Notes under the pieces: model-generated
What the model was told of the DNA's origin: nothing
What the model saw: only the letters and a program-made list of their open reading frames with translations
Database searches by the model: none
Position numbers and translations under genes: made by a program
Assembly (NCBI RefSeq): GCF_022549215.1
Contig: NZ_JAKZFC010000001.1
Coordinates: forward strand, 1,178,001-1,242,000
Source of the DNA: Solibacillus palustris
GTDB lineage: Bacteria; Bacillota; Bacilli; Bacillales_A; Planococcaceae
Length of the DNA: 64,000 bases
Reading direction: 5' to 3'
Shown: piece after piece, positions 1 through 64,000 of the stretch
How the letters are laid out: every line of letters starts with the position of its first letter
How positions within the stretch are numbered: the first letter of the stretch is position 1

Positions 1-2
1 AG

Positions 3-1190
3 CAGCCTGAAAACTATTCCTATGAAGCTGTGAGAAAAATTGTTAACGAATATAAAGAAAAGGCTAAAGCAGGGAATGACGGAAAGGATAGTTTAAAAAA
101 TCACATTGTTATTTTTATTTTAAGTGAAAGTTTTGTTGACCCTTTGAGAATTCCTTCACTGCAACTTTCTGATGATCCGATTCCGTACATTAGGTCGTTA
201 AAGTATGAAACAACTTCAGGGGTAATGTTGGGTTCCGGTTACGGTGGTGGGACAGCCAATGTTGAATATGAAGTTTTAACAGGGTTTAGCACAACTTATT
301 TCGATTCATCACTAACGATTCCTTACACATTGCTTGTACCTAACTTAAAAGAAGCGCCGAATCTAACCAATGTATTTTCTCAAAAAACGGCCGTGCACAC
401 TTATAATGCAGGCCTATATAGGAGGAAAGAGGTTTTTGAAAAGTTTGGATTTGATCGCTTTTATTATGATGGAGGCGATCTAGATCTATCCTATAAGGAA
501 ATGGTCGATAATAGTGAGTATATAAGCGACAAATCAGCTTATCAAGAAGTGTTAGATATTGTAAAAGATCAAGAAGATAATAATTTATTTATGTTGTTAA
601 CAACGATGCAAAATCATCTTCCTTATAAAGAGGGGCAGTATTCTAATCAATTTCAAGTATTGAATGAGTTAGATGAACAAAAGAAATCTGCAATCGAAAC
701 ATATGTTCAAGGTATTCATTATACAGATGTGGAGACTGAGAATTTTATAGAGGAAATTAATCAAATCGATAAGCCTATAACAGTGTTCTTTTTCGGGGAT
801 CATTTGCCATCAGATATATTTGAAAGTTTTGATGAGAGTAAACACGAGAATTTAGCCTTTTATCAAACGGATTATTTTGTTTATAGCAATTTTGAAACGC
901 CTGCCTTAGATTATTCCATTGTTAGCCCGAATGTCATGAGTTCGATTGTTTTGGAGCAGTTGAATGTAACGTTAACACCCTATTATGTCATGCTGGATGA
1001 AGTCAAAAAAACAGTACCAGTTATTCGTTGGGGAGAGTATTTAGTACAATCAGACGGGGAATTTGTTACGGAAGATGAATTGTCAGAAGATGCACAGAAG
1101 CTGGTAAATATGTATCGAATGATTCAATATGACATTAATGAAGGCGAACAATATTCAATTGAGCTGGGGATGTTTGAATTTGAGCAATAA
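3..1190 (+). CDS. LTA synthase family sulfatase (5' truncated by window)
   Basis: The reading frame is open from base 3, so the gene starts outside the window. The visible 396 residues are the extracellular alkaline-phosphatase-like sulfatase domain of the LtaS family, which transfers or handles glycerol-phosphate groups of lipoteichoic acid at the outer face of the membrane. The Thr in GGGTANVEYEVLTG matches the family's nucleophile region, and FFFGDHLPS carries the conserved metal-binding Asp-His. The usual N-terminal membrane helices are not in view, so it could be LtaS, an LTA primase-like paralogue or a related phosphotransferase. The next gene lies about 90 bases on and is probably transcribed separately. 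Confidence 0.85.
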   Translation, partial: QPENYSYEAVRKIVNEYKEKAKAGNDGKDSLKNHIVIFILSESFVDPLRIPSLQLSDDPIPYIRSLKYETTSGVMLGSGYGGGTANVEYEVLTGFSTTYFDSSLTIPYTLLVPNLKEAPNLTNVFSQKTAVHTYNAGLYRRKEVFEKFGFDRFYYDGGDLDLSYKEMVDNSEYISDKSAYQEVLDIVKDQEDNNLFMLLTTMQNHLPYKEGQYSNQFQVLNELDEQKKSAIETYVQGIHYTDVETENFIEEINQIDKPITVFFFGDHLPSDIFESFDESKHENLAFYQTDYFVYSNFETPALDYSIVSPNVMSSIVLEQLNVTLTPYYVMLDEVKKTVPVIRWGEYLVQSDGEFVTEDELSEDAQKLVNMYRMIQYDINEGEQYSIELGMFEFEQ

Positions 1191-1283
1191 GCCGAGGGAT
1201 AAATCAAATAGAAGGGAATATTTTAGGTAATGAAGAATAATAAGAAAATTAGAAAATGAGTTGTATGGGTAGGGGGAATTTGG

Positions 1284-2132
1284 TTGAAATTTACGGATCG
1301 AAGTAAACGTATCTTAACAAAAGCTGAGGATATTGCGCGAGTAACAACAGGGCTTTTGTATCCAGTGCATATTTTACTTGCGATGTCAGAAGAGCAAACA
1401 GGAGTTTGTGCGGAATTAAATAGGAGTTATCCGCAGTTGAAGGATGTATTACATGAGAAAATCAATGAGCTATATCGAGTAGATTCTGTTGAAGGAACAA
1501 ATATTGAACCGTTTATGATGAAAGTATCAGAGGCAACAAGGCAAGTGCTTGAAATCGCCGAGCAGCGTATGCATCGTTATGGTCAGCTTGTCATCAACGA
1601 AGGGCATTTGGCAGATGGAATTTTTAGAAGTGATGATCCAAAAACGCTAGAAATTTTAAAAGGGCTCGATGTCCCGGGGATGCACGATATTGTTTGTAAA
1701 GCACGTGATATGATTGTGCATTTACGAAACTATATATTTCCGAGTAATCTTAATAAGCAAACGACATTTCGCCGAGCACATCCAACAGATCAAATAGCGA
1801 TTGTTGACTTTGTCGAGACGCAGTTTGGTGTTGGATGGGTAGAATCAATTGAAAACGGTTTTGCACAGGAGCAAATTCCAATTTTTCTTGCACTAGAAGA
1901 TGAGCATATTATCGGCTTCGCTTGCTATGATGTGTCCCGTAACAGGAAAGGAATATTTGGGCCAATGGGAACGTTAAAGACAAACCGTTCTCGCAAGGTA
2001 GGCTTCACTCTGCTACACTTGGCGTTAAATGAAATGAACGAAATTGGCTATGAATATGCGGTACTTGGTGAGGCAGGTCCACTTGAATTTTATGAAAAGG
2101 CTTGTAGCGCGGTGGTTATTCCAAGGAAGTGA
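1284..2132 (+). CDS. Clp-N domain / GNAT acetyltransferase fusion
   Basis: A 282-residue protein that starts at a TTG behind an AGGGGGAA ribosome site. Residues 1-145 resemble the double Clp repeat of ClpA/ClpC N-domains (FTDRSKRILTKAEDIAR, HILLAM, INEGHLADGI), a fold that binds substrates or adaptors. Residues 155-282 look like a GNAT acetyltransferase (RRAHPTDQIAIVDFVE, IIGFACYD, LGEAGPLEFYEKA). No AAA+ ATPase module is present, so it is not a Clp protease subunit. The acceptor substrate is unknown. The combination suggests acetylation of proteins, or of partners bound by the Clp-N part, but that is inference. Confidence 0.75.
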   Translation: MKFTDRSKRILTKAEDIARVTTGLLYPVHILLAMSEEQTGVCAELNRSYPQLKDVLHEKINELYRVDSVEGTNIEPFMMKVSEATRQVLEIAEQRMHRYGQLVINEGHLADGIFRSDDPKTLEILKGLDVPGMHDIVCKARDMIVHLRNYIFPSNLNKQTTFRRAHPTDQIAIVDFVETQFGVGWVESIENGFAQEQIPIFLALEDEHIIGFACYDVSRNRKGIFGPMGTLKTNRSRKVGFTLLHLALNEMNEIGYEYAVLGEAGPLEFYEKACSAVVIPRK

Positions 2133-2148
2133 ATTTTATAAAAGTGAA

Positions 2149-2188
2149 CCGAGAACAAAATTGATTTTTTACTTTTGTTCTCGGTTTT
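2149..2188 (+). terminator. Intrinsic terminator after the Clp-N/GNAT gene
   Basis: A 12-bp perfect stem (CCGAGAACAAAA pairing with TTTTGTTCTCGG) with a 12-nt loop is followed by a short T run. It ends just before the stop codon of the convergent adenine deaminase gene and may serve both strands. Confidence 0.85.
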
Positions 2189-2190
2189 AA

Positions 2191-3918
2191 TTATTTCACT
2201 TCAATATTAATATGCTCAAACGCTTCAACATCAAATAACCCAGTATCCGTTAATTTAAGTGAAGGGATAACCGGTAATGCTAGGAAGGATAGCGTTAAAA
2301 ATAGATGGAAAGATAAGGTCGGGTGCAGTATATGCAATGCTTCATGAACTGCGTGTAGCTCCTTTGTTGCTATAGATGCATCAACATTGGTCATAATGCC
2401 ACCAATAGGTAGTGCCATTTGTGCTAACACTTTTCCATCTTTTACGACGATAAGTCCACCTTGCATTTCTTGGAGTGCATTGAGTGCTGTCGCCATATCT
2501 TCATCATTAGTTCCTACAACAATTGCGTTGTGCGAATCATGCGAAATCGTAGTCGCAACAGCACCGGCCTGTAAACCAAGTCCATGGACGATGGCAACGC
2601 TCTTTGTGCCGCGCTGTAAATGACGTTCGAAAACGGCGATTTTCAAGTAATCCTTGTCAATACTTGGGACGAATTCACCGTCAACTACATCGACATGTGC
2701 GGTTAATTTTTTTGTGATAATTTGATGCGGAATAATTTCGATTATATTTACTAATGATTGCGTTAAAGGCAGTTTGAAATCTTCTACTGTAATGTTAGGT
2801 AATTGTACAGACTGTAAAATACTTGCTGGTACTTCAGTTAAAGTAGCGGCAGACGATAGCATAACTCCGTTTTCAGCCACTTTTTCACCGCGTTTCCATA
2901 CCGCAGCAATTTGCATTGTTTCAAGATCATCAAGTAAAACAAAATCTGCTTGGAAACCAGCTGCTAGAGCTCCGACATTGTGCAGGCGATAGCATTCCGC
3001 TGCATTCAGTGAGGCGATTTGAATCGCCTGTAATGGCTCCATGCCTTCTTTTATGGCTATTGCAATTGAGGCGTTAATTGTCCCTTCTTCTATAATTTCA
3101 TCTAAATGCTTATCATCCGTGCAAAAGGCAAAGCGACGTGCATTTTGTGCAGAAACAGCTGGTAAAATTGCACGGACGTTTTTTGCAGCGGAGCCTTCGC
3201 GCATAAGGACAAACATACCTTGTGTAACACGCTCGATGGCTTCTTCGGCATTTACACATTCATGGTCGGTATGAATGTTTGCAGCGCGGTAGCCAGTAAT
3301 TTGCTTAGCGTTAAGTCCAGCGGCATGGCCATCGATAATCATATCATTGTCTAAACCGAGTTGAATTTTTTCTAACATATCATCATCACCATTTAAAACA
3401 GCTGCAAAATCCATTACTTCTGCTAAGCCGAGTACTTGTTCATCTTTAGTAAATTGCGCTAAATCAGCTGCTTTTAGTATTGCACCTGCATGCTCAAAAC
3501 TTGTCGCAGGGACACTTGAAGGTAACATATAATAAATGTCCATCAATGCATGACGTGCCTCGTCGATCATATATGAAAGCCCTTTAGTACCCGCAACATT
3601 CGCAATTTCATGTGGATCGGTAATAGCTGTTGTCACACCATGTGGCAGTAAAATTCGGCTGAAATGCTCTGGTGTTAACATTGACGATTCAATATGAATA
3701 TGCGCATCAATGAGTCCAGGAATACAGTAACGTCCGTTTGCATTTTCTTCATGCTTTGCTTTATAGTTTCCTTCCGAATCCACCGCAATAATTCGTCCAT
3801 TAGCAACGACTAAGTCAGCTTTTTTCCATTGTAGTAAAAACACATCTGCAACCATCGCATTACGTAATATAAAATCCGCTTCGATTTGGTGCTGTGAAAT
3901 CGCGATTAATTTTTTCAT
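2191..3918 (-). CDS. ade: Adenine deaminase
   Basis: This 575-residue amidohydrolase has the expected length for Ade, which converts adenine to hypoxanthine plus ammonia in cytosolic purine salvage. The metal-binding DAHIHIESSML near residue 72 is present, as is the family block HGVTTAITDPHEIANVAG. IIDGHAAGLN, CTDDKH and the C-terminal GGLIVVKDGKVLAQMALPIGGIM are also typical. The ATG start follows a clear GGAGGAA site. It is monocistronic and convergent with the Clp-N/GNAT gene. No purine riboswitch was recognised in the 180 bases upstream. Confidence 0.95.
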   Translation of the reverse strand: MKKLIAISQHQIEADFILRNAMVADVFLLQWKKADLVVANGRIIAVDSEGNYKAKHEENANGRYCIPGLIDAHIHIESSMLTPEHFSRILLPHGVTTAITDPHEIANVAGTKGLSYMIDEARHALMDIYYMLPSSVPATSFEHAGAILKAADLAQFTKDEQVLGLAEVMDFAAVLNGDDDMLEKIQLGLDNDMIIDGHAAGLNAKQITGYRAANIHTDHECVNAEEAIERVTQGMFVLMREGSAAKNVRAILPAVSAQNARRFAFCTDDKHLDEIIEEGTINASIAIAIKEGMEPLQAIQIASLNAAECYRLHNVGALAAGFQADFVLLDDLETMQIAAVWKRGEKVAENGVMLSSAATLTEVPASILQSVQLPNITVEDFKLPLTQSLVNIIEIIPHQIITKKLTAHVDVVDGEFVPSIDKDYLKIAVFERHLQRGTKSVAIVHGLGLQAGAVATTISHDSHNAIVVGTNDEDMATALNALQEMQGGLIVVKDGKVLAQMALPIGGIMTNVDASIATKELHAVHEALHILHPTLSFHLFLTLSFLALPVIPSLKLTDTGLFDVEAFEHINIEVK

Positions 3919-4102
3919 TGAATATTTCCTCCAGTAGTTTTTGAAATTATAACGTATCTGCCAGTGAAGAGCGAATAATGTGATAAATCTATTGGAAAAA
4001 TTTCAGAAGTTTACTATGAATTATTTAATTTTTTGAATAGTGAATCTAATCGAGTTGGGTTTCAAGTATAATATAGGAAAAACAGATGATGGGGATACTA
4101 AA

Positions 4103-4672
4103 ATGCCGAATATAAAACAACAAATTTTACTAGAACAGGCGCAGCAAAGTTTTTCGGAGATGATCGAAATAATCGAAAGTGTGCCTGCACGAAAAAGGAC
4201 AATGACTGTGGAATCGGATTTTCTAGAAAAGAATTTCCGTGATGTACTCATGCATTTATATGAATGGCATGTGATGCTTGAACGGTGGTATGGTGAAGGA
4301 ATGGATGGTGATACCCCATTTATGCCGGCCCCTGGTTACAAGTGGAGAAATTTGCTGCAGCTGAATACGAAAATTATTGAAAACTATCAGGACATCACAT
4401 TAAACGCTGCGCAAAAGAAGGTAACATTAAGTCATCACCGAGTATTGAAATTAATCGAAGCACATACCGACGAAGAAATTTTTACGAAAAACTATTATAA
4501 ATGGACGAAGACAAGTAATTTGTATAGCTATTTTGCAGCGAATACAGTCAATCATTACGAATGGGCAAAGAAGCGTTGTACGTTGATTAAGCAGAGAGTA
4601 ATGATTCCTGAAAAACAATCCCATTGTGATAATGCTGAAGTTACGGAGGGAACGGAAGAGTATATCATATAG
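4103..4672 (+). CDS. ClbS/DfsB family four-helix bundle protein
   Basis: I place the start at the ATG preceded by a GGGGA site; a longer reading from 4040 is open but has no ribosome site. The 189-residue product resembles the ClbS/DfsB family (formerly DUF1706), DinB-like helical bundles. Recognisable blocks are RDVLMHLYEWHVMLERWY, PAPGYKWRNLLQLN and the closing NTVNHYEWAKKR. ClbS itself is a cyclopropane hydrolase giving self-protection from colibactin, but most members have no known substrate, and no colibactin-like genes are nearby. The His residues (HLYEWH, NHYEW) fit the family's conserved positions. Confidence 0.75.
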   Translation: MPNIKQQILLEQAQQSFSEMIEIIESVPARKRTMTVESDFLEKNFRDVLMHLYEWHVMLERWYGEGMDGDTPFMPAPGYKWRNLLQLNTKIIENYQDITLNAAQKKVTLSHHRVLKLIEAHTDEEIFTKNYYKWTKTSNLYSYFAANTVNHYEWAKKRCTLIKQRVMIPEKQSHCDNAEVTEGTEEYII

Positions 4673-5122
4673 TTTAATTCAAAATACTAGTGAACAGTAT
4701 AAATTGGAAGTATTGGATGATTATGATAATTCTGGAGAAAACAAATTAAAGTAGAAATAAAACTGGTACTCAACCATAGCGCAAACTAGTCAGCTATTTT
4801 TAATAGCTGGCTATTTGTTGTGAATGTTGAAAAGATACGTTTTTTTATTATCTACTTTTACAATAAATAGATTCATTACCTAATTTTTTAATAGTAAAGT
4901 TTTCTGCACAAGTCTTTATTATAAGTTAATATTTAAGTTTTTTTGTAGAAAAAAGTCCTATCATCGACAAAGAATGTTGGTTCATTTATAATGTTTTATG
5001 GTTGTGTTTGGTGTTTTTTGCTGTTTATTGGAATTGTAAATACTACTTTTTTCTTTGTTTAAGAAATGAAAAATTTACATATCATTATTTCACAATTTAA
5101 TAATACTAAAAGGAGAGTCAAT
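4673..5122. other. Intergenic stretch with one hairpin and an AT-rich leader
   Basis: No gene is visible. A perfect-arm hairpin at 4787-4813 (TAG-t-CAGCTATT, loop ttt, AATAGCTG-g-CTA), followed by a weak T stretch, is a candidate terminator. At 4687-4706 lies a 20-bp string that recurs with one mismatch at 7424-7443. The last 250 bases are very AT-rich and probably hold the promoter of the STAS-like/MCP pair. Confidence 0.5.
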
Positions 5123-5479
5123 ATGATTGTTGTTGATAAAAAAAGCTTCAAGATGGCCATTGATGAAACGAAGCACATACTAAGTGTGCAAGTGCTTGGC
5201 CTTTTGAGAGAGGCAGATACAGAGGAATATTTGCAAGATTTACAGGAGACGATTAATAAAGTGAGTCGTTCAAATTATACGTTTATGGTGGATGCTACTT
5301 ATCAGACACCATTGCCATCGAAGGTTGCAGCAGGATTAGATAATATTATGTTATTTTATTCTTCATTTGGTTTTAAAGATATTATTATTGTGAAGCCAAA
5401 ATCGAAAATTGCGCAAGTTCAAATTCGAAATGCGCTAGAGCGAATTGAGTTTAATGGTACGTTTATTGATAGTAAGTAA
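5123..5479 (+). CDS. Small STAS/SpoIIAA-like protein
   Basis: Start chosen at the ATG behind AAAGGAGAG, giving 118 residues. Alternating hydrophobic strands and helices (IDETKHILSVQVLG, YTFMVDATYQT, FKDIIIVKPKS) look like a small alpha/beta STAS or SpoIIAA-like fold. There is no signal peptide or membrane segment. It lies 68 bases upstream of a methyl-accepting chemotaxis protein with its own ribosome site, so the two are probably co-transcribed. It may be a cytosolic partner of that receptor; that role is inference. I do not recognise a named family. Confidence 0.6.
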   Translation: MIVVDKKSFKMAIDETKHILSVQVLGLLREADTEEYLQDLQETINKVSRSNYTFMVDATYQTPLPSKVAAGLDNIMLFYSSFGFKDIIIVKPKSKIAQVQIRNALERIEFNGTFIDSK

Positions 5480-5547
5480 TTCACTCTTCGATAGACCTAG
5501 CAAACAAGAACTTTGATTATTATCGGTGAAAAAAAGGAGTAGCAATA

Positions 5548-6693
5548 ATGGAAATTATATTGTTGGGTATCATATTCATTTTATTAGGCATAACTATTTA
5601 TTTTGCCTATCGTTTTGTAACACTAAAAAAACAGGTAGCTATCTATAAGCAAATGATGGTGAATATAAATGGCGATCAGGCAGAAATAGTATTGGATGAC
5701 CTATATGAAAGTGGTCAAAGAAATCAATTTGTATCGAATTTAATTCGTTTGCGTGACGGACTTGCATTATTTGCTACTAATGTCCAAGACAAAAGTAATA
5801 CTTTAACAGAGCATGGTGAATATGCGGCTGAAAAGGCGGATATTGTGCGCGCTGCAATTGATGAGGTAGGGCGCGGACTTGATAAGCAATTAACTGCAAC
5901 AGAAGAAAGCTCGGTAGCGATGGAGGATATTTCTCAAGCAATTGAAGAATTATCAGTACGTTCACATGATATTTCAGAGAAATCGAATATGACATTAGAA
6001 TTAACAGAGGCTGGAAATGATAAATTGCAAATGTCATTAACGAAGATGACACAGTTTAATGACACGATACATACAACTTTTGATGCGATTCATCATCTTG
6101 GTAAGAAGTCGCATGAAATTGGCAATATCGTAAAAGTAATTACAGGTATTTCAGATCAAATCAATTTATTAGCCTTGAACGCAGCTATTGAAGCGGCCCG
6201 TGCAGGTGAACATGGAAAAGGCTTTGCGGTAGTAGCGGATGAGGTACGTAAACTAGCAGAGCAATCTCGCCAATCTTCTTCAGAAGTTTCAAATATTGTG
6301 AAAAATATTCAAATGGAAACAGATAAAGTTGTTATTTCAATGAAGCAAGGTACAGAAGAATTTGCTGATGCTAATACAACAATTGGAGAAGTTGGCTCGA
6401 TGTTTGCGCAAATTTTAGAAACTACAAAAATTATTGCGGAAAATAATGCAAGCTCTTCTGCAAGCACTGAGGAATTATCTTCTAGCTCGATTCAAATTAT
6501 GACATCGATAAAAGAAATTGCGGAAATTTCAAAGGAATCGGTCGAAATGTTTGAGGAACTTATGGAAATTAGTGATGACGAGCTAAATACGATGACCAAG
6601 CTATTAACGGAAGTGGGAGCATTAGTCGAAATTAAAAAACAAACAGATCAGTTATTGCAATCGTTTAAGATTGATTCACAGCAGTCGGCATAA
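5548..6693 (+). CDS. Methyl-accepting chemotaxis protein, single N-terminal TM
   Basis: The 381-residue protein opens with one hydrophobic helix (about residues 3-24) and has no extracellular sensor and no obvious HAMP domain. A long coiled-coil signalling region follows. The highly conserved tip is present: [21 protein letters not shown], then [16 protein letters not shown], which bind CheA/CheW. It ends without the CheR-docking pentapeptide. Such short receptors usually sense an intracellular or membrane state, or depend on a partner. The STAS-like gene immediately upstream is the obvious candidate partner. Confidence 0.9.
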
Positions 6694-6787
6694 TTATTTG
6701 GGTAGGGCACATATCGCCTTTTCTCTTTTATTTGACGAAAGTATGGAAGGTCCGTTAAGTTTATAGGTAAAGATGGAGGTTTTATAG

Positions 6788-7336
6788 ATGGCATTAACGG
6801 CAGAACAACAACAGCAATTATTAGTAACGCTACAGCAGCGCTTTGAAAAAAATCCACAGCGCCATGAAGGGATTCAATGGACGCAAGTTGAAGACAAGCT
6901 TGGCAATGCGCCGGATAAGCTATGGTCTTTAGCACAAATGGAAGAAACAGCAGGGGAGCCAGATGTTGTCGGCACAACGGAAGACGGAGCTTTTATTTTC
7001 ATGGACTGTGCAAAGGAAAGCCCAAAAGGTCGTCGAAGTGTGTGTTATGATCGCGCAGCATTAGAGGCACGTAAAAATCACCCGCCCGCAACAAGTGCGA
7101 TGGATCTCGTAAAGGAAATGGGCATTGAGATGGCGACAGAGGAGCAATACCGTTCCTTACAGCAATTAGGTGAATTTGATTTAAAATCGTCTAGTTGGGT
7201 GGCAACACCTGATGAAATTCGTCAGCTCGGTGGCGCAATATTTTGCGACCGACGCTATAATACTGTGTTCGTTTATCATAATGGAGCAGATTCCTATTAT
7301 GCAGCACGTGGTTTCCGCGGCGTATTAACAATATAA
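6788..7336 (+). CDS. DUF4256 domain-containing protein
   Basis: The 182-residue soluble protein has the full-length pattern of DUF4256 proteins: FEKNPQRHEGIQW near the N-terminus, LWSLAQMEETAGEPDVV, DCAKESPKGRRSVCYDR, SWVATPDEIRQLGGAIFCDRR and the closing YYAARGFRGVL. No catalytic activity is established for the family. It has a good AGATGGAGG ribosome site and its own terminator, so it is probably monocistronic. Confidence 0.85.
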   Translation: MALTAEQQQQLLVTLQQRFEKNPQRHEGIQWTQVEDKLGNAPDKLWSLAQMEETAGEPDVVGTTEDGAFIFMDCAKESPKGRRSVCYDRAALEARKNHPPATSAMDLVKEMGIEMATEEQYRSLQQLGEFDLKSSSWVATPDEIRQLGGAIFCDRRYNTVFVYHNGADSYYAARGFRGVLTI

Positions 7337-7340
7337 AAGG

Positions 7341-7374
7341 AAGGTAGCAGCGTCATTGCGTTGCTACCTTTTTT
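7341..7374 (+). terminator. Intrinsic terminator after the DUF4256 gene
   Basis: AAGGTAGCA pairs with TGCTACCTT across a 12-nt loop, followed by a TTTTTT run. Confidence 0.9.
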
Positions 7375-7666
7375 GGGGGTTAGGGAACAAGCTATTTGTT
7401 TTAACCAGACTTTATTCAAAAAGCTAGTGAACAGTATAGATTGAAAAAAACATTGTTTATAAAGATTCCAAAAAATATGTCCAACCACGATTTTAAAGCT
7501 ATGTGTTCCAAATTATTTATGGTGAAACGAAAATGCTAAATTTAGGAAGATGAAAAAATGCTATGTTATACTAGAATTGCTAAGTTTTGTTTATTCTGAA
7601 AATTAATCAGAAAATTTAAGTGAACCAGTTTTTATCTTAAAAAATCCAAATTTGAAGGGATTTAAG
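7375..7666. other. AT-rich intergenic region upstream of the serine hydrolase
   Basis: No gene seen. It holds the second copy (7424-7443) of the short string CTAGTGAACAGTATA-N-ATTG also found at 4687-4706. The rest is AT-rich sequence that presumably contains the promoter of the next gene. Confidence 0.4.
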
Positions 7667-8698
7667 ATGAAAATGTCAACAGTTAATGGAAATGTAAAAG
7701 TAATTATGAAAGAAATTGATTTTTCTGGAACAATTTTAGTGAAGCAACATGACCAGTTATTGCAACAATTTAGTTATGGCTATGCTAACCGCACACATGA
7801 AGTATTGAATAATGCCCAAACACGCTTTGGGATAGCATCGGGCTGCAAGTTATTCACAGCGATTGCTATATGTCAGCTTGTTGAAAAAGGGCAACTTTCG
7901 TTTGAAACGAAGCTAACGGAAATGTTAACGGGTCCATTTCCATATTTTGATCCAACAATAACAATTCATCACCTATTAACACATACTGCCGGTATACCAG
8001 ATTACTTTGATGAAGAAATAATGGACGACTTTGAAGAGCTTTGGATCAAGCAGCCGATGTATTTAATGCGTCGTTTACGGGATTTCTTACCACTCTTTCA
8101 AAATGAACCGATGAAGCTACCGGTTGGGGAAAGGTTCCATTATAATAATGCAGGCTATATTTTATTAGGTCTTGTTGTAGAAACAATTAGCAAGATGGAA
8201 TTTGCTGATTATATTGCGAAACATATTTTTAGAAAGGCAGGTAATACTCATTCTGGCTATTTTGAATTGGACGCATTGCCTGTAAATACAGCGATTGGCT
8301 ATATTGATGCTGCCGATGGAAATTGGAGAACCAACAGTTATTCATTGCCTGTAAAAGGTGGCTCTGATGGTGGAGCTTTTGTAACGGTAGAAGATATGAG
8401 CCGAATATGGAATGCGCTTATGAATTTTAAGTTATTAAGTGAGCCGTACACAAAAAGATTACTGAAACCCTATATCAATACCGATGAGGAATATGACCGT
8501 TTTTATGGCTATGGGATATGGATTGACCAAATGAATGATGAAATTACGAAGTATCATGTTATGGGTTATGACCCGGGTGTAAGCTTTCATTCTGCCTATT
8601 ATCCGAAAAACCAAGTAGAAACCGTCGTTTGTTCCAATAAAAGTGAAGGGGCTTTTCGTGTCTTTAAGGTACTTGAGCAAACGATTTTAAATGATTAA
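7667..8698 (+). CDS. Serine beta-lactamase-like hydrolase (class C / PBP4* type)
   Basis: Start placed at the ATG six bases after a GAAGGGA site; an in-frame TTG five codons earlier has no site. The 343-residue protein has no signal peptide. It shows the beta-lactamase/esterase family motifs: SGCK (SxxK nucleophile and base) near residue 55, YNNAGY (YxN) in mid-protein, and HHLLTHTAGIPDYF. KGGSDGG may serve as the third motif. Family members act as esterases, D-amino-acid peptidases or PBP-like enzymes, and the substrate here is unknown. A structured repeat follows its stop codon directly. Confidence 0.85.
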   Translation: MKMSTVNGNVKVIMKEIDFSGTILVKQHDQLLQQFSYGYANRTHEVLNNAQTRFGIASGCKLFTAIAICQLVEKGQLSFETKLTEMLTGPFPYFDPTITIHHLLTHTAGIPDYFDEEIMDDFEELWIKQPMYLMRRLRDFLPLFQNEPMKLPVGERFHYNNAGYILLGLVVETISKMEFADYIAKHIFRKAGNTHSGYFELDALPVNTAIGYIDAADGNWRTNSYSLPVKGGSDGGAFVTVEDMSRIWNALMNFKLLSEPYTKRLLKPYINTDEEYDRFYGYGIWIDQMNDEITKYHVMGYDPGVSFHSAYYPKNQVETVVCSNKSEGAFRVFKVLEQTILND

Positions 8699-8710
8699 AT
8701 AAGGCTTATA

Positions 8711-8917
8711 AAAGGGAATGTCCGAGAAGTGATTCTGGGACATTCCCTTTGCGCGGAGGATGAGGGCCAGCACGATGTTGGTCATGAATGCGTTGTCACA
8801 TGATATGACGTTTTTTGCATTCGTTCTTATTCTGACCACCAATAAAAGCAGCCTACAGCGGATTGATAATAAATGAGACGGACGCTGCCCAAAAAGTAAA
8901 TACTTTTTGGACAAGCG
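8711..8917. repeat. Structured convergent-gene repeat, family A, copy 1 (divergent)
   Basis: An approximately 207-bp element filling the gap between two convergent genes. Its left hairpin pairs GGGAATGTCC with GGACATTCCC, and its right hairpin pairs CCAAAAAG with CTTTTTGG. The core holds GGCCAGCACGATG, GTCACA and GCATTCGTTCTT. The same order of blocks recurs at 59463-59673 and inverted at 55619-55833. This copy differs most, but its end stems keep pairing despite base changes. Confidence 0.85.
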
Positions 8918-8919
8918 CT

Positions 8920-9354
8920 TCATTCCCCAAGCTTCTTCGTAAAACAAATAATACGATTGGCTTCAGTAAAACCAAGCTTTATATGCATGCTGTCGGTATT
9001 GTCTAATTCACAATCACTCGCAAATTCTGTACAGCCCTTTGTAAGCGCCCACTTTTCGCATGCTTCAACAAGCGTTCGAGCAATTCCTTGCTGACGATAA
9101 TTGTCCAAAACAAAGAGCCCTTCTAAATAACCAACTGGACTTGAATCTGTACCTTCAACGTAATCTGTTCTCAGCTGACATTGCGCAAAGCCAATTGCTT
9201 GATCGGCATCAACTGCTAAAAAAATTACGCTATTTTCACCTGTAATAAAACTTTTCATATTCAAAATGAAATCTTTTAATTCATTGTCTGGCCACAGTAA
9301 TAATGCGAGCTCCGCGGCTATTTTTGCGTCAGAAATTTGAGCCTGTTTAATCAT
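8920..9354 (-). CDS. Aminoglycoside 6'-N-acetyltransferase-like GNAT
   Basis: Start set at the ATG seven bases after GGAGG (a TTG four codons upstream overlaps that site). The 144-residue GNAT has the AAC(6') signature order: an acidic GYLEGLFVLDNYRQQGIARTLVEACEKWA acetyl-CoA loop, then CTEFASDCELDNTDS and a C-terminal KLGFTEANRIICFTKKL. AAC(6') enzymes acetylate the 6'-amino group of aminoglycosides using acetyl-CoA in the cytosol. Whether this chromosomal copy confers resistance or acts on another amine cannot be told from sequence. Another GNAT gene lies 30 bases upstream on the same strand, so they may form a two-gene operon. Confidence 0.8.
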   Translation of the reverse strand: MIKQAQISDAKIAAELALLLWPDNELKDFILNMKSFITGENSVIFLAVDADQAIGFAQCQLRTDYVEGTDSSPVGYLEGLFVLDNYRQQGIARTLVEACEKWALTKGCTEFASDCELDNTDSMHIKLGFTEANRIICFTKKLGE

Positions 9355-9383
9355 ATATACCTCCAAATAAATGTGTTTAAATT

Positions 9384-9821
9384 TTATAAATCCTTACTTA
9401 AAAACATTATACGTTCAATTTCCTCAAATCCATTTTTCTTGTAAAAGGCTTCAGCAGGGATGCCGCGGTCTGTTAGTAATGTGATGTTTTGAATAGAAAA
9501 TGGTTTTAGCTCGTTTACTAGCTGATTTAATAATGCTGTTCCAATTCCAGTGTGTTGTTTTTGTGACTTTACGCACATTTCATGAATGAAAAATTCCTCT
9601 CCACTCCACCACATACGTCGAACACCGAAAATAAATCCGACTAATTCATTTTGCTCCATCGCTAATAACCCTAGAAAGCCAGGTGTACGAGAAAAATCCT
9701 GTAAATAGCGGGTAGCATTTTCTGTTGTCCATTCATCGTTCCATGGCGCACGGTTGAATACCTCAATAAAGGATTTCGTGCAGGCTCCTAAATCTTGCGC
9801 TACAAATGTTTTGAATTCCAT
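9384..9821 (-). CDS. GNAT family N-acetyltransferase
   Basis: A 145-residue stand-alone GNAT: FKTFVAQDLGACTKSFIEVFN at the N-terminus, FFIHEMCVKSQKQHTGIGTALL carrying the acetyl-CoA pyrophosphate loop (QKQHTGIG), and a typical C-terminal AEAFYKKNGFEEIERIMF. The ATG follows AAAGGAGAA. It is upstream of, and probably co-transcribed with, the AAC(6')-like gene. The acceptor substrate is unknown. Confidence 0.85.
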   Translation of the reverse strand: MEFKTFVAQDLGACTKSFIEVFNRAPWNDEWTTENATRYLQDFSRTPGFLGLLAMEQNELVGFIFGVRRMWWSGEEFFIHEMCVKSQKQHTGIGTALLNQLVNELKPFSIQNITLLTDRGIPAEAFYKKNGFEEIERIMFLSKDL

Positions 9822-9941
9822 TTTACTAATTCTCCTTTGTTTATTGACTTAAGTATAAGAGAAAGTAGCTACTTTCTGTAGAGAATTTCCAAACCATTAA
9901 TTTATTTACAATTTTACCCTTTTTCGTTACTGTTATGTTAT

Positions 9942-9953
9942 ACGATATATCGT
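9942..9953. promoter_or_regulatory. Perfect palindrome, likely PadR operator
   Basis: ACGATATATCGT is a perfect 12-bp palindrome 26 bases upstream of the PadR start codon, where an autoregulatory operator would sit. The binding protein is inferred from position. Confidence 0.6.
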
Positions 9954-9978
9954 GAGGCATAATAGTGAGGTGAAGAGC

Positions 9979-10299
9979 ATGTCTTATAGTGGGGGGCCAA
10001 TGACCGAGGCGATGTATTATGTGCTGCTTGCGCTGATGCGTCCGAATCATGGCTATCAACTGATGCATGCCATCGGGGAAGTTTCGCGCGGACGAATGCA
10101 AATGGGACCAGGCACACTATATGGGGTGCTGTCACGTATGCAAAAAGATGGACTCATTACATTAACGAATAATGATGGACGTCGAAAAACATATGAAATT
10201 ACAGTGGACGGGAAAGCAGCGCTACTTAATGAATACCATCGATTGCAGGCGGTTTTAGAAGATAGTCAGTTACTGGAGGAGGGAACGGATAATGACTAA
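9979..10299 (+). CDS. PadR family transcriptional regulator
   Basis: Start chosen at the ATG after GAGGTGAAGAG, giving 106 residues. The winged-helix PadR pattern is clear: MTEAMYYVLLALMRPNHGYQLM, GRMQMGPGTLYGVLSRMQKDGLI and GRRKTYEITVDGKAAL, with a short C-terminal dimerisation helix. PadR proteins are repressors of membrane-protein or efflux genes. It overlaps the DUF2812 gene by 8 bases, so the two form one translationally coupled unit, probably autorepressed through the palindrome at 9942-9953. Confidence 0.92.
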   Translation: MSYSGGPMTEAMYYVLLALMRPNHGYQLMHAIGEVSRGRMQMGPGTLYGVLSRMQKDGLITLTNNDGRRKTYEITVDGKAALLNEYHRLQAVLEDSQLLEEGTDND

Positions 10300-11479
10300 G
10301 CTTGTACGAAAGCTTCGGTTAAATAATTATTGGAACTTGGTGGAGCACGAAAGCTGGTATACCCATATGGCGCAGCAAGGACTTTTCTTGAAAAAGAATG
10401 GCGTTTTCTTTACGTACTTTGAAGAAAGACCAGAGCAGCAGATGAAGTATCGGATTGAAGTTTCTAAAAAGGGGTTAGATATTGCACAAATTGATTTTTA
10501 TGAAGCGGCGGGCTGGGATTATGTGACGAGCGATAAGTATTTTCATGTATTTAGCTCACCGGCTGAATTAAATGCACCGGAAATTCATACCGATCCGACA
10601 CAACAGGCGCATATGTTAAAAGAGCTCAATCGAATGTTGATGTTTAATTGGATTTTAACGATTTTTGGAGCTGTTTTCAGTAGTGCGTTTTTTTGGGCGA
10701 TTTTCTTTTTAGATGGCACGCCAATTCGTCAACTGGTGCAAGGAATGACGACGAGTCAGTTATTACTTCCATTATTTATGTTTTTTCTGATGATACAAGT
10801 GGCACAAGCAGCTTTATCAATACGTCGCTTAAAAAAGAACTTACAAAGGGGAATACCGCTACAGCATGATATTCCTTGGCGGAAAAAGACGTTAAAACAA
10901 CATGTATGGGCGTATTTGTATTTAGGTGTTGGGTTATTACACTTGTTTTTTTCAAGTATGCAACTTTATATGATGGAGCGGGGTACGTTGACTGCTGATC
11001 ATCATGAATTTTCTGCTGTGCCTTTAGTGTCGATTGAAAACAATGACGCATTTATTCACGAGGAACATTTAGGTAATGGAATTGACTATGGCAATATGTA
11101 CGAAAAATCGTGGAATCCATTAGCGCCAACACAATATACGGTGGATGAATCAGGCATCGTCCCAAATAAACTGTGGGAAGATGGCAGTGGAGAATATTCA
11201 CCATCAATTATGACGGAATACTATGAGGTAAGCTTTGAATTTTTAGCTCGACCATTAGCACGCGATTTAATGAAATGGTACGATTTTGGTGATGGCAGAC
11301 TGTATTCGAAAGTAGCTGATTCGAGATTTGATGTGCTATATACACGTGAGGATTTTCCAAAGCTTGAAATTGCGGCAAAAAAAGGCAAAAAGGTTGTCTA
11401 TGTTCGCTATTATGGCGATGCACGGAAGAGTCAAGTTATTGAGCAAGTGGCGATATTCCTTAATTTAGGTAGCAAGTAG
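10292..11479 (+). CDS. DUF2812 domain membrane protein
   Basis: The 395-residue protein begins with a soluble DUF2812 region (NNYWNLVEHESWYTHMAQQGLFLKK, QMKYRIEVS, WDYVTSDKYFHVF). Three hydrophobic segments follow at roughly residues 110-132, 148-168 and 205-222, then a long C-terminal part probably outside the membrane. PadR-DUF2812 pairs are very common in Firmicutes. The physiological role is unknown; a signalling or envelope-stress function is only a guess. It overlaps padR by 8 bases. Confidence 0.8.
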   Translation: MTKLVRKLRLNNYWNLVEHESWYTHMAQQGLFLKKNGVFFTYFEERPEQQMKYRIEVSKKGLDIAQIDFYEAAGWDYVTSDKYFHVFSSPAELNAPEIHTDPTQQAHMLKELNRMLMFNWILTIFGAVFSSAFFWAIFFLDGTPIRQLVQGMTTSQLLLPLFMFFLMIQVAQAALSIRRLKKNLQRGIPLQHDIPWRKKTLKQHVWAYLYLGVGLLHLFFSSMQLYMMERGTLTADHHEFSAVPLVSIENNDAFIHEEHLGNGIDYGNMYEKSWNPLAPTQYTVDESGIVPNKLWEDGSGEYSPSIMTEYYEVSFEFLARPLARDLMKWYDFGDGRLYSKVADSRFDVLYTREDFPKLEIAAKKGKKVVYVRYYGDARKSQVIEQVAIFLNLGSK

Positions 11480-11573
11480 TGTAATTTTTATAAAAATTTA
11501 CAAAAAATCCACATTCGTATAATAATTCACCTTCATAATGTAATCTAAATAGATAGTAGGAGAAGGTGTGACT

Positions 11574-12404
11574 TTGAAAGCTCTAGCCGCAACAAAACCG
11601 ACTTCATTTTTTATTTTTAACCAATTGCTTTATTGGCAGCGATTGTACGCACTCAAAAAAATTATGGCGAAAGATAAAATGAAGACTTATTTTCAACCGA
11701 TTTATGATGTACAGGCAAATAAAACGATGGGCTTTGAAGCATTAAACCGTCCAGAAGATGTTAATTGCTTTGACAATACCGATGATTTTTATGAGTTTGT
11801 TGGGCAAACAAAAAATGTTTATTTATTTGAGCGTTTTTGCCGCAATTTATCCATTCGTCGATACTGTGAACAATTAAATAAAGAAATGGATAATAAAGAT
11901 TTTACGATATTTATTAATATCCATCCGAATATTTTACTTGATAAAAATTATCACAGTGGTGAAACGCTCGCTTTATTAAAATCATTTGGCATTTCCCCGC
12001 AACAAGTTGTTTTTGAATTGACTGAACGCAGTGCCGTGACAGACTTTCACGAGTTTTCTCGCGTGTTATCACATTATCGTAAGCAAGGGTATCGAATTGC
12101 GGTGGATGATGTGGGCTCAGGCTATAACAGTTTAAAAACGCTCATTTACTTAAAGCCAGAATTTATTAAAATCGATCGGTCGTTAATTCAAAATATTGAT
12201 ACAGAAATTCCGCAGCAGCAACTCCTATCGGTATTATTAAATTATGCTTTCCAATCAGAAACAAAAGTGATTGCAGAAGGTATTGAACGCATGGAAGAAT
12301 TCGAATACATACGCGAGGCCGGTGTTCATTTTGCACAGGGCTATGCCATTGGACGTCCAAATGAACAACTTTGTGAGGCAAATGTACCGCTTATGCGTAA
12401 ATAG
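11574..12404 (+). CDS. EAL domain cyclic-di-GMP phosphodiesterase
   Basis: Start taken at TTG 11574, correctly spaced from AGGAGAAGG; the GTG at 11568 lies too close to it. About 276 residues are essentially one EAL domain. Catalytic landmarks are present: EALNRP (the EAL triad), the Asn of INIHPN, FELTERSA, the DDVGSGYNSL loop, the Lys of EFIKIDRSL and VIAEGIE. It should hydrolyse c-di-GMP to pGpG. There is no membrane segment. The next gene, 24 bases on, encodes the CBS-GGDEF half that in many bacteria is fused C-terminally to this type of EAL domain. Confidence 0.92.
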   Translation: MKALAATKPTSFFIFNQLLYWQRLYALKKIMAKDKMKTYFQPIYDVQANKTMGFEALNRPEDVNCFDNTDDFYEFVGQTKNVYLFERFCRNLSIRRYCEQLNKEMDNKDFTIFINIHPNILLDKNYHSGETLALLKSFGISPQQVVFELTERSAVTDFHEFSRVLSHYRKQGYRIAVDDVGSGYNSLKTLIYLKPEFIKIDRSLIQNIDTEIPQQQLLSVLLNYAFQSETKVIAEGIERMEEFEYIREAGVHFAQGYAIGRPNEQLCEANVPLMRK

Positions 12405-12428
12405 ATTTGAAAGTTAGGTGGACAATCT

Positions 12429-13382
12429 ATGTTTACTATTGGTCATATTGTGGAGGAAGCCGAATGGATTGATGAGCAGGTAAAAAACAAAGAGGTGAAT
12501 CAAAAATTCGTTCAGCAACCTACACTTCGAGGGATTGTGATCGTAAAGGACCAAACGCCTGTCGGTCATATCCCTCGGTCTCATTTCTATCAAAAAATTG
12601 GGACACTTTATGGCTATAACTTATATATGGGGCGTGCCAATACCCTTTTAGCAAAAGCAAATCCTTTAGTTGTTGATGTTACTATTAGTCTTGCAGATGC
12701 GAGTAAGCTGGCGATGGCACGTAACGAAGAAGATTTGTATGATGACCTAATCGTAACAGAAAATAATTGCTTTGTAGGGATCGTCAGTGTACGAACATTA
12801 TTATTAAAATTGGCTGAAGCGGAAATTACGCGGGCGAGTGCACTCAATCCGCTTAGTAGTTTACCTGGCAATCAGATGATTAATCATAAAATCAATGACT
12901 TATTAAGCGCCGAACGTTTTTCACTAATTTACATTGATGTTGACCGCTTTAAAATTTTTAATGATTTATACGGATTTAATCGTGGCGATAAAGTTTTGCT
13001 GTACTTAACAACTATTTTGAAGAAATGTGTGCTGTCACAGGATGATTTTCTTGGACATATTGGTGGAGATGATTTTGTAATAGTTGTCCCTCATTTTGAC
13101 GTTACTCTTCTTTGTGAAAACATTATTACGCACTTCCAAAAAAGTATTCATCAATTTTATGATGCGGAACATTTAGAGCACCCTCCGATTGTAAAAGATC
13201 GTAATGGCAATGAAATTTTGTTAGAGCCGATGACGTTATCCATTGCGGTTGTTTCCAATGAACATCAAATCTTTGCAGATGAACATGAGTTATCTCATAC
13301 AGTAGCTCAAGTGAAAAAGCGATGTAAAATGCAGGAAGACAACAGTATTATATTCCACAACCCAGCGCTCGCTATCCATTAA
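12429..13382 (+). CDS. CBS-GGDEF domain protein (diguanylate cyclase-like)
   Basis: The 317-residue protein carries a CBS-pair-like region (about 1-130: LRGIVIVKDQTPVGHIPR, FVGIVSVRTLLLKL). The linker LNPLSSLPGNQMI and a GGDEF domain with the signature GGDDF follow. The metal-binding Asp of YIDVDRFKIFND is kept. The five-residue-upstream RxxD inhibitory site is absent (SQDD). GGDDF may still allow diguanylate cyclase activity, but it could also act as a GTP-binding regulator of the EAL partner. It has its own AGGTGG site and sits directly after the EAL gene. Confidence 0.88.
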   Translation: MFTIGHIVEEAEWIDEQVKNKEVNQKFVQQPTLRGIVIVKDQTPVGHIPRSHFYQKIGTLYGYNLYMGRANTLLAKANPLVVDVTISLADASKLAMARNEEDLYDDLIVTENNCFVGIVSVRTLLLKLAEAEITRASALNPLSSLPGNQMINHKINDLLSAERFSLIYIDVDRFKIFNDLYGFNRGDKVLLYLTTILKKCVLSQDDFLGHIGGDDFVIVVPHFDVTLLCENIITHFQKSIHQFYDAEHLEHPPIVKDRNGNEILLEPMTLSIAVVSNEHQIFADEHELSHTVAQVKKRCKMQEDNSIIFHNPALAIH

Positions 13383-13426
13383 TAGTGAGCGTTTATTTGT
13401 ATCAAAATGAATTTTATGGAAATTGA

Positions 13427-13456
13427 TTGACATTATTTGTGTATTAAGTACATAAT
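13427..13456 (+). promoter_or_regulatory. Promoter of the GntR/ABC operon
   Basis: TTGACA at 13427-13432 and CATAAT at 13451-13456 with an 18-bp spacer. The -10 box lies inside the first operator copy, so a bound repressor would block RNA polymerase. Confidence 0.6.
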
Positions 13457-13572
13457 ACACATTAACAGGTGTATGAAGGTCTTAATACATTTTTTTGTGC
13501 ATACTGTATTAATGGGTTAATACACTTTTTAAGCGTATTGTTTATTTATAGTGTATGAAGTGCCTAATACAC
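13439..13572. promoter_or_regulatory. Four copies of a GntR/YtrA-type operator
   Basis: The inverted repeat GTGTATTA-N6-TAATACAC occurs at 13439-13460 (perfect), 13469-13490 (GTGTATGA / TAATACAT), 13504-13525 (CTGTATTA / TAATACAC) and 13551-13572 (GTGTATGA / TAATACAC). Arm length and 6-base spacer are constant. Centres are 30, 35 and 47 bases apart. The array ends 26 bases before the regulator's start codon. Confidence 0.85.
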
Positions 13573-13597
13573 GAAAAGGGCGGTGAGGTCATTGGAA

Positions 13598-13969
13598 GTG
13601 AAATTTAATAATCGGGATCCGGTGTATGTGCAGGTCATGCGCCATTTTAAGGAGCAAATTGCGAAAGGTGTCTATGCACCAGGGCAGGAAATCCCATCAC
13701 GTCGCGAGCTGGCAAATCAGCTCAAAATAAATCCGAATACGGTGCAACGTGCCTATAAAGAAATGGAGGAGCAAAAATTGATTTATACAGAAGGAAATTT
13801 GCCAAGTTGTATTTCGAAAGATGAGGATGTATTAAAAGGTGTACGTCACGAATTAATTAGTGAAGCGGTGCATATTTTTGTAAATTCTATTAAGTCAATT
13901 AATGCGCCATTGTCAGAAGTAATCGAGCTCGTGCAGCAGAAATATGAGGAGGGTGAGCAGCGTGATTGA
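13598..13969 (+). CDS. GntR family regulator, YtrA subfamily
   Basis: I prefer the GTG at 13598, nine bases after GGTGAGG; TTG 13592 and GTG 13583 are also in frame. The product of about 123 residues has the short YtrA architecture. A winged helix (DPVYVQVMRHFKEQIAKG, EIPSRRELANQLKINPNTVQRAYKEMEEQKLIYTE) is followed by only a short helical dimerisation tail with no large effector domain. YtrA-type proteins repress their own ABC transporter operon. It overlaps the ATPase gene by 8 bases, and four matching operators precede it. Confidence 0.9.
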   Translation: MKFNNRDPVYVQVMRHFKEQIAKGVYAPGQEIPSRRELANQLKINPNTVQRAYKEMEEQKLIYTEGNLPSCISKDEDVLKGVRHELISEAVHIFVNSIKSINAPLSEVIELVQQKYEEGEQRD

Positions 13970-14651
13970 GGTAAATCATGTTTATAAAAAATTTAAGCGT
14001 AAACAGGTACTCAAAGATATGAGCTTCACCGCTGAAAAAGGGCAAATTACTTGTTTGATTGGTATAAATGGTGCGGGTAAAACAACAATTATGAAGTCCA
14101 TCATGGCATTAACGCCAATCGACAGCGGTAAGATTTTAATTGATGGGCAAAAAATTGATAAAAATGCATACGAAAAAATTACGTATATTCCAGACCGTCT
14201 AACGATGCTACCAAGCTATACCATTGCCCAGGCGTTTTCCTTTATGTCGGACTTTTATAAAACGTGGAATGAACAGCGTGCAACGGAGCTTTTAGCGTTT
14301 TTCAAGCTTGAGAAGACCGAGAAAATCTCGAGCTTATCAAAAGGGAATGCGGCTAAAGTAAATTTATTGCTCGGTTTAGCACTTGATGTGGATTATATTT
14401 TAATGGATGAGCCGTTTTCAGGGATAGATATTTTCTCACGTGAGCAAATTGCCGAGGTATTTACAAGCCATTTAATCGAAAATCGTGGTGTTATTATTAC
14501 AACACACGAAATAAACGACATTGAGCATTTGATTGATAAGGCAGTTTTAATAGGCAATGGTACGGTTTTAAAACAAATCGATGTGGAAAAAACACGTGAA
14601 GTGGAAGGAAAGTCTGTTGTAGATGTCATGAGGGAGGTGTATGTCGGATGA
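13962..14651 (+). CDS. ABC transporter ATP-binding protein (YtrB-like)
   Basis: Start set at GTG 13962 after GAGGAGGGTGAG. The 229-residue single ABC domain has Walker A GINGAGKTT, a signature region reading SLSKGNAAKVNLLLGLA (degenerate for LSGGQ), Walker B YILMDEP and the H-loop TTHE. This SKG-type signature is usual in YtrB-like ATPases. It would power the membrane protein encoded next, with which it overlaps by 4 bases. Confidence 0.9.
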   Translation: MIEVNHVYKKFKRKQVLKDMSFTAEKGQITCLIGINGAGKTTIMKSIMALTPIDSGKILIDGQKIDKNAYEKITYIPDRLTMLPSYTIAQAFSFMSDFYKTWNEQRATELLAFFKLEKTEKISSLSKGNAAKVNLLLGLALDVDYILMDEPFSGIDIFSREQIAEVFTSHLIENRGVIITTHEINDIEHLIDKAVLIGNGTVLKQIDVEKTREVEGKSVVDVMREVYVG

Positions 14652-15469
14652 GTTACATAAAACTCGTTAACTTTGAAGTGCAGCGATTTTTTAAATTCTT
14701 GGTAGCACTAGTTGTAGTTGTTGCGACTACACAAGTAATCGCGGCGTTTTTATCGGCTAGCAATTACAAGGACCAAGCGGAAACCGTTATGCAGCGAGAA
14801 AAGCTGTTAGCACAAGACTATGTCACAGACTACGGGAGTTATTCAATTTTTAATTTTTTCAATAACAGTTTATTCCTGCTATCGATTATGTTTGCAGCAG
14901 CGATGTTAATGATTTATATATTTTTTATTTGGTATCGTGATTGGCTAGGGAAATCTTCGTTTATTTATCGTTTATTAATGCTACCAACTGAACGACGCAA
15001 TGTGTACTTTGCCAAGCTAACAGCTATTTTATTATTTGTTTTTTGTATCGTTGGGGTACAGGTACTATTAATCGAAGTTGCGCAGCTTATCATGAAACAG
15101 ATCATTCCAGCAGAGCTGCTTATCGAGAGCGGAGCTATTATTACGTATTCTTATGAATTAATGTCGATTTTATATCCTAAAACAATGGTTCATTTTTTAG
15201 TGAGCTATGGCGTAGGTACAGCATTTGTCGCGATGATATTTACTGCGATTTTAGTAGAACGAAGCTATCATTTGAAAGGGATTTTCATTGCAGGAGTTTA
15301 TATAACACTTTCGTTAGCTTTGTTACTAGTACCAGTATTCATTGGTTATAATACGGACTACTTTTATGTGAAAGAGCTATTAATGATGGATGTGTTGATG
15401 GCACTGATTGTCTTTGTAAGTGCAGTAATCATTGCCAATTATTTATTGAAACGAAAAATTAATGTGTAG
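14648..15469 (+). CDS. ABC transporter membrane protein of the GntR operon
   Basis: The 273-residue protein has about six hydrophobic segments (near residues 15-33, 78-98, 122-145, 178-200, 215-235 and 243-265), in the manner of ABC-2-type permeases. An extracytoplasmic loop is likely between the first two helices. It overlaps the ATPase gene (ATGA-type junction) and is followed after 12 bases by a secreted partner. The substrate is unknown; YtrBCDEF-like systems respond to cell-wall antibiotics, which is only an analogy here. Confidence 0.8.
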   Translation: MSYIKLVNFEVQRFFKFLVALVVVVATTQVIAAFLSASNYKDQAETVMQREKLLAQDYVTDYGSYSIFNFFNNSLFLLSIMFAAAMLMIYIFFIWYRDWLGKSSFIYRLLMLPTERRNVYFAKLTAILLFVFCIVGVQVLLIEVAQLIMKQIIPAELLIESGAIITYSYELMSILYPKTMVHFLVSYGVGTAFVAMIFTAILVERSYHLKGIFIAGVYITLSLALLLVPVFIGYNTDYFYVKELLMMDVLMALIVFVSAVIIANYLLKRKINV

Positions 15470-15481
15470 GGAGGGGAAACG

Positions 15482-16657
15482 ATGAAAAAATATTGGTCAT
15501 TAATTGTTATTGTAACCGTCATTGTTGCGACACTTGCCACGCATTACATACAAGTAGCAAGTGCTTCAAACAATAATTATCGTGTAACTTTTGAAAAAAT
15601 TACCGGTGATGAACGTTATGTAAATAATCTTGCCATCGAGGGTAATATCCAAAGAGCGTCGAACTATCATTATAGCCCGTTTTTAATTACAAATGGGGAA
15701 ATGAAAGCCCAACGTTATTCGTTTTATGAGCGTCCTACATCACTTATGTATAAGCAAATGATTGATGAGCATAAAAGCTTCATGCGCGGTAAAGTGCTTG
15801 ATGCCAATCGTTTTTATGAGGATGAGGAACAGCTCATTTACGTGAGTGTACCTGAAAATGTTTGGGAATTAGCTGTAGGGGATAATTTAACTTATAAGGT
15901 AGACATTTTAAATAAGACGGATGACAGCGTACAATCGTTTACCGTTGAAAGTATACTTAAATCACCTGCAAATTGGATTATTCTACAGCACATAGAAATC
16001 CTCGGCAATGATCTAAAGCTTGTAATGAATCACGCGAGCGAAATGAGCAATGAAGAAGTTCACCTCACAACGATTGATTTGAAGAGCAAGCAAGTAACGA
16101 GTGATACAATAATTGAAAAGATTCATAGTGATGAAGCAATTCGAACGGGCATTAACTTTTATTATGAATATAATAATTTAGCATCTGAAAAATATTTAGT
16201 ATATGGCATAAGTGAATATGATGCAAACCTGAATCAATACAAAGTGCTTTCTCAGCGTTTTAAAGTATTAAATTTAGAGACAAATGAAGTCCAGGCATTT
16301 GATGTACCAAAAGAGATGTTAGCTGACGAATCGCGTATGGTTGTACGAGATCATCAATTTATTCGCGCGGGCATTAATGATGGCAAAATTATTGTGAATC
16401 GTTATAATCTAGGGCACAAGGAATGGGGGGAACCGTTCACATTAGATGCACCATATGAAGTACTGCCCCTTGCGTTATTTAATATGCAATGGACGAATGA
16501 TAAGCTATATATTTCAGCGCAGGCAGCTGAGGGCCAGCTATTGTTTATTATTGATGCAGAATCAGGAGAAACTTTATACAGTGGGATAATCAAGCCTGTC
16601 TCAGAACAACATAACTTTGAGTTGGCAATATCGCAGGTATATGAAGAGCTAGATTAA
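15482..16657 (+). CDS. Membrane-anchored extracytoplasmic protein of the ABC operon
   Basis: The 391-residue protein has an N-terminal signal anchor (KYWSLIVIVTVIVATLATHYI). A long beta-rich part follows with repeated blade-like strands (EILGNDLKLVMNHAS, VHLTTIDLKSKQVTSD, YISAQAAEGQLLFIIDAESGETLYS), suggesting a beta-propeller on the outer surface. No lipobox is visible. As last gene of the GntR-ATPase-permease operon it is probably an accessory or sensor subunit. I do not recognise a named family. Confidence 0.7.
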   Translation: MKKYWSLIVIVTVIVATLATHYIQVASASNNNYRVTFEKITGDERYVNNLAIEGNIQRASNYHYSPFLITNGEMKAQRYSFYERPTSLMYKQMIDEHKSFMRGKVLDANRFYEDEEQLIYVSVPENVWELAVGDNLTYKVDILNKTDDSVQSFTVESILKSPANWIILQHIEILGNDLKLVMNHASEMSNEEVHLTTIDLKSKQVTSDTIIEKIHSDEAIRTGINFYYEYNNLASEKYLVYGISEYDANLNQYKVLSQRFKVLNLETNEVQAFDVPKEMLADESRMVVRDHQFIRAGINDGKIIVNRYNLGHKEWGEPFTLDAPYEVLPLALFNMQWTNDKLYISAQAAEGQLLFIIDAESGETLYSGIIKPVSEQHNFELAISQVYEELD

Positions 16658-16672
16658 TAGGGAATGATAATA

Positions 16673-16707
16673 GCATCGGAGTTGTTTTTTCTCCGATGTC
16701 TTTTTTT
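16673..16707 (+). terminator. Terminator of the GntR/ABC operon
   Basis: GCATCGGAG pairs with CTCCGATGT (one G-T pair) across a 9-nt T-rich loop, followed by TTTTTTT. Confidence 0.9.
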
Positions 16708-16879
16708 GTTGCAATTTCCATGTACGGAATCTCTGAAAATGCGTTATAGCTACTATTATTTGTGTAATCGATACATACTCATTTCAAATCATGAATGACA
16801 CAAGAATGTATTGCATTAATACCCAAAATATGACAAAGTTTTAATAGCATATTAAAAAAACTTTTGGGGCGGTGTTTTA

Positions 16880-17746
16880 ATGTGGGAGCAGCAACTAATT
16901 GAAACAGAAAATGGTGTATTTGAAGTGTTTATATCGGGGGAAGGTGAGCCAATTTGTGTCACGCATTTATATAGTGAATTTAACGCAAATGGCAATCGTT
17001 TTGCGGAGATGTTTCAGCCGTTTTATAAGGTTTATTTAGTGAACTTACGTGGCTGTGGTAATTCAACTGATGATACAAGTATATATAATTATAGTATGCA
17101 AGATAGTGTGAAAGATTTAGAAGCAATTCGTCATGCGTTACATATTGAAACATGGGGATTTGCTGGGCATTCGACAGGTGGCATGCTGGCACTAAAATAT
17201 GCGATCATGCATCCTGAAAGCTTGGAATTTATCGTAGCGGGCGGTCTATGTGCATCTTCGGATTATATGCGTCATGTAGGCAGCATGTACTGCAAGGAAA
17301 ACCCCAACAACAAACGAATTTTAGAAATCATGGCAATGCTGAAAAATCCAGCTTCGAAGATTGAAGATCGACGTGCGGGTTCAAAGGAATGGGCGCTCAT
17401 GTCACTTTATAAAGAAAAAAGCTATGACAATATGGTGAGTCGTCCGAACAGTGGGAAAACAGTTTCGAAAAGACTGGATTATTTTTCATATGAGGAGCTA
17501 CCGACCTATGATTTACGCCCACAATTACCAGATGTAAAAACGAAAGCCTATATTTACGGAGGGTTATTCGATGCCCAATGCCCTTATGAGTATGCAGAGG
17601 AAGCGGCAAAACTCCTTGGAAATGCCACGCTCATGACTTTTAGTGAAAGTAATCACCATCCATGCATTGAGGAAGAAGAAGCATTTGCACAGTTTGTTGA
17701 AACAATCTTTAATGAACAGTTAACAATTGAGGGAAAGCATGCTTAA
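16880..17746 (+). CDS. Alpha/beta hydrolase (proline iminopeptidase-like)
   Basis: The 288-residue protein has an alpha/beta-hydrolase fold. The nucleophile elbow is GHSTGG. The oxyanion region is near VNLRGCGNS. A likely acid is the Asp in GGLFDAQCPYEY, and the catalytic His lies in SNHHPCIEEEEAF. No signal peptide. LRGCGNS together with the helical lid resembles prolyl aminopeptidases, but the DRRGSGRS-type motif is not exact, so the substrate is open. It starts at ATG after GGGGCGGTG and is followed 42 bases later by a GNAT gene. Confidence 0.85.
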   Translation: MWEQQLIETENGVFEVFISGEGEPICVTHLYSEFNANGNRFAEMFQPFYKVYLVNLRGCGNSTDDTSIYNYSMQDSVKDLEAIRHALHIETWGFAGHSTGGMLALKYAIMHPESLEFIVAGGLCASSDYMRHVGSMYCKENPNNKRILEIMAMLKNPASKIEDRRAGSKEWALMSLYKEKSYDNMVSRPNSGKTVSKRLDYFSYEELPTYDLRPQLPDVKTKAYIYGGLFDAQCPYEYAEEAAKLLGNATLMTFSESNHHPCIEEEEAFAQFVETIFNEQLTIEGKHA

Positions 17747-17788
17747 CGCTTAAGAGCATATGCTGGCTCGCAATAATGGGGGTAATAC

Positions 17789-18364
17789 ATGGATAAGGTT
17801 GTATTGGAAAATGAAGGTGTACGATTAAGACCGGTTGATCTAACAGATATAGAGGCGATCACTGTTGCTGCAAATGATGTGCGAATTTGGGGGCATATGT
17901 CGGTCACTTTACTAGATCGAACTGCGGTTGAAAATTATGTTCAAAAAGCGATTCAAGAACGCAAACAGGGTATTTCATATTTATTTGTTGTAATTGATAA
18001 GCAAACAAACACACTTGTAGGCTGTACATCGTTCTTAGATATTTCACTGCCACATCAGCGTTTAGAAATTGGGGCAACTTGGTACAATCCGAGCGTCTGG
18101 CGTACTGCAATTAATACCAATTGTAAGTTTTTATTATTGCAGCATTGCTTTGAAAGCATGCAGTTAAACCGAGTTCAAATTAAAACAGGTCATGAAAATT
18201 TACGCTCACAGCAAGCGATTGAGCGAATTGGAGCTCAAAAAGAAGGTATTCTACGCAATCATATGATTAAAAAAGACGGCACGGTTCGTCATACCGTTAT
18301 GTATAGCATCGTAATGGATGATTGGCAGCAGGTGAAAGCTAGATTTCTTGACCAGTTATTATAA
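17789..18364 (+). CDS. RimJ/RimL-type GNAT acetyltransferase
   Basis: The 191-residue protein matches the RimJ/RimL (Acetyltransf_3) layout: VVLENEGVRLRPVDLTDIEAI, LVGCTSFLDISLPHQRLEIGATWYNPSVWRTAINTNCKFLLL, and the closing RIGAQKEGILRNHMIKKDGTVRHTVMYSIVMDDW. Members acetylate N-termini of proteins or small amines using acetyl-CoA. The ATG follows GGGGGTAA. It may be co-transcribed with the hydrolase upstream. Confidence 0.88.
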   Translation: MDKVVLENEGVRLRPVDLTDIEAITVAANDVRIWGHMSVTLLDRTAVENYVQKAIQERKQGISYLFVVIDKQTNTLVGCTSFLDISLPHQRLEIGATWYNPSVWRTAINTNCKFLLLQHCFESMQLNRVQIKTGHENLRSQQAIERIGAQKEGILRNHMIKKDGTVRHTVMYSIVMDDWQQVKARFLDQLL

Positions 18365-18388
18365 TCTCAATCAGTCCATTATACTCTA

Positions 18389-18414
18389 ACCCGTTACATT
18401 TCGACGTAACGGGT
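18389..18414 (+). terminator. Hairpin after the RimJ-like gene
   Basis: ACCCGTTAC pairs with GTAACGGGT across eight bases. The following T tract is weak (ATTTGGTTT), so termination here is likely but not certain. Confidence 0.55.
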
Positions 18415-18620
18415 ATTTGGTTTCTCTATAAAATTTTTAAAATACTATAAAGAACAAAAATTCAACATTTACGTTTTTGATAATCACATTATTTCATGCC
18501 TTTTCTCACAAATTGTGATGTAAATAAGAATATTGTCGTGTTTTTGGAAGTGAATTCCGCTACAATAGGAAAAGATACTTTTTTAAGATACTATCGGTAA
18601 AATTATAGTAGGTGAAAATT

Positions 18621-19682
18621 TTGGGACGAACAAAAACATATATAAGTGTAGATATTGAGGCAGCGCTTATCCGAGGAAAGCAATATATTATTGAAATCGG
18701 AGCGGTCAAATGGCTACCAGACGGCACTACGGAGACATTTACACAGTTGATCCAGCCGTATAAATTCAAAAAATTAAATGCACATATACAACAGCTAACG
18801 GGCATAACAACTGAGCAATTAATTGATGCACCATCATTTAAAGAGGCATTTTATAAATTTAAGCGTTGGTGTAAACAAGATTATGTATTTTTAACATTCG
18901 GAGAGTTTGATCGTAAAGTGTTAGAAGAAGAGTTAACACGCAATTACATAAACAAAGATTGTCTCTATCCGATTATCGACTTCCAGCAGAAATATATGAT
19001 AGCACAAGGGATTAAGGAGCAGCCTTCATTAGGTGGATTAATGGAGCAGCTAGGACTAGAAATTGAAACGCAACACCGAGCTTTGGCAGATGCTGTTAGT
19101 CTACTAGCAATATTTAAAGAGGTAAACGGCGATGCAATCATACAGCAACAACAAACAAATGAATTCACATTATTTTTAACGAATTTCCGCATGCTTGAAA
19201 CAACATTTGATCTTGTAATGTCCGTGACAAACTGTTCGGTTATCAATGGGCAAGTGCAAGTGCATGCCATGAATACCTTCCGTGAAGAGTTACCATATAC
19301 AGTACAGTCAATTGAACGTACTCAAGAGGATGGCGAAGTCCAAGTAAGCGAAAAAATTACGATTAAATCAAGCCCTGATGCGAAGCAATTTTTACAGCAG
19401 CTTGCAGAGGATGTGCCAGGGAAGATATTAATTTCACGCTCGGCATTGCGTTCAGTGTCAAAAATATTAAAATTACATCATGTTACATTGCCAAAAACAG
19501 AAGTGATGACTTTAACAAATATTATCGAATCGGAAGAAATTGTTTCGAAGTTTAATTTGGTAGATGAGTCTATGCATTCATTTGAAGCAAAATTAATGAG
19601 ATTAATTCATAAATTTGAACAAGCATTCGTAGATGAGTTTTATAAACGTGCGTTAATTGAGAAACAACCGGTAGAAGTATAA
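18621..19682 (+). CDS. DEDDh 3'-5' exonuclease domain protein
   Basis: Start set at TTG 18621, five bases after AGGTGA; GTG 18612 overlaps that site. Residues 5-175 form a DnaQ-like exonuclease: Exo I YISVDIEAA (D-x-E), Exo II near TFGEFDRKVLEEEL, and Exo III HRALADAVSLLAIF (H-x4-D). It should remove nucleotides from a 3' end with two metal ions. The C-terminal half (about 180-353) is unlike polymerase subunits: a region FRMLETTFDLVMSV plus a beta-rich part. KapD and the DNA polymerase III epsilon family are the nearest known types. The substrate is unknown. Confidence 0.85.
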   Translation: MGRTKTYISVDIEAALIRGKQYIIEIGAVKWLPDGTTETFTQLIQPYKFKKLNAHIQQLTGITTEQLIDAPSFKEAFYKFKRWCKQDYVFLTFGEFDRKVLEEELTRNYINKDCLYPIIDFQQKYMIAQGIKEQPSLGGLMEQLGLEIETQHRALADAVSLLAIFKEVNGDAIIQQQQTNEFTLFLTNFRMLETTFDLVMSVTNCSVINGQVQVHAMNTFREELPYTVQSIERTQEDGEVQVSEKITIKSSPDAKQFLQQLAEDVPGKILISRSALRSVSKILKLHHVTLPKTEVMTLTNIIESEEIVSKFNLVDESMHSFEAKLMRLIHKFEQAFVDEFYKRALIEKQPVEV

Positions 19683-19698
19683 GGGGATTTCGTATATT

Positions 19699-19840
19699 TT
19701 TCACTTTATCCCGCATAAAGGGACAGTAAGATGCCCACTTTAAGTTGGCAATCCACTGTCCCTAAAAGCCCGATTGGTGAAGACTAATGCTCGTTGGGAG
19801 ATGAGGAAAATCCCCACCGAGCAAAGTTTCACTTTATCCC
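19699..19840. repeat. Two-hairpin element bounded by 14-bp direct repeats
   Basis: TTTCACTTTATCCC occurs at 19699-19712 and again at 19827-19840. Between them lies a nested hairpin (GGGACAGT 19720-19727 with ACTGTCCC 19755-19762, enclosing TGCCcACTT with AGTTgGCA) and a second hairpin (GCTCGTTGGG 19789-19798 with CCCACCGAGC). It fills most of the gap between the exonuclease and pantothenate kinase genes. No other copy was found in this window. Confidence 0.7.
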
Positions 19841-19908
19841 CTTCATACGTTACGCTATTATAGTTAAGTAGGGAATTACAAGCGGGAAGTACAAAGGAGA
19901 ATAGTTTT

Positions 19909-20745
19909 ATGTCAACATGGATTGGAATCGACACAGGGGGTACGTTGACAAAGCTTGCGTATTTAAATGAACAACAAGAGCTTACATTAACAGTCTTTCC
20001 ATCAAATGAAATGGATTTAGTAAAACAATGGTTAGAGCAGCATCCCCAAGTAGAAGAAATCGGGTTAACAGGTGGACGTACAGAGCAGTTACGAGACGTG
20101 TTAAAAACGATGAAATCGATTGAATATATTGTAGAATTTGAAGCTACATTAAAAGGTGTGCGCTACTTATTGGAAAAAGAGGGCCATACAATCGAACAAA
20201 GTATTATTACAAATATCGGAACAGGTACGTCGATTCACTATATGGACGGTAATCAGCATATGCGTGTTGGTGGTACAGGTATTGGTGGTGGTACATTAAT
20301 CGGTCTAGCTACAATTATGACGGGAATTTCAGACTTTGAAGAAATTAAATCGCATGCTTCCCTTGGACAGCGTGGAGGAATTGATTTACTCGTCAAAGAT
20401 ATTTATCAAGGTATGGATACGCCGATTGATGGCAATTTAACGGCAAGTAATTTCGGTAAAGTGGGTATTACAGAACAACTTGATTTTGCTCAAAATGACA
20501 TACTTGCGACAACACAAGGACTAGTTGGTGAAGTCATTACAACGTTAAGTATTCAATTAGCCGATCAGCATAATGCCGAGCACATTGTTTACATAGGCTC
20601 CACATTAACTAACAATGAGCAGCTCAAACAAGTCATTGAACATTACACCGTATTAAAAAAGCATACACCGATTTTCTTATCAGATTGCGGGTTTTCAGGC
20701 GCTATTGGGGCACTTCAAAATATTCGCGAGCATAATAAACAATAA
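19909..20745 (+). CDS. coaW: Type II pantothenate kinase
   Basis: The 278-residue protein belongs to the staphylococcal-type CoaW group of the actin-like kinase fold and makes 4'-phosphopantothenate from pantothenate, the first committed step of CoA synthesis. Phosphate 1 motif GIDTGGTLTKLAY opens the protein. The adenosine/substrate loops are IGTGTSIHYMDG and VGGTGIGGGTLIGLA, with the C-terminal IVYIGSTLTNN. A stand-alone CoaB-like gene occurs at 26680, so two CoA-pathway genes lie within 7 kb though not in one operon. Confidence 0.93.
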   Translation: MSTWIGIDTGGTLTKLAYLNEQQELTLTVFPSNEMDLVKQWLEQHPQVEEIGLTGGRTEQLRDVLKTMKSIEYIVEFEATLKGVRYLLEKEGHTIEQSIITNIGTGTSIHYMDGNQHMRVGGTGIGGGTLIGLATIMTGISDFEEIKSHASLGQRGGIDLLVKDIYQGMDTPIDGNLTASNFGKVGITEQLDFAQNDILATTQGLVGEVITTLSIQLADQHNAEHIVYIGSTLTNNEQLKQVIEHYTVLKKHTPIFLSDCGFSGAIGALQNIREHNKQ

Positions 20746-20750
20746 ATTCG

Positions 20751-20790
20751 AAAGCATTTAAACTTTTTCAATTAGTTTAAATGCTTTTTT
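20751..20790 (+). terminator. Terminator of coaW
   Basis: AAAGCATTTAAACT pairs with AGTTTAAATGCTTT over a 9-nt loop, ending in a T6 run. Confidence 0.93.
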
Positions 20791-20822
20791 GTACTTTACA
20801 AAAAACTTCGAGAGGCGTAATA

Positions 20823-20850
20823 TTAACTAAGTAATTATTTAACTAGGTAA
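20823..20850. promoter_or_regulatory. Likely MarR operator
   Basis: An imperfect 28-bp palindrome built from TTAACTAAGTAA and TTTAACTAGGTAA (20 of 28 positions symmetric) ends 20 bases before the MarR start. This is the TTAACTAA-type half-site common for MarR proteins. The binding protein is inferred from position. Confidence 0.5.
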
Positions 20851-20869
20851 ACAATTAGGGGTGATTACG

Positions 20870-21268
20870 ATGAATCCACTATTTCATATGTTTTTCCAAA
20901 AAAACCGGCAGTTAGTCAATCATTTAAATGAAGCATTAAAGGAACACGGACTTTTTCATTCACAGTGGTCGATTCTGTTTTTGCTACATAAAAATGGACC
21001 GATGTCGCTAACGGAAATCTGGAAGTATTTAAACGTTGAAGCACCGACGATTACACGTACGGCAACACGCTTACAAACGCTAGGCTGGATTGTACGTGTA
21101 GAGGGAGCGGATAAACGAGAGAAAATTATTGCATTATCTGATTTTGCAAAGGAACAATTTCCGCATGTAGAGGCATCCGTTTTAGCGTTCGAAGCCAAAA
21201 TCACACAGCAGCTTTCACAGCAAGAAGAGCTGCAGTTAATTGAACTATTAAAAAAGTTAGAAGGTTAA
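20870..21268 (+). CDS. MarR family transcriptional regulator
   Basis: Start at ATG 20870, seven bases after AGGGGTGA. The 132-residue winged-helix protein shows the MarR pattern: LKEHGLFHSQWSILFLLHKNGPMSLTEIWKYLNVEAPTITRTATRLQTLGWIVR followed by DKREKIIALSD in the wing and a dimerising C-terminal helix. It lies 4 bases upstream of an MFS transporter and most likely represses both genes; efflux-substrate sensing is the usual role. Confidence 0.92.
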   Translation: MNPLFHMFFQKNRQLVNHLNEALKEHGLFHSQWSILFLLHKNGPMSLTEIWKYLNVEAPTITRTATRLQTLGWIVRVEGADKREKIIALSDFAKEQFPHVEASVLAFEAKITQQLSQQEELQLIELLKKLEG

Positions 21269-21272
21269 TGAA

Positions 21273-22442
21273 ATGGAACAAAAAATATTTACAAAACGAT
21301 TTATAAGCCTATTCTTTACGAATATGGCTGTATTTTTCGTGTTTTATGGTCTCGTGACGACATTGCCACTATATGCAATGGGCGTATTAGGGAAGTCTGA
21401 TGACGCATCAGGATTACTGGTAACAGCCTTTCTACTATCTGCGATTTTCATGCGCCCATTCAGTGGTAAATTACTCGATATGTTTGGGAAAAAACGATTA
21501 TTAGTAGTGAGTATCGTGTTTTATTTGCTAAGTACGGTGCTGTATGTATTTTTTAAACCGTATGCGCTACTGCTTGCGTTACGTTTTTTCCAAGGGATTT
21601 GGTTTAGTATTGCTACAACAGCGGCTGGTTCGCTTGCTGCGGATATTATACCTGCAAACCGAAAAGGGGCGGGGCTAGGCTATTTTACAATGTCAACAAA
21701 TTTAGCGGTTGTATTAGGACCGTTTGTCGGATTACTCATTGTACAATATGCGAATTTTGATGTGTTATTTATTGTGCTGTCTGTTATTGTCATAATTGGA
21801 GCGCTGCTTGCCATTACTGTACAAACAAATGATTTACCGAAGCCAGCACATGTTGAGCGAAATTTTAAATTTGGTTTTCATGATTTGTTTGAGAAAAAAG
21901 CGTTGCCTCTTGCGGCTCTTGCTAGTTTAATTGCCATTGCTTATGCGAGTGTACTGTCGTTTTTATCGTTATATGCAGAGCAACAAAATTTACTCGCCGC
22001 AGCAAGTTATTTTTATGCGGTATTTGCGGCAGCGATGATTTCGATTCGACCACTTACGGGTAAGATATACGATACGCTCGGCGCAAAATTTGTTATCATT
22101 CCATCTTTCGTTTTATTTGCGATTGGGCTCGTGATTTTAGCTAATGCTAGTAATACGTGGATCTTTTTAATTTCGGCAGTATTTATTGGTGCGGGCTACG
22201 GCACACTAACGACAAGTTTTCAGTCATTATGTATTCAGTCGACATCCCCCGAGCGCACTGGCTACGCGACGGCTACTTATTTCACGCTATTTGATACAGG
22301 TATTGCGCTCGGCTCCTATGTGTTTGGGATTATCGCGGTTTCATTAAGCTATGCAATGGTGTATTATTTATCGGCCTTGTTATTAGTAATTGTTTTTGTC
22401 GTGTATATGCTGTTTTTTGTACGTAGTAAAAGAATTGGATAA
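21273..22442 (+). CDS. MFS transporter
   Basis: The 389-residue protein has twelve predicted membrane helices. The MFS loop motif is present between helices 2 and 3 (FMRPFSGKLLDMFGKKRLL) and repeated in the second half (IRPLTGKIYDTLGAKFVII). It resembles drug or sugar efflux carriers of the DHA1 type. Coupled to marR (4-base gap), it is probably an efflux pump induced by an unknown compound. Confidence 0.9.
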   Translation: MEQKIFTKRFISLFFTNMAVFFVFYGLVTTLPLYAMGVLGKSDDASGLLVTAFLLSAIFMRPFSGKLLDMFGKKRLLVVSIVFYLLSTVLYVFFKPYALLLALRFFQGIWFSIATTAAGSLAADIIPANRKGAGLGYFTMSTNLAVVLGPFVGLLIVQYANFDVLFIVLSVIVIIGALLAITVQTNDLPKPAHVERNFKFGFHDLFEKKALPLAALASLIAIAYASVLSFLSLYAEQQNLLAAASYFYAVFAAAMISIRPLTGKIYDTLGAKFVIIPSFVLFAIGLVILANASNTWIFLISAVFIGAGYGTLTTSFQSLCIQSTSPERTGYATATYFTLFDTGIALGSYVFGIIAVSLSYAMVYYLSALLLVIVFVVYMLFFVRSKRIG

Positions 22443-22446
22443 TGTA

Positions 22447-22476
22447 AAAACGGGCAACGATTTGTTTGCCCGTTTA
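22447..22476 (+). terminator. Terminator of the MarR-MFS operon
   Basis: AAACGGGCAA pairs with TTGCCCGTTT over a short loop, with AGTTTTT after it. Confidence 0.85.
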
Positions 22477-22567
22477 GTTTTTCGTGGATAGGAAAGTATA
22501 ACTTTTTTCAGGGAAATCCACATAAGAAAGACATCATTTCGCGCTATTTGGCTCGAAATGTGTTTTT

Positions 22568-22954
22568 CTAATTTTTTAAAATGGCTTCCCGTGCAAGTGC
22601 ATCAGCAGCCTTGTTTTCTTTGTCTGGAATCCATTTAATGAAAAAAAGTTCGAATTCGTCGATGAGTTGTAAGGCTTGTTCTAAAAACGGCTTAAACTCT
22701 TCGTTTTTTACGTAGCGTTTATCGACTGAGCTCACGACAATTTTAGAATCTGAGTGTAGCCAGACAAAATTCGTTTTGAGCTTTTTCGCTTCCTCTAAAC
22801 CACGAACGAGCGCGGAAAATTCGGCGATATGATTGCTCGTCATGCCGATTGCTTCATTTAATTTAATAAGATGACCTTCGCCTTTAATAAAGATGCCAAT
22901 ACCACTCGGTCCAGGATTACCGGCACTCGCACCATCAATATATACCTCTAACAT
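22568..22954 (-). CDS. RNase HI-like protein (YpdQ/YpeP type)
   Basis: The 128-residue protein has the RNase H fold and its four acidic residues: D7 in YIDGAS, E45 in AEFSAL, D69 in HSDSK and the Asp in KAADALAREA near the C-terminus. Type 1 RNases H cut the RNA strand of RNA-DNA hybrids. The Bacillus counterparts YpdQ/YpeP have been reported inactive or poorly active, so activity is not assured, although the full acidic set argues for it. The gene is convergent with the MFS operon and divergent from the zinc-finger gene. Confidence 0.85.
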   Translation of the reverse strand: MLEVYIDGASAGNPGPSGIGIFIKGEGHLIKLNEAIGMTSNHIAEFSALVRGLEEAKKLKTNFVWLHSDSKIVVSSVDKRYVKNEEFKPFLEQALQLIDEFELFFIKWIPDKENKAADALAREAILKN

Positions 22955-23062
22955 GAAAAAAGCTCCTTTACGTTACTGTTTTTAGTATAGCAAATGGGCG
23001 GCAGTTGGAGAAATCAAAAAAATAGCGTACAATAGGGAAACAGCTTTAAGGAGGTTCGATAC

Positions 23063-23254
23063 GTGAATAAAATAAACGTAATGAAAGATATAGATGAATT
23101 GACAGATACGTATTGTGTCGATTGCCTTGTGATTCGTGATTTACGAAAAAAGCGGGGAAAGCAGGGTGCTCACCTCTTTTGTATAGAAAGCTGTACAGTG
23201 GGGGAGCAACTACAATTTTTAGGCCAAGAAATAATGAAGTTTAGTGATAAATAA
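23063..23254 (+). CDS. Small zinc-finger protein (zf-C2HCIx2C, YpeQ-like)
   Basis: A 63-residue protein starting at GTG after AAGGAGG. The family pattern is visible: CVDCLV, then HLFCIESCTVGEQLQFLG, supplying paired Cys and a His for zinc. It is small, basic and cytosolic. In Bacillus the same small zinc-finger gene also sits beside an RNase H-like gene, and the arrangement here is conserved. Function unknown; nucleic acid binding is plausible. Confidence 0.8.
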   Translation: MNKINVMKDIDELTDTYCVDCLVIRDLRKKRGKQGAHLFCIESCTVGEQLQFLGQEIMKFSDK

Positions 23255-23309
23255 TAATATTGTAACGTTAATAAGACTATTGAAAATAGTTTTTAATATA
23301 TTAAAGGGA

Positions 23310-23360
23310 AACAGTCCATCAAATTGCTGCCAATAGCAGCTGCTGGTGGGCTGTTTTTTT
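23310..23360 (+). terminator. Terminator after the zinc-finger gene
   Basis: A long imperfect stem-loop: AACAGTCCA with TGGGCTGTT outside and GCTGC with GCAGC inside, then TTTTTTT. Confidence 0.8.
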
Positions 23361-23456
23361 AGAGGGTAGGGGTAAGTATTAACTTTTCAAAAGAACATAA
23401 ATGAAAAAACCAACACTTCGCACTATTTTGGCGCGATTTTTCATTGAAAAAGCATA

Positions 23457-23499
23457 AAAACCGTTTTTAGAAAACAAGTAGCTTTCCAAAAACGGTTTT
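23457..23499 (-). terminator. Terminator of the SEC-C gene (minus strand)
   Basis: AAAACCGTTTTT and AAAAACGGTTTT form a 12-bp stem around a 19-nt loop, just after the stop codon on the minus strand, with a T-rich trail. Confidence 0.85.
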
Positions 23500-23512
23500 A
23501 ATTCGGGAACTA

Positions 23513-24517
23513 TTAGTTAGCCCCTACTTTTACTAACTGCTTGTCTTGGTGGAAAGCAGTTAGTTCTTGGTGGTATTTGTTTAATGATGATGCTGAAATG
23601 CCAAAGCTTTCAGCAATGTCTTTTACCGTGAATTTTTGACCTAATAAGTCGTGGTCTTGACCGAAGCGGATGGCACCTGCAGCAATAGCACCAGCTTTAC
23701 GAGCAGCTGGCTCTTTTTCCACTAGGTAATCTTCAACAATTGCAACAAAGCTGTCATTGTCGATACCTTTGTCAGCCATGAAAGCTTTTAATTGCTCAAC
23801 AACCTCTTGTTCGAATGGCGTGAATTCTTCGCCCTCGTAGCCATTTTCCACTAAACCTTCCCATAGTAATAGGTGGTTTTCTTTTGTGAATTGCTCTACG
23901 CTTAGGCCACTCTTCTTGTAAGCAGCTGTAAACTCTTCAAATGAAATCGCATGCTCTTTGTGGAAGAAAATTAATGTAGAAACCGCTAATACATGGTTTT
24001 CCTTGTTTGTACCATCTGGCAATAGGAATGCAAATACACGCATGCCAAGAGGGATTGGTTTAGGGCTTTCCTTTTGGATGTGGTACACTGTGCCATCCAT
24101 TGCTGAAACCGCTGTGAAATATTCATTTTCTGCCGTTTCAACTGTGCCGATAAAGAATGTTGGTTTTTCCCACGTTTTTAAAAGCTCGATCATAGATGGG
24201 CGAACCGTTTTCTTCGACATTTTTGCTAAGTAATTTGTCCAAATTTCAGGGCGCTTATGGAAGAAAAATTCATCTAATGCAACAGCTTCTACTAATTCTT
24301 TTTGTAACTTTGACTCTAGTTTTGGTGCCCAAGCTTGTACTAGCTCGATAAACTCACGAATGTCTTTTCTCTCTGGATAGCTCGTATAGAAAGTTTGTAG
24401 TACGTTTTCAATTTCTTCTTGGAAAATTGTCATAGAAGTTGTTTGAGCTTTACCTTCACAACACTTCTTATATTTTTTTCCACTATTGCATGGGCATGGG
24501 TCATTTCGTCCAACCAT
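23513..24517 (-). CDS. SEC-C zinc-motif protein
   Basis: I start it at the ATG behind AAAGGAAGTG, giving 334 residues that begin VGRNDPCPCNSGKKYKKCC. This is the SEC-C zinc motif (CxCx8CC) found at the end of SecA and in many soluble proteins. The rest (40-334) is unlike SecA: a helical region around residues 40-110, a beta-rich segment (FFIGTVETAENEYFTAVSAMDGTVYHI) and a helix-turn-helix-like C-terminus (FTVKDIAESFGISASSLNKYHQEL). That C-terminal motif suggests nucleic acid binding. Function unknown. Confidence 0.75.
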   Translation of the reverse strand: MVGRNDPCPCNSGKKYKKCCEGKAQTTSMTIFQEEIENVLQTFYTSYPERKDIREFIELVQAWAPKLESKLQKELVEAVALDEFFFHKRPEIWTNYLAKMSKKTVRPSMIELLKTWEKPTFFIGTVETAENEYFTAVSAMDGTVYHIQKESPKPIPLGMRVFAFLLPDGTNKENHVLAVSTLIFFHKEHAISFEEFTAAYKKSGLSVEQFTKENHLLLWEGLVENGYEGEEFTPFEQEVVEQLKAFMADKGIDNDSFVAIVEDYLVEKEPAARKAGAIAAGAIRFGQDHDLLGQKFTVKDIAESFGISASSLNKYHQELTAFHQDKQLVKVGAN

Positions 24518-24685
24518 TGTAACACTTCCTTTAATACAACTTGTTAAATACTTGTGGTGCAAGCATTGCTATTCTTAATAATACCGTCAGAATGTTATTA
24601 AGAAAACTGATTATCTATTGCAAACAATCAGAAAATAGCGCTTTTTTAATTATAGTAAATAATGAATAGAAATAGAACTAAAAAG

Positions 24686-24722
24686 TAAAAAAAATAGGAC
24701 ATAGCTAGATTTTGCTATGCCC
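24686..24722 (-). terminator. Terminator of the EamA gene (minus strand)
   Basis: Read on the minus strand, GGGCATAGC pairs with GCTATGTCC across eight bases, followed by TATTTTTTTT. Confidence 0.85.
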
Positions 24723-24730
24723 ATACTATT

Positions 24731-25627
24731 TTAGATAGTAGATTGTGACTCCAATTGCGCCAATTTTTTGGCTGCCGAAAATTGTTCAAGCTGTGCAACC
24801 AAGTTTCCGATTAAAATGAATGCGCCACCGATGATTAGTTGGGTTGTTAATCCTTCACCAAGGAAAATCACTGCAAACATAGCGGCGAAAATTGGTTCTA
24901 ATGAGAAAATTAGTCCAGTATGAGTAGGGGATGTATACTGTTGTACTACAGCTTGTGCAACGAAACAAAATGCTGTACAAATGACACCTAATCCTAAAAT
25001 TGCTACCCAACCAAGTGATGTTGTCGGTAATTTTGGTGTTTCCAGTGCCAGAGTAAAAATTGCGCCAAGTACACCTGCCACACCTAATTGATAAACGCCG
25101 TAAGAAATGGATTCAACATCCTTCGTGAATTTGCTATTTAAAATTAAATAAATTGAATACCCAACCGCTGCAATTGCAACTAAAATATCACCAGTTTGGA
25201 AAGCTAATGAATCGTTATATGTTAAAATAGTAATCCCAATCATCGTTGCTACAATAGCGAAACTTACAGCGCGTGATGGCAAGCGCTTATCTAAAAAACT
25301 AGTGAAGATTGGCACTAATACTACAGTTAAGCTTAATATAAAGCCTGCATTTCCAGCAGATGTTGTTTTTAAGCCGAATAATGAAAGTGCGAAAACTATG
25401 AATAATAAAATGCCCTGAATGGATGCATAATAAATTGTTTTTTTCGTTACGCGCAACATCTTTGGTAAAAAGATTAGCCCTGCAATAATAAATGCGATGA
25501 TGCATCGGAGTGCAATTACATTATACGCTTCTAATACTTCTAAACCAATCACCATGAACGTATAGGAAAGACCCCAAAACAATGTCACGATCACCATCAA
25601 AATATTTGCTTTACCTTGTAAACTCAA
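24731..25627 (-). CDS. EamA/DMT family transporter
   Basis: I favour the TTG at 25627 with a GGTGA site; a GTG four codons upstream is possible but has none. About 298 residues form ten predicted membrane helices in two EamA repeats (first: LFWGLSYTFMVIGLEVLEAYNVIALRC; second ends SLEPIFAAMFAVIFLGEGLTTQLIIGG). It probably exports an amino acid or related metabolite. It is divergent from a LysR gene 155 bases away, the usual setting for LysR control of an exporter. Confidence 0.88.
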   Translation of the reverse strand: MSLQGKANILMVIVTLFWGLSYTFMVIGLEVLEAYNVIALRCIIAFIIAGLIFLPKMLRVTKKTIYYASIQGILLFIVFALSLFGLKTTSAGNAGFILSLTVVLVPIFTSFLDKRLPSRAVSFAIVATMIGITILTYNDSLAFQTGDILVAIAAVGYSIYLILNSKFTKDVESISYGVYQLGVAGVLGAIFTLALETPKLPTTSLGWVAILGLGVICTAFCFVAQAVVQQYTSPTHTGLIFSLEPIFAAMFAVIFLGEGLTTQLIIGGAFILIGNLVAQLEQFSAAKKLAQLESQSTI

Positions 25628-25794
25628 AGATGTCACCACATTTCGTTAAAATAATGTTTTTTGTTAGCTAAACCAATTATTTAGCTCTGTTATAATACAC
25701 TATAAACTGCAAGTTGTGATTAGTAAAACGAATGTTTATAATGATTAATATGAAAAAAATTCATGTCTAAAAGATTATATTGGGGTAAATTGAA

Positions 25795-26667
25795 ATGAGT
25801 ATAGTGAAATATGAAATTTTAAATAAAGTTGCAGAAGTACAAAGTTTTACAAAAGCTGCGGAACTACTTGGTTTGACGCAATCTGCAATTAGTCATGCGA
25901 TTTCTAGCCTTGAAAAAGAGTTTGGTTTTAATTTAATTCACCGCAATCGAAATGGTGTCAAGTTGACAGAGGATGGGCAAGAAATGTTAATTGAAATGCG
26001 AAAAGTTTTAACCGCACAAGAGCATCTTCAGCAGGCAGCCTCAAATATTTTAGGGGTAAATAAAGGGACTGTAAGAATTGGCTTAATTTCGACCATTTCA
26101 ACCCATTGGATGCCGAATATTATTCCGATTATGGATTCACTTTATCCTGGGATAAGAATTGAGCTACGTGAAGGGGATTATTACGAAATTGAGCAGTGGC
26201 TTTTGAATGGTGAAGTGGATTGTGGCTTTTTAAACCGTACAAGCTCGAAGCAATTTGATTTTTTACCATTAAAGCGCGATCCACTTTTATGTATTGTCTC
26301 AAATGAAAGTCCGCTATATGATAATACTGCAATTGATTTATTAGAAATTGAAAATCTGCCATTTATTATGCCGTCCTATAAAGGAACAAACGATGTCATA
26401 GCGAATTTTGAAAAGTATGGGATTCGTCCGAATATTCGTTTTGAATTATTCGATGAAAAGGCGATTGTAGCAATGGTAGAGCATAATTTGGGAATTAGTA
26501 TTTTGCCGCAAATGGCCGTTGCAATGTTGCCGCAAAATGTGAAAGCGGTACCATTGTTGCAGGAAAGCTTTCGTACAATAGGATTATCAACAAAGCAAAA
26601 ATTATCACCGGCGTCGAAAAAATTTGTTGAAGTATTAGAGCAATGGCTGGCGTCAGTTAAACAATAG
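25795..26667 (+). CDS. LysR family transcriptional regulator
   Basis: The 290-residue protein has an N-terminal winged helix (EILNKVAEVQSFTKAAELLGLTQSAISHAISSLEKEFG) followed by a periplasmic-binding-like effector domain (GTVRIGLISTISTHWMPNIIPIM; VAMVEHNLGISILPQMA). It lies head-to-head with the EamA exporter and 12 bases upstream of the CoaB-like gene. It is likely to control the exporter and perhaps its own downstream neighbour. The coinducer is unknown. Confidence 0.92.
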   Translation: MSIVKYEILNKVAEVQSFTKAAELLGLTQSAISHAISSLEKEFGFNLIHRNRNGVKLTEDGQEMLIEMRKVLTAQEHLQQAASNILGVNKGTVRIGLISTISTHWMPNIIPIMDSLYPGIRIELREGDYYEIEQWLLNGEVDCGFLNRTSSKQFDFLPLKRDPLLCIVSNESPLYDNTAIDLLEIENLPFIMPSYKGTNDVIANFEKYGIRPNIRFELFDEKAIVAMVEHNLGISILPQMAVAMLPQNVKAVPLLQESFRTIGLSTKQKLSPASKKFVEVLEQWLASVKQ

Positions 26668-26679
26668 TGGGGGATACGA

Positions 26680-27342
26680 ATGTTATCAGGGAAAAAGATA
26701 TTAATTACTAGTGGGGGCACATTTGAAAAGTGGGATAATGTGCGTGGCCATACGAATTTATCGAAAGGAACTATGGGCTGCTATTTAGCAGAGGAGGCTT
26801 ATGCAAAAAATGCAGAAGTCATCTATATGCACGGGATTTTCACACAATTGCCAGAGCATAAGGACCAAATGCGACTTGTAAAGTATGAAGGAATTGAGGA
26901 GTTAGGGCAAACATTAAAGCAAATTGTCGAAACGGAGCACATTGACTATGTCATTATGGCAGTCGCTGGCTCTGATTGGATAATCGACAAAGTGTTTGAC
27001 CAATCAGGGAATGAGCTGACGGAAAAAGGAAAAATGCCATCTGATGAGCCACCGATTATTCACTTTAAAAAGGCGCCGAAAATTTTAGCGCAAGTGAAAA
27101 ATTGGGCACCGAATACTGCACTAATCGGCTTTAAATTAGAAGCGACGGAAGATGAACAATTTTTAATCGACCGTGCTACAACGCGAATGCAAGTAGCTAA
27201 CGCAGATTATATGGTTGCGAACAGTTCAAAATCATTATACGGTGCGACGGAACCACATTTGATTATTTCTAAAACTGGAGCTGTTATAAAAAGAGACGGC
27301 AAAGAGGACGCTGCTAAGGCACTAATGGGCTTATTAAAATAA
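26680..27342 (+). CDS. Stand-alone phosphopantothenate-cysteine ligase-like protein (CoaB domain)
   Basis: The 220-residue protein resembles the separate CoaB of streptococci and enterococci rather than the fused CoaBC. Landmarks are ILITSGGTFEKWDNVRGHTNLSKGTMG, the Asp/Lys-rich IHFKKAPKILAQVKNWAP and LIGFKLEATEDE, and a late VANSSKSLYG. CoaB joins 4'-phosphopantothenate and cysteine using a nucleotide triphosphate. No CoaC partner is nearby. If the genome also has a fused CoaBC, this would be a paralogue with a different job. ATG follows a GGGGGAT site, 12 bases after lysR. Confidence 0.8.
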   Translation: MLSGKKILITSGGTFEKWDNVRGHTNLSKGTMGCYLAEEAYAKNAEVIYMHGIFTQLPEHKDQMRLVKYEGIEELGQTLKQIVETEHIDYVIMAVAGSDWIIDKVFDQSGNELTEKGKMPSDEPPIIHFKKAPKILAQVKNWAPNTALIGFKLEATEDEQFLIDRATTRMQVANADYMVANSSKSLYGATEPHLIISKTGAVIKRDGKEDAAKALMGLLK

Positions 27343-27411
27343 GAGAGCTAAATTTGACGCGAGTTTATGGTATAATTGGAATATTCTTTTTATTTCAATG
27401 AGGTGTTAGAC

Positions 27412-27897
27412 ATGTCGATTCAGTCAGTAAAGGCGTATTTTGATACGCAAGGACGATTACAGGACGTACTTGAATTTACCGAAAGTAGCGCAACCGTAGA
27501 GCAAGCGGCTAATGTGCTAAATGTTATACCTGCTCGTATTGCCAAAACATTATCCTTCCATAGTTCTGATGATAAGGGATTACTTGTTGTTGCGGCAGGT
27601 GATGCGAAAATTGATAATAGTAAATTTAAACAACAATTTGGCTTAAAGGCGAAAATGCTCGATTTTGAAACAGTAGCAGTCTTAACGGGGCATCCTGTAG
27701 GTGGTGTTTGTCCATTTGCGTTAGCGAATGATTTATCAGTATTTTTAGACGTGTCGTTAAAGCGTTTCACGACCGTTTTTCCGGCTTGTGGCAGTGCCAA
27801 TTCTGCGATAGAGCTAACATGTGATGAATTAGAGCGTTATACAGTTGCTAGCACTTGGGTTGACGTTTGTAAAGCTTGGCATGAGACGGAGGACTAG
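27412..27897 (+). CDS. YbaK/EbsC-type aminoacyl-tRNA deacylase
   Basis: Start at the ATG after GAGGTG; an earlier ATG at 27376 has no ribosome site. The 161-residue protein has the YbaK/ProX editing fold: VEQAANVLNVIPARIAKTLSFH, VVAAGDAKIDNSKFKQQFG, the GHPVGGVCPFAL loop, and FPACGSANSAIELTCDEL. Such proteins hydrolyse mischarged Cys- or Ala-tRNA(Pro). The Lys needed for catalysis fits IAKTLSF. It ends three bases before the VOC gene, so they are co-transcribed. Confidence 0.88.
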   Translation: MSIQSVKAYFDTQGRLQDVLEFTESSATVEQAANVLNVIPARIAKTLSFHSSDDKGLLVVAAGDAKIDNSKFKQQFGLKAKMLDFETVAVLTGHPVGGVCPFALANDLSVFLDVSLKRFTTVFPACGSANSAIELTCDELERYTVASTWVDVCKAWHETED

Positions 27898-27900
27898 GAA

Positions 27901-28704
27901 ATGTATCTATTTGATCACGTTGTCCATTTTGTAGAAAAGCCAGAGTTTGCAGTTGAATGTTTGCAAAATGAAGGCATTCACACCGTTATGGGCGGTAAAC
28001 ACGAAATGTGGGGTACATATAACGCACTAAGCTATTTTGATTTAAGCTACATAGAGTGTATAGGCATTTTTGATGAAGCCTTATTTGAACAGGCAGCGAG
28101 CGAGAAATATTCTTTACATGCAAGCTTTGCCAATCGTCGCCAAGTTGGGCTAAAACGCTTTGCGATTCGAACTACAACTATTGAACAAGATGCAAAAAAA
28201 TTTACAGAAGCAGGTCTAGAAGTATATGGACCAACTCATTATTCAAGAACACGTGAAGATGGTTCGGTAGTTCGTTGGCAATTATTATATGTGGGTTATC
28301 CAAAATCAACTATCGAATTTCCATTTTTCATTCAGTGGGACGAGTATGATGAACAGCGCCGTAGCTTACTTACTGAGCATGGGGTACTGGCAACACATCA
28401 ATCTGGGGACTTACAATTAGCAGAACTCCATTTTGTCGTACCAAATTTTGTCGCGGTCACGCAAATGGCAACTCTTTGCGAGGCAACTGTAGTAAAACAT
28501 ACTAAAATTGAAGACAATGTTCAAAGTATGACGGTGAGATTACCGAATATTGAACTCGTATTCCATTGTCCTACAGGTGTTGGACGCGTATGGAATTATA
28601 TGCTTGACCATGGTTATGGCATACAAAAGCTTGTGTTGACAGGGGCAAAAGTCAGCGAAACGATTGAGTATGACGGCGCTACCTATGAAATGACAACACG
28701 ATAA
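27901..28704 (+). CDS. VOC (glyoxalase-like) family protein
   Basis: The 267-residue protein matches the two-module glyoxalase-like proteins with an N-terminal DHVVHFVEKPEFAVECLQNEGI, a second-strand GGKHEMWGTYNALSYFDLSYIECIGIFD, and a long C-terminal half with another VOC-like strand set. Metal ligands would come from DHVVH and conserved Glu residues. No reaction can be assigned. It follows the YbaK-like gene by three bases. Confidence 0.8.
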   Translation: MYLFDHVVHFVEKPEFAVECLQNEGIHTVMGGKHEMWGTYNALSYFDLSYIECIGIFDEALFEQAASEKYSLHASFANRRQVGLKRFAIRTTTIEQDAKKFTEAGLEVYGPTHYSRTREDGSVVRWQLLYVGYPKSTIEFPFFIQWDEYDEQRRSLLTEHGVLATHQSGDLQLAELHFVVPNFVAVTQMATLCEATVVKHTKIEDNVQSMTVRLPNIELVFHCPTGVGRVWNYMLDHGYGIQKLVLTGAKVSETIEYDGATYEMTTR

Positions 28705-28726
28705 TACATATTAAAGGAGCATATTT

Positions 28727-28963
28727 ATGGCAAATTTAACGAAGCAAGAGGCATTACAAGCATTAAACAACAGCCAATTTGTAGGTTTTACTACGGCAAC
28801 AGGAAACGTAATTGTAAAGAAATCGAATCGCACAAATTACGATATTTTTGTCTATGAGGATGGTAATGATGAGCCTTCCCACTATATTGGTAAAATTACA
28901 AATGTATTAGCAACTTTTAATGATAAAAAAAGTAACAAGGACTTTGTGATAGTAGAAAAATAA
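28727..28963 (+). CDS. Small conserved-looking protein, unknown function
   Basis: A 78-residue acidic/basic mixed protein with a strong AAAGGAGCA site. Strands such as FVGFTTATGNVIVKK and YDIFVYED and a final KDFVIVEK suggest a small beta-rich soluble fold. No membrane segment or signal peptide. It closes the CoaB-YbaK-VOC run and is followed directly by a terminator shared with the convergent cold-shock gene. I do not recognise the family. Confidence 0.6.
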   Translation: MANLTKQEALQALNNSQFVGFTTATGNVIVKKSNRTNYDIFVYEDGNDEPSHYIGKITNVLATFNDKKSNKDFVIVEK

Positions 28964-29003
28964 AAAAAAGCTGTAAACGGCCATTGTGCGCGTTTACGGC
29001 TTG
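28962..29003. terminator. Bidirectional terminator between convergent genes
   Basis: AAGCTGTAAACG and CGTTTACGGCTT pair (one G-T) around GCCATTGTGCG. An A8 tract on the left gives T8 for the minus strand, and the right side reads TTGATTTATTTTTT for the plus strand. Confidence 0.88.
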
Positions 29004-29005
29004 AT

Positions 29006-29206
29006 TTATTTTTTCATGACATTCGCAGCTTGTGCACCGCGTACGCCGTCAATAACTTCAAATTCTACGGCCTGTCCTTCATCTAACGTGCGGAAGCCTT
29101 CCTCTTTTATGCCAGTAAAGTGTACGAATACATCTTCGCCATTGTCACATTCTATAAATCCATACCCTTTCTCATTGTCGAACCATTTTACAGTGCCTTG
29201 GTGCAT
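29006..29206 (-). CDS. Cold-shock protein (CspA family)
   Basis: The 66-residue OB-fold protein carries the RNA-binding motifs KGYGFIE (RNP1) and VFVHF (RNP2). It starts [15 protein letters not shown]; the aromatic surface that stacks on single-stranded RNA or DNA is complete. It is an RNA chaperone of the cytosol. ATG follows GGAGGAGATGG. Its 5' leader of about 65 nt is in keeping with csp mRNAs. Confidence 0.96.
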
Positions 29207-29272
29207 TCGCCATCTCCTCCGATACTGTCAAAATTCAATTGAAAACGAAAAGTTACAGAATATTACGAATAA

Positions 29273-29302
29273 ACTATATAATAAATATGCGATTGATGTC
29301 AA
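29273..29302 (-). promoter_or_regulatory. Promoter of the cold-shock gene
   Basis: On the minus strand a perfect -35 TTGACA (29302-29297) and -10 TATAGT (29278-29273) are separated by 18 bases, placed to give a short leader before the GGAGGAG site. Confidence 0.65.
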
Positions 29303-29394
29303 TAATTTGTCGATTTAACATAGGATTTTTGTTTATCAACATAGACAAAACAGACTATAATAAGAAGCAACTATGATAGAAAGTAGGGCAAATC

Positions 29395-31071
29395 ATGACA
29401 ACTACGACAAAACCTTTAACTGATATTGAAATTGCTAACGAAGCGACAATGAAACCGATAGTGGAAATTGCAGAAAAAGCGGGCATTCCGTTAGATGCAG
29501 TGGAGCAATACGGACGCTTTAAAGCAAAAATTGACACTAGCAAAGTAGTAGGCGATGCAAATGCCAAAGTCATTTTAGTTACAGCAATTAGCCCGACTCC
29601 AGCGGGCGAGGGAAAATCAACTGTAACAGTTGGCTTAGCAGATGCCTTATATCAATTAGATAAAAGTGTAATGGTAGCTTTACGTGAACCATCATTAGGT
29701 CCTGTAATGGGTGTAAAAGGTGGCGCAACAGGTGGTGGTTACGCTCAAGTATTGCCAATGGAGCAAATTAATCTTCATTTCAATGGGGACTTCCATGCGA
29801 TCACAACAGCGAACAATGCGCTATCAGCATTAATTGACAACCATCTTCATCAAGGTAATGTGCTAAACATCGACCCACGCCGTATTATTTGGAAGCGTGT
29901 ATTAGATTTAAACGACCGCGCATTACGTCATGTGACAGTTGGTTTAGGTGGCCCATTACAAGGTGTTCCACGTGAAGATGGCTTCGATATTACGGTTGCG
30001 TCTGAAATCATGGCGATTTTCTGTTTAGCGACAAGCATTCAGGACTTAAAGGAACGCTTAAAACGTATTTTAATTGGCTATACATATGATCGCCAGCCAG
30101 TAACAGTTGGCGATTTGCAAGTAGAAGGTGCGTTAACGTTAATTTTAAAGGAAGCATTAAATCCTAACTTAGTACAAACAATCGAAGGTACGCCGGCATT
30201 AATTCATGGTGGCCCATTTGCAAACATCGCACACGGCTGTAACTCCATTATCGCAACACAAACTGCGCGTAAATTGGCAGATATCGTCATTACAGAGGCA
30301 GGTTTTGGTTCAGATTTAGGGGCAGAAAAATTCCTAAATATTAAAGCACGTGAAGCAGGCTTTAAACCGAGCGCTGTTGTTATTGTTGCGACAATTCGTG
30401 CACTTAAAATGCACGGCGGCGTAGCAAAAACAGAATTAGTTGCTCAAAATGTAGAGGCATTGAGAGTTGGGATTGCCAACTTAGCGCAGCATGTTGCAAA
30501 CGTACGTAATTTTGGTTTGGAGCCTGTCATCGCATTAAATCGTTTTATTACAGATACTGAAGCTGAGATAGCCTTCGTATTAGAATGGGCTCAGGCAAAT
30601 GAAGTTCGTATCGCGCGTACAAATGTGTGGGAAGAGGGCGGAAAAGGCGGAATTGAGCTAGCAAAACAAGTGCTAGAAGTAATTGAGCAGCCTAACGATT
30701 TCCATCAATTATATGAGCTACAAGAAACGGTTGAACAAAAGTTAACAAAAATTGTACAACAGGTGTATGGTGGCGCAGGCGTAATATTAACAGACGCGGC
30801 GAAAAAACAATTAACAACGATTGAAAAAAATGGCTGGGATAACTTGCCGATTTGTATGGCAAAAACGCAATATTCATTATCGGATCAACCAAGTTTACTT
30901 GGTCGCCCAACAGATTTTGTTGTAACAATTCGCGAAATTATTCCAAAACTTGGTGCAGGATTCTTAGTGTGCTTAACTGGCGACATAATGACAATGCCAG
31001 GTTTACCAAAACAACCAGCAGCTTTACGTATGGACGTAGCTGAAGACGGTAGCGCAGTTGGGTTATTCTAG
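29395..31071 (+). CDS. fhs: Formate-tetrahydrofolate ligase
   Basis: The 558-residue protein has the full length of FTHFS, which makes 10-formyl-THF from formate, THF and ATP for one-carbon metabolism. The ATP-binding P-loop reads [14 protein letters not shown], and [31 protein letters not shown] is nearly invariant in the family. The C-terminal [27 protein letters not shown] is also invariant. It is monocistronic with its own terminator. Confidence 0.97.
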
Positions 31072-31077
31072 TAAATA

Positions 31078-31119
31078 AAAAAAACGTATTCGTGTAAATA
31101 TCGCGAATACGTTTTTTTA
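31078..31119 (+). terminator. Terminator of fhs
   Basis: AAAACGTATTCG pairs with CGAATACGTTTT, followed by a T run, seven bases beyond the stop codon. It may also serve the small peptide gene converging from the right. Confidence 0.92.
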
Positions 31120-31153
31120 TGCTTTACCATTAGTCAATTTATTCAAATCCTTT

Positions 31154-31306
31154 TTAGAACATTAAACCGAAGAAGTGTGTAACTACCGCATATGCACAAC
31201 TTGCTCCATAAACAGCTGAACCGATTATTATTGGAGAGATTACTAATAATCCTTTACGTTCTTTTTCACTCATAACATGTGATTGTTGTATTTGAATAGC
31301 TTTCAT
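31154..31306 (-). CDS. Small hydrophobic peptide gene (50 aa)
   Basis: An ATG behind AAAAGGGAGTG opens a 50-residue frame. The first 18 residues are polar (MKAIQIQQSHVMSEKERKG) and the rest is one hydrophobic, Gly/Ala/Ser-rich stretch ending HFFGLMF. The coding signal rests on the strong ribosome site, isolation in its own intergenic space and the amphipathic design. It could be a membrane micropeptide, a toxin of a toxin-antitoxin pair or a bacteriocin-like peptide. No maturation or immunity gene is adjacent, so no function is assigned. Confidence 0.6.
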   Translation of the reverse strand: MKAIQIQQSHVMSEKERKGLLVISPIIIGSAVYGASCAYAVVTHFFGLMF

Positions 31307-31309
31307 AAT

Positions 31310-31950
31310 AAACACTCCCTTTTTCTACTTTATGTCTTCTTATTGCTATTATATGTCTTGATTTTATAAAAATCAATATAAATGTTCACAATTCCGACAA
31401 AAAAGTTATTTATAATACAAAAATGATTATTTGGCGAGTATTTTATTGTTGACGAATGGATTTGTAACAAATTCGAATTTATTATCCAACTGAGTAAGCT
31501 GCATGATCAATCGAAATTGTTATGACTAATGATAAAGACATACATTAATTATTATGTTTAATCAGTTACACAAAAATGCATATTGGATGTTTTACTTATG
31601 AAAAAATGAAATCCGTTAAATATGGTGATAAATCCCTAAATTCAAATATCGCTAATGGGAAAATTTAAATATGGATGTTATTCGGTGCAGCTGCATACCT
31701 TTAAATAATAAGAAGGACAGTAGATAAAATGATGATTATTAATGATAAATATCTGATGTTCACATAATTAATTGTTTTTTAATCCGGTAAATAAAGACCA
31801 TTTAAAAAAATGAAAGATGGATATTGATAAAAATCCTCAAATATTGCAATGATTTTTCAAGTTTTCGAGATGTTGATCTTTGTTTTTTCAAGTAGCTAAA
31901 GAATTTCAATGGTGGATTAATTAAGCGGATTTAAAAAAAGGGGGATTTTT
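31310..31950. other. Long AT-rich region upstream of the PTS operon
   Basis: About 640 bases with no convincing gene. It must contain the promoter of the PTS-transketolase operon. I see a short palindrome GGTGCAGCTGCATACC near 31684-31699 but no clear catabolite (cre) site or antiterminator hairpin. Many stop codons occur in all frames. Confidence 0.5.
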
Positions 31951-32394
31951 TTGCAACGTGAATTATTGGAGAAAGATGCGATTTTGCTCCAGCAAGATGC
32001 AGCTAGTTGGGAAGATGCAATAAAAAAAGCGGGGCAACTTTTGATAGATACAGGAAAAATTCAGGAAAGTTATATCGAGGCAACGATTCGCAATATTCAT
32101 GAATTAGGACCATATATTTTAATTGCACCAAATGTAGCATTACCTCATTCGCGACCTGAAGATGGGGTGCTTGAACAGGGGATTTCAGTATTAACGCTAA
32201 GAAAAAGTGTGGAATTTGATTCTGAAAAACCATTTAAACTTGTAATTTGTTTAGCAGCAGTTGATGAAAACTTACACATTGAGATGCTTCAAAAAATTGC
32301 AGAAGTTATTGCAGACGAAGCATTAGTGAACAAATTATTATCATCTACTTCTGTGGATGAAGTATACAAAATGTTCAACGGGGAGGTGAGTTAA
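31951..32394 (+). CDS. PTS enzyme IIA, ascorbate/mannitol type
   Basis: The 147-residue protein starts at TTG after GGGGGA. It is a EIIA of the mannitol/fructose/ascorbate superfamily: DAILLQQDAASWEDAIKKAGQLL, NVALPHSRPEDGV with the phosphorylated His near residue 66, and LVICLAAVDENLHIEMLQKIAEVI. It takes phosphate from HPr and passes it to the IIB Cys. It is the first gene of the operon IIA-IIB-IIC-transketolase-HPr. Its TAA stop is immediately followed, in the same frame, by the IIB coding sequence. Confidence 0.92.
   Translation: MQRELLEKDAILLQQDAASWEDAIKKAGQLLIDTGKIQESYIEATIRNIHELGPYILIAPNVALPHSRPEDGVLEQGISVLTLRKSVEFDSEKPFKLVICLAAVDENLHIEMLQKIAEVIADEALVNKLLSSTSVDEVYKMFNGEVS
32380..32390 (+). 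promoter_or_regulatory. Strong ribosome site for IIB inside the end of IIA
   Basis: GGGGAGGTGAG lies in the last codons of the IIA gene. It is correctly spaced for the ATT at 32395 and too far (about 30 bases) from the first ATG at 32419. Confidence 0.75.
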
Positions 32395-32661
32395 ATTAAG
32401 ATTTTAGCAGTATGCGGTATGGGCTTTGGCTCTTCAATGATGTTAAAAATGACAATCGAAAAAGTATTAAGGGAAAAAGGCATCAAAGCAGATGTTCAAA
32501 CGTCTGATTTTAGTACTGCTGGTAGTGAAAAAGCAGATTTCATTTTCACAAATGAAGAATTTGGGCGACAACTAGCTGGTGGGACTGTTCCGGTAGTAGC
32601 GATTAAAAACATCGCTGACACAAAAGAAGTGCGTGAAAAGTTAGAAGCGGCATTACAATAA
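32395..32661 (+). CDS. PTS enzyme IIB, lactose/ascorbate type, ATT start (or readthrough)
   Basis: IIB proteins of this family begin K-I-L-A-V-C-G-M-G, with the Cys as phosphate carrier. Here those codons run from 32398 and are preceded only by ATT, directly after the IIA stop TAA. The first ATG in frame (32419) would remove the Cys and the P-loop start. I therefore place the start at ATT 32395, giving 88 residues with Cys at position 7. Alternatives are readthrough of the TAA to make a IIA-IIB fusion, or a base error for ATG. The rest (FGSSMMLKMTIEKVL, EKADFIFTNEEF) is normal. Confidence 0.8.
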   Translation: MKILAVCGMGFGSSMMLKMTIEKVLREKGIKADVQTSDFSTAGSEKADFIFTNEEFGRQLAGGTVPVVAIKNIADTKEVREKLEAALQ

Positions 32662-32685
32662 TCTAATTTGTTTGGAGGATTTAAA

Positions 32686-33951
32686 ATGGCGTTTATTGAG
32701 TTTTTAATGAATGAGATATTAAGTATTCCGGCTGTATTAGTAGGTCTTATTGTTTTCATTGGTTTAGTTACTCAACGCGCTGATTTTTCTAAAGTTACAT
32801 CTGGAACATTGAAAAGTATTATTGGTTTCTTAATTCTTGGCGCAGGTGCAAGTGTCATTGTCGGCTCTTTAGAGTCTTTAGGAGGAATCATTGAAGATCG
32901 CTTTAATATTCAAGGCGTTATTCCAAATAATGAAGCGGTAGTAGCTTTAGCGCAAAAATTATTTGGAACAGAAACAGCATTAATCATGGGATTTGGTTTT
33001 GTTATGAATATTATTTTTGCTCGTTTCACCCCGATGAAGTATATATTCTTAACAGGACACCATACATTTTTCATGGCAGCATTATTGTCCGCAGTTCTTG
33101 GTACAGCAGGGCTTGATGGTGCATGGTTAGTAATTGTTGGTTCAATTATTTTAGGGTTTTTAATGGTAGTGATGCCAGCGATTGCACAGCCATTCATGCG
33201 TCAAATAACAGGTAATGACGACGTGGCAATGGGGCATTTCTCAACAGCAGGTTACGTTGTTGCAGGTTTAGTTGGGAAAGCAATCGGTAATAAAGATAAG
33301 TCCACAGAGGATATCAAAATTTCGGATAAATGGGCTTTCTTAAAAGATTCTTTGCTTTCAACGGCGTTAACAATGATCGCAATCTTTGTGATTATCGCAA
33401 TTTTAGCTGGATCTGACATTGTTAACGAATATTCTGCAGGTCAAAACTTTATTATGTTTAGTATTATCCAAGGGTTAACTTTTGCAGCTGGTTTGTCCAT
33501 CATTTTATTAGGGGTTCGAATGATTTTAAACGAAATCGTCCCAGCGTTTAAAGGGATTGCTGATAAGTTAGTTCCGGGCGCTAAACCAGCATTAGATGTA
33601 CCAATCGTATTCCCATATGCCCCAACAGCTGTACTAATAGGATTTTTATTCAGTTTTGCAGGAGGATTAGTTTCAATGGCGGTCCTTGGTGGATTGTCAA
33701 TGGCATTAATCATTCCTGGTTTAGTACCGCATTTCTTTACAGGTGCAGGTGCAGGAGTATTTGGAAATGCAACGGGTGGTCGTGTAGGTGCGGCAGTAGG
33801 TGGGTTTGTAAATGGTATTTTAATTAGTTTCATCCCAGCATTTTTACTACCAGTATTAGGGGATTTAGGCTTTGCAAATACAACTTTCGGTGATACGGAT
33901 TTTGGTATTGTAGGAATTATTATTGGGTATATAGCTAGCCTATTTGGCTAA
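32686..33951 (+). CDS. PTS ascorbate-type enzyme IIC (UlaA-like)
   Basis: Start at ATG 32686, after GGAGG (an upstream TTG overlaps the site). The 421-residue integral membrane protein has about ten helices and UlaA hallmarks: PAVLVGLIVFIGLVTQ, GFLILGAGASVIVGSL, FARFTPMKYIFLTGHHTFFMA and PHFFTGAGAGVFGNATGGRVGA. It carries the sugar across the membrane with phosphorylation by IIB. L-ascorbate is the family's known substrate, but relatives serve other sugars and the usual UlaD/E/F enzymes are absent here. Confidence 0.92.
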   Translation: MAFIEFLMNEILSIPAVLVGLIVFIGLVTQRADFSKVTSGTLKSIIGFLILGAGASVIVGSLESLGGIIEDRFNIQGVIPNNEAVVALAQKLFGTETALIMGFGFVMNIIFARFTPMKYIFLTGHHTFFMAALLSAVLGTAGLDGAWLVIVGSIILGFLMVVMPAIAQPFMRQITGNDDVAMGHFSTAGYVVAGLVGKAIGNKDKSTEDIKISDKWAFLKDSLLSTALTMIAIFVIIAILAGSDIVNEYSAGQNFIMFSIIQGLTFAAGLSIILLGVRMILNEIVPAFKGIADKLVPGAKPALDVPIVFPYAPTAVLIGFLFSFAGGLVSMAVLGGLSMALIIPGLVPHFFTGAGAGVFGNATGGRVGAAVGGFVNGILISFIPAFLLPVLGDLGFANTTFGDTDFGIVGIIIGYIASLFG

Positions 33952-33962
33952 TAGCAAAAAAT

Positions 33963-33997
33963 TAACCTTCTTCTGAATAAAGAGGAAGGTTATTTTT
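33963..33997 (+). terminator. Hairpin between IIC and transketolase
   Basis: AACCTTC-t-TCT pairs with AGA-g-GAAGGTT, followed by ATTTTTT. It is probably a partial terminator that lowers expression of the downstream transketolase genes relative to the PTS genes. Confidence 0.75.
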
Positions 33998-34014
33998 TAA
34001 AGGGGATGAATGTG

Positions 34015-34845
34015 ATGATCTCTATTCAACAACTTGAAAACCACGCAGTTAACATTCGTCGCAAAATTATAGAAACAGCGCATTATAAAAAACAGGGTCA
34101 TGTTGGAGGCTCATTATCTGCGGTGGATATTTTGACAGTTTTATATTTTGATAAGCTGAATTTGAATGGAAATGAAATGCGTGATCGCTTTGTATTATCA
34201 AAAGGGCATGTAGCACTTGGTCTATATTGTACGTTAGCTGAGCGTGGCTTAATTGAAATGGAGGAACTTAAAACATTTGATAGCTTTAATTCGCGTTTGC
34301 AGGCACATCCGGATATGACGAGGCTTGAAAGTTTAGATATGTCGACGGGCTCTTTAGGACAAGGGCTATCAACGGCTGTTGGAATGGCGATGGGTGCAAA
34401 ATATTTATCACAATCATTTCATGTATTCGTACTCCTTGGTGATGGTGAGTCACAGGAAGGTCAAGTGTGGGAAGCCGCTTCCATAGCAGCACGCTACAAG
34501 TTAAACAATTTAACGGTTATTGTTGACTGCAATGGATTACAGCAATTTGGGTGGCATGAAGAGAATCAAGTATTTCCGCCTGATCAACATTTACCTGAGA
34601 AATTTAAAAGTTTTGGCTTCCTTGTACAAGAGGTTGATGGACATAGTATTGCATCGCTACAAAAAGTGCTTGAGCAAAGTAAGCAAAACCAAACTAATCA
34701 ACCAATAGCTATTATTGCTAAAACGGTAAAAGGTAAAGGGGTATCCTTTATGGAAAACAACTATTTATGGCATTCCAAAGCCCCAAATGACGAGGAGCTA
34801 GACCAGGCACTTCTACAGCTTGAAGTAGGTGGTGAGTGTAGATGA
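34015..34845 (+). CDS. Transketolase, N-terminal subunit
   Basis: Start preferred at ATG 34015, eight bases after AAAGGGG; ATG 34006 and GTG 34012 are in frame. About 276 residues form the TPP-binding half: KKQGHVGGSLSAVDILTVLYF, LSKGHVALGLYCTLAERG, and GDGESQEGQVWEAA, the diphosphate/metal motif, followed by VIVDCNGLQQFG. It pairs with the next gene to form one active site and moves two-carbon units between sugar phosphates. It overlaps the second subunit gene by 4 bases. Confidence 0.95.
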   Translation: MISIQQLENHAVNIRRKIIETAHYKKQGHVGGSLSAVDILTVLYFDKLNLNGNEMRDRFVLSKGHVALGLYCTLAERGLIEMEELKTFDSFNSRLQAHPDMTRLESLDMSTGSLGQGLSTAVGMAMGAKYLSQSFHVFVLLGDGESQEGQVWEAASIAARYKLNNLTVIVDCNGLQQFGWHEENQVFPPDQHLPEKFKSFGFLVQEVDGHSIASLQKVLEQSKQNQTNQPIAIIAKTVKGKGVSFMENNYLWHSKAPNDEELDQALLQLEVGGECR

Positions 34846-35768
34846 AAGGTGAAAGTCTTCGCAATACATTTGGCCAAGTTCTATCGCAGCTTGTACAACA
34901 AGACTCTAGAGTGGTTGCATTGGATGGGGATTTAGGGAATTCTACTAAATTAGATCATGTGTTGATGGTTAAAGAATCTGCATTTTTCCAAATGGGAATT
35001 GCAGAACAAAATATGGTAGGTGTTGCAGCAGGGCTTGCACATGTTGGCGTTAAGCCATGGGTATGCAGTTTTGCAACCTTTTTAACGAAGAGAGCATTCG
35101 ATCAAATTGTAGTCAGTGTTGCACAAACCAATGCAAATGTAAAACTAATTGGTAGCTATAGTGGCTTATTAACTAGTAATACAGGAAAATCGCACCACTC
35201 GTTGGAGGATTTAACCATGTTTTCTACAATTCCGAATATGAGTGTCATTGCACCGGCTGATGCACAAGAGTTATCTAGTGCAATGAAAATAATGTACGAA
35301 ACAGATGGGCCCATGTATTTGCGTGTTTCACGTGACGAGACCATTCCGCCTTTTTTAGGTGGAGAGCCGTTTCAACTAGGAAAAGGAAGAGTTTTGACAG
35401 ATGGAGGGCCTATACTAGTAGTCTCCACAGGGACGATGACTTATCAAGTGAAGCTTGCTTTGGAGCAACTTCAAACGAGCTTGGTGACACATCTACATAT
35501 GCCATCGATTAAGCCCTTTGACACGGAGCTACTATTAGAGCATGCAGCTTTATGTACACAAGTAGTAACGGTAGAAGAACATTATATTCGTGGTGGCTTA
35601 GGTGGCATTGTAGCAGAAATATTAAGTGAACAAAATCCAAAGTATGTGACACGCATAGGGGTAAAGGATGGGTTTTCAGGATGTGGTACAGATGCAGAAC
35701 TATTAGAGGCTAACGGCTTAAGTGCAAACTGTATAGCTGAAGCAATAAAAAAATTATTAGTGAAATGA
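34842..35768 (+). CDS. Transketolase, C-terminal subunit
   Basis: The 308-residue partner contains the pyrimidine-binding domain (VVALDGDLGNSTKLDHV, FFQMGIAEQNMVGVAAGLAHVG, where the Glu activates TPP) and the C-terminal domain (VTVEEHYIRGGLGGIVAEIL). It matches split transketolases that accompany ascorbate-type PTS genes in other Firmicutes and mycoplasmas. Translationally coupled to the N-subunit gene; the HPr-like gene follows after 10 bases. Confidence 0.95.
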   Translation: MKGESLRNTFGQVLSQLVQQDSRVVALDGDLGNSTKLDHVLMVKESAFFQMGIAEQNMVGVAAGLAHVGVKPWVCSFATFLTKRAFDQIVVSVAQTNANVKLIGSYSGLLTSNTGKSHHSLEDLTMFSTIPNMSVIAPADAQELSSAMKIMYETDGPMYLRVSRDETIPPFLGGEPFQLGKGRVLTDGGPILVVSTGTMTYQVKLALEQLQTSLVTHLHMPSIKPFDTELLLEHAALCTQVVTVEEHYIRGGLGGIVAEILSEQNPKYVTRIGVKDGFSGCGTDAELLEANGLSANCIAEAIKKLLVK

Positions 35769-35778
35769 GGAACCAAGT

Positions 35779-36033
35779 ATGAATAAAACGTATACCATCC
35801 CATTTTCAGAAGGGCTACATGCTCGTCCGGCTTCGCAGTTTGTGCAGCTAGTACAAGATTTTGATGGACATGTGCAAATTGACAAAGAAGGGAAACGAAT
35901 CAATGGCAAAAGCGTGATTCATATTATGACGTTAGGTGCAAAAAAAGGCGATCAGTTAACGATCGCTTTAACAGGTGAGGAAACAGCAGAAGCTGAACTA
36001 TTTGCAAGGTTAGATGATTTTTTCTCTGCATAG
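35779..36033 (+). CDS. HPr family phosphocarrier protein
   Basis: The 84-residue protein keeps the HPr active site GLHARPAS with the phosphorylated His at residue 14 and the regulatory Ser at 45 in INGKSVIHIMTLGAKKG. It should carry phosphate from enzyme I to a EIIA, and Ser45 could still be a target of HPr kinase. It is not next to ptsI, so it is likely a dedicated second HPr for the PTS at the start of this operon. The housekeeping ptsH would be elsewhere. Confidence 0.92.
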   Translation: MNKTYTIPFSEGLHARPASQFVQLVQDFDGHVQIDKEGKRINGKSVIHIMTLGAKKGDQLTIALTGEETAEAELFARLDDFFSA

Positions 36034-36074
36034 CTCTCCTTAAAAGCACTTGTTTTGAAAATAGCGGACAACGC

Positions 36075-36105
36075 CAATGACAGAAACCCTAAGATTCTGT
36101 CATTG
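36075..36105 (+). terminator. Hairpin after the HPr gene
   Basis: CAATGACAGAA pairs perfectly with TTCTGTCATTG over a 9-nt loop. No T tract follows, so it may be a processing or stabilising hairpin rather than an intrinsic terminator. Confidence 0.5.
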
Positions 36106-36181
36106 CGTGACTGCTCTAATATTGCTTTAGCAAAATATCCCCAACCTCAAAGCTTGCTACCTCGTTTCTTTACCCGCTTCA

Positions 36182-36733
36182 TTATTCAGAACTTTCCCGC
36201 TCTATAAAAGCGATATCCATACTTCGCGCAGTGCTGTAAATTTTTTGTTTTTGCTCTGTACCGAATTTCACCGTTTCGTTAATAATGATTTCATCGTTCG
36301 CAGTTTGGAAAATGTATTGACCATACGGAAGCTCGTGATGATATTCGTAAATTACTGCTTCTATGTCAGCCCAATTGAAAATTTGCTCATTATTATAGGA
36401 TTTCAAAATAATTTTTTCGTTTTGAATCGCGTTATAATTCGTTAGCGTCCAGCCACAAAAGCCGATAATTGCAATAATCGTGAGTGTCGCTAGACTGTAC
36501 GTAAGTTTTGTATGCTTTAATGCTAGTAAGATCAGTGTAGCAACGATCAAAACAAGCGAAGTAAGTGAAATGATTAAGTTGTTTTTCGGTGTCAGTAAGA
36601 CGATGTTGTCTTTACTAAAGTGTAATGTCTCGGTCATAATAGTCGGTAAGAAAATAGCGAAAATAATGCCTATGAATCCAACAGCAATTGCGATAATACC
36701 AATTTTGGCACGTGTTGATTTTTTATTTAACAT
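36182..36733 (-). CDS. Membrane protein of unknown function
   Basis: Start at the second ATG (36733), behind GGGGGAG. The 183-residue protein has three hydrophobic helices in its first 110 residues (KIGIIAIAVGFIGIIFAIFL, LIISLTSLVLIVATLILLAL, LATLTIIAIIGFCGWTL). A soluble C-terminal domain (WADIEAVIYEYHHELPYGQYIFQTANDEIIINE) resembles the strand pattern of PH-like membrane-associated domains. It is isolated between operons. No function can be given. Confidence 0.7.
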   Translation of the reverse strand: MLNKKSTRAKIGIIAIAVGFIGIIFAIFLPTIMTETLHFSKDNIVLLTPKNNLIISLTSLVLIVATLILLALKHTKLTYSLATLTIIAIIGFCGWTLTNYNAIQNEKIILKSYNNEQIFNWADIEAVIYEYHHELPYGQYIFQTANDEIIINETVKFGTEQKQKIYSTARSMDIAFIERESSE

Positions 36734-36939
36734 CAAAACTCCCCCTTAAGTCATTTCCTTATATACGTATTAAATTGATAAAAGTTTCGAATATATGGAA
36801 TATTTCGATAAATAGAAATCATTACCGAAACATGGGGTTCATGTGCGTTTCGGAGCATTTGCGTGCGCTTTAAGACCCGAGCCCTCGTGATTCGTGGTAA
36901 ACTAAGGAAGAGAACAGTACAAATGAAAATGGTGATAAA

Positions 36940-37572
36940 ATGAACGAACAAATTACAAAATGTGCGTCACTCGTAAAAGAGATTTATGAAAAAATGGACG
37001 CAAGCCATGATTTTCAGCACATCGAACGAGTATATGAAAATGCGTTAACAATTTTAACAGCAGAGCCGCAAGCAAACGAAAAAATCGTGCGTTTAGCGGT
37101 GTTATTACATGATGTGAGCGATTCGAAATACGCAGAGACAAAAGAAGATGAGGATCGCATTTTACAGGCGCTTAACTTAACAGACGAAGAAATCCAGCAC
37201 ATTCAAACAGTCATTGCTGAAGTATCGTTTAACGGTGGCAATGAGCTCCCAGCAACAACGATTGAATCAAAAATTGTGCGGGATGCCGATCGATTGGATG
37301 CGATTGGTGCGGTGGGAATCGCCCGTACATTCGCTTATGGTGGGGCAAAGGGTCGTAAATTGTATGATGATGCAGAGGAAGCACGTGATGGTATGACGTT
37401 AGAAGAGTACCGCACAAAATCAACGGCCAGCGTTACCCATTTTTATGAAAAGCTTCTTCTTTTAAAGGGTTTAATGGTAACAGAAAAAGGGCGCGAAATG
37501 GCTGAAGGGCGTCATGCATTTATGGTACAATTTTTACAGCAGCTTAAAAAAGAAAGAGACGGGATTTCATGA
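36940..37572 (+). CDS. HD domain phosphohydrolase
   Basis: The 210-residue protein has the HD metal site in order: HDFQHIERV (first His), LLHDVSDSK (HD), and RDADRLDAIGAVGIARTF (last Asp). This subtype (YpgQ-like) hydrolyses nucleotides or their derivatives in the cytosol. It overlaps the ABC-F gene by 4 bases, so the two are translationally coupled, a linkage also seen in Bacillus-type genomes near ypgR/ypgQ. Confidence 0.92.
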   Translation: MNEQITKCASLVKEIYEKMDASHDFQHIERVYENALTILTAEPQANEKIVRLAVLLHDVSDSKYAETKEDEDRILQALNLTDEEIQHIQTVIAEVSFNGGNELPATTIESKIVRDADRLDAIGAVGIARTFAYGGAKGRKLYDDAEEARDGMTLEEYRTKSTASVTHFYEKLLLLKGLMVTEKGREMAEGRHAFMVQFLQQLKKERDGIS

Positions 37573-39455
37573 GTCATTTAATCGTATCAAATTTAACAAA
37601 AACAGTTGGCGATAAAACGCTATTTCAAAATATTGAATTTACCATTTATGAAGGGGAGCGAGCGGGTCTAATCGGGATTAATGGCACAGGGAAATCGACA
37701 CTATTATCCATTTTAGCCGGTATACAAGATGCGGATGCTATTGAGCTTGACCACCCAAATAAATACCGTATTGCTTATTTAGAGCAAGACCCACAGTTTG
37801 AAGCAAATGTAACGGTATTACAGGCAGTGTTCAGCGGGGATTCGCCAATTTTACAATTAAACCGCCAGTATGAGGATATTGTAGCGGCACTTGCGAATGA
37901 CCCAACGTCCGAAAAGCTACAAAATGAATTGTTCCGCCTACAGCAGCAAATGGACACGGACAATGCATGGGATGTCAACGCATTAGCAAAACAAGCGTTA
38001 ACAAAGCTTGGCATTGATATGTTTGATAAGGAAGTAACTTCTTTATCAGGTGGTCAGCAAAAGCGAGTGGCTCTTGCAAAAGTATTAATTGAACCAGCAG
38101 ATCTCTACTTATTAGACGAGCCGACCAACCATCTAGACGTCGCATCAACGGAGTGGCTACAAGAAATGGTATCGCGTTTAAAAGGTGCGGTGATTTTCAT
38201 TACCCATGACCGATATTTTTTAGATGAAACGGCAACGCATATTTACGAATTAGCGGATCAAACATTATACCGCCATACTGGTTCATACGGAGATTACTTA
38301 GAAGCACGTGCGATTCGTGAGGAAATGCAAGCGGCAACACAAGCAAAATTACGCAATCGTTACCGTTCTGAATTACAGTGGATTCGCCGCGGTGCAAAGG
38401 CACGAACAACAAAGCAAAAAGCTCGTATTCAGCGCTTTGAGGCATTGGATGATTCCATTGATCGTTCAGGTGAACAAACAGATCTTGAAATGAACTTAGC
38501 TACATCACGTCTTGGCAAAAAGGTGTTGGAGTCAGATGCCATCACAAAAACTTATGGCGATCGCACAATTATTAAAGATTTCAGCTTTTTACTACAGCAA
38601 GGGGACCGAATTGGCATTATCGGCGCGAACGGTTACGGGAAGTCAACATTACTAAACATGCTTGCTGGCGAAATCGAGCCAGATCAAGGCGAAGTTGTTG
38701 TAGGTTCTACAGTTAAACGTTTACACTTTAAGCAGACATTACCGGCGATGAACGAAAAAGCGCGTATGATTGACTATGTGCGTGAAGCATCGAATGATAT
38801 TACCGATGCAAACGGTGAACGTTTTTCTGCATCTCAAATGCTAGAACGCTTCTTATTCCCATTAAATGTACATGGCACACCGATTAGTAAGCTTTCAGGT
38901 GGTGAGCGCAAACGTCTACATTTACTGCGCTTACTTATGGAGCAGCCGAACGTGCTTTTACTAGACGAGCCGACGAATGATTTAGATATTGAAACGCTAG
39001 GTGTATTAGAAGACTTTATCGAAAATTTCCCAGGCGTTGTTATTACAATTTCGCATGACCGTTTCTTCTTAGATCGAATTGCGAAAAAGCTTTGGATTTT
39101 AGATGGTCAAGGCGGTGTGTCGGAAAGCTTGGAAGTTTACACAGACTATCTAGCGAAAAAAGAAATTGAGCAGCAACAAGTCGCAAAAGAAGTAAAACAA
39201 GAAAAAACGAAAGCCGAAAAGCCAAAATCCGAAAAGAAAAAGCTATCCTTCAAAGAGCAAAAGGAATGGGAGACAATTTCGGATGACATTGCCAAGATGG
39301 AAGAAAAAATCATGCAGACGGAAGAAGAAATTTCTACAGCTGGCTCAGATTTTACAAGGCTTCAGCAATTAACGGGAGATTTAGAAACTTACAATAACGA
39401 ATACGAGCAATTAATTGAGCGTTGGAGCTATTTGGACGAAATTGTAAATGGATAG
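37569..39455 (+). CDS. ABC-F family ATPase (YfmR/Uup-like)
   Basis: The 628-residue protein has two ABC domains with no membrane part: Walker A GINGTGKST and GANGYGKST, signatures LSGGQQKR and LSGGERKR, Walker B LYLLDEP and VLLLDEP. A positively charged linker between them (RGAKARTTKQKARIQRFEAL) would insert into the ribosome. The C-terminal 100 residues form a Lys/Glu-rich coiled coil as in Uup and YfmR. Such proteins act on the ribosomal E site to relieve stalling. Coupled to the HD gene upstream and overlapping the CvfC-like frame downstream. Confidence 0.93.
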   Translation: MSHLIVSNLTKTVGDKTLFQNIEFTIYEGERAGLIGINGTGKSTLLSILAGIQDADAIELDHPNKYRIAYLEQDPQFEANVTVLQAVFSGDSPILQLNRQYEDIVAALANDPTSEKLQNELFRLQQQMDTDNAWDVNALAKQALTKLGIDMFDKEVTSLSGGQQKRVALAKVLIEPADLYLLDEPTNHLDVASTEWLQEMVSRLKGAVIFITHDRYFLDETATHIYELADQTLYRHTGSYGDYLEARAIREEMQAATQAKLRNRYRSELQWIRRGAKARTTKQKARIQRFEALDDSIDRSGEQTDLEMNLATSRLGKKVLESDAITKTYGDRTIIKDFSFLLQQGDRIGIIGANGYGKSTLLNMLAGEIEPDQGEVVVGSTVKRLHFKQTLPAMNEKARMIDYVREASNDITDANGERFSASQMLERFLFPLNVHGTPISKLSGGERKRLHLLRLLMEQPNVLLLDEPTNDLDIETLGVLEDFIENFPGVVITISHDRFFLDRIAKKLWILDGQGGVSESLEVYTDYLAKKEIEQQQVAKEVKQEKTKAEKPKSEKKKLSFKEQKEWETISDDIAKMEEKIMQTEEEISTAGSDFTRLQQLTGDLETYNNEYEQLIERWSYLDEIVNG

Positions 39456-39468
39456 GAGCGCTTACTAT

Positions 39469-40587
39469 ATGAAAATATTATCAATCGAGCCAACACCAAG
39501 TCCAAATTCGATGAAGGTTATCATTGATCAAGACTTACCATTTGGGAAAAGTTTTAACTATACAAAAGACAATATTCGAGAGGCTTCTTCTGAGTTACAA
39601 GCGATTTTTGCGGTTGAAGGTGTGAAGGGCATTTATCACGTATCGAACTTTCTAGCAATTGAACGTAATGCGAAATATGCATGGGAAAATATTTTAGCCG
39701 ATATTCGTCGTACTATTGGTGGCGAAGAGACTGAAGGTAAGGAACAGCAAATTAACGAGCATTACGGAGAAGTAAATGTACACGTACAAATGTACAAGGC
39801 CATTCCACTGCAAATTAAAGCATTTGATGGTGAAGGAGAAATACGTATTAGCGCAGGCGACCGTTTTACGATTGCATTTAAGCATCTACAATTTAAAGTG
39901 GCAGAGGACAACTTCATTTTAGAGCGTAAATGGGTGGACTTCGGCGTGCGCTATGGTGATAAAGAGCAAGTGGCACAGGAAGTATTAAAAGAAGTGGACG
40001 CGCTATATCCACAAGACCGTGTGGAATCGATCGTCGAAAACGTCAATACCGAAGTTGTAACAGCTGCACAAGAACGTAAAGAAGTAACGCTTGAAGCATA
40101 CATGCAAGTGGAGGACTGGCAACAGCGCTTCCAACTGCTTGACCAACTACCTGATCCCGAGGTGAAGGATATTCCGCTATTAGAAAAAGCGTTAGAAGAT
40201 GAGCAAATGTCAATTCGTCGTCTTGCTACAGTTTATTTAGGAATGATTGAGGACGAGGCGGTCGTTCCAGCGTTGACGAAAGCACTGAATGATAAGAGTG
40301 CGGCCGTGCGCCGAACAGCAGGGGATTGTATGAGTGATTTAGGTCTAGAAAGCTTTGAACCTGCAATGATTGCAGCACTAACGGATAAAAATAAGCTAGT
40401 GCGCTGGCGTGCGGCAATGTACTTATATGAAGTAGGGACAGAAGTAGCGGTAGAGGCTTTAAAAGTTGCGAGTACCGATAAAGAGTTTGAAGTGAAATTG
40501 CAGGCGAAAATGGCGCTAGCGCGTATTGAGGGCGGCGAGGAAGCAAAAGGCTCTGTTTGGAAGCAAATGACGGAAAGCCGTAAATAA
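39469..40587 (+). CDS. Conserved virulence factor C-like protein (YpgR type)
   Basis: Start at ATG 39469, following AGGAGCG. The 372-residue protein begins with an Nfu-N-like domain (SIEPTPSPNSMKVIIDQDLPFGKSFNY, IFAVEGVKGIYHVSNFLAIER). It ends with HEAT-like repeats (about 220-365: DEQMSIRRLATVYLGMIEDEAVVPALTKALNDKSAAVRRTAGDCMSDLG and LVRWRAAMYLYEVGTEVAVEAL). This is the CvfC/YpgR family, linked to virulence regulation in staphylococci, with unclear biochemistry. It follows the ABC-F gene by 13 bases and shares its transcript. Confidence 0.88.
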   Translation: MKILSIEPTPSPNSMKVIIDQDLPFGKSFNYTKDNIREASSELQAIFAVEGVKGIYHVSNFLAIERNAKYAWENILADIRRTIGGEETEGKEQQINEHYGEVNVHVQMYKAIPLQIKAFDGEGEIRISAGDRFTIAFKHLQFKVAEDNFILERKWVDFGVRYGDKEQVAQEVLKEVDALYPQDRVESIVENVNTEVVTAAQERKEVTLEAYMQVEDWQQRFQLLDQLPDPEVKDIPLLEKALEDEQMSIRRLATVYLGMIEDEAVVPALTKALNDKSAAVRRTAGDCMSDLGLESFEPAMIAALTDKNKLVRWRAAMYLYEVGTEVAVEALKVASTDKEFEVKLQAKMALARIEGGEEAKGSVWKQMTESRK

Positions 40588-40603
40588 TCGTTCGAAAATA
40601 TTG

Positions 40604-40645
40604 AAACCTATTGAGCAGTTGAGACTTGCTTAATAGGTTTTTTTG
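40604..40645 (+). terminator. Terminator of the HD-ABCF-CvfC operon
   Basis: AAACCTATTGAGCA pairs with TGCTTAATAGGTTT (one G-T pair), followed by TTTTT. Confidence 0.92.
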
Positions 40646-40820
40646 AGTTTGATAAACTTAATTTTTAATGGGTTTTTAACCATAAAGCATAAGAAATGAA
40701 AGTGAATTATGTAGAAATTTGTCGAATGAATGTTGTAGACGTTCCCGTGAAAAATATTCACTTATTGAGATATTTGTTATATATTTACAGAATGGACACA
40801 ATGAAGGAGATGAAGGTTTA

Positions 40821-42035
40821 ATGGAGTTGTTACAGAATGAGCGATTGTTGGAAAATCCAGTTAGTTTAGAAACTAAGCGGATGGAAAAGCTTTTATCACT
40901 TTTAGACTCTTTTAAAATGAATCATTCACAACTATTCACGAAAGAGGATGCTTGCTTAATTACATATGACATTTGGACATTGTTAGAACTTGGCGGAGAT
41001 TACGAAGAGAAAATCAATAATGAAGATGTTAATAAAAAAAATTGGCGCTTATTTTTACTAAATTTTTTTGCAGCAAATGGATTGGACAAAGATTCCGTGT
41101 TTACACAATATGATAGCACCGAGAAGCGATTTTTTACTGCGTTATTTATTGTAAAAAAGCTAATATCAGGTCATTTATCACAACTAGAGAAATTATGGAA
41201 AGTACAAGAGCACAGTGAAACGATTCAATCAATGAATAGTATTGATAAAAAATTGGAAATCCTGCAGCAAAGATTATTTAAAGAAATACAAAATAAGTGG
41301 TATATTCATTTGTTCAAATACAAGACTGAATTCCAAAATATTCTTGTACAAGTTGAAAGGCAGCAAAACGCGGTTGAACAAATATTAGGTCCAGAAATTT
41401 GGAAAACAATTGATGAAAATCATTTTGTTATGCTTATGAAATCAATTGAATCTAATCACTTTGCAGAGCTTCTCTTTTGGAAAGAAAAAATTGAGAAAAC
41501 AGAATTTGTAACAAATCAATCCAACCAAAATTGTTCCTACATTCTTTGTGTGCAGCAAGATGTGTCTATGCGTGAATATATTAACATACAAACTGCAATT
41601 GTCCTCCAATTAATAAAATCAATCCAGAAAAACGAACAGAATTTCATAATTGTTCCCTTTGCTCAAACCATTGAACGCGAGATGGTTGCGTTAAAAGGGA
41701 TGTTTAATATGGACCGTTATTATGATTTGAATCAGCCATTTCAATCTAAAAATGAGCCAATAAATTATAAAAATGCACTGAATTATGCGTTATTGATGTT
41801 GAAGCTGGAGTTATCTCCAAATGAGAATGGTAAAATCTATTTTTTATGCAATGAAATGATCTATAAGCATTTACCACAGGATGAAGAATGGAAAAATGCT
41901 GTTGAAAGCCATAAGAAAAATAATAGTATTCAAATTTGTGTAATTTATTTAGGTGGCAAAAATAACTTTAAACCTATATGGTTTGCCGATGAAATTCATT
42001 TGGCTGAACAATTTGTTGCGTCAGTAAAAGTGTAA
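40821..42035 (+). CDS. VWA-like (CoxE/ViaA-related?) protein, degenerate metal site
   Basis: Start at ATG 40821 after AAGGAGATGAAGG; an earlier frame opening has no site. The 404-residue protein is helical for about 245 residues (LQQRLFKEIQNKWYIHLFKYKTEFQNILVQVERQQ). It then shows a VWA-like Rossmann part: YILCVQQDVSMREYINIQTAIVLQLI, FIIVPFAQTI, INYKNALNYALLMLK and IQICVIYLGG. The D-x-S-x-S metal motif is reduced to DVSMR. Layout recalls ViaA/CoxE partners of MoxR ATPases, but no MoxR gene is nearby. The fold assignment is inference. Confidence 0.6.
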   Translation: MELLQNERLLENPVSLETKRMEKLLSLLDSFKMNHSQLFTKEDACLITYDIWTLLELGGDYEEKINNEDVNKKNWRLFLLNFFAANGLDKDSVFTQYDSTEKRFFTALFIVKKLISGHLSQLEKLWKVQEHSETIQSMNSIDKKLEILQQRLFKEIQNKWYIHLFKYKTEFQNILVQVERQQNAVEQILGPEIWKTIDENHFVMLMKSIESNHFAELLFWKEKIEKTEFVTNQSNQNCSYILCVQQDVSMREYINIQTAIVLQLIKSIQKNEQNFIIVPFAQTIEREMVALKGMFNMDRYYDLNQPFQSKNEPINYKNALNYALLMLKLELSPNENGKIYFLCNEMIYKHLPQDEEWKNAVESHKKNNSIQICVIYLGGKNNFKPIWFADEIHLAEQFVASVKV

Positions 42036-42094
42036 TAACTTATAACGAACATTTTTCAATACAAAATTTGGAACCAAGTGCATTTATCTAATAA

Positions 42095-42245
42095 AATCCG
42101 TTCTGCTACGCTACGGGGGACGCTTTCCTGAGGGCGTGGCTGCAACTAACTTGTATGTGCCTCTTACGCTGGCACATACAAGTGGATTTTCCGCACACGC
42201 TTAATCCTCTAGGAGTCACCCCCTTCACTTCGCGGCACTCTACTA
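42095..42245. repeat. GC-rich dispersed-type repeat with a central 13-bp inverted repeat
   Basis: An island of GC-rich sequence inside AT-rich spacer. It opens TCCGTTCTGCTACGC and GGACGCTTTCC, closes GGAGTCACCCCCTTCAC and TTCGCGG, and has at 42149-42183 a perfect hairpin ACTTGTATGTGCC / GGCACATACAAGT. The wording resembles intergenic repeats scattered through Bacillales genomes (family knowledge). Only one copy occurs in this window. Confidence 0.6.
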
Positions 42246-42654
42246 TAAAGTAAAAATTGGTTTAAATTACAAAGAACTTGAACAAATGTGCTAAATCTAG
42301 CTCTGTCATTGAAATAAAATAAAAATTAGTCTAAGAATGTTTTTATTTTGAAATAATAAAAGTAGCTAAATTTATCGCTGTAGCAAACCTTTAATCTAAA
42401 TTTCAATAATAAAACAGAGCAATATTTTATTCAGCACCGCCGCCTCGCGATAGCGCAAGCGGCAACATTGGACTCTTTTAGCTTTATTAAAACGTAACAT
42501 ATTAATTTGGCGGGCCTTGGATGCGGCATTAAAGACAGTAGTATGGACACGTACCACGTGGCCATAATGCTGTCATGCCGTTGCCCGACAAAAATATGTA
42601 ACACTTCACTTAATACATTTTTTGTTAGCAAATTTGCTGAATGTCAGTAATAAA
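42246..42654. other. Spacer with two unexplained hairpins
   Basis: No gene seen. 42439-42463 forms GCCGC-ctc-GCG...CGC-aa-GCGGC. At 42512-42586 a long hairpin stacks GGGC/GCCC, CGGCAT/ATGCCG, GACAG/CTGTC, TATGG/CCATA and CACGT/ACGTG around the loop ACC. The two are joined by AT-rich sequence. They sit downstream of the EamA gene read from the right, beyond its terminator. Confidence 0.6.
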
Positions 42655-42702
42655 TAAACACTGAAGAGTATGCTTCTGTAGGAGGCATACTTTTCAGTGT
42701 TG
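42655..42702 (-). terminator. Terminator of the second EamA gene (minus strand)
   Basis: On the minus strand ACACTGA and AGTATGC pair with GCATACT and TCAGTGT, followed by TTATTTATT. Confidence 0.85.
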
Positions 42703-42704
42703 GG

Positions 42705-43595
42705 TTAAGAATCAGGCTGTACTTTTTGAACTTTTTGGTCTGGATAAAACACGGTATATATAATACTCCCGAAAATGAGGACAATACCTAATATTTGTAG
42801 CATTGACGGTCTAAAGCTCAGTAAAATGGCATCCAGTAAAATGGCTACAACCGGATCAACAAAAACGAGCACCGATACAATTACTGTTGGTAAATCACGA
42901 ATACTATCAAAAAACAAATAATAGACAAAGCCTGTATGGATGAAGCCCGTGCCAAGAATATACAGCCAATTTGTTGTAGTTAAGCCGTCAAAGACCGTAA
43001 AATCACATAGCGGAAACAGCATGACAATTCCGACCGTCGTTTGAATAAACGTTAAAGCATATGAAGATAGTCCGTGAATGGTTTTACTTGTAAACATAGT
43101 GAGCGCATAGCAAATTGCCGACAGTAACGCCCAAACAAAGCCCGAATTCATAAATTGAGAAATACTTGAGAAGTTATCAATACCAACAATTAATATGCTA
43201 CCTAAGAAGCAAACAACCGTTGCTAAAATTGACCGTACCCCCATTTTTTCTGCTAGTAAAACCGAGCCAAGCATGAGGACGAAAATCGGTGCTAAATTGT
43301 AAATCGAAATTGCGATTGAAATAGACATCACTTCAAAAGCTTTAAATAAAAACACCCAATTCAGCACGATGAAAATCCCACAAATACACGTTTTAATCAC
43401 TTCACGTTTGTCCCATTGTTCTGTTTTATGACCACCTGTCAGCAACCATAATCCACCTAAAAACAACGTTGCACAAATACAACGTACAAACACAAGCTCA
43501 ATTGCAGGGAGTCCTGTATGAATTGTAAAAAATCCAATTGAACCAAAGATGGCCATAGAAAGGGTCAATTTAATCATGGAGCTGGTGTTCATCAT
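42705..43595 (-). CDS. EamA/DMT family transporter
   Basis: The 296-residue protein has ten predicted helices in two EamA repeats (LSMAIFGSIGFFTIHTGLPAIELVFVRCICATLFLGGLWLL; FVDPVVAILLDAILLSFRPSMLQILGIVLIFGSIIY). It may export an amino acid or metabolite. It lies 20 bases downstream of proA on the same strand and is likely read from the same T-box-controlled transcript. That hints at a link to proline or glutamate-related export, which is inference. Confidence 0.88.
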   Translation of the reverse strand: MMNTSSMIKLTLSMAIFGSIGFFTIHTGLPAIELVFVRCICATLFLGGLWLLTGGHKTEQWDKREVIKTCICGIFIVLNWVFLFKAFEVMSISIAISIYNLAPIFVLMLGSVLLAEKMGVRSILATVVCFLGSILIVGIDNFSSISQFMNSGFVWALLSAICYALTMFTSKTIHGLSSYALTFIQTTVGIVMLFPLCDFTVFDGLTTTNWLYILGTGFIHTGFVYYLFFDSIRDLPTVIVSVLVFVDPVVAILLDAILLSFRPSMLQILGIVLIFGSIIYTVFYPDQKVQKVQPDS

Positions 43596-43615
43596 TCAAC
43601 CTACTTTCTGCCTGT

Positions 43616-44869
43616 TTAGTTGCGAATTTGGCCTTTACCAGTAATATAAAATTTCGTTGATGTTAATGCAGGTAAGCCCATTGGTCCACGTGCATGTAGC
43701 TTTTGTGTAGAGATGCCAATTTCTGCACCGTAGCCAAATTCAAAGCCATCTGTAAAGCGTGTTGAAGCATTGTGATAGACTGCGGCAGCGTCAACTGAAT
43801 TTAAAAATACCTCTGCATTTTGTACATCTTCTGTAATAATTGCTTCTGAGTGATTTGTTCCAAATTTATTAATATGATGCACTGCTTCATAGACGTTTTC
43901 GACAACCTTAATGCTTAACGTACATGCTAAAAATTCTTCCGCATAATGTTCATCTTTTGCTGGCAAAGCTGCATTCAATGCGCGGCATACTTGTTCGTCA
44001 CCGTAAATTTTAATACCTAACTCCCCATGTAAATAATGTAGGAATGCTTTACCGTGCAAATGGAAGAAGTCCTCGTGCATTAGTAAGCTTTCTGTTGTAT
44101 TACATACCGAAAGACGCTGCGTTTTTGAATTTTTTAAAATTGTTTTAGCCATGTCAACATTAGCGAAATTGTCTAAATAGACATGGCAGTTACCTGCGCC
44201 GGTTTCAAGAACGGGAACTGTCGATTCACGTACTACTAAATCGATTAAGTTTTTTCCACCACGCGGAATCAGTACATCTAAATAGTCGGTCATTGTGAAC
44301 AATGTTTTTGCTGTTTCACGGCTGGTATCTTCGATCAATTGCACGGCATCAACTGGATAGTTTGCTTTTTCTAATGCGCGGTGAATCGAGGCAACAAGTG
44401 CCATATTCGAATTTTTTGCCGATGAACTTCCACGCAAAATAACGGCATTACCTGTTTTTAACGAAAGGGTAGCAGCATCGACCGTTACATTTGGACGTGC
44501 CTCGTAAATCATACCGACAACACCAAGTGGAACGCGCTTTTTCGTAATATGTAGGCCGTTTTCCTTTGTAATGTCTTCAAGTACTTCTCCAACTGGGTCT
44601 GGTAAATCAATCAGTTGTAAAATGGCGTCACTCATCGCTTGTACGCGTTCTATATTTAATAATAGGCGGTCTAGTGTAGAGGAATCTACCTGGTTTTCTT
44701 GCCCTGCGATGATATCCAGTTCATTGGCAGCTAAAATTTCGTTCAAATCCATTAATAATTGTGTGGCGATGTGTTTTAATGCATCATTTTTTTGTTTTGT
44801 TGAGCAAATATTTGTTTTATAGCTTGCGATTTTTGCGCGTTTTCCTTTTTCAATTACTTCGTTTGTCAT
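43616..44869 (-). CDS. proA: Glutamate-5-semialdehyde dehydrogenase
   Basis: The 417-residue protein reduces glutamyl-5-phosphate to the semialdehyde with NADPH, the second step of proline synthesis. ALDH-like motifs are present: GVVGMIYEARPNVTVDAATLSLKTGNAVILRG, DVLIPRGGKNLI and the catalytic Cys in LSVCNTTESLL. FTDGFEFGYGAEIGISTQKLHARGPMGLPALTS closes it. It follows proB by 13 bases. Confidence 0.97.
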   Translation of the reverse strand: MTNEVIEKGKRAKIASYKTNICSTKQKNDALKHIATQLLMDLNEILAANELDIIAGQENQVDSSTLDRLLLNIERVQAMSDAILQLIDLPDPVGEVLEDITKENGLHITKKRVPLGVVGMIYEARPNVTVDAATLSLKTGNAVILRGSSSAKNSNMALVASIHRALEKANYPVDAVQLIEDTSRETAKTLFTMTDYLDVLIPRGGKNLIDLVVRESTVPVLETGAGNCHVYLDNFANVDMAKTILKNSKTQRLSVCNTTESLLMHEDFFHLHGKAFLHYLHGELGIKIYGDEQVCRALNAALPAKDEHYAEEFLACTLSIKVVENVYEAVHHINKFGTNHSEAIITEDVQNAEVFLNSVDAAAVYHNASTRFTDGFEFGYGAEIGISTQKLHARGPMGLPALTSTKFYITGKGQIRN

Positions 44870-44882
44870 TGTTGCTCCCCCC

Positions 44883-45965
44883 TTAATTTTTCACCCAATG
44901 ATTGCGGTGGATAACTTCGATTGGTGCGTTTGAAAGCTCATCAGTACGTTTGCCCATTGCCTGCTCTAGTTCTTTTGCTGAATATAAAACTTCCCCACGG
45001 CCAATACATGTATGACGGTCATATACTTCGACAACATCGCCTCGATTGAATTGTCCTTCAAAGGCGTATATACCAGCAGGAAGTAGGCTTTTCCCACCGT
45101 GTTGCAGGGCATTGACAGCACCTTCATCGATAAATAGCTTGCCTGAAGCCTCTGTAAGTGTAACCCATTGTTTATTCGTGGGAATGGCCTTGTCACTTCG
45201 TTTGAAATACGTGCCATCACCATTGTTATCTAAAATTTCAATTAATTTAAGTGATCCGAAACCTGTACCGATAAAGACATCTACTCCGGCATTCATTGCA
45301 AATTTTGCGGCAGCAAGTTTTGACTGCATACCACCTGTACCAACTTTTGAACCAGAGCCTTTAGCGTAGCCAAGCATTTCATCGGTAATTTCTTCAATGA
45401 GTGAAATACGTTGTGCATCTGGATTGGTTAGTGGATTGGCTGTGTAGAGTCCATTGACATCCGTTAAAATAATGAGCTGGTCGGCATGGACTAAACCACT
45501 CACTAAAGCCGATAGCATATCATTATCGCCAAATGTTAATTCAGCTACAGATACTGTGTCATTTTCATTGATAATTGGAATGATTGAGCGCTCAAGTAGC
45601 TCAGATAATGTTTCGTATGCATTTTTATAACGCTTTTTATCGCTAAAGTCAGAGCGTGTCAATAAGATTTGCGCTGGGATATTGCCATAGCATGCGAATT
45701 CGTCTGCATAGGCTTGAATAAGTACGCTCTGTCCAACGGCTGCTGCTGCTTGCTTGCCCTTGATTGTTACGGGACGAGATGAGTAACCTAATTTACGAAA
45801 GCCTGCAGCAACTGCTCCCGATGAAACTAAGATGACTTCATGGCCAGCTCCTTTTAATTTTGCAAGCGCTGCGACGTGATCGGTGAATTTTTGTTCGTCA
45901 ATTTCACCTTTTGTATTTGTTAAAGAACTGCTACCAATTTTGACGACGACGCGTTTTCGTTCCAT
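44883..45965 (-). CDS. proB: Glutamate 5-kinase with PUA domain
   Basis: The 360-residue protein is the full ProB: amino-acid-kinase domain (VVVKIGSSSLT, VSSGAVAAGF, PIINENDTV, FGDNDMLSALVSGL, GVGTGGMQSKLAAAKFA) and a C-terminal PUA domain from about residue 270 (GKLFIDEGAVNALQHGGKSLLPAGI). It phosphorylates glutamate in the first, proline-inhibited step. ATG follows GGAGGCA. Expression is controlled by the T-box leader upstream. Confidence 0.97.
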   Translation of the reverse strand: MERKRVVVKIGSSSLTNTKGEIDEQKFTDHVAALAKLKGAGHEVILVSSGAVAAGFRKLGYSSRPVTIKGKQAAAAVGQSVLIQAYADEFACYGNIPAQILLTRSDFSDKKRYKNAYETLSELLERSIIPIINENDTVSVAELTFGDNDMLSALVSGLVHADQLIILTDVNGLYTANPLTNPDAQRISLIEEITDEMLGYAKGSGSKVGTGGMQSKLAAAKFAMNAGVDVFIGTGFGSLKLIEILDNNGDGTYFKRSDKAIPTNKQWVTLTEASGKLFIDEGAVNALQHGGKSLLPAGIYAFEGQFNRGDVVEVYDRHTCIGRGEVLYSAKELEQAMGKRTDELSNAPIEVIHRNHWVKN

Positions 45966-45993
45966 AAAATTGCCTCCATTTCCATCATAAACA

Positions 45994-46230
45994 ATAAAAA
46001 AGCACTTTTCCTCCTAATGCATAGGACGAAAAGTGCTGTAACTTCCGTGGTACCACCTAAATTGAATGTTAAAAACATTCCACTTCATCTCATAACGCTG
46101 AGCCGGCGCCTAAATTTATTAGGAGCATGTCGAAGTAGGTTCGGTAGGTTTTGCTATGCCATTCTTTCAGCCGCTGGAATGTGCTCTCTTTTCTAGCCAA
46201 GTGCTACGTACTATTCTTTGAGTAAGCCTT
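45994..46230 (-). promoter_or_regulatory. T-box leader of proBA (probably tRNA-Pro)
   Basis: On the minus strand the hallmark GGTGGTACCACGG lies at 46057-46045. An intrinsic terminator AGCACTTTT / AAAAGTGCT plus T tract follows (46037-45994). Stem I shows AGTA on its 5' side and GAACCTA on its 3' side; CCT at 46139-46137 is the likely specifier, which fits proline. Uncharged tRNA-Pro would stabilise the antiterminator and switch on proline synthesis. The specifier register is inferred, not proven. Confidence 0.92.
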
Positions 46231-46235
46231 TATTT

Positions 46236-46270
46236 TCTAATAGCATGCCCGATTGAATGGGATTTGTCAA
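46236..46270 (-). promoter_or_regulatory. Candidate proBA promoter
   Basis: A TTGACA -35 box (46270-46265, minus strand) precedes the T-box. A -10 is less clear, with ATGCTA/TGCTATTAG at about the right distance. Confidence 0.4.
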
Positions 46271-46480
46271 TATCATTTAAAAAATAGTATCGTGAATAAT
46301 AATTCTACAATTCCATGAAATATTTGATGTTTTGTCAATTTTGATGGGGGAAATTGTTCAAATAAACGTTTTCCATTGAAAATTTTGCAAAAACTGCACT
46401 TTGTCAATGTAGCACGAAATTTTTATGGTGGAGTTACCTAGGAATAACAAGTTGTGCACAGCTCAAAGGAATGCAGCATA

Positions 46481-46987
46481 ATGCAAGAAATCGATGAGTG
46501 CATTGGCGAGTTTGAGTATTTGATTTTACGTGTGATTGCGAAGTACAAACTATTTCAGGATAAAGAAAACTATATGCAGATAGGGCGGTTAGCCATTTGG
46601 AAGGCGGCCAAGGAGTTTGATGAAACAAAAGGAAATTTTGAAATGTATGCCTATATGCTGATTAAATTTGCGATTCTTCGCGAATTTAATGGTAATTTGA
46701 AGGTGACTGAACATGAAACAGCTACAGAGGATGACAAGTTGTCATATTTGTGCAATACAGCTTCAGACCAATTACCGTTTACAATGGAACGGCCGGATTG
46801 GTATTATCACCTATTCCCAGATCATCAACGATTGATTGAGCTACTTTATTATGAAGGCCATTCAATGCGTGATGCAGCAAAACTAGAAGGCATTTCGTAC
46901 GAGCTGATGAAAAAACGTAGAAGTAAAATGCTGAAAAATATTCGGACAATGATACAAAAAAAGGATGGGCAAGTACCCATCCTGTGA
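46481..46987 (+). CDS. Sigma-70 family RNA polymerase sigma factor
   Basis: Start taken at ATG 46481 following AAAGGA (an upstream GTG is possible). The 168-residue protein has a region 2 (MQIGRLAIWKAAKEFDETKGNFEMYAYMLIKFAILREF) with the core-binding and -10 recognition helices. A short region 4 (HQRLIELLYYEGHSMRDAAKLEGISYELMKKRRSKMLKNIR) forms the helix-turn-helix. No region 3 or anti-sigma gene follows. It is of ECF-like size, but region 2 resembles SigH/SigI-type or phage-like factors. Targets unknown. Its 3' end encodes the terminator of the facing gene. Confidence 0.85.
   Translation: MQEIDECIGEFEYLILRVIAKYKLFQDKENYMQIGRLAIWKAAKEFDETKGNFEMYAYMLIKFAILREFNGNLKVTEHETATEDDKLSYLCNTASDQLPFTMERPDWYYHLFPDHQRLIELLYYEGHSMRDAAKLEGISYELMKKRRSKMLKNIRTMIQKKDGQVPIL
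46955..46983 (-). terminator. Terminator of the 46989 gene, embedded in the sigma gene
   Basis: On the minus strand AGGATGGG pairs with CCCATCCT across a 6-nt loop, followed by TTTTTTT. The A tract and stem are inside the last codons of the sigma factor gene. Confidence 0.85.
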
Positions 46988-46988
46988 A

Positions 46989-47384
46989 TTATTGATTAAC
47001 GGTATTTAAAAATGCGTTACGTTGTTCTTCCGTTTGTTGAATACCAGCTACTAGCATTGCACCTACACGATAATCAGCTTGGCCTTTCTCAACAACGTAT
47101 TGTAAATTAACGGATTGAACTTTGTCATTAACTTTGCAATCACCTTTAAATTCAACGACGTGCTCCATCATTTTCGTTTGGAAATACTCCCATTTACTCT
47201 TTTCACAATAGTTTTTGAGGGCAACTTCAGTTGTGATGTTACTATTTTCGACAACTGGAGCTGCCTGTATGTATTGAACATATTCGTTATCTGTCACGGG
47301 CTTTTTTGGTCCAAAAAAGAAAATAAACACCCCTAAAACAGCAATTGGAATAATCCAAAAAATTGTTCGTTTATATTTCCCCAT
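46989..47384 (-). CDS. Membrane-anchored protein, unknown function
   Basis: The 131-residue protein has an N-terminal signal anchor (TIFWIIPIAVLGVFIFFFG). A small extracytoplasmic domain holds two Cys (NYCEKSKWEYFQTK, FKGDCKVNDK) and strands such as VNLQYVVEKGQADYRVGAMLVAG. The two Cys could form a disulphide. The ATG follows AGGGGGAGT. Convergent with the sigma factor gene. Family not recognised. Confidence 0.7.
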   Translation of the reverse strand: MGKYKRTIFWIIPIAVLGVFIFFFGPKKPVTDNEYVQYIQAAPVVENSNITTEVALKNYCEKSKWEYFQTKMMEHVVEFKGDCKVNDKVQSVNLQYVVEKGQADYRVGAMLVAGIQQTEEQRNAFLNTVNQ

Positions 47385-47579
47385 ATAAAAACTCCCCCTT
47401 TGTACATATGTAGTATAACATCTGGATGGATATATTTTCTACATCAACATAATAAAGTTCTCGTTCATGTTGAAAGTTTATATAGATGTTGGTGAAGGTA
47501 GTGCCATACGTATGTTCGGTTTTAGTTTGCAAATTGTGTGATTCAACTTATACTAAAGGTAGATAAGGGGGAGGATTGC

Positions 47580-49652
47580 ATGCCTAAAGCATTGCTCATT
47601 GCTGAGAAGCCTTCACTCATGCGTGATATCGAAAAAGTATATAAAAAAATGAATTTACCATACACGATAGATTTTGCGAGCTTTGTAGGACATGTCGTGG
47701 AGTTGAAAGAGCCGCATGAATATAAGCCGGAATGGAAGAAATGGGATTTAAATTTGCTGCCAATGATGCCTGAGCGATATGAATTCCGTGTGAAAAAAAC
47801 AGCTGGGAGTGTTTACCGCAATATTGCTGACCAGCTAAAGCAAGGTCGCTATGATTTCGTAATAAATGCGTGTGATGCAGGGATGGAAGGTGAAAATATC
47901 TTCTATTCATTTTACAAAAAAGCGAATTGCACATTGCCAGTAAAGCGTTTTTGGACATCGCAAACGACTGAGCCTGCGATTCGAGAGTCACTTGAAAATT
48001 TAATTGATGAGAATGATGTGCTCATAAAAAATTTGCGCAATGCCGCGATGTATCGCATGATTTTTGATTGGCTAGTTGGTTTGAATTTAACACGTGCTGC
48101 AACGGTAAAAGGCGGACGTACAATTAAAGTGGGGCGTGTTATGACACCAACATTAGCCATTGTCGTTCAGCGTGAGCTAGAAATTCGTAATTTTGTGCCG
48201 CAGCCATATTTTCAAATTGAACTTGATTTAGGTAACGTCAAGGCAACTTGGTTTGATCCGAAAACAAAGTCAAATAAAATCGCAACACTTGAACAGGCAC
48301 AGGAGGTTTTGCAGCGCTTGGCAGCTGAGGCAGTAGTTGTAGACGTAAAGACCGAGCGAAAAACGATGTATGCGCCAAGCCTGCATTCGTTACTTGAGCT
48401 ACAAAAGGAAGCCAATCGCTTATACGGCATGACATCTGCTGAAACGCTAAAGGCCGCACAAAGTTTATATGAAACGCGAAAGCTAGTGACGTACCCTCGT
48501 ACTGAATCACAGCATTTACCTACAAATTTTGCGAAAACGATTGACCGTAATTTAACTGCGATTCAATCGATGCCCCAATATTCTGAGCTAACATCTTCTA
48601 TATTAAATGACCGAGCACGCATACAAAAAGTCCAATATTCGAAAAAATATGTGGATGACAAGAAGTTAACGGATCATCATGCCATAACCGTTACTGAAGT
48701 CAAACTTGGTCAAAAGAAACTAACGCCCCAAGAGGATAAAATTTATCAGCTCATCGTCAAACGTTTGCTTGCCATTTTTATGGACCCATATATAATTGAT
48801 AAAACACAAGTGGTGTTCACTTGTGGTGGGGAGCATTTTAAAGCATCGGGAAATGTCATAGTTGATGAAGGTTACACAGTGTTATATAAAGCGCATAAAA
48901 AGAAACAAACAGAAACACCATTACCAGCACTCCAAAGTGGAGAGCAACGAATGGTTAAGGATGCTAAAGTCCATTCTAAAGTAACTGAGCCGCCTGCACG
49001 TTATACCGATAGTACATTATTGGATGCGATGTTTCATGCGGGTCGCTTTGTAGAAGATAAGGCACTTCAAGAAATTTTAAAAGATGCAGAAGGAATTGGG
49101 ACATCAGCTACGCGTGCTGAAATTTTAGAAAAGCTATTTGCGATTGGTATGCTAGTACGAGATGGGAAATCCATTGTAGCAACACAGTTTGGTATTGATG
49201 TGATTGAAAGCATGAAGCACCATGATATTGTGTCGCCTGTATTAACCGCTATTTGGAGCAAAAAACTGAAGGATATTGTGGATGGCACACTAAGCTCGCG
49301 CCAATTTTATGAGGAGATGCAGCGTTATATTGTTGCAACGACAGAAAGCTTTAAAGCCATTGACATGGAAGTGGCAGAGAAGGAAATTGTAGTAGTTGGC
49401 AAATGTCAAAAATGTGGTGGACAGGTTGTAGAAGGTTTTAAAGGCTACCAGTGTACGACAAAGGGCTGCAAGTTTTTCATTTCGAAAACGTTAATGAAAG
49501 CAAAAATTATGGTGAATGATGCGAAAAAGCTATTGGCAGGTAAAGAAACACGCGAAATCCGCTTCACCTGGAAAAGTGGGAAAAAGGGAAAGGCAAAATT
49601 GAAGCTCGAAAATGACCAACTACAATTTGTCTTTTCACAACCGAAGAAATAA
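47580..49652 (+). CDS. topB: DNA topoisomerase III
   Basis: Start at ATG 47580, eight bases after GGGGGAGG. The 690-residue type IA enzyme has TOPRIM motifs (AEKPSLMRD and CDAGMEGENIF, usually DAGREGE, so Arg is Met here). The catalytic Tyr is in LVTYPRTESQHL. A four-Cys zinc ribbon sits near the C-terminus (CQKCGGQVVEGFKGYQCTTKGC). It relaxes or decatenates single-stranded regions of DNA. Divergence from housekeeping TopB around the TOPRIM region suggests a paralogue of the plasmid/ICE type, though no mobile genes are adjacent. Confidence 0.88.
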   Translation: MPKALLIAEKPSLMRDIEKVYKKMNLPYTIDFASFVGHVVELKEPHEYKPEWKKWDLNLLPMMPERYEFRVKKTAGSVYRNIADQLKQGRYDFVINACDAGMEGENIFYSFYKKANCTLPVKRFWTSQTTEPAIRESLENLIDENDVLIKNLRNAAMYRMIFDWLVGLNLTRAATVKGGRTIKVGRVMTPTLAIVVQRELEIRNFVPQPYFQIELDLGNVKATWFDPKTKSNKIATLEQAQEVLQRLAAEAVVVDVKTERKTMYAPSLHSLLELQKEANRLYGMTSAETLKAAQSLYETRKLVTYPRTESQHLPTNFAKTIDRNLTAIQSMPQYSELTSSILNDRARIQKVQYSKKYVDDKKLTDHHAITVTEVKLGQKKLTPQEDKIYQLIVKRLLAIFMDPYIIDKTQVVFTCGGEHFKASGNVIVDEGYTVLYKAHKKKQTETPLPALQSGEQRMVKDAKVHSKVTEPPARYTDSTLLDAMFHAGRFVEDKALQEILKDAEGIGTSATRAEILEKLFAIGMLVRDGKSIVATQFGIDVIESMKHHDIVSPVLTAIWSKKLKDIVDGTLSSRQFYEEMQRYIVATTESFKAIDMEVAEKEIVVVGKCQKCGGQVVEGFKGYQCTTKGCKFFISKTLMKAKIMVNDAKKLLAGKETREIRFTWKSGKKGKAKLKLENDQLQFVFSQPKK

Positions 49653-49666
49653 TTCCAATAAAATTA

Positions 49667-49708
49667 GAAAGCAACCATTTTTCCTATTGAGAGGTGGTTG
49701 CTTTCCTT
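49667..49708 (+). terminator. Terminator of topB
   Basis: GAAAGCAACCA pairs with TGGTTGCTTTC over a 16-nt loop; the T tract is short (CCTT). Confidence 0.75.
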
Positions 49709-49783
49709 AATGAAAATAATTGTTAGTATTCCATCATTTCAATCGAAAAATCACACCAATTTGTAAAAATACAATATAATATA

Positions 49784-49812
49784 TTGACAAATGTAAAAAA
49801 AATTCGTATTTT
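49784..49812 (+). promoter_or_regulatory. Candidate aspartokinase promoter
   Basis: TTGACA at 49784-49789 and TATTTT at 49807-49812 with a 17-bp spacer, in an AT-rich region with no visible lysine riboswitch. Confidence 0.45.
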
Positions 49813-49937
49813 GACTAAATAGATTATGAATTTCCAGAATAGTCTTGACCGCATTAGGATATGTTTGTACACTGTGTAAAGTCAAATGTTTTTTCGGTAA
49901 GTACAAATATCAATTTTGAGAGTAAGGATCTGATGAG

Positions 49938-51299
49938 ATGATAGTATGTAAGTTTGGAGGCACATCTGTAGCAAGTGCAGAACAAATTAAAAAAGTAGCA
50001 AACATTGTGAAATCTAATCCTGAAAGAAAGATTGTCGCTGTCTCCGCTCCTGGTAAGCGTTCAAGCGACGATATTAAGGTGACAGATTTATTAATCGATT
50101 TAGCAGAGACGGCTTTAGCTGGCGGTGATGTAGAGTCAAAAATTAACGGTGTAGTAAATCGATACCGAGATATTACTGACGGACTTGGTTTAGACAATAC
50201 GATGATGAATGTAATCGCAGCGGATTTAAGTGAGCGTGTTCAGGCAGATCGTTCAAATAAAGATTTATTCATCGATAGCATAAAAGCAAGTGGTGAAGAC
50301 AATAACGCAAAATTAATCGCAAGCTACTTCAACTCAATTGGTATGCCTGCAAAATATGTTAGCCCAAAAGAGGGACTTGTTTTAAATGATTTACCTGAGC
50401 GCACTTATGCATTACCTGAAGCGTATGTAAACTTAAGTAAATTAAAGGACACAAAAGAAATTATTATTTTCCCTGGCTTCTTTGGCTATACAAAAGAGGG
50501 AATTTTACGTACATTCGACCGTGGTGGCTCGGATATTACAGGCTCGATTTTAGCGTCAGCAGTTGGCGCAACCTTATATGAAAACTTTACGGATGTGGAC
50601 TGTGTTTTTGCGGCGAACCCGAAAGTTGTCAATGATCCAGTAGATATTAAAGAAATTACGTACCGTGAAATGCGTGAATTATCGTATGCGGGCTTCTCGG
50701 TTTTCCATGACGAAGCATTAATGCCAGTATACAAGCAAGGTATTCCGGTAAATATTAAAAATACAAACAATCCTTCAGCTCCAGGCACGCGAATTTTACC
50801 AACACGAATTCAAACAAATCGCCCGGTTACAGGTATTTCGGCAGACGGAGGCTTTTCAATCCTTTACGTGTCAAAATATTTAATGAACCGCGAAGTTGGC
50901 TTCGGTCGTAAGCTTCTACAAATTATTGAAGAAGAAAATATTTCATATGAACATACGCCATCTGGTTTAGATGATATTTCGGTTATCATGCGTTCAAATC
51001 AGCTAACTCCAGAAAAAGAAGAGCGTATTGTGGCACGTGTAAAAACTGAATTATGTGCAGATGATGTCCATTTCAGTCATAATTTCTCAATGATTGTGAT
51101 TGTGGGCGAAGGTATGCGTCATAATACAGGTCTTGCGGCGCGCGCGGCAACAGCGATTTCAAATACTGGGGCAAATATTGAAATGATTAATCAAGGTTCA
51201 TCAGAGGTAAGCTTAGTATTTGGCGTCCGCTCTGAATTCGAGGACCGCATTTTAAAAGGACTTTACGAAGAGTTTTTTGCAAAAATTCCAATTTCTTGA
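49938..51299 (+). CDS. Aspartate kinase
   Basis: The 453-residue protein makes aspartyl-phosphate at the head of the lysine/threonine/methionine pathway. The kinase motif MIVCKFGGTSVASAEQI opens it. GRGG-type loop FDRGGSDITGSILA and ENFTDVDCVFAANPKVV follow. Two ACT domains (about residues 315-453: ISADGGFSILYVSKYLMNREVGFGRK; SMIVIVGEGMRHNTGLAARA) provide allosteric control. The layout fits the monofunctional YclM-type isozyme. Own promoter and terminator. Confidence 0.95.
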   Translation: MIVCKFGGTSVASAEQIKKVANIVKSNPERKIVAVSAPGKRSSDDIKVTDLLIDLAETALAGGDVESKINGVVNRYRDITDGLGLDNTMMNVIAADLSERVQADRSNKDLFIDSIKASGEDNNAKLIASYFNSIGMPAKYVSPKEGLVLNDLPERTYALPEAYVNLSKLKDTKEIIIFPGFFGYTKEGILRTFDRGGSDITGSILASAVGATLYENFTDVDCVFAANPKVVNDPVDIKEITYREMRELSYAGFSVFHDEALMPVYKQGIPVNIKNTNNPSAPGTRILPTRIQTNRPVTGISADGGFSILYVSKYLMNREVGFGRKLLQIIEEENISYEHTPSGLDDISVIMRSNQLTPEKEERIVARVKTELCADDVHFSHNFSMIVIVGEGMRHNTGLAARAATAISNTGANIEMINQGSSEVSLVFGVRSEFEDRILKGLYEEFFAKIPIS

Positions 51300-51312
51300 A
51301 AGCGTAAGGATG

Positions 51313-51344
51313 AGTCGAATCCGTAATGGGTTCGGCTTTTTTTC
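51313..51344 (+). terminator. Terminator of the aspartokinase gene
   Basis: AGTCGAATCC pairs with GGGTTCGGCT (two wobble positions) over five bases, followed by TTTTTTT. Confidence 0.9.
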
Positions 51345-51404
51345 TTGTCTTTTAAACTGATGCATGTGAGAATAGACGCACGTACTATTAATCGGAGGAA
51401 ACGC

Positions 51405-52100
51405 ATGAAAATCGAAATCTTCTCGGACTTTTCTTGTCCATTTTGCTATATAAGCAAAACAAAATTATTTAATGCAATTCAAGAGTTAGGTTTGCAGCAT
51501 CAAGTTGAAATAGAATATAAGGCATATCAACTGAAGCCAGATGCCTCAAAAACGGAAACGTGCAACTACAAAGAGGAAATGATGCAACGTTTCCAAGGTC
51601 GTCAATTCAAAATGCAAGAAGCGATCGACGCAGTTCATGCGCATGCAAATGAGGTAGGACTTACGTACAATGTAGATGAAATCAAAATCGCCAATACCGA
51701 AAATGCGCACCGCTTAGCAAAATTAGCAGCTACATTTAACGTAGCTGATGCCTTTATAGAGCATGTGATGAATGGTTATTTTTCAAATGGCTTTGATATG
51801 AATGACACCTCAGCGTTAATTGACATAATTGTATCATTAGGTATCCCAAGAGAACACGCAAAGCAAGTGATTGATGAGCAGCTATTTTCTGAAGAGCTTG
51901 CACAAGACCGCTATGATGCTCAACAGTTACAAATTTCGAGTGTACCATTTATGGTTTTTGAAAATGCATATGGCATTAAAGGTGTGGAGCCACTTGAAAT
52001 TTATATGAAAACATTAAAGCAAGCGCAAGGAATCGCTAAAAAGCGAATAACTGTCATTGAAAGCGATGCAGTCTGTAGTAATGATGGCTGTAAAATTTAG
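51405..52100 (+). CDS. DsbA family (FrnE-like) oxidoreductase
   Basis: Start at ATG 51405, seven bases after GGAGGAA. The 231-residue protein begins directly with a thioredoxin strand and the CPFC motif at residues 11-14 (IEIFSDFSCPFCYISK). The long helical insertion follows and the cis-Pro loop is VPFMVFEN. No signal peptide, so it acts in the cytosol, like FrnE/YwbO polyketide-type or thiol oxidoreductases. A pair of C-terminal Cys (VCSNDGCKI) recalls the FrnE extension that interacts with the active site. Confidence 0.92.
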   Translation: MKIEIFSDFSCPFCYISKTKLFNAIQELGLQHQVEIEYKAYQLKPDASKTETCNYKEEMMQRFQGRQFKMQEAIDAVHAHANEVGLTYNVDEIKIANTENAHRLAKLAATFNVADAFIEHVMNGYFSNGFDMNDTSALIDIIVSLGIPREHAKQVIDEQLFSEELAQDRYDAQQLQISSVPFMVFENAYGIKGVEPLEIYMKTLKQAQGIAKKRITVIESDAVCSNDGCKI

Positions 52101-52135
52101 CAACAAAATTAAAATTAGTTATTAAGGGGTCTTTC

Positions 52136-52666
52136 ATGCAACTATTTACGTATAAAGCACTTGGCGATATTAAATCAACGAATCCGCAGCCTATTAGAAA
52201 TGAGGCAGGCGAGCAAGAACAGTTAGTAGAGCGCGTTTATGATAATGGCTTAAAAAGGTTTCTAGACGGTTATTTTGACTACCGCTATTTTTTAAAGTAT
52301 CGCGTGACGAACAATGACGGAGCGCCAATTTTTGAAGCAAAGAAAATTTTCCGTAGAGGTAAAGTATGGTTTGAAGGGAAAGATTTTGTTTCTAATGAAA
52401 CATATAGGATCAATTATGAAAATTGGCGAATTGGTGTGCCTGAATTGTTTGTAAGCGGCCCAAATTTTAATATGAAAATCGATAAAGAGATGGAAGACTG
52501 GTCAAACTTCATTGTAGAAGATGAAATCATTGCACGGTGGAAGGCTAACTATGATGAGGCAAGTGACGAATTTACAGTAATGCTTGAATTGTCAGAAGCC
52601 GCACCGGTTCAAAATACTGCATTCTACATCGCGATTGCACAGGCAACATTATTTATCGGAGTATAG
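52136..52666 (+). CDS. Tubby/LURP-one-like protein
   Basis: The 176-residue protein has the strand pattern of tubby C-terminal-like (LURP-one-related) proteins: DYRYFLKYRVTNNDGAPIFEAKKI, KVWFEGKDFVSNETYRINYENWRI, NFNMKIDKEMEDWSNFIVEDEIIARWKANYDEASDEF and an end helix ATLFIGV. The family has no settled biochemical role in bacteria. It starts at ATG after AAGGGGTC and lies 9 bases before the next small gene, probably co-transcribed. Confidence 0.7.
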   Translation: MQLFTYKALGDIKSTNPQPIRNEAGEQEQLVERVYDNGLKRFLDGYFDYRYFLKYRVTNNDGAPIFEAKKIFRRGKVWFEGKDFVSNETYRINYENWRIGVPELFVSGPNFNMKIDKEMEDWSNFIVEDEIIARWKANYDEASDEFTVMLELSEAAPVQNTAFYIAIAQATLFIGV

Positions 52667-52675
52667 GAGAAATAT

Positions 52676-52939
52676 ATGAACGTTGTATTTGTATTAACTG
52701 AAACAGCAGAAGAAGTGCTACATATGGTTTCTAATGATGTCGCAGGTCTTCTAGCGGCAGTCAAAGGAGACAGTGTGTCATTTCCTTTTGGCACGTACCA
52801 ATATGATAGCCACACATTAGATCACTATTTATTAGAAGATGGCTCATATCAGCAAGAGCTCGTCGTGTATTTAAAGCCTGAACAAAAGAAAGGCGAGACC
52901 GTACTTCCATTACCACAAGTAGATCAACCGATTTATTAA
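52676..52939 (+). CDS. Small protein of unknown function
   Basis: An 87-residue cytosolic protein with a good ribosome site (TAGGAGAA). It has a hydrophobic opening NVVFVLTETAEEVLHMVSNDVAGLLAAV and a beta-like end (YQQELVVYLKPEQKK). No recognisable motif. It follows the LURP-like gene by 9 bases and is followed directly by a repeat copy. Confidence 0.6.
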   Translation: MNVVFVLTETAEEVLHMVSNDVAGLLAAVKGDSVSFPFGTYQYDSHTLDHYLLEDGSYQQELVVYLKPEQKKGETVLPLPQVDQPIY

Positions 52940-53060
52940 CTTGCTTCAGCTAACTGGCTGAATCAAGTTAAGCCCCGGCGGGTGTCACAGATTTTTCAAG
53001 GGAGTTTTTCAAGCGAGCTTGAAAAAAATCTGGACGCAATTACGCCGAGGCGTAATTGAT
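52940..53060. repeat. Intergenic repeat family B, copy 1
   Basis: Begins right at the stop codon of the upstream gene with a hairpin (CTTG-c-TTCAGC / GCTGAA-t-CAAG). The shared core is CCCCGGCGGGTGTCACAG, ATTTTT, GGGAGTTTTT, GAAAAAAATCTGG. It ends with a perfect hairpin CAATTACGCC-ga-GGCGTAATTG. A second, more decayed copy is at 58411-58538. It stops just before the ribosome site of the next gene. Confidence 0.8.
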
Positions 53061-53075
53061 TGGATAGGAACATAA

Positions 53076-53408
53076 ATGTTTCTTAAAAAAGGAAATTCAT
53101 ATCACCTGCTCGAATGTATTGTACATACAAGTCGGGTAGGTGATTTTTTGGAGCAATTGAGTTTATTTCAAATTGTCGATGAGGTGCGAAAGCCGAAATT
53201 TTTAGTATTAGAACGGGTGATGGTGCGGTTAATTGATGAAGAAATCGATAGCGAAACTCATCATTATCGTAAATACTACGAGCCGCATATAGTAAATAAA
53301 GTGGGCGAAGTGCTACAAATTATTGTAACGACACAAGGTATTACCTATGAAGTCGATATATATGGCACGAAATATTATTTACTAGAGGAGGAGCTGGTTG
53401 GATTATAG
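53076..53408 (+). CDS. Small protein of unknown function
   Basis: A 110-residue soluble protein (FLKKGNSYHLLECIVHTSRVGDFLEQLSLF; EVLQIIVTTQGITYEVDIYGTKYYLLEEELVGL) with a weak TAGGAAC ribosome site. That site lies at the end of the repeat copy. Beta-strand-rich C-terminus. No motif recognised. It belongs to a run of small unknown genes from 52136 to 53803. Confidence 0.55.
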   Translation: MFLKKGNSYHLLECIVHTSRVGDFLEQLSLFQIVDEVRKPKFLVLERVMVRLIDEEIDSETHHYRKYYEPHIVNKVGEVLQIIVTTQGITYEVDIYGTKYYLLEEELVGL

Positions 53409-53491
53409 GGGTTTGTATGTGGATAATTTTAGGAATATTTTGAAACTTTATCGGTTCTCCACTCGTAAGTAAGGAGAATGGAGGGAGCTAG

Positions 53492-53803
53492 ATGGTAAAA
53501 TTGAACATTTTTAAAATCGGGTTTGTCGCAATCTTGCTAGTGGTTTTCATCGGATTTGGCATTATGTTGACGAATGTAACGATTTACACAACAGCCGACT
53601 TAGAATCACAGCAAATTATTGAAGAAAATGATAACTATTATTTATTATTCGATGATAGAAAATTGAAATTAAGTGAAAACTCACTAAAGCAACTGGAGTT
53701 GGATAAATTTCCAACATACAAATTAACATATTCATACAATAAATTAATTGAAAATAAAGGAAAAGTTTTGCGCCTCGAAGTATATGGAAAGCAAGTACCT
53801 TAA
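53492..53803 (+). CDS. Small membrane-anchored protein
   Basis: A 103-residue protein with one N-terminal TM helix (IFKIGFVAILLVVFIGFGIML) and a small extracytoplasmic domain (YYLLFDDRKLKLSENSLKQLEL; VLRLEVYGKQVP). Strong GGAGGGAG site. Function unknown. Confidence 0.6.
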   Translation: MVKLNIFKIGFVAILLVVFIGFGIMLTNVTIYTTADLESQQIIEENDNYYLLFDDRKLKLSENSLKQLELDKFPTYKLTYSYNKLIENKGKVLRLEVYGKQVP

Positions 53804-54041
53804 ATTTCAAACTGCTCATTAGGCATCAAGTGAAACTCAATTTCTTCACAATTTATGCCACTTTCCACCAAAATGTAAATATATTGTTAAATTATAAGGG
53901 ATTAAATGTTAAGATAGATTTTTGAGTGGATAAGAAACTATTTTTAAATAGAAATCCTCTTTAGAACAATATCATTTCGCGCTGCGCTAGTTTGCGACAC
54001 ATGTGTTTTTCTATTGATAATTACATTTGGTGGTGAATTCA

Positions 54042-55613
54042 ATGCTCACGATTTTTGGTGGGATTGGTCTGTTTTTACTTGGTATGACCATGCTAACAAA
54101 CGGACTGAAAGAAATTGCTGGAGACGCATTAAAAAAATGGCTGAACAGGTTTACGAAAGGTCGTATTAGTGCGGTTGTTTCCGGAGCTGTTATGACGATG
54201 CTTGTACAATCTTCAACAGCAACAACATTACTTACAATCGGCTTTGTGAGTGCAGGTTTGCTTACATTTATACAATCGATTGGGGTCATTATTGGTGCGA
54301 ACATCGGTAGTACGAGTACGGGTTGGATTATTTCATTAATTGGCTTCAAAATTAGTTTACAAACGATGGCGTTACCGATTATTGGTGTTGGGGTATTTAT
54401 GTCTCTGATTGCGCCGAATGATATTAAAAAATTCGGTAATGTGTTTGCAGGATTCGGTTTACTATTTTTGGGGATTGATATGTTACAGCAAGGAATGGGC
54501 TCGGCACAGGATTTAATCGCGTTCGACAAAATTCCGGCTGACTCTATTATTTCGATTTTTCTATTAATAGTTATTGGCATTGTGATGACTGTGATTATGC
54601 AAGCTTCAAGTGCTGCAATGGCAGCTACTTTAGCAGCATTATTTACAGGGGCCATTGATTTTGAACAGGCCGCGTACTTAGTCATTGGGCAAAATATTGG
54701 GACGACAGCCACGGCATTATTTGCGGCAATTGGTGCATCGGTTGCAGCAAAGCGTACAGCGATAACCCATTTAATGTTTAATGTAATTACAGCAATTATT
54801 GTTACGGCCATATTCTCTTACTTTGTCTCAGCAACAAAATGGATTACGGTTGCGATTTCTGGTAGTTTTGATGAAACTATAGGATTAGCGATTTTCCACA
54901 CATTATTTAGTGTACTAGGGGCGCTTATTTTCATTCCATTAATGCAGCCGTTTTCCAATTTACTAATGAAAATGGTGCCAGAACGTGAAAATGCATTGAC
55001 GCGTAATTTAGATGACAGCTTAGTGGAAATGCCTACTGTAGCGATTGATGTGTCATTTAAAACGATGCGTGACATTATGATGGAATTAACGAAGGCACAA
55101 CAGCTTTTATTACAGTCGAAAAAAGTGACCGTAGAATACGAAAAGAAAATGCTAGAAGTAGAAGAGGCCCTTATCATTACACGCAAATTTTTAGATGGTA
55201 TTTTAGTAAATTCTTCGCGTGACCGTACAAAGCTGATTTCAATATTACATACACTCGATCATTTACATCGTTTAATAAAAGTATTGCGCGAACAACAAAA
55301 GGTAGAGGCGCTTTATTTACAAGAAAAACTCATGCAAGATTGGCAGGAGTTATTGGAGACGATTGGTGACCGTCTGACTGAGGACGAAAAAATGCTCGAC
55401 ATATCGATTATTTTAGAGCATACATCGCAAGAAATGGCACAGCAGCGTCGCAATAAGCGCGAACAATATTTTGAACGCTCCGTATCAAATGAAACACAGC
55501 TTGATTTAGCGGTTTCAAAGGTAGATGCACTATTATGGATTGACCGTTTAATCTACCATTATTGGCGTGCAACGGCGCGTATGGCAGAATACCAAACGAT
55601 TAATGAAGACTAA
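54042..55613 (+). CDS. Na/Pi cotransporter family protein with PhoU-like tail
   Basis: Start at ATG 54042 with GGTGGTGA upstream. The 523-residue protein has two inverted Na/Pi repeats, each with a Q-S/A-S-S motif (MLVQSSTATTLLTIGFV; IMQASSAAMAATLAALFTGAI followed by IGQNIGTTATALFAAIG). A cytoplasmic PhoU-like helical domain follows from about residue 330. It likely imports phosphate with sodium or takes part in phosphate homeostasis; the NptA/YjbB type. A family A repeat starts six bases after its stop codon. Confidence 0.93.
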   Translation: MLTIFGGIGLFLLGMTMLTNGLKEIAGDALKKWLNRFTKGRISAVVSGAVMTMLVQSSTATTLLTIGFVSAGLLTFIQSIGVIIGANIGSTSTGWIISLIGFKISLQTMALPIIGVGVFMSLIAPNDIKKFGNVFAGFGLLFLGIDMLQQGMGSAQDLIAFDKIPADSIISIFLLIVIGIVMTVIMQASSAAMAATLAALFTGAIDFEQAAYLVIGQNIGTTATALFAAIGASVAAKRTAITHLMFNVITAIIVTAIFSYFVSATKWITVAISGSFDETIGLAIFHTLFSVLGALIFIPLMQPFSNLLMKMVPERENALTRNLDDSLVEMPTVAIDVSFKTMRDIMMELTKAQQLLLQSKKVTVEYEKKMLEVEEALIITRKFLDGILVNSSRDRTKLISILHTLDHLHRLIKVLREQQKVEALYLQEKLMQDWQELLETIGDRLTEDEKMLDISIILEHTSQEMAQQRRNKREQYFERSVSNETQLDLAVSKVDALLWIDRLIYHYWRATARMAEYQTINED

Positions 55614-55618
55614 AAAAT

Positions 55619-55833
55619 GGTGCTGTCTAAAAAGTCAAAACTTTTTAGACAGATGCCTCCTCATGTATTAATTATCCGCTTGAGGCGGTGCTTCTGCGGT
55701 GGTCGTAAGAAAAGAACGAATGCTAAACCCGTCACGTCCTGTGACTACACATTCATGACCAGCATCTTGCTGGCCTCCATCCTCGGCGCAAAGGGTCTAC
55801 CCCAGAATTACTTCTCGGGCAGACCCTTTTTTA
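55619..55833. repeat. Structured convergent-gene repeat, family A, copy 2 (inverted)
   Basis: Occupies the entire space between the convergent Na/Pi gene (stop 55613) and the small membrane gene (stop 55834). In this orientation it starts CTGTCTAAAAAG / CTTTTTAGACAG and ends with the GGGTCT / AGACCC hairpin plus T6. It is nearly identical, reverse-complemented, to 59463-59673. Confidence 0.92.
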
Positions 55834-56028
55834 TTATTTTTGATATTTTTTTTCTAGCTTCATGCCGACGATACGGATGACAATACCGATTAAAATAAAA
55901 ATCCAACCAAGGCCGATAAAAATATAGTTTAACGTTTGATTTGAATTTGGAATGACATCAAATAACCCTAAACAAACGACGATGATACCAGAAAATGATA
56001 TTAAAAGGCCAGCTGTTACAATACTCAC
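55834..56028 (-). CDS. Small two-TM membrane protein
   Basis: A 64-residue protein with two hydrophobic helices (VTAGLLISFSGIIVVCLGLFDVI and YIFIGLGWIFILIGIVIRIVGM) and a short basic tail (KLEKKYQK). It starts at ATG after AGAGGTGAAAG and ends exactly at the repeat boundary. Function unknown. Confidence 0.7.
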   Translation of the reverse strand: MSIVTAGLLISFSGIIVVCLGLFDVIPNSNQTLNYIFIGLGWIFILIGIVIRIVGMKLEKKYQK

Positions 56029-56199
56029 GTTCTTTCACCTCTAGCGAAAATTTTATCATGAATCGTGCATATATTACAACGGACATAAATAAAGTCATAG
56101 AGGTGTCACATAATATTGTAACTATTATTGAATATTTTGAAACTTTTTACAATATTTTACGTATTAATTAGAAATAACCTATAAAAAGGGGGATGCACC

Positions 56200-58407
56200 A
56201 TGAAAAAATGGGCAAGTTTAATAAGTGCGTCGGCAGTAGCGCTAAGTTTATTTACAGCGGGGACAGTGGCAAATGCCAATACTGCTATAACTTCAAAAGA
56301 AGATCGCCAACAAATTTATGTAGCAATTAAGGATGAACAGGTTACAAAGGAAATGCTGATTAAGAAACTAAAATCAGTATTACCTGAGATGTTCGGTTCA
56401 TATAGCAATAGCGATTTCACTATGTCGACAATGAGCCATCACTATTCGGATGATTTAACAACTCGTTATGAATTATCGTTTACGAAAACCGTTAATAAAA
56501 AGACACAATCAGGAAGTATTACGTTTAAAGAAGGGGATTTAGAAATTGAATCTCTTTCTATTTCACCAATTATTACAAAGGACTCGTTATTTCCTGGGAA
56601 AATAACAGAGCAAGAAGCGCAAAAGATTGCAACGGATTTAGTCAAGAAAGTAACGGGGAACACTAATTTTATTACAGCAAGCAAAGTTCCTAGCTATTAT
56701 TCAACACGCTTAATTACAGAGCCAATTTCATATACGTATTCATTTACGAAAACCGAAAATAACATTCCGATTCAAGATCAAGGATTGTATGTAAGTGTGC
56801 TTGGGGACGGAACAATTCAGCATTTTATGCAATATTCACAGACGCCTAAACGTTTAGCATTTGAAGAAACGAATAATATCCTTGCTAAAAGTGAAGCAAT
56901 TGCCAAAATGAAAGATTCGCTAAAATTATCGCTCCAATATTCGTATAATTATAATTTATACAATTCGAAACCTACAGTAAGCTTAGTGTATGCTCCAAAG
57001 GCAGATTATACGGGCATTCATGCGAAATCAGGAAAGTGGCATACTTATACTGGTGAGATAGAGCAGTTCCAAGCAAAAGCACTTTCACAAATAGTGGAAA
57101 AGCCATTACAGGCAGCAAAACCAATTACGCTTGAGGAAGCGAAACAAGTCGTCAAAAAGCTTGCAGAAACAAAAGCGAATGGTGAGGAATTTGAAATCGA
57201 TTCCGCTTATGAGCATGAAAGTGAAGGGACAAGCATTATTAGTATTTCATATTCATACCGTACGAAAAACTCTTCGTATGGTACGTCGATTGAATTCAAT
57301 AAAAACACTGGAGAGCTTTTAAATTACTATGATATGTCAGATTCAGTACCATATATAGACGCACCTGAAGATAAAACGCCACGACTTGAAGAAGATAAAG
57401 TGCTGGCGATTGCAACGGATTATGTGAAACAATTTGCACCAGCCTCGGTTCATGAATATGCGAAGCCGATTTATAAAACAGATTACAATGAGGAAAATAA
57501 AATGCATACGGTTTCATTCCCACGTATGAAAAATGGAATTGTTGTAATGGGGGATAGTATTTCAGTTTCCATTAACAACAAAGGCGAACTTAAATCTTAT
57601 TACCGAAATAATTTAACAATTGATGAGTGGCCAGCTATTGATTCCGTAATTTCACAAGAAGAAGCTCAGAAGAAGTTTGATGCGGTGCTAGATGCTAAGC
57701 TTGTATACCAGCCGGTTTACGATAAACCAGGAAATTACGAACTTCTTTATATCCCAACAATTGGTGATGACTTTGTTTACCAAATGAATGCGTCGACAGG
57801 TGAATTTATGAATCTTTTCGGTATGGAAAAGAAGGAGCAAATTACACATCCAACTGCTGAAAAAGAGCTGAATTATTTAATTCAAGCAGGTGCAATTGAA
57901 GTGAAAGACGCAAAAACCTTTAATGCAGATAAGACCATTTCACAAGGTGAGGCTTTAAAAACAATTATAAAATCGATTAGTTATTTCTATGACGACTATT
58001 GGTATAATTATGGTCGAAATGAAACGAATACAATCGACTTCGTATCAAAGGACAATCCGTACTATTCTACAGTGGAATCCGCTTACCGAATGGGGATTAT
58101 AAGGGATGAAGATAAGCTAGCGATTGACCAAAAGGTAACGAAAGAGCAGCTAGCAGTGTGGTTTGTCCGTGCATTAGGTCTAGAACAAGCCGCGAAAAAT
58201 TCAGGTCTTTATAAGTTAGATGTGAAAGACTTGAATGAAATTACAGCAGCAAACATTGGTTATGTATCATTATCAAATGCGTTAAAGCTTCAGCCAATAA
58301 CAGAAAATAAATTCCAGCCAAAAAAGGAAATTTCATATGCGGAATTAGCCGTTTCGATTATTGATTTAGCCTATGCTATTGCAGAAAAACAGAATACAGG
58401 CTATTAA
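56200..58407 (+). CDS. Secreted YcdB/YcdC-domain protein with SLH-like C-terminus
   Basis: The 735-residue protein has a signal peptide (KKWASLISASAVALSLFTAGTVANA, cut about residue 27). YcdB/YcdC-type units repeat (ITEQEAQKIATDLVKKV, ITLEEAKQVVKKLAE, LEEDKVLAIATDYVKQFAP, ISQEEAQKKFDAVLD), each followed by PepSY-like strands. The C-terminal 190 residues look like SLH modules (EKELNYLIQAGAIEVKDAKTFNADKTISQGEALKTI; VESAYRMGIIRDED; ISYAELAVSIIDLAYA), suggesting attachment to cell-wall polymers. No peptidase motif seen. Strong AAAGGGGGAT site. Confidence 0.82.
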   Translation: MKKWASLISASAVALSLFTAGTVANANTAITSKEDRQQIYVAIKDEQVTKEMLIKKLKSVLPEMFGSYSNSDFTMSTMSHHYSDDLTTRYELSFTKTVNKKTQSGSITFKEGDLEIESLSISPIITKDSLFPGKITEQEAQKIATDLVKKVTGNTNFITASKVPSYYSTRLITEPISYTYSFTKTENNIPIQDQGLYVSVLGDGTIQHFMQYSQTPKRLAFEETNNILAKSEAIAKMKDSLKLSLQYSYNYNLYNSKPTVSLVYAPKADYTGIHAKSGKWHTYTGEIEQFQAKALSQIVEKPLQAAKPITLEEAKQVVKKLAETKANGEEFEIDSAYEHESEGTSIISISYSYRTKNSSYGTSIEFNKNTGELLNYYDMSDSVPYIDAPEDKTPRLEEDKVLAIATDYVKQFAPASVHEYAKPIYKTDYNEENKMHTVSFPRMKNGIVVMGDSISVSINNKGELKSYYRNNLTIDEWPAIDSVISQEEAQKKFDAVLDAKLVYQPVYDKPGNYELLYIPTIGDDFVYQMNASTGEFMNLFGMEKKEQITHPTAEKELNYLIQAGAIEVKDAKTFNADKTISQGEALKTIIKSISYFYDDYWYNYGRNETNTIDFVSKDNPYYSTVESAYRMGIIRDEDKLAIDQKVTKEQLAVWFVRALGLEQAAKNSGLYKLDVKDLNEITAANIGYVSLSNALKLQPITENKFQPKKEISYAELAVSIIDLAYAIAEKQNTGY

Positions 58408-58410
58408 TTT

Positions 58411-58538
58411 ACTTTAGCAGAGGTTCAACCCCCGACTAAAGCAAGTTACTGCCCCCGGCGGATGTCACAGATTTTTAAAGGAGTTTTTTGAAGGCTCGAA
58501 AAAAAAACTGGAAGAGAGTAAGCCGAGGCAAAATTGAT
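58411..58538. repeat. Intergenic repeat family B, copy 2
   Basis: Starts four bases after the YcdB-like stop codon with CTTTAG / CTAAAG, then CCCCCGGCGGATGTCACAG, ATTTTT, GGAGTTTTTTG, AAAAAACTGGA and GCCGAGGC. The terminal palindrome seen in copy 1 has decayed here (GTAAGCCGAGGCAAAATTG). Confidence 0.78.
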
Positions 58539-58854
58539 ATAAAATTCACCTCACTATGCATTCTGTGTAGTGAGGTGTCCTTGTTCGTGGAGCGGAAATG
58601 AGAACTGTTTTGAAGAACAGCATCGAAGCTCTTTCATTTCAGTATAAACGAAATGTGTTTTTATAATATTTGTTCTTATATAGTCACATAATTAAGAATG
58701 TATGTTCTAATTTTCTTGAATCGTAGTGGTTTATGAATATGATTTTATGTTAAAATAAGAAAAAGCACGAAATCCTAAAAAAAGAAGCGAAAAATTTTAG
58801 GAAACGATGTAATATAATTAAAGTAATTAATCAATGATGGAAGTTGGGAAAAAC
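58539..58854. other. Spacer with a perfect hairpin
   Basis: CACCTCACTA (58547-58556) pairs with TAGTGAGGTG (58568-58577) over 11 bases, a likely terminator for the YcdB-like transcript although the T tract is weak. The rest, about 270 AT-rich bases, shows no gene and probably holds the promoter of the next gene. Confidence 0.55.
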
Positions 58855-59289
58855 ATGCAAAAAAATAAATATCGCATTCATAGTAATGCATTATTTGAAA
58901 TTGCGCAAAGTCGTGCATTTACCGAAAAGGATAATATCGAAGAGCGCTTCGATGAAGATGGTAAAATTAAATTAGTAAGTGACCGTGCTGGTGCGGATCT
59001 TACATTATCATTAGTAAAAACGGAAGATGGCCTTGCTTACCTAGTAAAATGGGATGATTCTGAGGAAATATATAAAGGCTGGAACATGGCTTGGGAAGAA
59101 TTCGTTTGGTGCTTAGGTGTGGTAAATAAGCCGATCGAGGAAGCTGCCAAAAAAGCGGCTGAAGAAGCAGCAGCTCGTCGTGCAGAAGAAGCGGCATTAG
59201 CTGCAGAAAACGCAGAAGCTGATGAAGTAACTGAAGATGATGCAGTTGAAGAAATTGTAGCTGTTGTAGCTGAAGAATTAGAGAAATAA
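58855..59289 (+). CDS. Unknown protein with Ala/Glu-rich tail
   Basis: I prefer the ATG at 58855, leaving 144 residues; an ATG at 58834 is in frame too. Residues 1-90 are a compact domain (NKYRIHSNALFEIAQSRAFTEKDNIEERFD, ADLTLSLVKTEDGLAYLVKWDDSEEIYKGWNMAWEEFVWCLGV). From about 95 onward the sequence is low-complexity Ala/Glu (EEAAKKAAEEAAARRAEEAAL), probably a charged helix or disordered tail. Cytosolic. Family not recognised. Confidence 0.65.
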   Translation: MQKNKYRIHSNALFEIAQSRAFTEKDNIEERFDEDGKIKLVSDRAGADLTLSLVKTEDGLAYLVKWDDSEEIYKGWNMAWEEFVWCLGVVNKPIEEAAKKAAEEAAARRAEEAALAAENAEADEVTEDDAVEEIVAVVAEELEK

Positions 59290-59295
59290 TATACG

Positions 59296-59336
59296 GAAAA
59301 CCGTCTGAAGCAGTGTGTTGCTTAGACGGTTTTTTG
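59296..59336 (+). terminator. Terminator after the Ala/Glu-tail gene
   Basis: AACCGTCT and AAGCA pair with TTGCT and AGACGGTT (with a bulge), followed by TTTTTT. Confidence 0.85.
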
Positions 59337-59462
59337 TTTGTTTTGGACATATTATAAAGCGGTAATTTTATGGATATACATAGGAAAGGTAGGGGGACTC
59401 CGTAGAAAATAGCGAGATGCGTGAGGAAAGCCTTCTCAAAATCGAAAGCAAATGTAAATAGC

Positions 59463-59673
59463 AAAGGGTCTGCCCAAGAAGTAATTCTGAGGTAGACCCT
59501 TTGCGCCGAGGATGGTGGCCAGCACGATGCTGGTCAAGAATGCATTGTCACAGGACGTAACGTTTTTATTAGCATTCGTTCTTTTCTTACGACCACCGCA
59601 GAAGCACCGCCTCAAGCGGATAATTAATACATGAGGAGGCATCTGTCTAAAAAGTTTTGACTTTTTAGACAGC
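59463..59673. repeat. Structured convergent-gene repeat, family A, copy 3
   Basis: Lies between the Ala/Glu-tail gene and the convergent MATE gene. Left hairpin GGGTCT / AGACCC; core GGCCAGCACGATGCTGGTC, GTCACAGGACGT, GCATTCGTTCTTTTCTTACG, GACCACCGCAGAAGCACCG; right hairpin CTGTCTAAAAAG / CTTTTTAGACAG. Differs from copy 2 at only scattered positions. Confidence 0.92.
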
Positions 59674-59737
59674 CCCTTCTTTGGTTTATAGGAAAGTATA
59701 AATTTTTCAATGTGAGCCATAGGAGAAATGAGATGTC

Positions 59738-61090
59738 TTATGCTTGTTTATTTGGCCCAACAAGCGCAAATCGTTCCCACTTACGACTACGCCAGCGGAA
59801 AATGACTAAAATTGCACGAATCCATTCATCACAAGAAATCGCAAGCCATACACCGACTAAGCCTAAATCTAGGACAAATACAAATAAGTAACCTAGTGTT
59901 AGTCCGATACAAATCATCGAGATAATACCGATACGCACAGGGTAGGTCGCATCTCCAGCAGCACGTAGCGAGTTGATGATTGTAATATTAATGGTACGAC
60001 CGGTTTCTAAGAAAATACTAAATAATAAGACGCTAGCACCGATTTGAATAATATCATCATTGTCAGTAAACACGCGCATAAGGGGTTCTCGGAATGTCGT
60101 AACGAGTGCCACCATCACAAGTGTAAAAACAAGTGCTGATTTTACACTAAACCATACTGTTTTGTAGGCTAAGTCTTTTTCACCTGCGCCAACATAACGC
60201 CCGATTAATATAGCCGTACCAGAACCAATTGCCATCGCAAATAAATATGTAAACATAGATATATTCGCCGCGTATTGACGTGCTGATAATGCTTCAGCAC
60301 CTACATACGTTACATAGTAAAGTAATACAATTTGGCTTGTTTGGTACAGTACTTGCTCCAGTGCAGATGGAATGCCGATTTTTAAGATTTTTGAAATGTA
60401 ATCTTTCGACATACGGTAATAGTCGGCAAATTGAATGCGTACTTCAAGTGCCTGATAAAGTAACCAGAAAAATACCACTGCAGCTACAATGCGACTAATG
60501 ACTGAAGAAATGGCTGCCCCTTCAACACCAAGCTCCGGCGCACCAAATTTCCCGAAAATTAAAATGTAGTTCAGAATAACGTGAAGTACGTTCATTCCAA
60601 GTGATACATACATCGTTTGCTTCGTCCAACCTTGCACGCGAATGATAGAAGACAGCGATGTAATTAGTGCCTGCACAAAAATAAAGCCCCCAACAATTGC
60701 TAAATAGCTTTGCGAAGCTTCAAGGACAGCTCCTTGTAAATTCATCATTCGCATAATCGCATCAGAGAATAATAGAAAAACGCCACTTAAAACTAAACCA
60801 GTAATGAAGTTTAATGTCACCGATAGCGCGGAGATTTTCGAGGCATCTTCTAGTAAGCGAGAGCCTAAATATTGCGAGACAACGATCGAAGCTCCTGTAC
60901 CAATAACACCTAATAACAGAATCGCAATTTGGATAAATTGGTTAGCTGTCCCGACACCAGCAACGGCATTGTCAGATACGGCACTTAACATGAACGTGTC
61001 TGCAAGCCCCATTAGCATAAATAAAAATAGCTCTAAAAATAAAGGCCATGTAAGTCTAAATAAGCTTAATTCCTTTGTTGTGTTTGCCAA
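59738..61090 (-). CDS. MATE family efflux transporter
   Basis: The 450-residue protein starts at TTG with a weak GAGTGAAG site. Twelve helices in two MatE halves are predicted (WPLFLELFLFMLMGLADTFMLSAVSDNAVAGVGTANQFIQ; second half IGIPSALEQVLYQTSQIVLLYYVTYVGAEALSARQYAANISMFTYLFAMAIGSGTAILIGRYVG). MATE pumps export cationic compounds using Na+ or H+. Monocistronic, with a long upstream region. Confidence 0.92.
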   Translation of the reverse strand: MANTTKELSLFRLTWPLFLELFLFMLMGLADTFMLSAVSDNAVAGVGTANQFIQIAILLLGVIGTGASIVVSQYLGSRLLEDASKISALSVTLNFITGLVLSGVFLLFSDAIMRMMNLQGAVLEASQSYLAIVGGFIFVQALITSLSSIIRVQGWTKQTMYVSLGMNVLHVILNYILIFGKFGAPELGVEGAAISSVISRIVAAVVFFWLLYQALEVRIQFADYYRMSKDYISKILKIGIPSALEQVLYQTSQIVLLYYVTYVGAEALSARQYAANISMFTYLFAMAIGSGTAILIGRYVGAGEKDLAYKTVWFSVKSALVFTLVMVALVTTFREPLMRVFTDNDDIIQIGASVLLFSIFLETGRTINITIINSLRAAGDATYPVRIGIISMICIGLTLGYLFVFVLDLGLVGVWLAISCDEWIRAILVIFRWRSRKWERFALVGPNKQA

Positions 61091-61578
61091 ATTACTTCAC
61101 TCTTTCATTAATTTACTCTGTAGTTTTTTTGAGTTTGCTTAAAAACGTCTCTAAAAAACTGTAATATCCGCAGGGGTATTAGCCCCACTGAATAAAGGTA
61201 TGCTTGGCATCCATCTTCCATTTATAGAGATGTAGAAATTTTGTACTTATCGCTTTGCTTATGGTAAAAAAAAAGAATTTGCAAAAGCAAGTTGAAAACA
61301 AATCGTATCTTACCATAAATAGGGATTTGAAGATAGTACGAAATTCGAAATAACAGCATTTTTAAATAAAATAATACAAATTTGATTATTTTATACTGGA
61401 TAAAAATAATTATCAGAAATTTGTAATGTTTAAATGACAAAATTTCACCATTTGATACTGAATTGTAATTTCCGTATCATCAATTTGTCATATTACTGAA
61501 ATATAAAGTAGGTATGCTAATACAAGTTGAATCAAAAAGATTTTTCACGAAAATTATTTTGGAGGGAAATATTCAAGT
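61091..61578. other. Divergent regulatory region between MATE and the LysM-3D gene
   Basis: About 490 AT-rich bases without a gene. Around 61165-61215 there is a GC-rich patch with a GGGG-N6-CCCC hairpin (GGGG at 61174) and CATACC / GGTATG pairing, on the leader side of the MATE gene. It might be part of a structured leader, but I recognise no riboswitch class. Near the 3D gene TGTAAT-N5-TATCAT partly matches a WalR box; the second half-site is poor. Confidence 0.45.
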
Positions 61579-62124
61579 ATGATCAAGAAGTTATTAGCAA
61601 TTACCGTGGCAATCGCCGCAAGCGCATTTATTTTTGCAAGCCCGTCTTTTGCAGCATCACATACAGTTCAATCAGGTGAGACTTTATTTTCAATTGCTCC
61701 CAAATATAACGTAACAGCAACAGAATTAAAAAAGGAAAATAAACTAAAAACAAATAATCTTTTAAAAAATCAAGTTCTTCAAATACCAAAGAAAACTGAA
61801 AAAGTATCAGCAACACACCCATCAAATGTAAAGAAAACATTTAAAATGACGGCTACAGCATATACAGCAAATTGTAAAGGCTGTTCAGGTATTACGACAA
61901 CAGGATTAAACTTACGTAAAAATCCAGAACTAAAAGTAATCGCGGTCGATCCAAAAATCATTCCACTTGGTTCGAAAGTGTGGGTTGAAGGCTATGGTAT
62001 TGCAGTTGCAGGTGATACAGGCGGCTCAATTAAAGGAAACAAAATCGATATTTTCGTAAAAAGTAAATCAAAAGCCAATAACTGGGGACGTAAAACAGTG
62101 ACAGTTAAGCTGTTAAAATCATAA
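61579..62124 (+). CDS. Secreted LysM-3D domain protein (YocH-like)
   Basis: The 181-residue protein has a signal peptide (IKKLLAITVAIAASAFIFASPSFA). One LysM peptidoglycan-binding module follows (HTVQSGETLFSIAPKYNVTATELKKENKL, about 27-70), then a C-terminal 3D domain. The 3D domain has three Asp: AVDPKIIPLGSKVWVEGYG, AGDTGG and KIDIFV. Such proteins (YocH, YabE-type) are lytic transglycosylase-like muralytic enzymes in growth or resuscitation, often under WalRK. Strong GGAGGGAAA site, own terminator. Confidence 0.92.
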   Translation: MIKKLLAITVAIAASAFIFASPSFAASHTVQSGETLFSIAPKYNVTATELKKENKLKTNNLLKNQVLQIPKKTEKVSATHPSNVKKTFKMTATAYTANCKGCSGITTTGLNLRKNPELKVIAVDPKIIPLGSKVWVEGYGIAVAGDTGGSIKGNKIDIFVKSKSKANNWGRKTVTVKLLKS

Positions 62125-62126
62125 AT

Positions 62127-62160
62127 TAAAGGTCATGCAAATGCTGCATGACCTTTTTTA
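62127..62160 (+). terminator. Terminator of the LysM-3D gene
   Basis: AAAGGTCATGCA pairs with TGCATGACCTTT over five bases, with a T run after it. Confidence 0.93.
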
Positions 62161-62279
62161 TGTGTATTTTTGAATTGTACAATATTGTGAGGCTTTCGTA
62201 CTACTTTAATCGATAATTACTTGTCACAATAACGTAAAGTATAGATTCGTTTCTGTGTAAGCTGTTGAAAATTAAGTCC

Positions 62280-62879
62280 TCATTTATAAGCTTTTACTAC
62301 GTTTTGAATAAGAGGAGTTCCGGTTTCTACTAAAGACTGATTATCATAGTTAAGTCCCCAATAATAAATAGTTCCCAGTAAAGTTTGGATAATTACTTGG
62401 AAAAATTGTTTTTTTGAATCAATTTTTTTTAATGATCCATCCTTATTCCCATCCTCTATAATTTCTAAAATAATTTTAAAAAGTTTTCGATCTTCGCTTG
62501 TAAAAAATGTATGCTTTTGGTCAATAATCGCTGCAGAATATATAACCCTCATTAATTCCTTTCCCATCTCTTTTTCAATGCTTGCATATACGGATAAACA
62601 AAATGCTTCTAAACGATCAATTGCCAAATGGTGTTCTAATCTAATTTGAGAATATATATTTACATAGCTTTCATCCATTTCCATAAAGCGCATCATAAAA
62701 ATACTAGACTTCGATGGGAAGTGTTGATAAAAGGAACCTTTAGAAGTCTTACTTTCTTTGACAATACGATCAACAGAAATTTTATCATAGCCATACTTTT
62801 CAAAAAGGGCTAGTGCAACAGTCATTATATGTTGTTGTTTCTGAATCCCGCTCTCAGTTTTGTTATCGGTAGTGTACAT
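62280..62879 (-). CDS. TetR/AcrR family transcriptional regulator
   Basis: The 199-residue protein has the TetR DNA-binding domain (ALALFEKYGYDKISVDRIVKESKTSKGSFYQHFPSKSSIF) and an all-helical ligand domain. It lies divergent from the CoA-transferase operon, 103 bases apart, with a 19-bp palindrome between them. It most likely represses that operon; its ligand may be an acyl-CoA or short-chain acid, by analogy only. Confidence 0.92.
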   Translation of the reverse strand: MYTTDNKTESGIQKQQHIMTVALALFEKYGYDKISVDRIVKESKTSKGSFYQHFPSKSSIFMMRFMEMDESYVNIYSQIRLEHHLAIDRLEAFCLSVYASIEKEMGKELMRVIYSAAIIDQKHTFFTSEDRKLFKIILEIIEDGNKDGSLKKIDSKKQFFQVIIQTLLGTIYYWGLNYDNQSLVETGTPLIQNVVKAYK

Positions 62880-62917
62880 ATTATCTCCTTTAAGTGTTTA
62901 TTTCGTTAAAATATAAA

Positions 62918-62965
62918 TTGACTTACTATAATTACCATTATATCATTAGACTACAGTCTGGTCTA
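62918..62965 (+). promoter_or_regulatory. scoAB promoter with TetR-type operator
   Basis: TTGACT (62918-62923), 17-bp spacer, TATCAT (62941-62946). Immediately downstream, 62947-62965 reads TAGACTACAGTCTGGTCTA, a 19-bp imperfect palindrome (14 of 19 symmetric) placed to block polymerase. Confidence 0.7.
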
Positions 62966-62982
62966 TGGAGGGGATGAGAATT

Positions 62983-63669
62983 ATGAAAAAGCTTAGAAAG
63001 CCTGAAGAGTTATCTATACTTTTTGAAGACTCTATGCGTTTACTTGTTGGGGGCTTTGGTATTTCCGGCACACCACTAACAGTTTTAGACGCCCTTGCTA
63101 AATTTGAAGCAGGTAACTATGAAGTTGTTAGTAATAACCTTGGGGACAATGGAAAAGGATTACACAAAGTTTTTATGGCTGGGAAAATTGACAAAGCTAT
63201 TGGATCTTTTTTCACTATTAATAAAGAAGCTATAGAAGCATGGTCAAAGGGAGAATTAGAAATTGAGCTTTTACCTCAAGGTACTTTAGCAGAAGCAATT
63301 CGTTGTGGAGGCGCTGGCATTGGTGGTTTTTATACCCCAACAGCATTAGGTACTAAATTGGCCGAAGGAAAAGAAGTACGTGAAATTGACGGTGTCCGCT
63401 ATTTATTTGAAAAAGCAATCAAAGGGGACATCGCATTAATAAAAGCGGATAAGGCGGATAAAGCAGGAAATCTAGTTTACCATTCAACAGCACGTAACTT
63501 TAATCCAATGATGGCAACAGCAGCTAAAATTGTTATTGCTGAAGTTGATGAAATTGTTGAAATTGGCGAATTTAGCCCTGAAGAAATTGTAACTCCACAT
63601 ATTTATGTAGATTATATAGTGGAAAGTAAATATGTAAAGCAAGGAGGGAGTTACATTGAAACTAGATAA
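62983..63669 (+). CDS. CoA transferase subunit A (3-oxoacid type)
   Basis: Start at ATG 62983, behind GGAGGGGATGAG. The 228-residue protein shows the family-I alpha-subunit pattern: LLVGGFGISGTPLTVLDAL, SNNLGDNGKGLHKVF, ELLPQGTLAEAIRCGGAGIGGFYTPTALGT and HSTARNFNPMMATAAKIVIAEVDEIVEIGE. With the beta subunit it transfers CoA between succinyl-CoA or acetyl-CoA and 3-oxo or short-chain acids. It overlaps the subunit B gene by 14 bases. Confidence 0.93.
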   Translation: MKKLRKPEELSILFEDSMRLLVGGFGISGTPLTVLDALAKFEAGNYEVVSNNLGDNGKGLHKVFMAGKIDKAIGSFFTINKEAIEAWSKGELEIELLPQGTLAEAIRCGGAGIGGFYTPTALGTKLAEGKEVREIDGVRYLFEKAIKGDIALIKADKADKAGNLVYHSTARNFNPMMATAAKIVIAEVDEIVEIGEFSPEEIVTPHIYVDYIVESKYVKQGGSYIETR

Positions 63670-64000
63670 TAGAGAACTAATTGCTAAAAAAATAGCTGAA
63701 GAATTACAAGATGGAGAGGTTGTGAATTTAGGGGTAGGAATTCCAACTCTCGTAGCAAAATATATCGAAAATCATAATGTTTATTTGCAAACTGAAAATG
63801 GTTTAATTGGGATGGGACCACCGCCAGCCGAAGAGAACATTGATATTGATCTAATTGATGCTGGTAAAACACCAGTAACAATTACACCTGAAGCGTCATT
63901 TTTTGATAGCGCATTTTCTTTTGGAATGATCCGTGGAGGACATGTAGATGTAGCAGTTTTAGGAACGTTAGAAGTAGATTGTTATGGGGAGATTGCCAAC
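63656..64000 (+). CDS. CoA transferase subunit B (3' truncated by window)
   Basis: Starts at TTG 63656, after AAGGAGGGAG, inside the end of subunit A. The visible 115 residues match family-I beta subunits: GEVVNLGVGIPTLVAKYI, LQTENGLIGMGPPP with the catalytic Glu in TENG, and EASFFDSAFSFGMIRGGHVDVAVLGTLEVD. The frame is open at the window's edge. Confidence 0.93.
   Translation, partial: MKLDNRELIAKKIAEELQDGEVVNLGVGIPTLVAKYIENHNVYLQTENGLIGMGPPPAEENIDIDLIDAGKTPVTITPEASFFDSAFSFGMIRGGHVDVAVLGTLEVDCYGEIAN

Follow-up and report, generated by a model that had tools for sequence, protein, structure and literature searches.

Bacillaceae-1 RNA (RF01690) as a putative mobile module nested within terminator-like repeats of Solibacillus palustris

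BOX and bcr1 are short structured intergenic repeats that occur in many copies, BOX being modular as well, and the Rickettsia palindromic elements (RPEs) are short, palindromic, non-autonomous repeats, dispersed over the chromosome, that enter genes and are best known from protein genes. As far as these descriptions go, the elements reported here share with BOX and bcr1 a short structured form and multiple intergenic copies, with a modularity like that of BOX, and they share with RPEs the properties of being short, palindromic, non-autonomous, dispersed and gene-entering. By the same descriptions they differ from BOX and bcr1 in that their optional module is a separate RNA family, Rfam RF01690, present in 67 of 299 genomes of the class Bacilli and in 32 of 119 sampled genera, and from RPEs in that RF01690 lies at hairpins, in RNA genes and inside itself. 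The encyclopaedia entry for the RF01690 motif is said to note adjacency to rRNA operons, so the link of this family to rRNA may not, as such, be new.

Bacillaceae-1 is listed as a candidate structured RNA in the accessible text of Weinberg (2010; PMC2864571), and the accessible parts of other papers report eight instances newly annotated in B. subtilis under RF01690 (PMC8208703), RF01690 among abundant sRNAs (PMC9029176), and a 74-nt family in B. halodurans (PMC2267715), the last of these naming BOX and bcr1 as intergenic repeats and setting aside the rRNA-precursor clusters of B. subtilis and B. halodurans; that family and these clusters are at most candidates for RF01690. By covariance-model score the cores described below are members of the family of PMC2864571, with the same three stems, and the family as seen here differs from the accessible part of that listing in that it is inserted, as an optional module, into larger repeats that also occur empty, into RNA genes and concentrically into itself. 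No report of mobility was found in the accessible literature on Bacillaceae-1 and RF01690. A further likeness is with the expansion segments of 5S rRNA, which the accessible text of PMC7812874 describes as helical inserts in 5S genes, sometimes beside normal copies, as in one genome considered below (G036). The taxa given there are Clostridiales, Halanaerobiales, Thermoanaerobacterales, Alteromonadales and Halobacterales, whereas the insert in G036 is RF01690, in a genome of the same class as S. palustris and in a gene that is possibly a pseudogene.

The window analysed here is a stretch of 64,000 nucleotides of S. palustris (NCBI RefSeq GCF_022549215.1, contig NZ_JAKZFC010000001.1, positions 1,178,001 to 1,242,000). 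The initial annotation had placed in it three copies of a structured element of about 210 bp, here called A, and their positions were confirmed (Table 1). Each copy had been described as filling a tail-to-tail gap. All three do lie between convergent genes, and copies 1 and 2 abut both stop codons, which are 12 and 4 nt from the edges of copy 1 and 8 and 4 nt from those of copy 2, but copy 3 stands apart from its neighbours, with stops at 173 and 64 nt. A blastn search of the same genome with copy 1 listed 54 stretches, some of them self-complementary fragments of one element; after these were collapsed, the genome holds at least about 40 A elements, as counted from the best 40 of 118 candidates.

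Table 1. Coordinates of the repeats, modules and hairpins in the window.
Feature	Position	Strand	Remarks
A element copy 1, core-bearing	8711..8917	-	204 nt matched at 94.6% in conspecific G041
5' hairpin of copy 1 (RNA strand)	~8884-8916
3' hairpin of copy 1 (RNA strand)	~8712-8749
RF01690 module (core) in copy 1	8767..8833	-	53.0 bits by cmscan (cut-off 35 bits)
A element copy 2, core-bearing	55619..55833	+	a convergent stop codon on either side
RF01690 module in copy 2	55707..55773	+	cmscan 65.1 bits
A element copy 3, core-bearing	59463..59673	-	plain hairpin here in G041
RF01690 module in copy 3	59519..59588	-	cmscan 57.3 bits
B element without core (empty host)	52940..53060	+	directly after TAA stop of upstream ORF
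C element without core (empty host)	42038..42247	-	ends approximate
Plain terminator-like hairpin	42657..42703	+	G041 has arms similar to the outer ones here, with an A element between them

The conserved core of A is RF01690, matched over model positions 1-67 in all three copies with scores above the cut-off of 35 bits (Table 1), as a module of about 70 nt. It lies on the minus strand in copies 1 and 3, opposite to the strand on which these were read, and on the plus strand in copy 2. The genome contains 101 RF01690 matches at E<=0.001, 100 of them above the cut-off, which exceeds the number of A elements, and a script sorted them by surroundings into 34 A-type, 48 B-type and 18 others, one match being left out of the typing because it had no neighbour in its locus. 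Across species of the genus of S. palustris, copy number ranged from 3 to at least 94 when taken from the best 94 candidates per genome, the count for S. palustris itself being 101.

Without the core, host A is about 155 nt long. On the RNA strand it starts with a 5' hairpin (GCTGTCCAAAAAG..CTTTTTGGACAGC) and a linker ending in GCTTCTGCGGTGGTC, which leads into the core; 3' of the core follow CCATCCTCGGCGC and a 3' hairpin (AAAGGGAATGTCC..GGACATTCCCTTT), and the terminal inverted repeats amount to short AAAAAGGG/CCCTTTTT tips. The proposal that the end stems covary was borne out by 30 full-length copies, in which both sides had changed in 7 of 12 pairs of the 5' stem and 7 of 11 pairs of the 3' stem; in the core stems of the same copies, such changes affected none of the 11 pairs of P1 and P2 together and 2 of the 5 pairs of P3. 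Over the whole structure there were 80 doubly changed cells in these copies, compared with 23.8 after shuffling and 8-24 in slid controls, and in the named stems 91.3% of cells were paired and 16 pairs had both sides changed (shuffles 8.6, slid 6-11), the structure having been drawn from one of the 30 scored copies, which gives it an advantage over its slid versions. RNAalifold, applied to the whole alignment of A, recovered both end hairpins and P2, and not P1 or P3. It also proposed a long-range stem (columns 43-47 with 145-149), which was doubtful and left unused.

Comparison of filled and empty sites between strains, a check put forward with the initial annotation, showed a difference at two of the three copies: in the conspecific genome G041, a plain hairpin stands at the place of copy 3, and copy 2 is the same A without a core, GGTGGTCAGAATAAATTCTCACCATCC standing where the window has GGTGGTCGTAAGAAAAGAAC..core..GGCCTCCATCC. 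At copy 2 the flanking bases are also different, so that a gene conversion involving some other A element could account for the change. Core-less A is present in G000, G041, G013 and G011. At its centre is a hairpin that differs on both arms by subfamily (AGAAT/ATTCT, GAAAT/ATTTC, GGAAT/ATTCC), and in core-bearing A the left arm of this hairpin is kept and the core replaces ATTCTCA.

The same module occupies other hosts in this genome. Elements of a second kind, B, are about 120-250 nt long and begin at or near stop codons. They start with TTAAC, and in 11 of the 27 starts examined, among which one place figures twice, its TAA is the stop of an ORF that is 45 codons or longer, compared with 10 of the 183 TTAAC in the window. 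In filled B the core replaces either CAAGTT in the 3' arm of a 15-bp hairpin (site 1) or TCAAGC in one arm of a second hairpin (site 2), and in elements filled at both sites the cores are about 107-109 nt apart. Among the best 40 of 112 candidate B tails in the genome, 15 had the core directly upstream, at site 1, and 25 lacked it, the tail query being biased to copies that are empty at site 2. All 20 B places selected as having no listed core at the tail proved core-less on reading, and at one locus (L144) a core-less B lies next to a filled one. Four filled copies of a third host, C, were found (L057, L058, L062, L069) along with the empty one in the window, and its target has no obvious hairpin. 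The B element of the window is wholly missing from G041, where the flanks join exactly after TTAA with no target duplication, at the single empty/filled B site clean enough for this test. By eye, G041 also carries at C1 ~1434970-1435159 a B with its left part missing and a core-like stretch at site 2, without a window counterpart, a second within-species difference in the presence of B.

The view of the 210 bp as a single unit is not supported, because the core is gained or lost independently of host A and is also found in unrelated hosts. As judged from its sequence, A is a composite of a host and an optional inner module, belonging to a dispersed family that extends beyond the three window copies.

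The places of A were also compared between genomes, and at three of them (copy 2, copy 3 and an A element of G041 at ~1452483) a plain terminator-like hairpin stands in a relative instead. At the place of copy 2, the upstream gene is shared, and in G013, G011, G006 and G004 it is followed by a plain hairpin bordered by runs of A and T, as seen by folding in G013 and by eye in the other three; G010 has a hairpin resembling A's own 3' hairpin, and G009 and G002 have a different, longer sequence. The plain hairpin of G041 at the place of copy 3 is AAACCAACAATGT..ACATTGTTGGTTT, with identical short flanks. The A element of G041 at ~1452483 is missing from the window, which has there the hairpin AACACTGAA..TTTTCAGTGTT (42657); the A element of G041 lies between the arms AACACAGAA..TTTTCTGTGTT, and the window hairpin is preceded by other sequence as well, including the C element. 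At copy 1 both genomes carry A. Two other differences were seen between the window and G041. A structured insert of 117 nt (19710-19826), beside TTTTCACTTTAT direct repeats, is missing from G041 and resembles by eye the host of RF01690 at L281/L282 in other genera, and about 2.1 kb (4635-6721), encoding among other things what looks by eye like a methyl-accepting chemotaxis protein, is represented in G041 by 146 nt.

Enrichment of A between convergent genes persisted when checked genome-wide: the 29 full-length core-bearing copies with two called neighbours were 17 convergent, 12 co-directional and 0 divergent, and the 15 distinct core-less A of the genome were 7, 8 and 0, neighbours being called by a simple codon-score caller. 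The 65 gene pairs of the window, with the sites of the three copies included, were 10 convergent, 45 co-directional and 10 divergent. The 24 of 44 A elements that are convergent, core-bearing and core-less together, exceed this background (Fisher p = 1.9e-5 against all window pairs; p = 0.0067 against the 24 window gaps of at least 150 bp only). Each of the 29 copies for which neighbours were called has at least one gene running into it, and of the 46 stop codons that face these copies, 36 are no more than 16 nt from the edge of A. The outward T fraction is 0.70 past the 3' hairpin and 0.49 past the 5' hairpin, on the other strand, compared with 0.30 in the window; the 5' hairpin is A+T-rich towards its tip. 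No bias towards a replication strand was seen in G041, with 12 plus and 12 minus among the matches listed, fragments included and counted by eye, in what was presumed to be the first half of the chromosome.

Host A thus has what is expected of an intrinsic terminator, a covarying stem with an outward T-tract and a position downstream of genes. With intrinsic bidirectional terminators it shares the stem and outward T-tract beside stop codons, and plain hairpins at the same places in relatives; it differs from them in being a dispersed element with two separate hairpins and an optional insert. The T-tracts, the adjacency to stop codons and the plain terminator-like hairpins of relatives suggest that both terminal hairpins probably end transcription, one from each side. 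Of the three alternatives first offered for the whole element, a terminator therefore fits host A and a structured RNA fits the core. A MITE-like nature agrees with the dispersal and with presence or absence at orthologous sites (A copy 3, A of G041 at ~1452483, and B at 52940-53060), but not with the search for target-site duplication, which found none at the single clean B site, the A sites showing a plain hairpin in the relative instead.

RF01690 also occurs in other Bacilli, where it abuts the 5' edge of genes for 16S, 5S and tRNA and is found within 5S and tRNA-like genes and within itself. Eight rrn leaders were read in G037, where the core stands directly before 16S in three and a plain hairpin stands there in five; core-type and plain-hairpin 16S leaders occur together in G062 as well, and in G059 eight places match over the core, one of which was read. 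In G051 and G055 the core occupies the same place before 16S in antisense. A pattern scan of named genomes for a core beside the 16S start returned nine loci, all in Bacilli (Peribacillus, Siminovitchia, Lederbergia, Salsuginibacillus and one Bacillus sp.), with RF01690 confirmed in 9 of 9 and Rfam 16S in 8 of 9. One of ten 23S-5S spacers of G014 has an insert of about 195 nt, more than a bare module, which ends in a core two nt short of 5S; no host sequence is missing there, and the other nine 5S copies lack a core before 5S, one having a different spacer. In one 5S gene of G036 (L092) the core replaces AAGTTAAGCTCT, at a point where five listed 5S copies are clean, and this core-bearing gene may be a pseudogene. 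The same gene has a second insert of about 50 nt between CCCAT and CCCGAACACGG. Downstream of two cores in G034, the 3' half of a tRNA occurs for a second time, from which we infer that these cores lie inside tRNA-like gene copies.

Sampling of best loci (25 of L277-L302) gave further contacts with 5S (L294, L297, L300), with tRNA (L294, L298, L299 twice, L302) and with the 3' end of 23S (L301); most other loci sampled from this set had no stable RNA within reach. Of the 14 sense cores with a stable RNA downstream that had not been chosen by pattern, 12 end within 3 nt of that RNA, three of these being operons of one genome, and the two exceptions, L294 and L103, leave gaps of 42 nt and about 190 nt. 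Counting all cores no farther than 200 nt from a stable RNA, the loci examined contained 28 sense cores, including one 21 nt after a tRNA (L109) and one placed by reading (L092), and 2 antisense cores (L287, L289). Some loci have other neighbours: RF01690 lies within a match to RF01412 (BsrG, type I toxin-antitoxin) at L290 1394-1705 and near another at L091 1133-1390, and at L286 it lies, by eye, upstream of a short hydrophobic ORF.

A case of the module within itself is L293 (G171), where one whole core is accompanied by four left arms and by six right halves in series. The first three of these halves are paired, concentrically, with three of the arms (GAACTTCCGC/GCGGAAGTC, GAACTTTCG/CGAAAGTC, GAACTTCTGC/GCAGAAGTC), the fourth arm pairs with a G-U pair, the fold has a z of -4.2, and the last three right halves resemble a tandem copy of the first three. 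The locus can be read as cores inserted into the P2 arm of cores.

These observations are best joined, in our view, by a nested construction that we consider likely, in which A replaces terminator hairpins beside stop codons and RF01690 is a non-autonomous mobile module that enters hairpins. The proposal draws on features that can be read in the sequences themselves: A is composite, its end stems covary and it adjoins stop codons, while the module has both filled and empty counterparts, occupies unrelated hosts and forms concentric copies. In the outer layer, a dispersed terminator-like A would take over the places of ordinary terminator hairpins. In the inner layer, RF01690 would enter hairpins, usually replacing a short host stretch; in its own genome it would have entered A, B (at two sites), C and further repeats, and in other Bacilli genes for 16S, 5S and tRNA, at their 5' edges or internally, as well as the P2 hairpin of the module itself. 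Seven contexts have an empty counterpart of the module, and in five of these it replaces part or all of a host hairpin. Hairpins are its putative target. The host nucleotides missing at insertion number 6-12 in A, B and 5S, and in G037 a whole hairpin is exchanged. Because one arm of the host hairpin is intact and the other replaced, we infer that insertion, not loss, lies behind most of the filled/empty cases.

Candidate routes for such insertion include single-strand DNA insertion, template switching between hairpins and copying through RNA. Hairpin-directed insertion or copying would fit best, given the non-homologous hosts, the missing host nucleotides, the hairpin sites in most contexts, both orientations, the concentric copies, the lack of a linked gene and the lack of duplication. 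A DNA-level, hairpin-directed route without duplication would be favoured, since the comparisons made show no target duplication and both orientations occur before 16S. No transposase or other ORF was found linked to the module, and no comparison catches movement in progress. Nor was a vehicle between genera seen: core-less A had no match in plasmids, a 69-nt core query (blastn) had none in plasmids or phages, and two exact patterns had none in viral contigs, so a phage or plasmid vehicle was set aside on these searches, the core and pattern searches being weak tests. The broader proposal is that RF01690 is a protein-free mobile module that targets hairpins and replaces part of them, invading rRNA operons, 5S and tRNA genes and terminator repeats across Bacilli and inserting into itself to form concentric arrays, by an undescribed route. 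It is more tentative, and we would put it somewhat short of an even chance.

The strongest rival to mobility is repeated recruitment, in which selection would have brought a functional RNA module (for processing, stability or protein binding) to the ends of stable RNAs and mRNAs again and again. The conserved structure, the preponderance of sense cores near stable RNAs and the 12 of 14 sense cores whose 3' end comes within 3 nt of a downstream stable RNA are what such a role would predict, but the antisense cores at L287 and L289 occupy the same place against 16S, so position is independent of orientation. Moreover, the module is missing from other operons of the same genome, and it sits inside 5S genes, tRNA-like genes and itself, where such a role is hard to see; we regard recruitment as rather unlikely. 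The proposal, in the accessible text of PMC4333381, that the opposite strand of RF01690 is a CsrA-binding sponge RNA starts from CsrA-motif matches, and the low confidence of the discoverers in the strand is noted there. GGA is not kept in the loops, however: among the 82 of the 101 own-genome matches that had both loops recognised, 19 being unscored, the proposed strand has GGA in the second loop of 10 and in the first loop of 27. Near stable RNAs, moreover, 28 of 30 cores have the Rfam strand in the sense orientation. The sponge was accordingly rejected and seems to us scarcely credible.

Two other explanations concern the DNA elements themselves. The core-bearing form could be ancestral and the empty forms core deletions, as might be suspected from how common filled copies are among the 101 matches (34 A-type and 48 B-type) and from copy 2, which differs between two strains mainly by its core. 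Empty hosts, however, have intact hairpins, with 15-bp arms in B and the three paired variants in A, and filled copies retain one arm only, so the missing arm would have to be rebuilt in unrelated hosts; as the module also occurs in hosts with no other similarity, we consider deletion very unlikely. It is also quite unlikely, if slightly less so, that A and B derive, as ordinary non-autonomous elements, from a known type of transposon (as IS200/IS605-like PATEs or as DNA MITEs) and that RF01690 is a piece of its ends. Elements of the IS200/IS605 type have hairpins near both ends, as B does; B was inserted exactly after TTAA with no target duplication at the single clean site, and A has its short inverted tips. 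Against this, the two families searched in the own genome, Y1_Tnp (PF01797) and OrfB_IS605 (PF01385), gave 0 matches, on which an IS200/IS605 origin was rejected; the ends of A, B and C differ, and RF01690 stands beside rRNA and tRNA genes of other genera with no A or B sequence seen there.

On the favoured reading of RF01690 as a mobile module, a family known since 2010 as a candidate structured RNA appears to move, which would change the annotation of about 100 copies in a genome such as this one. The predominance of sense orientation near stable RNAs bears on the disputed strand of the family, and the filled and empty sites within one genome or species are a place to seek the enzyme, or the replication accident, responsible. 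The comparisons also show repeats in exchange for terminators, and hairpins traded among rRNA leaders.
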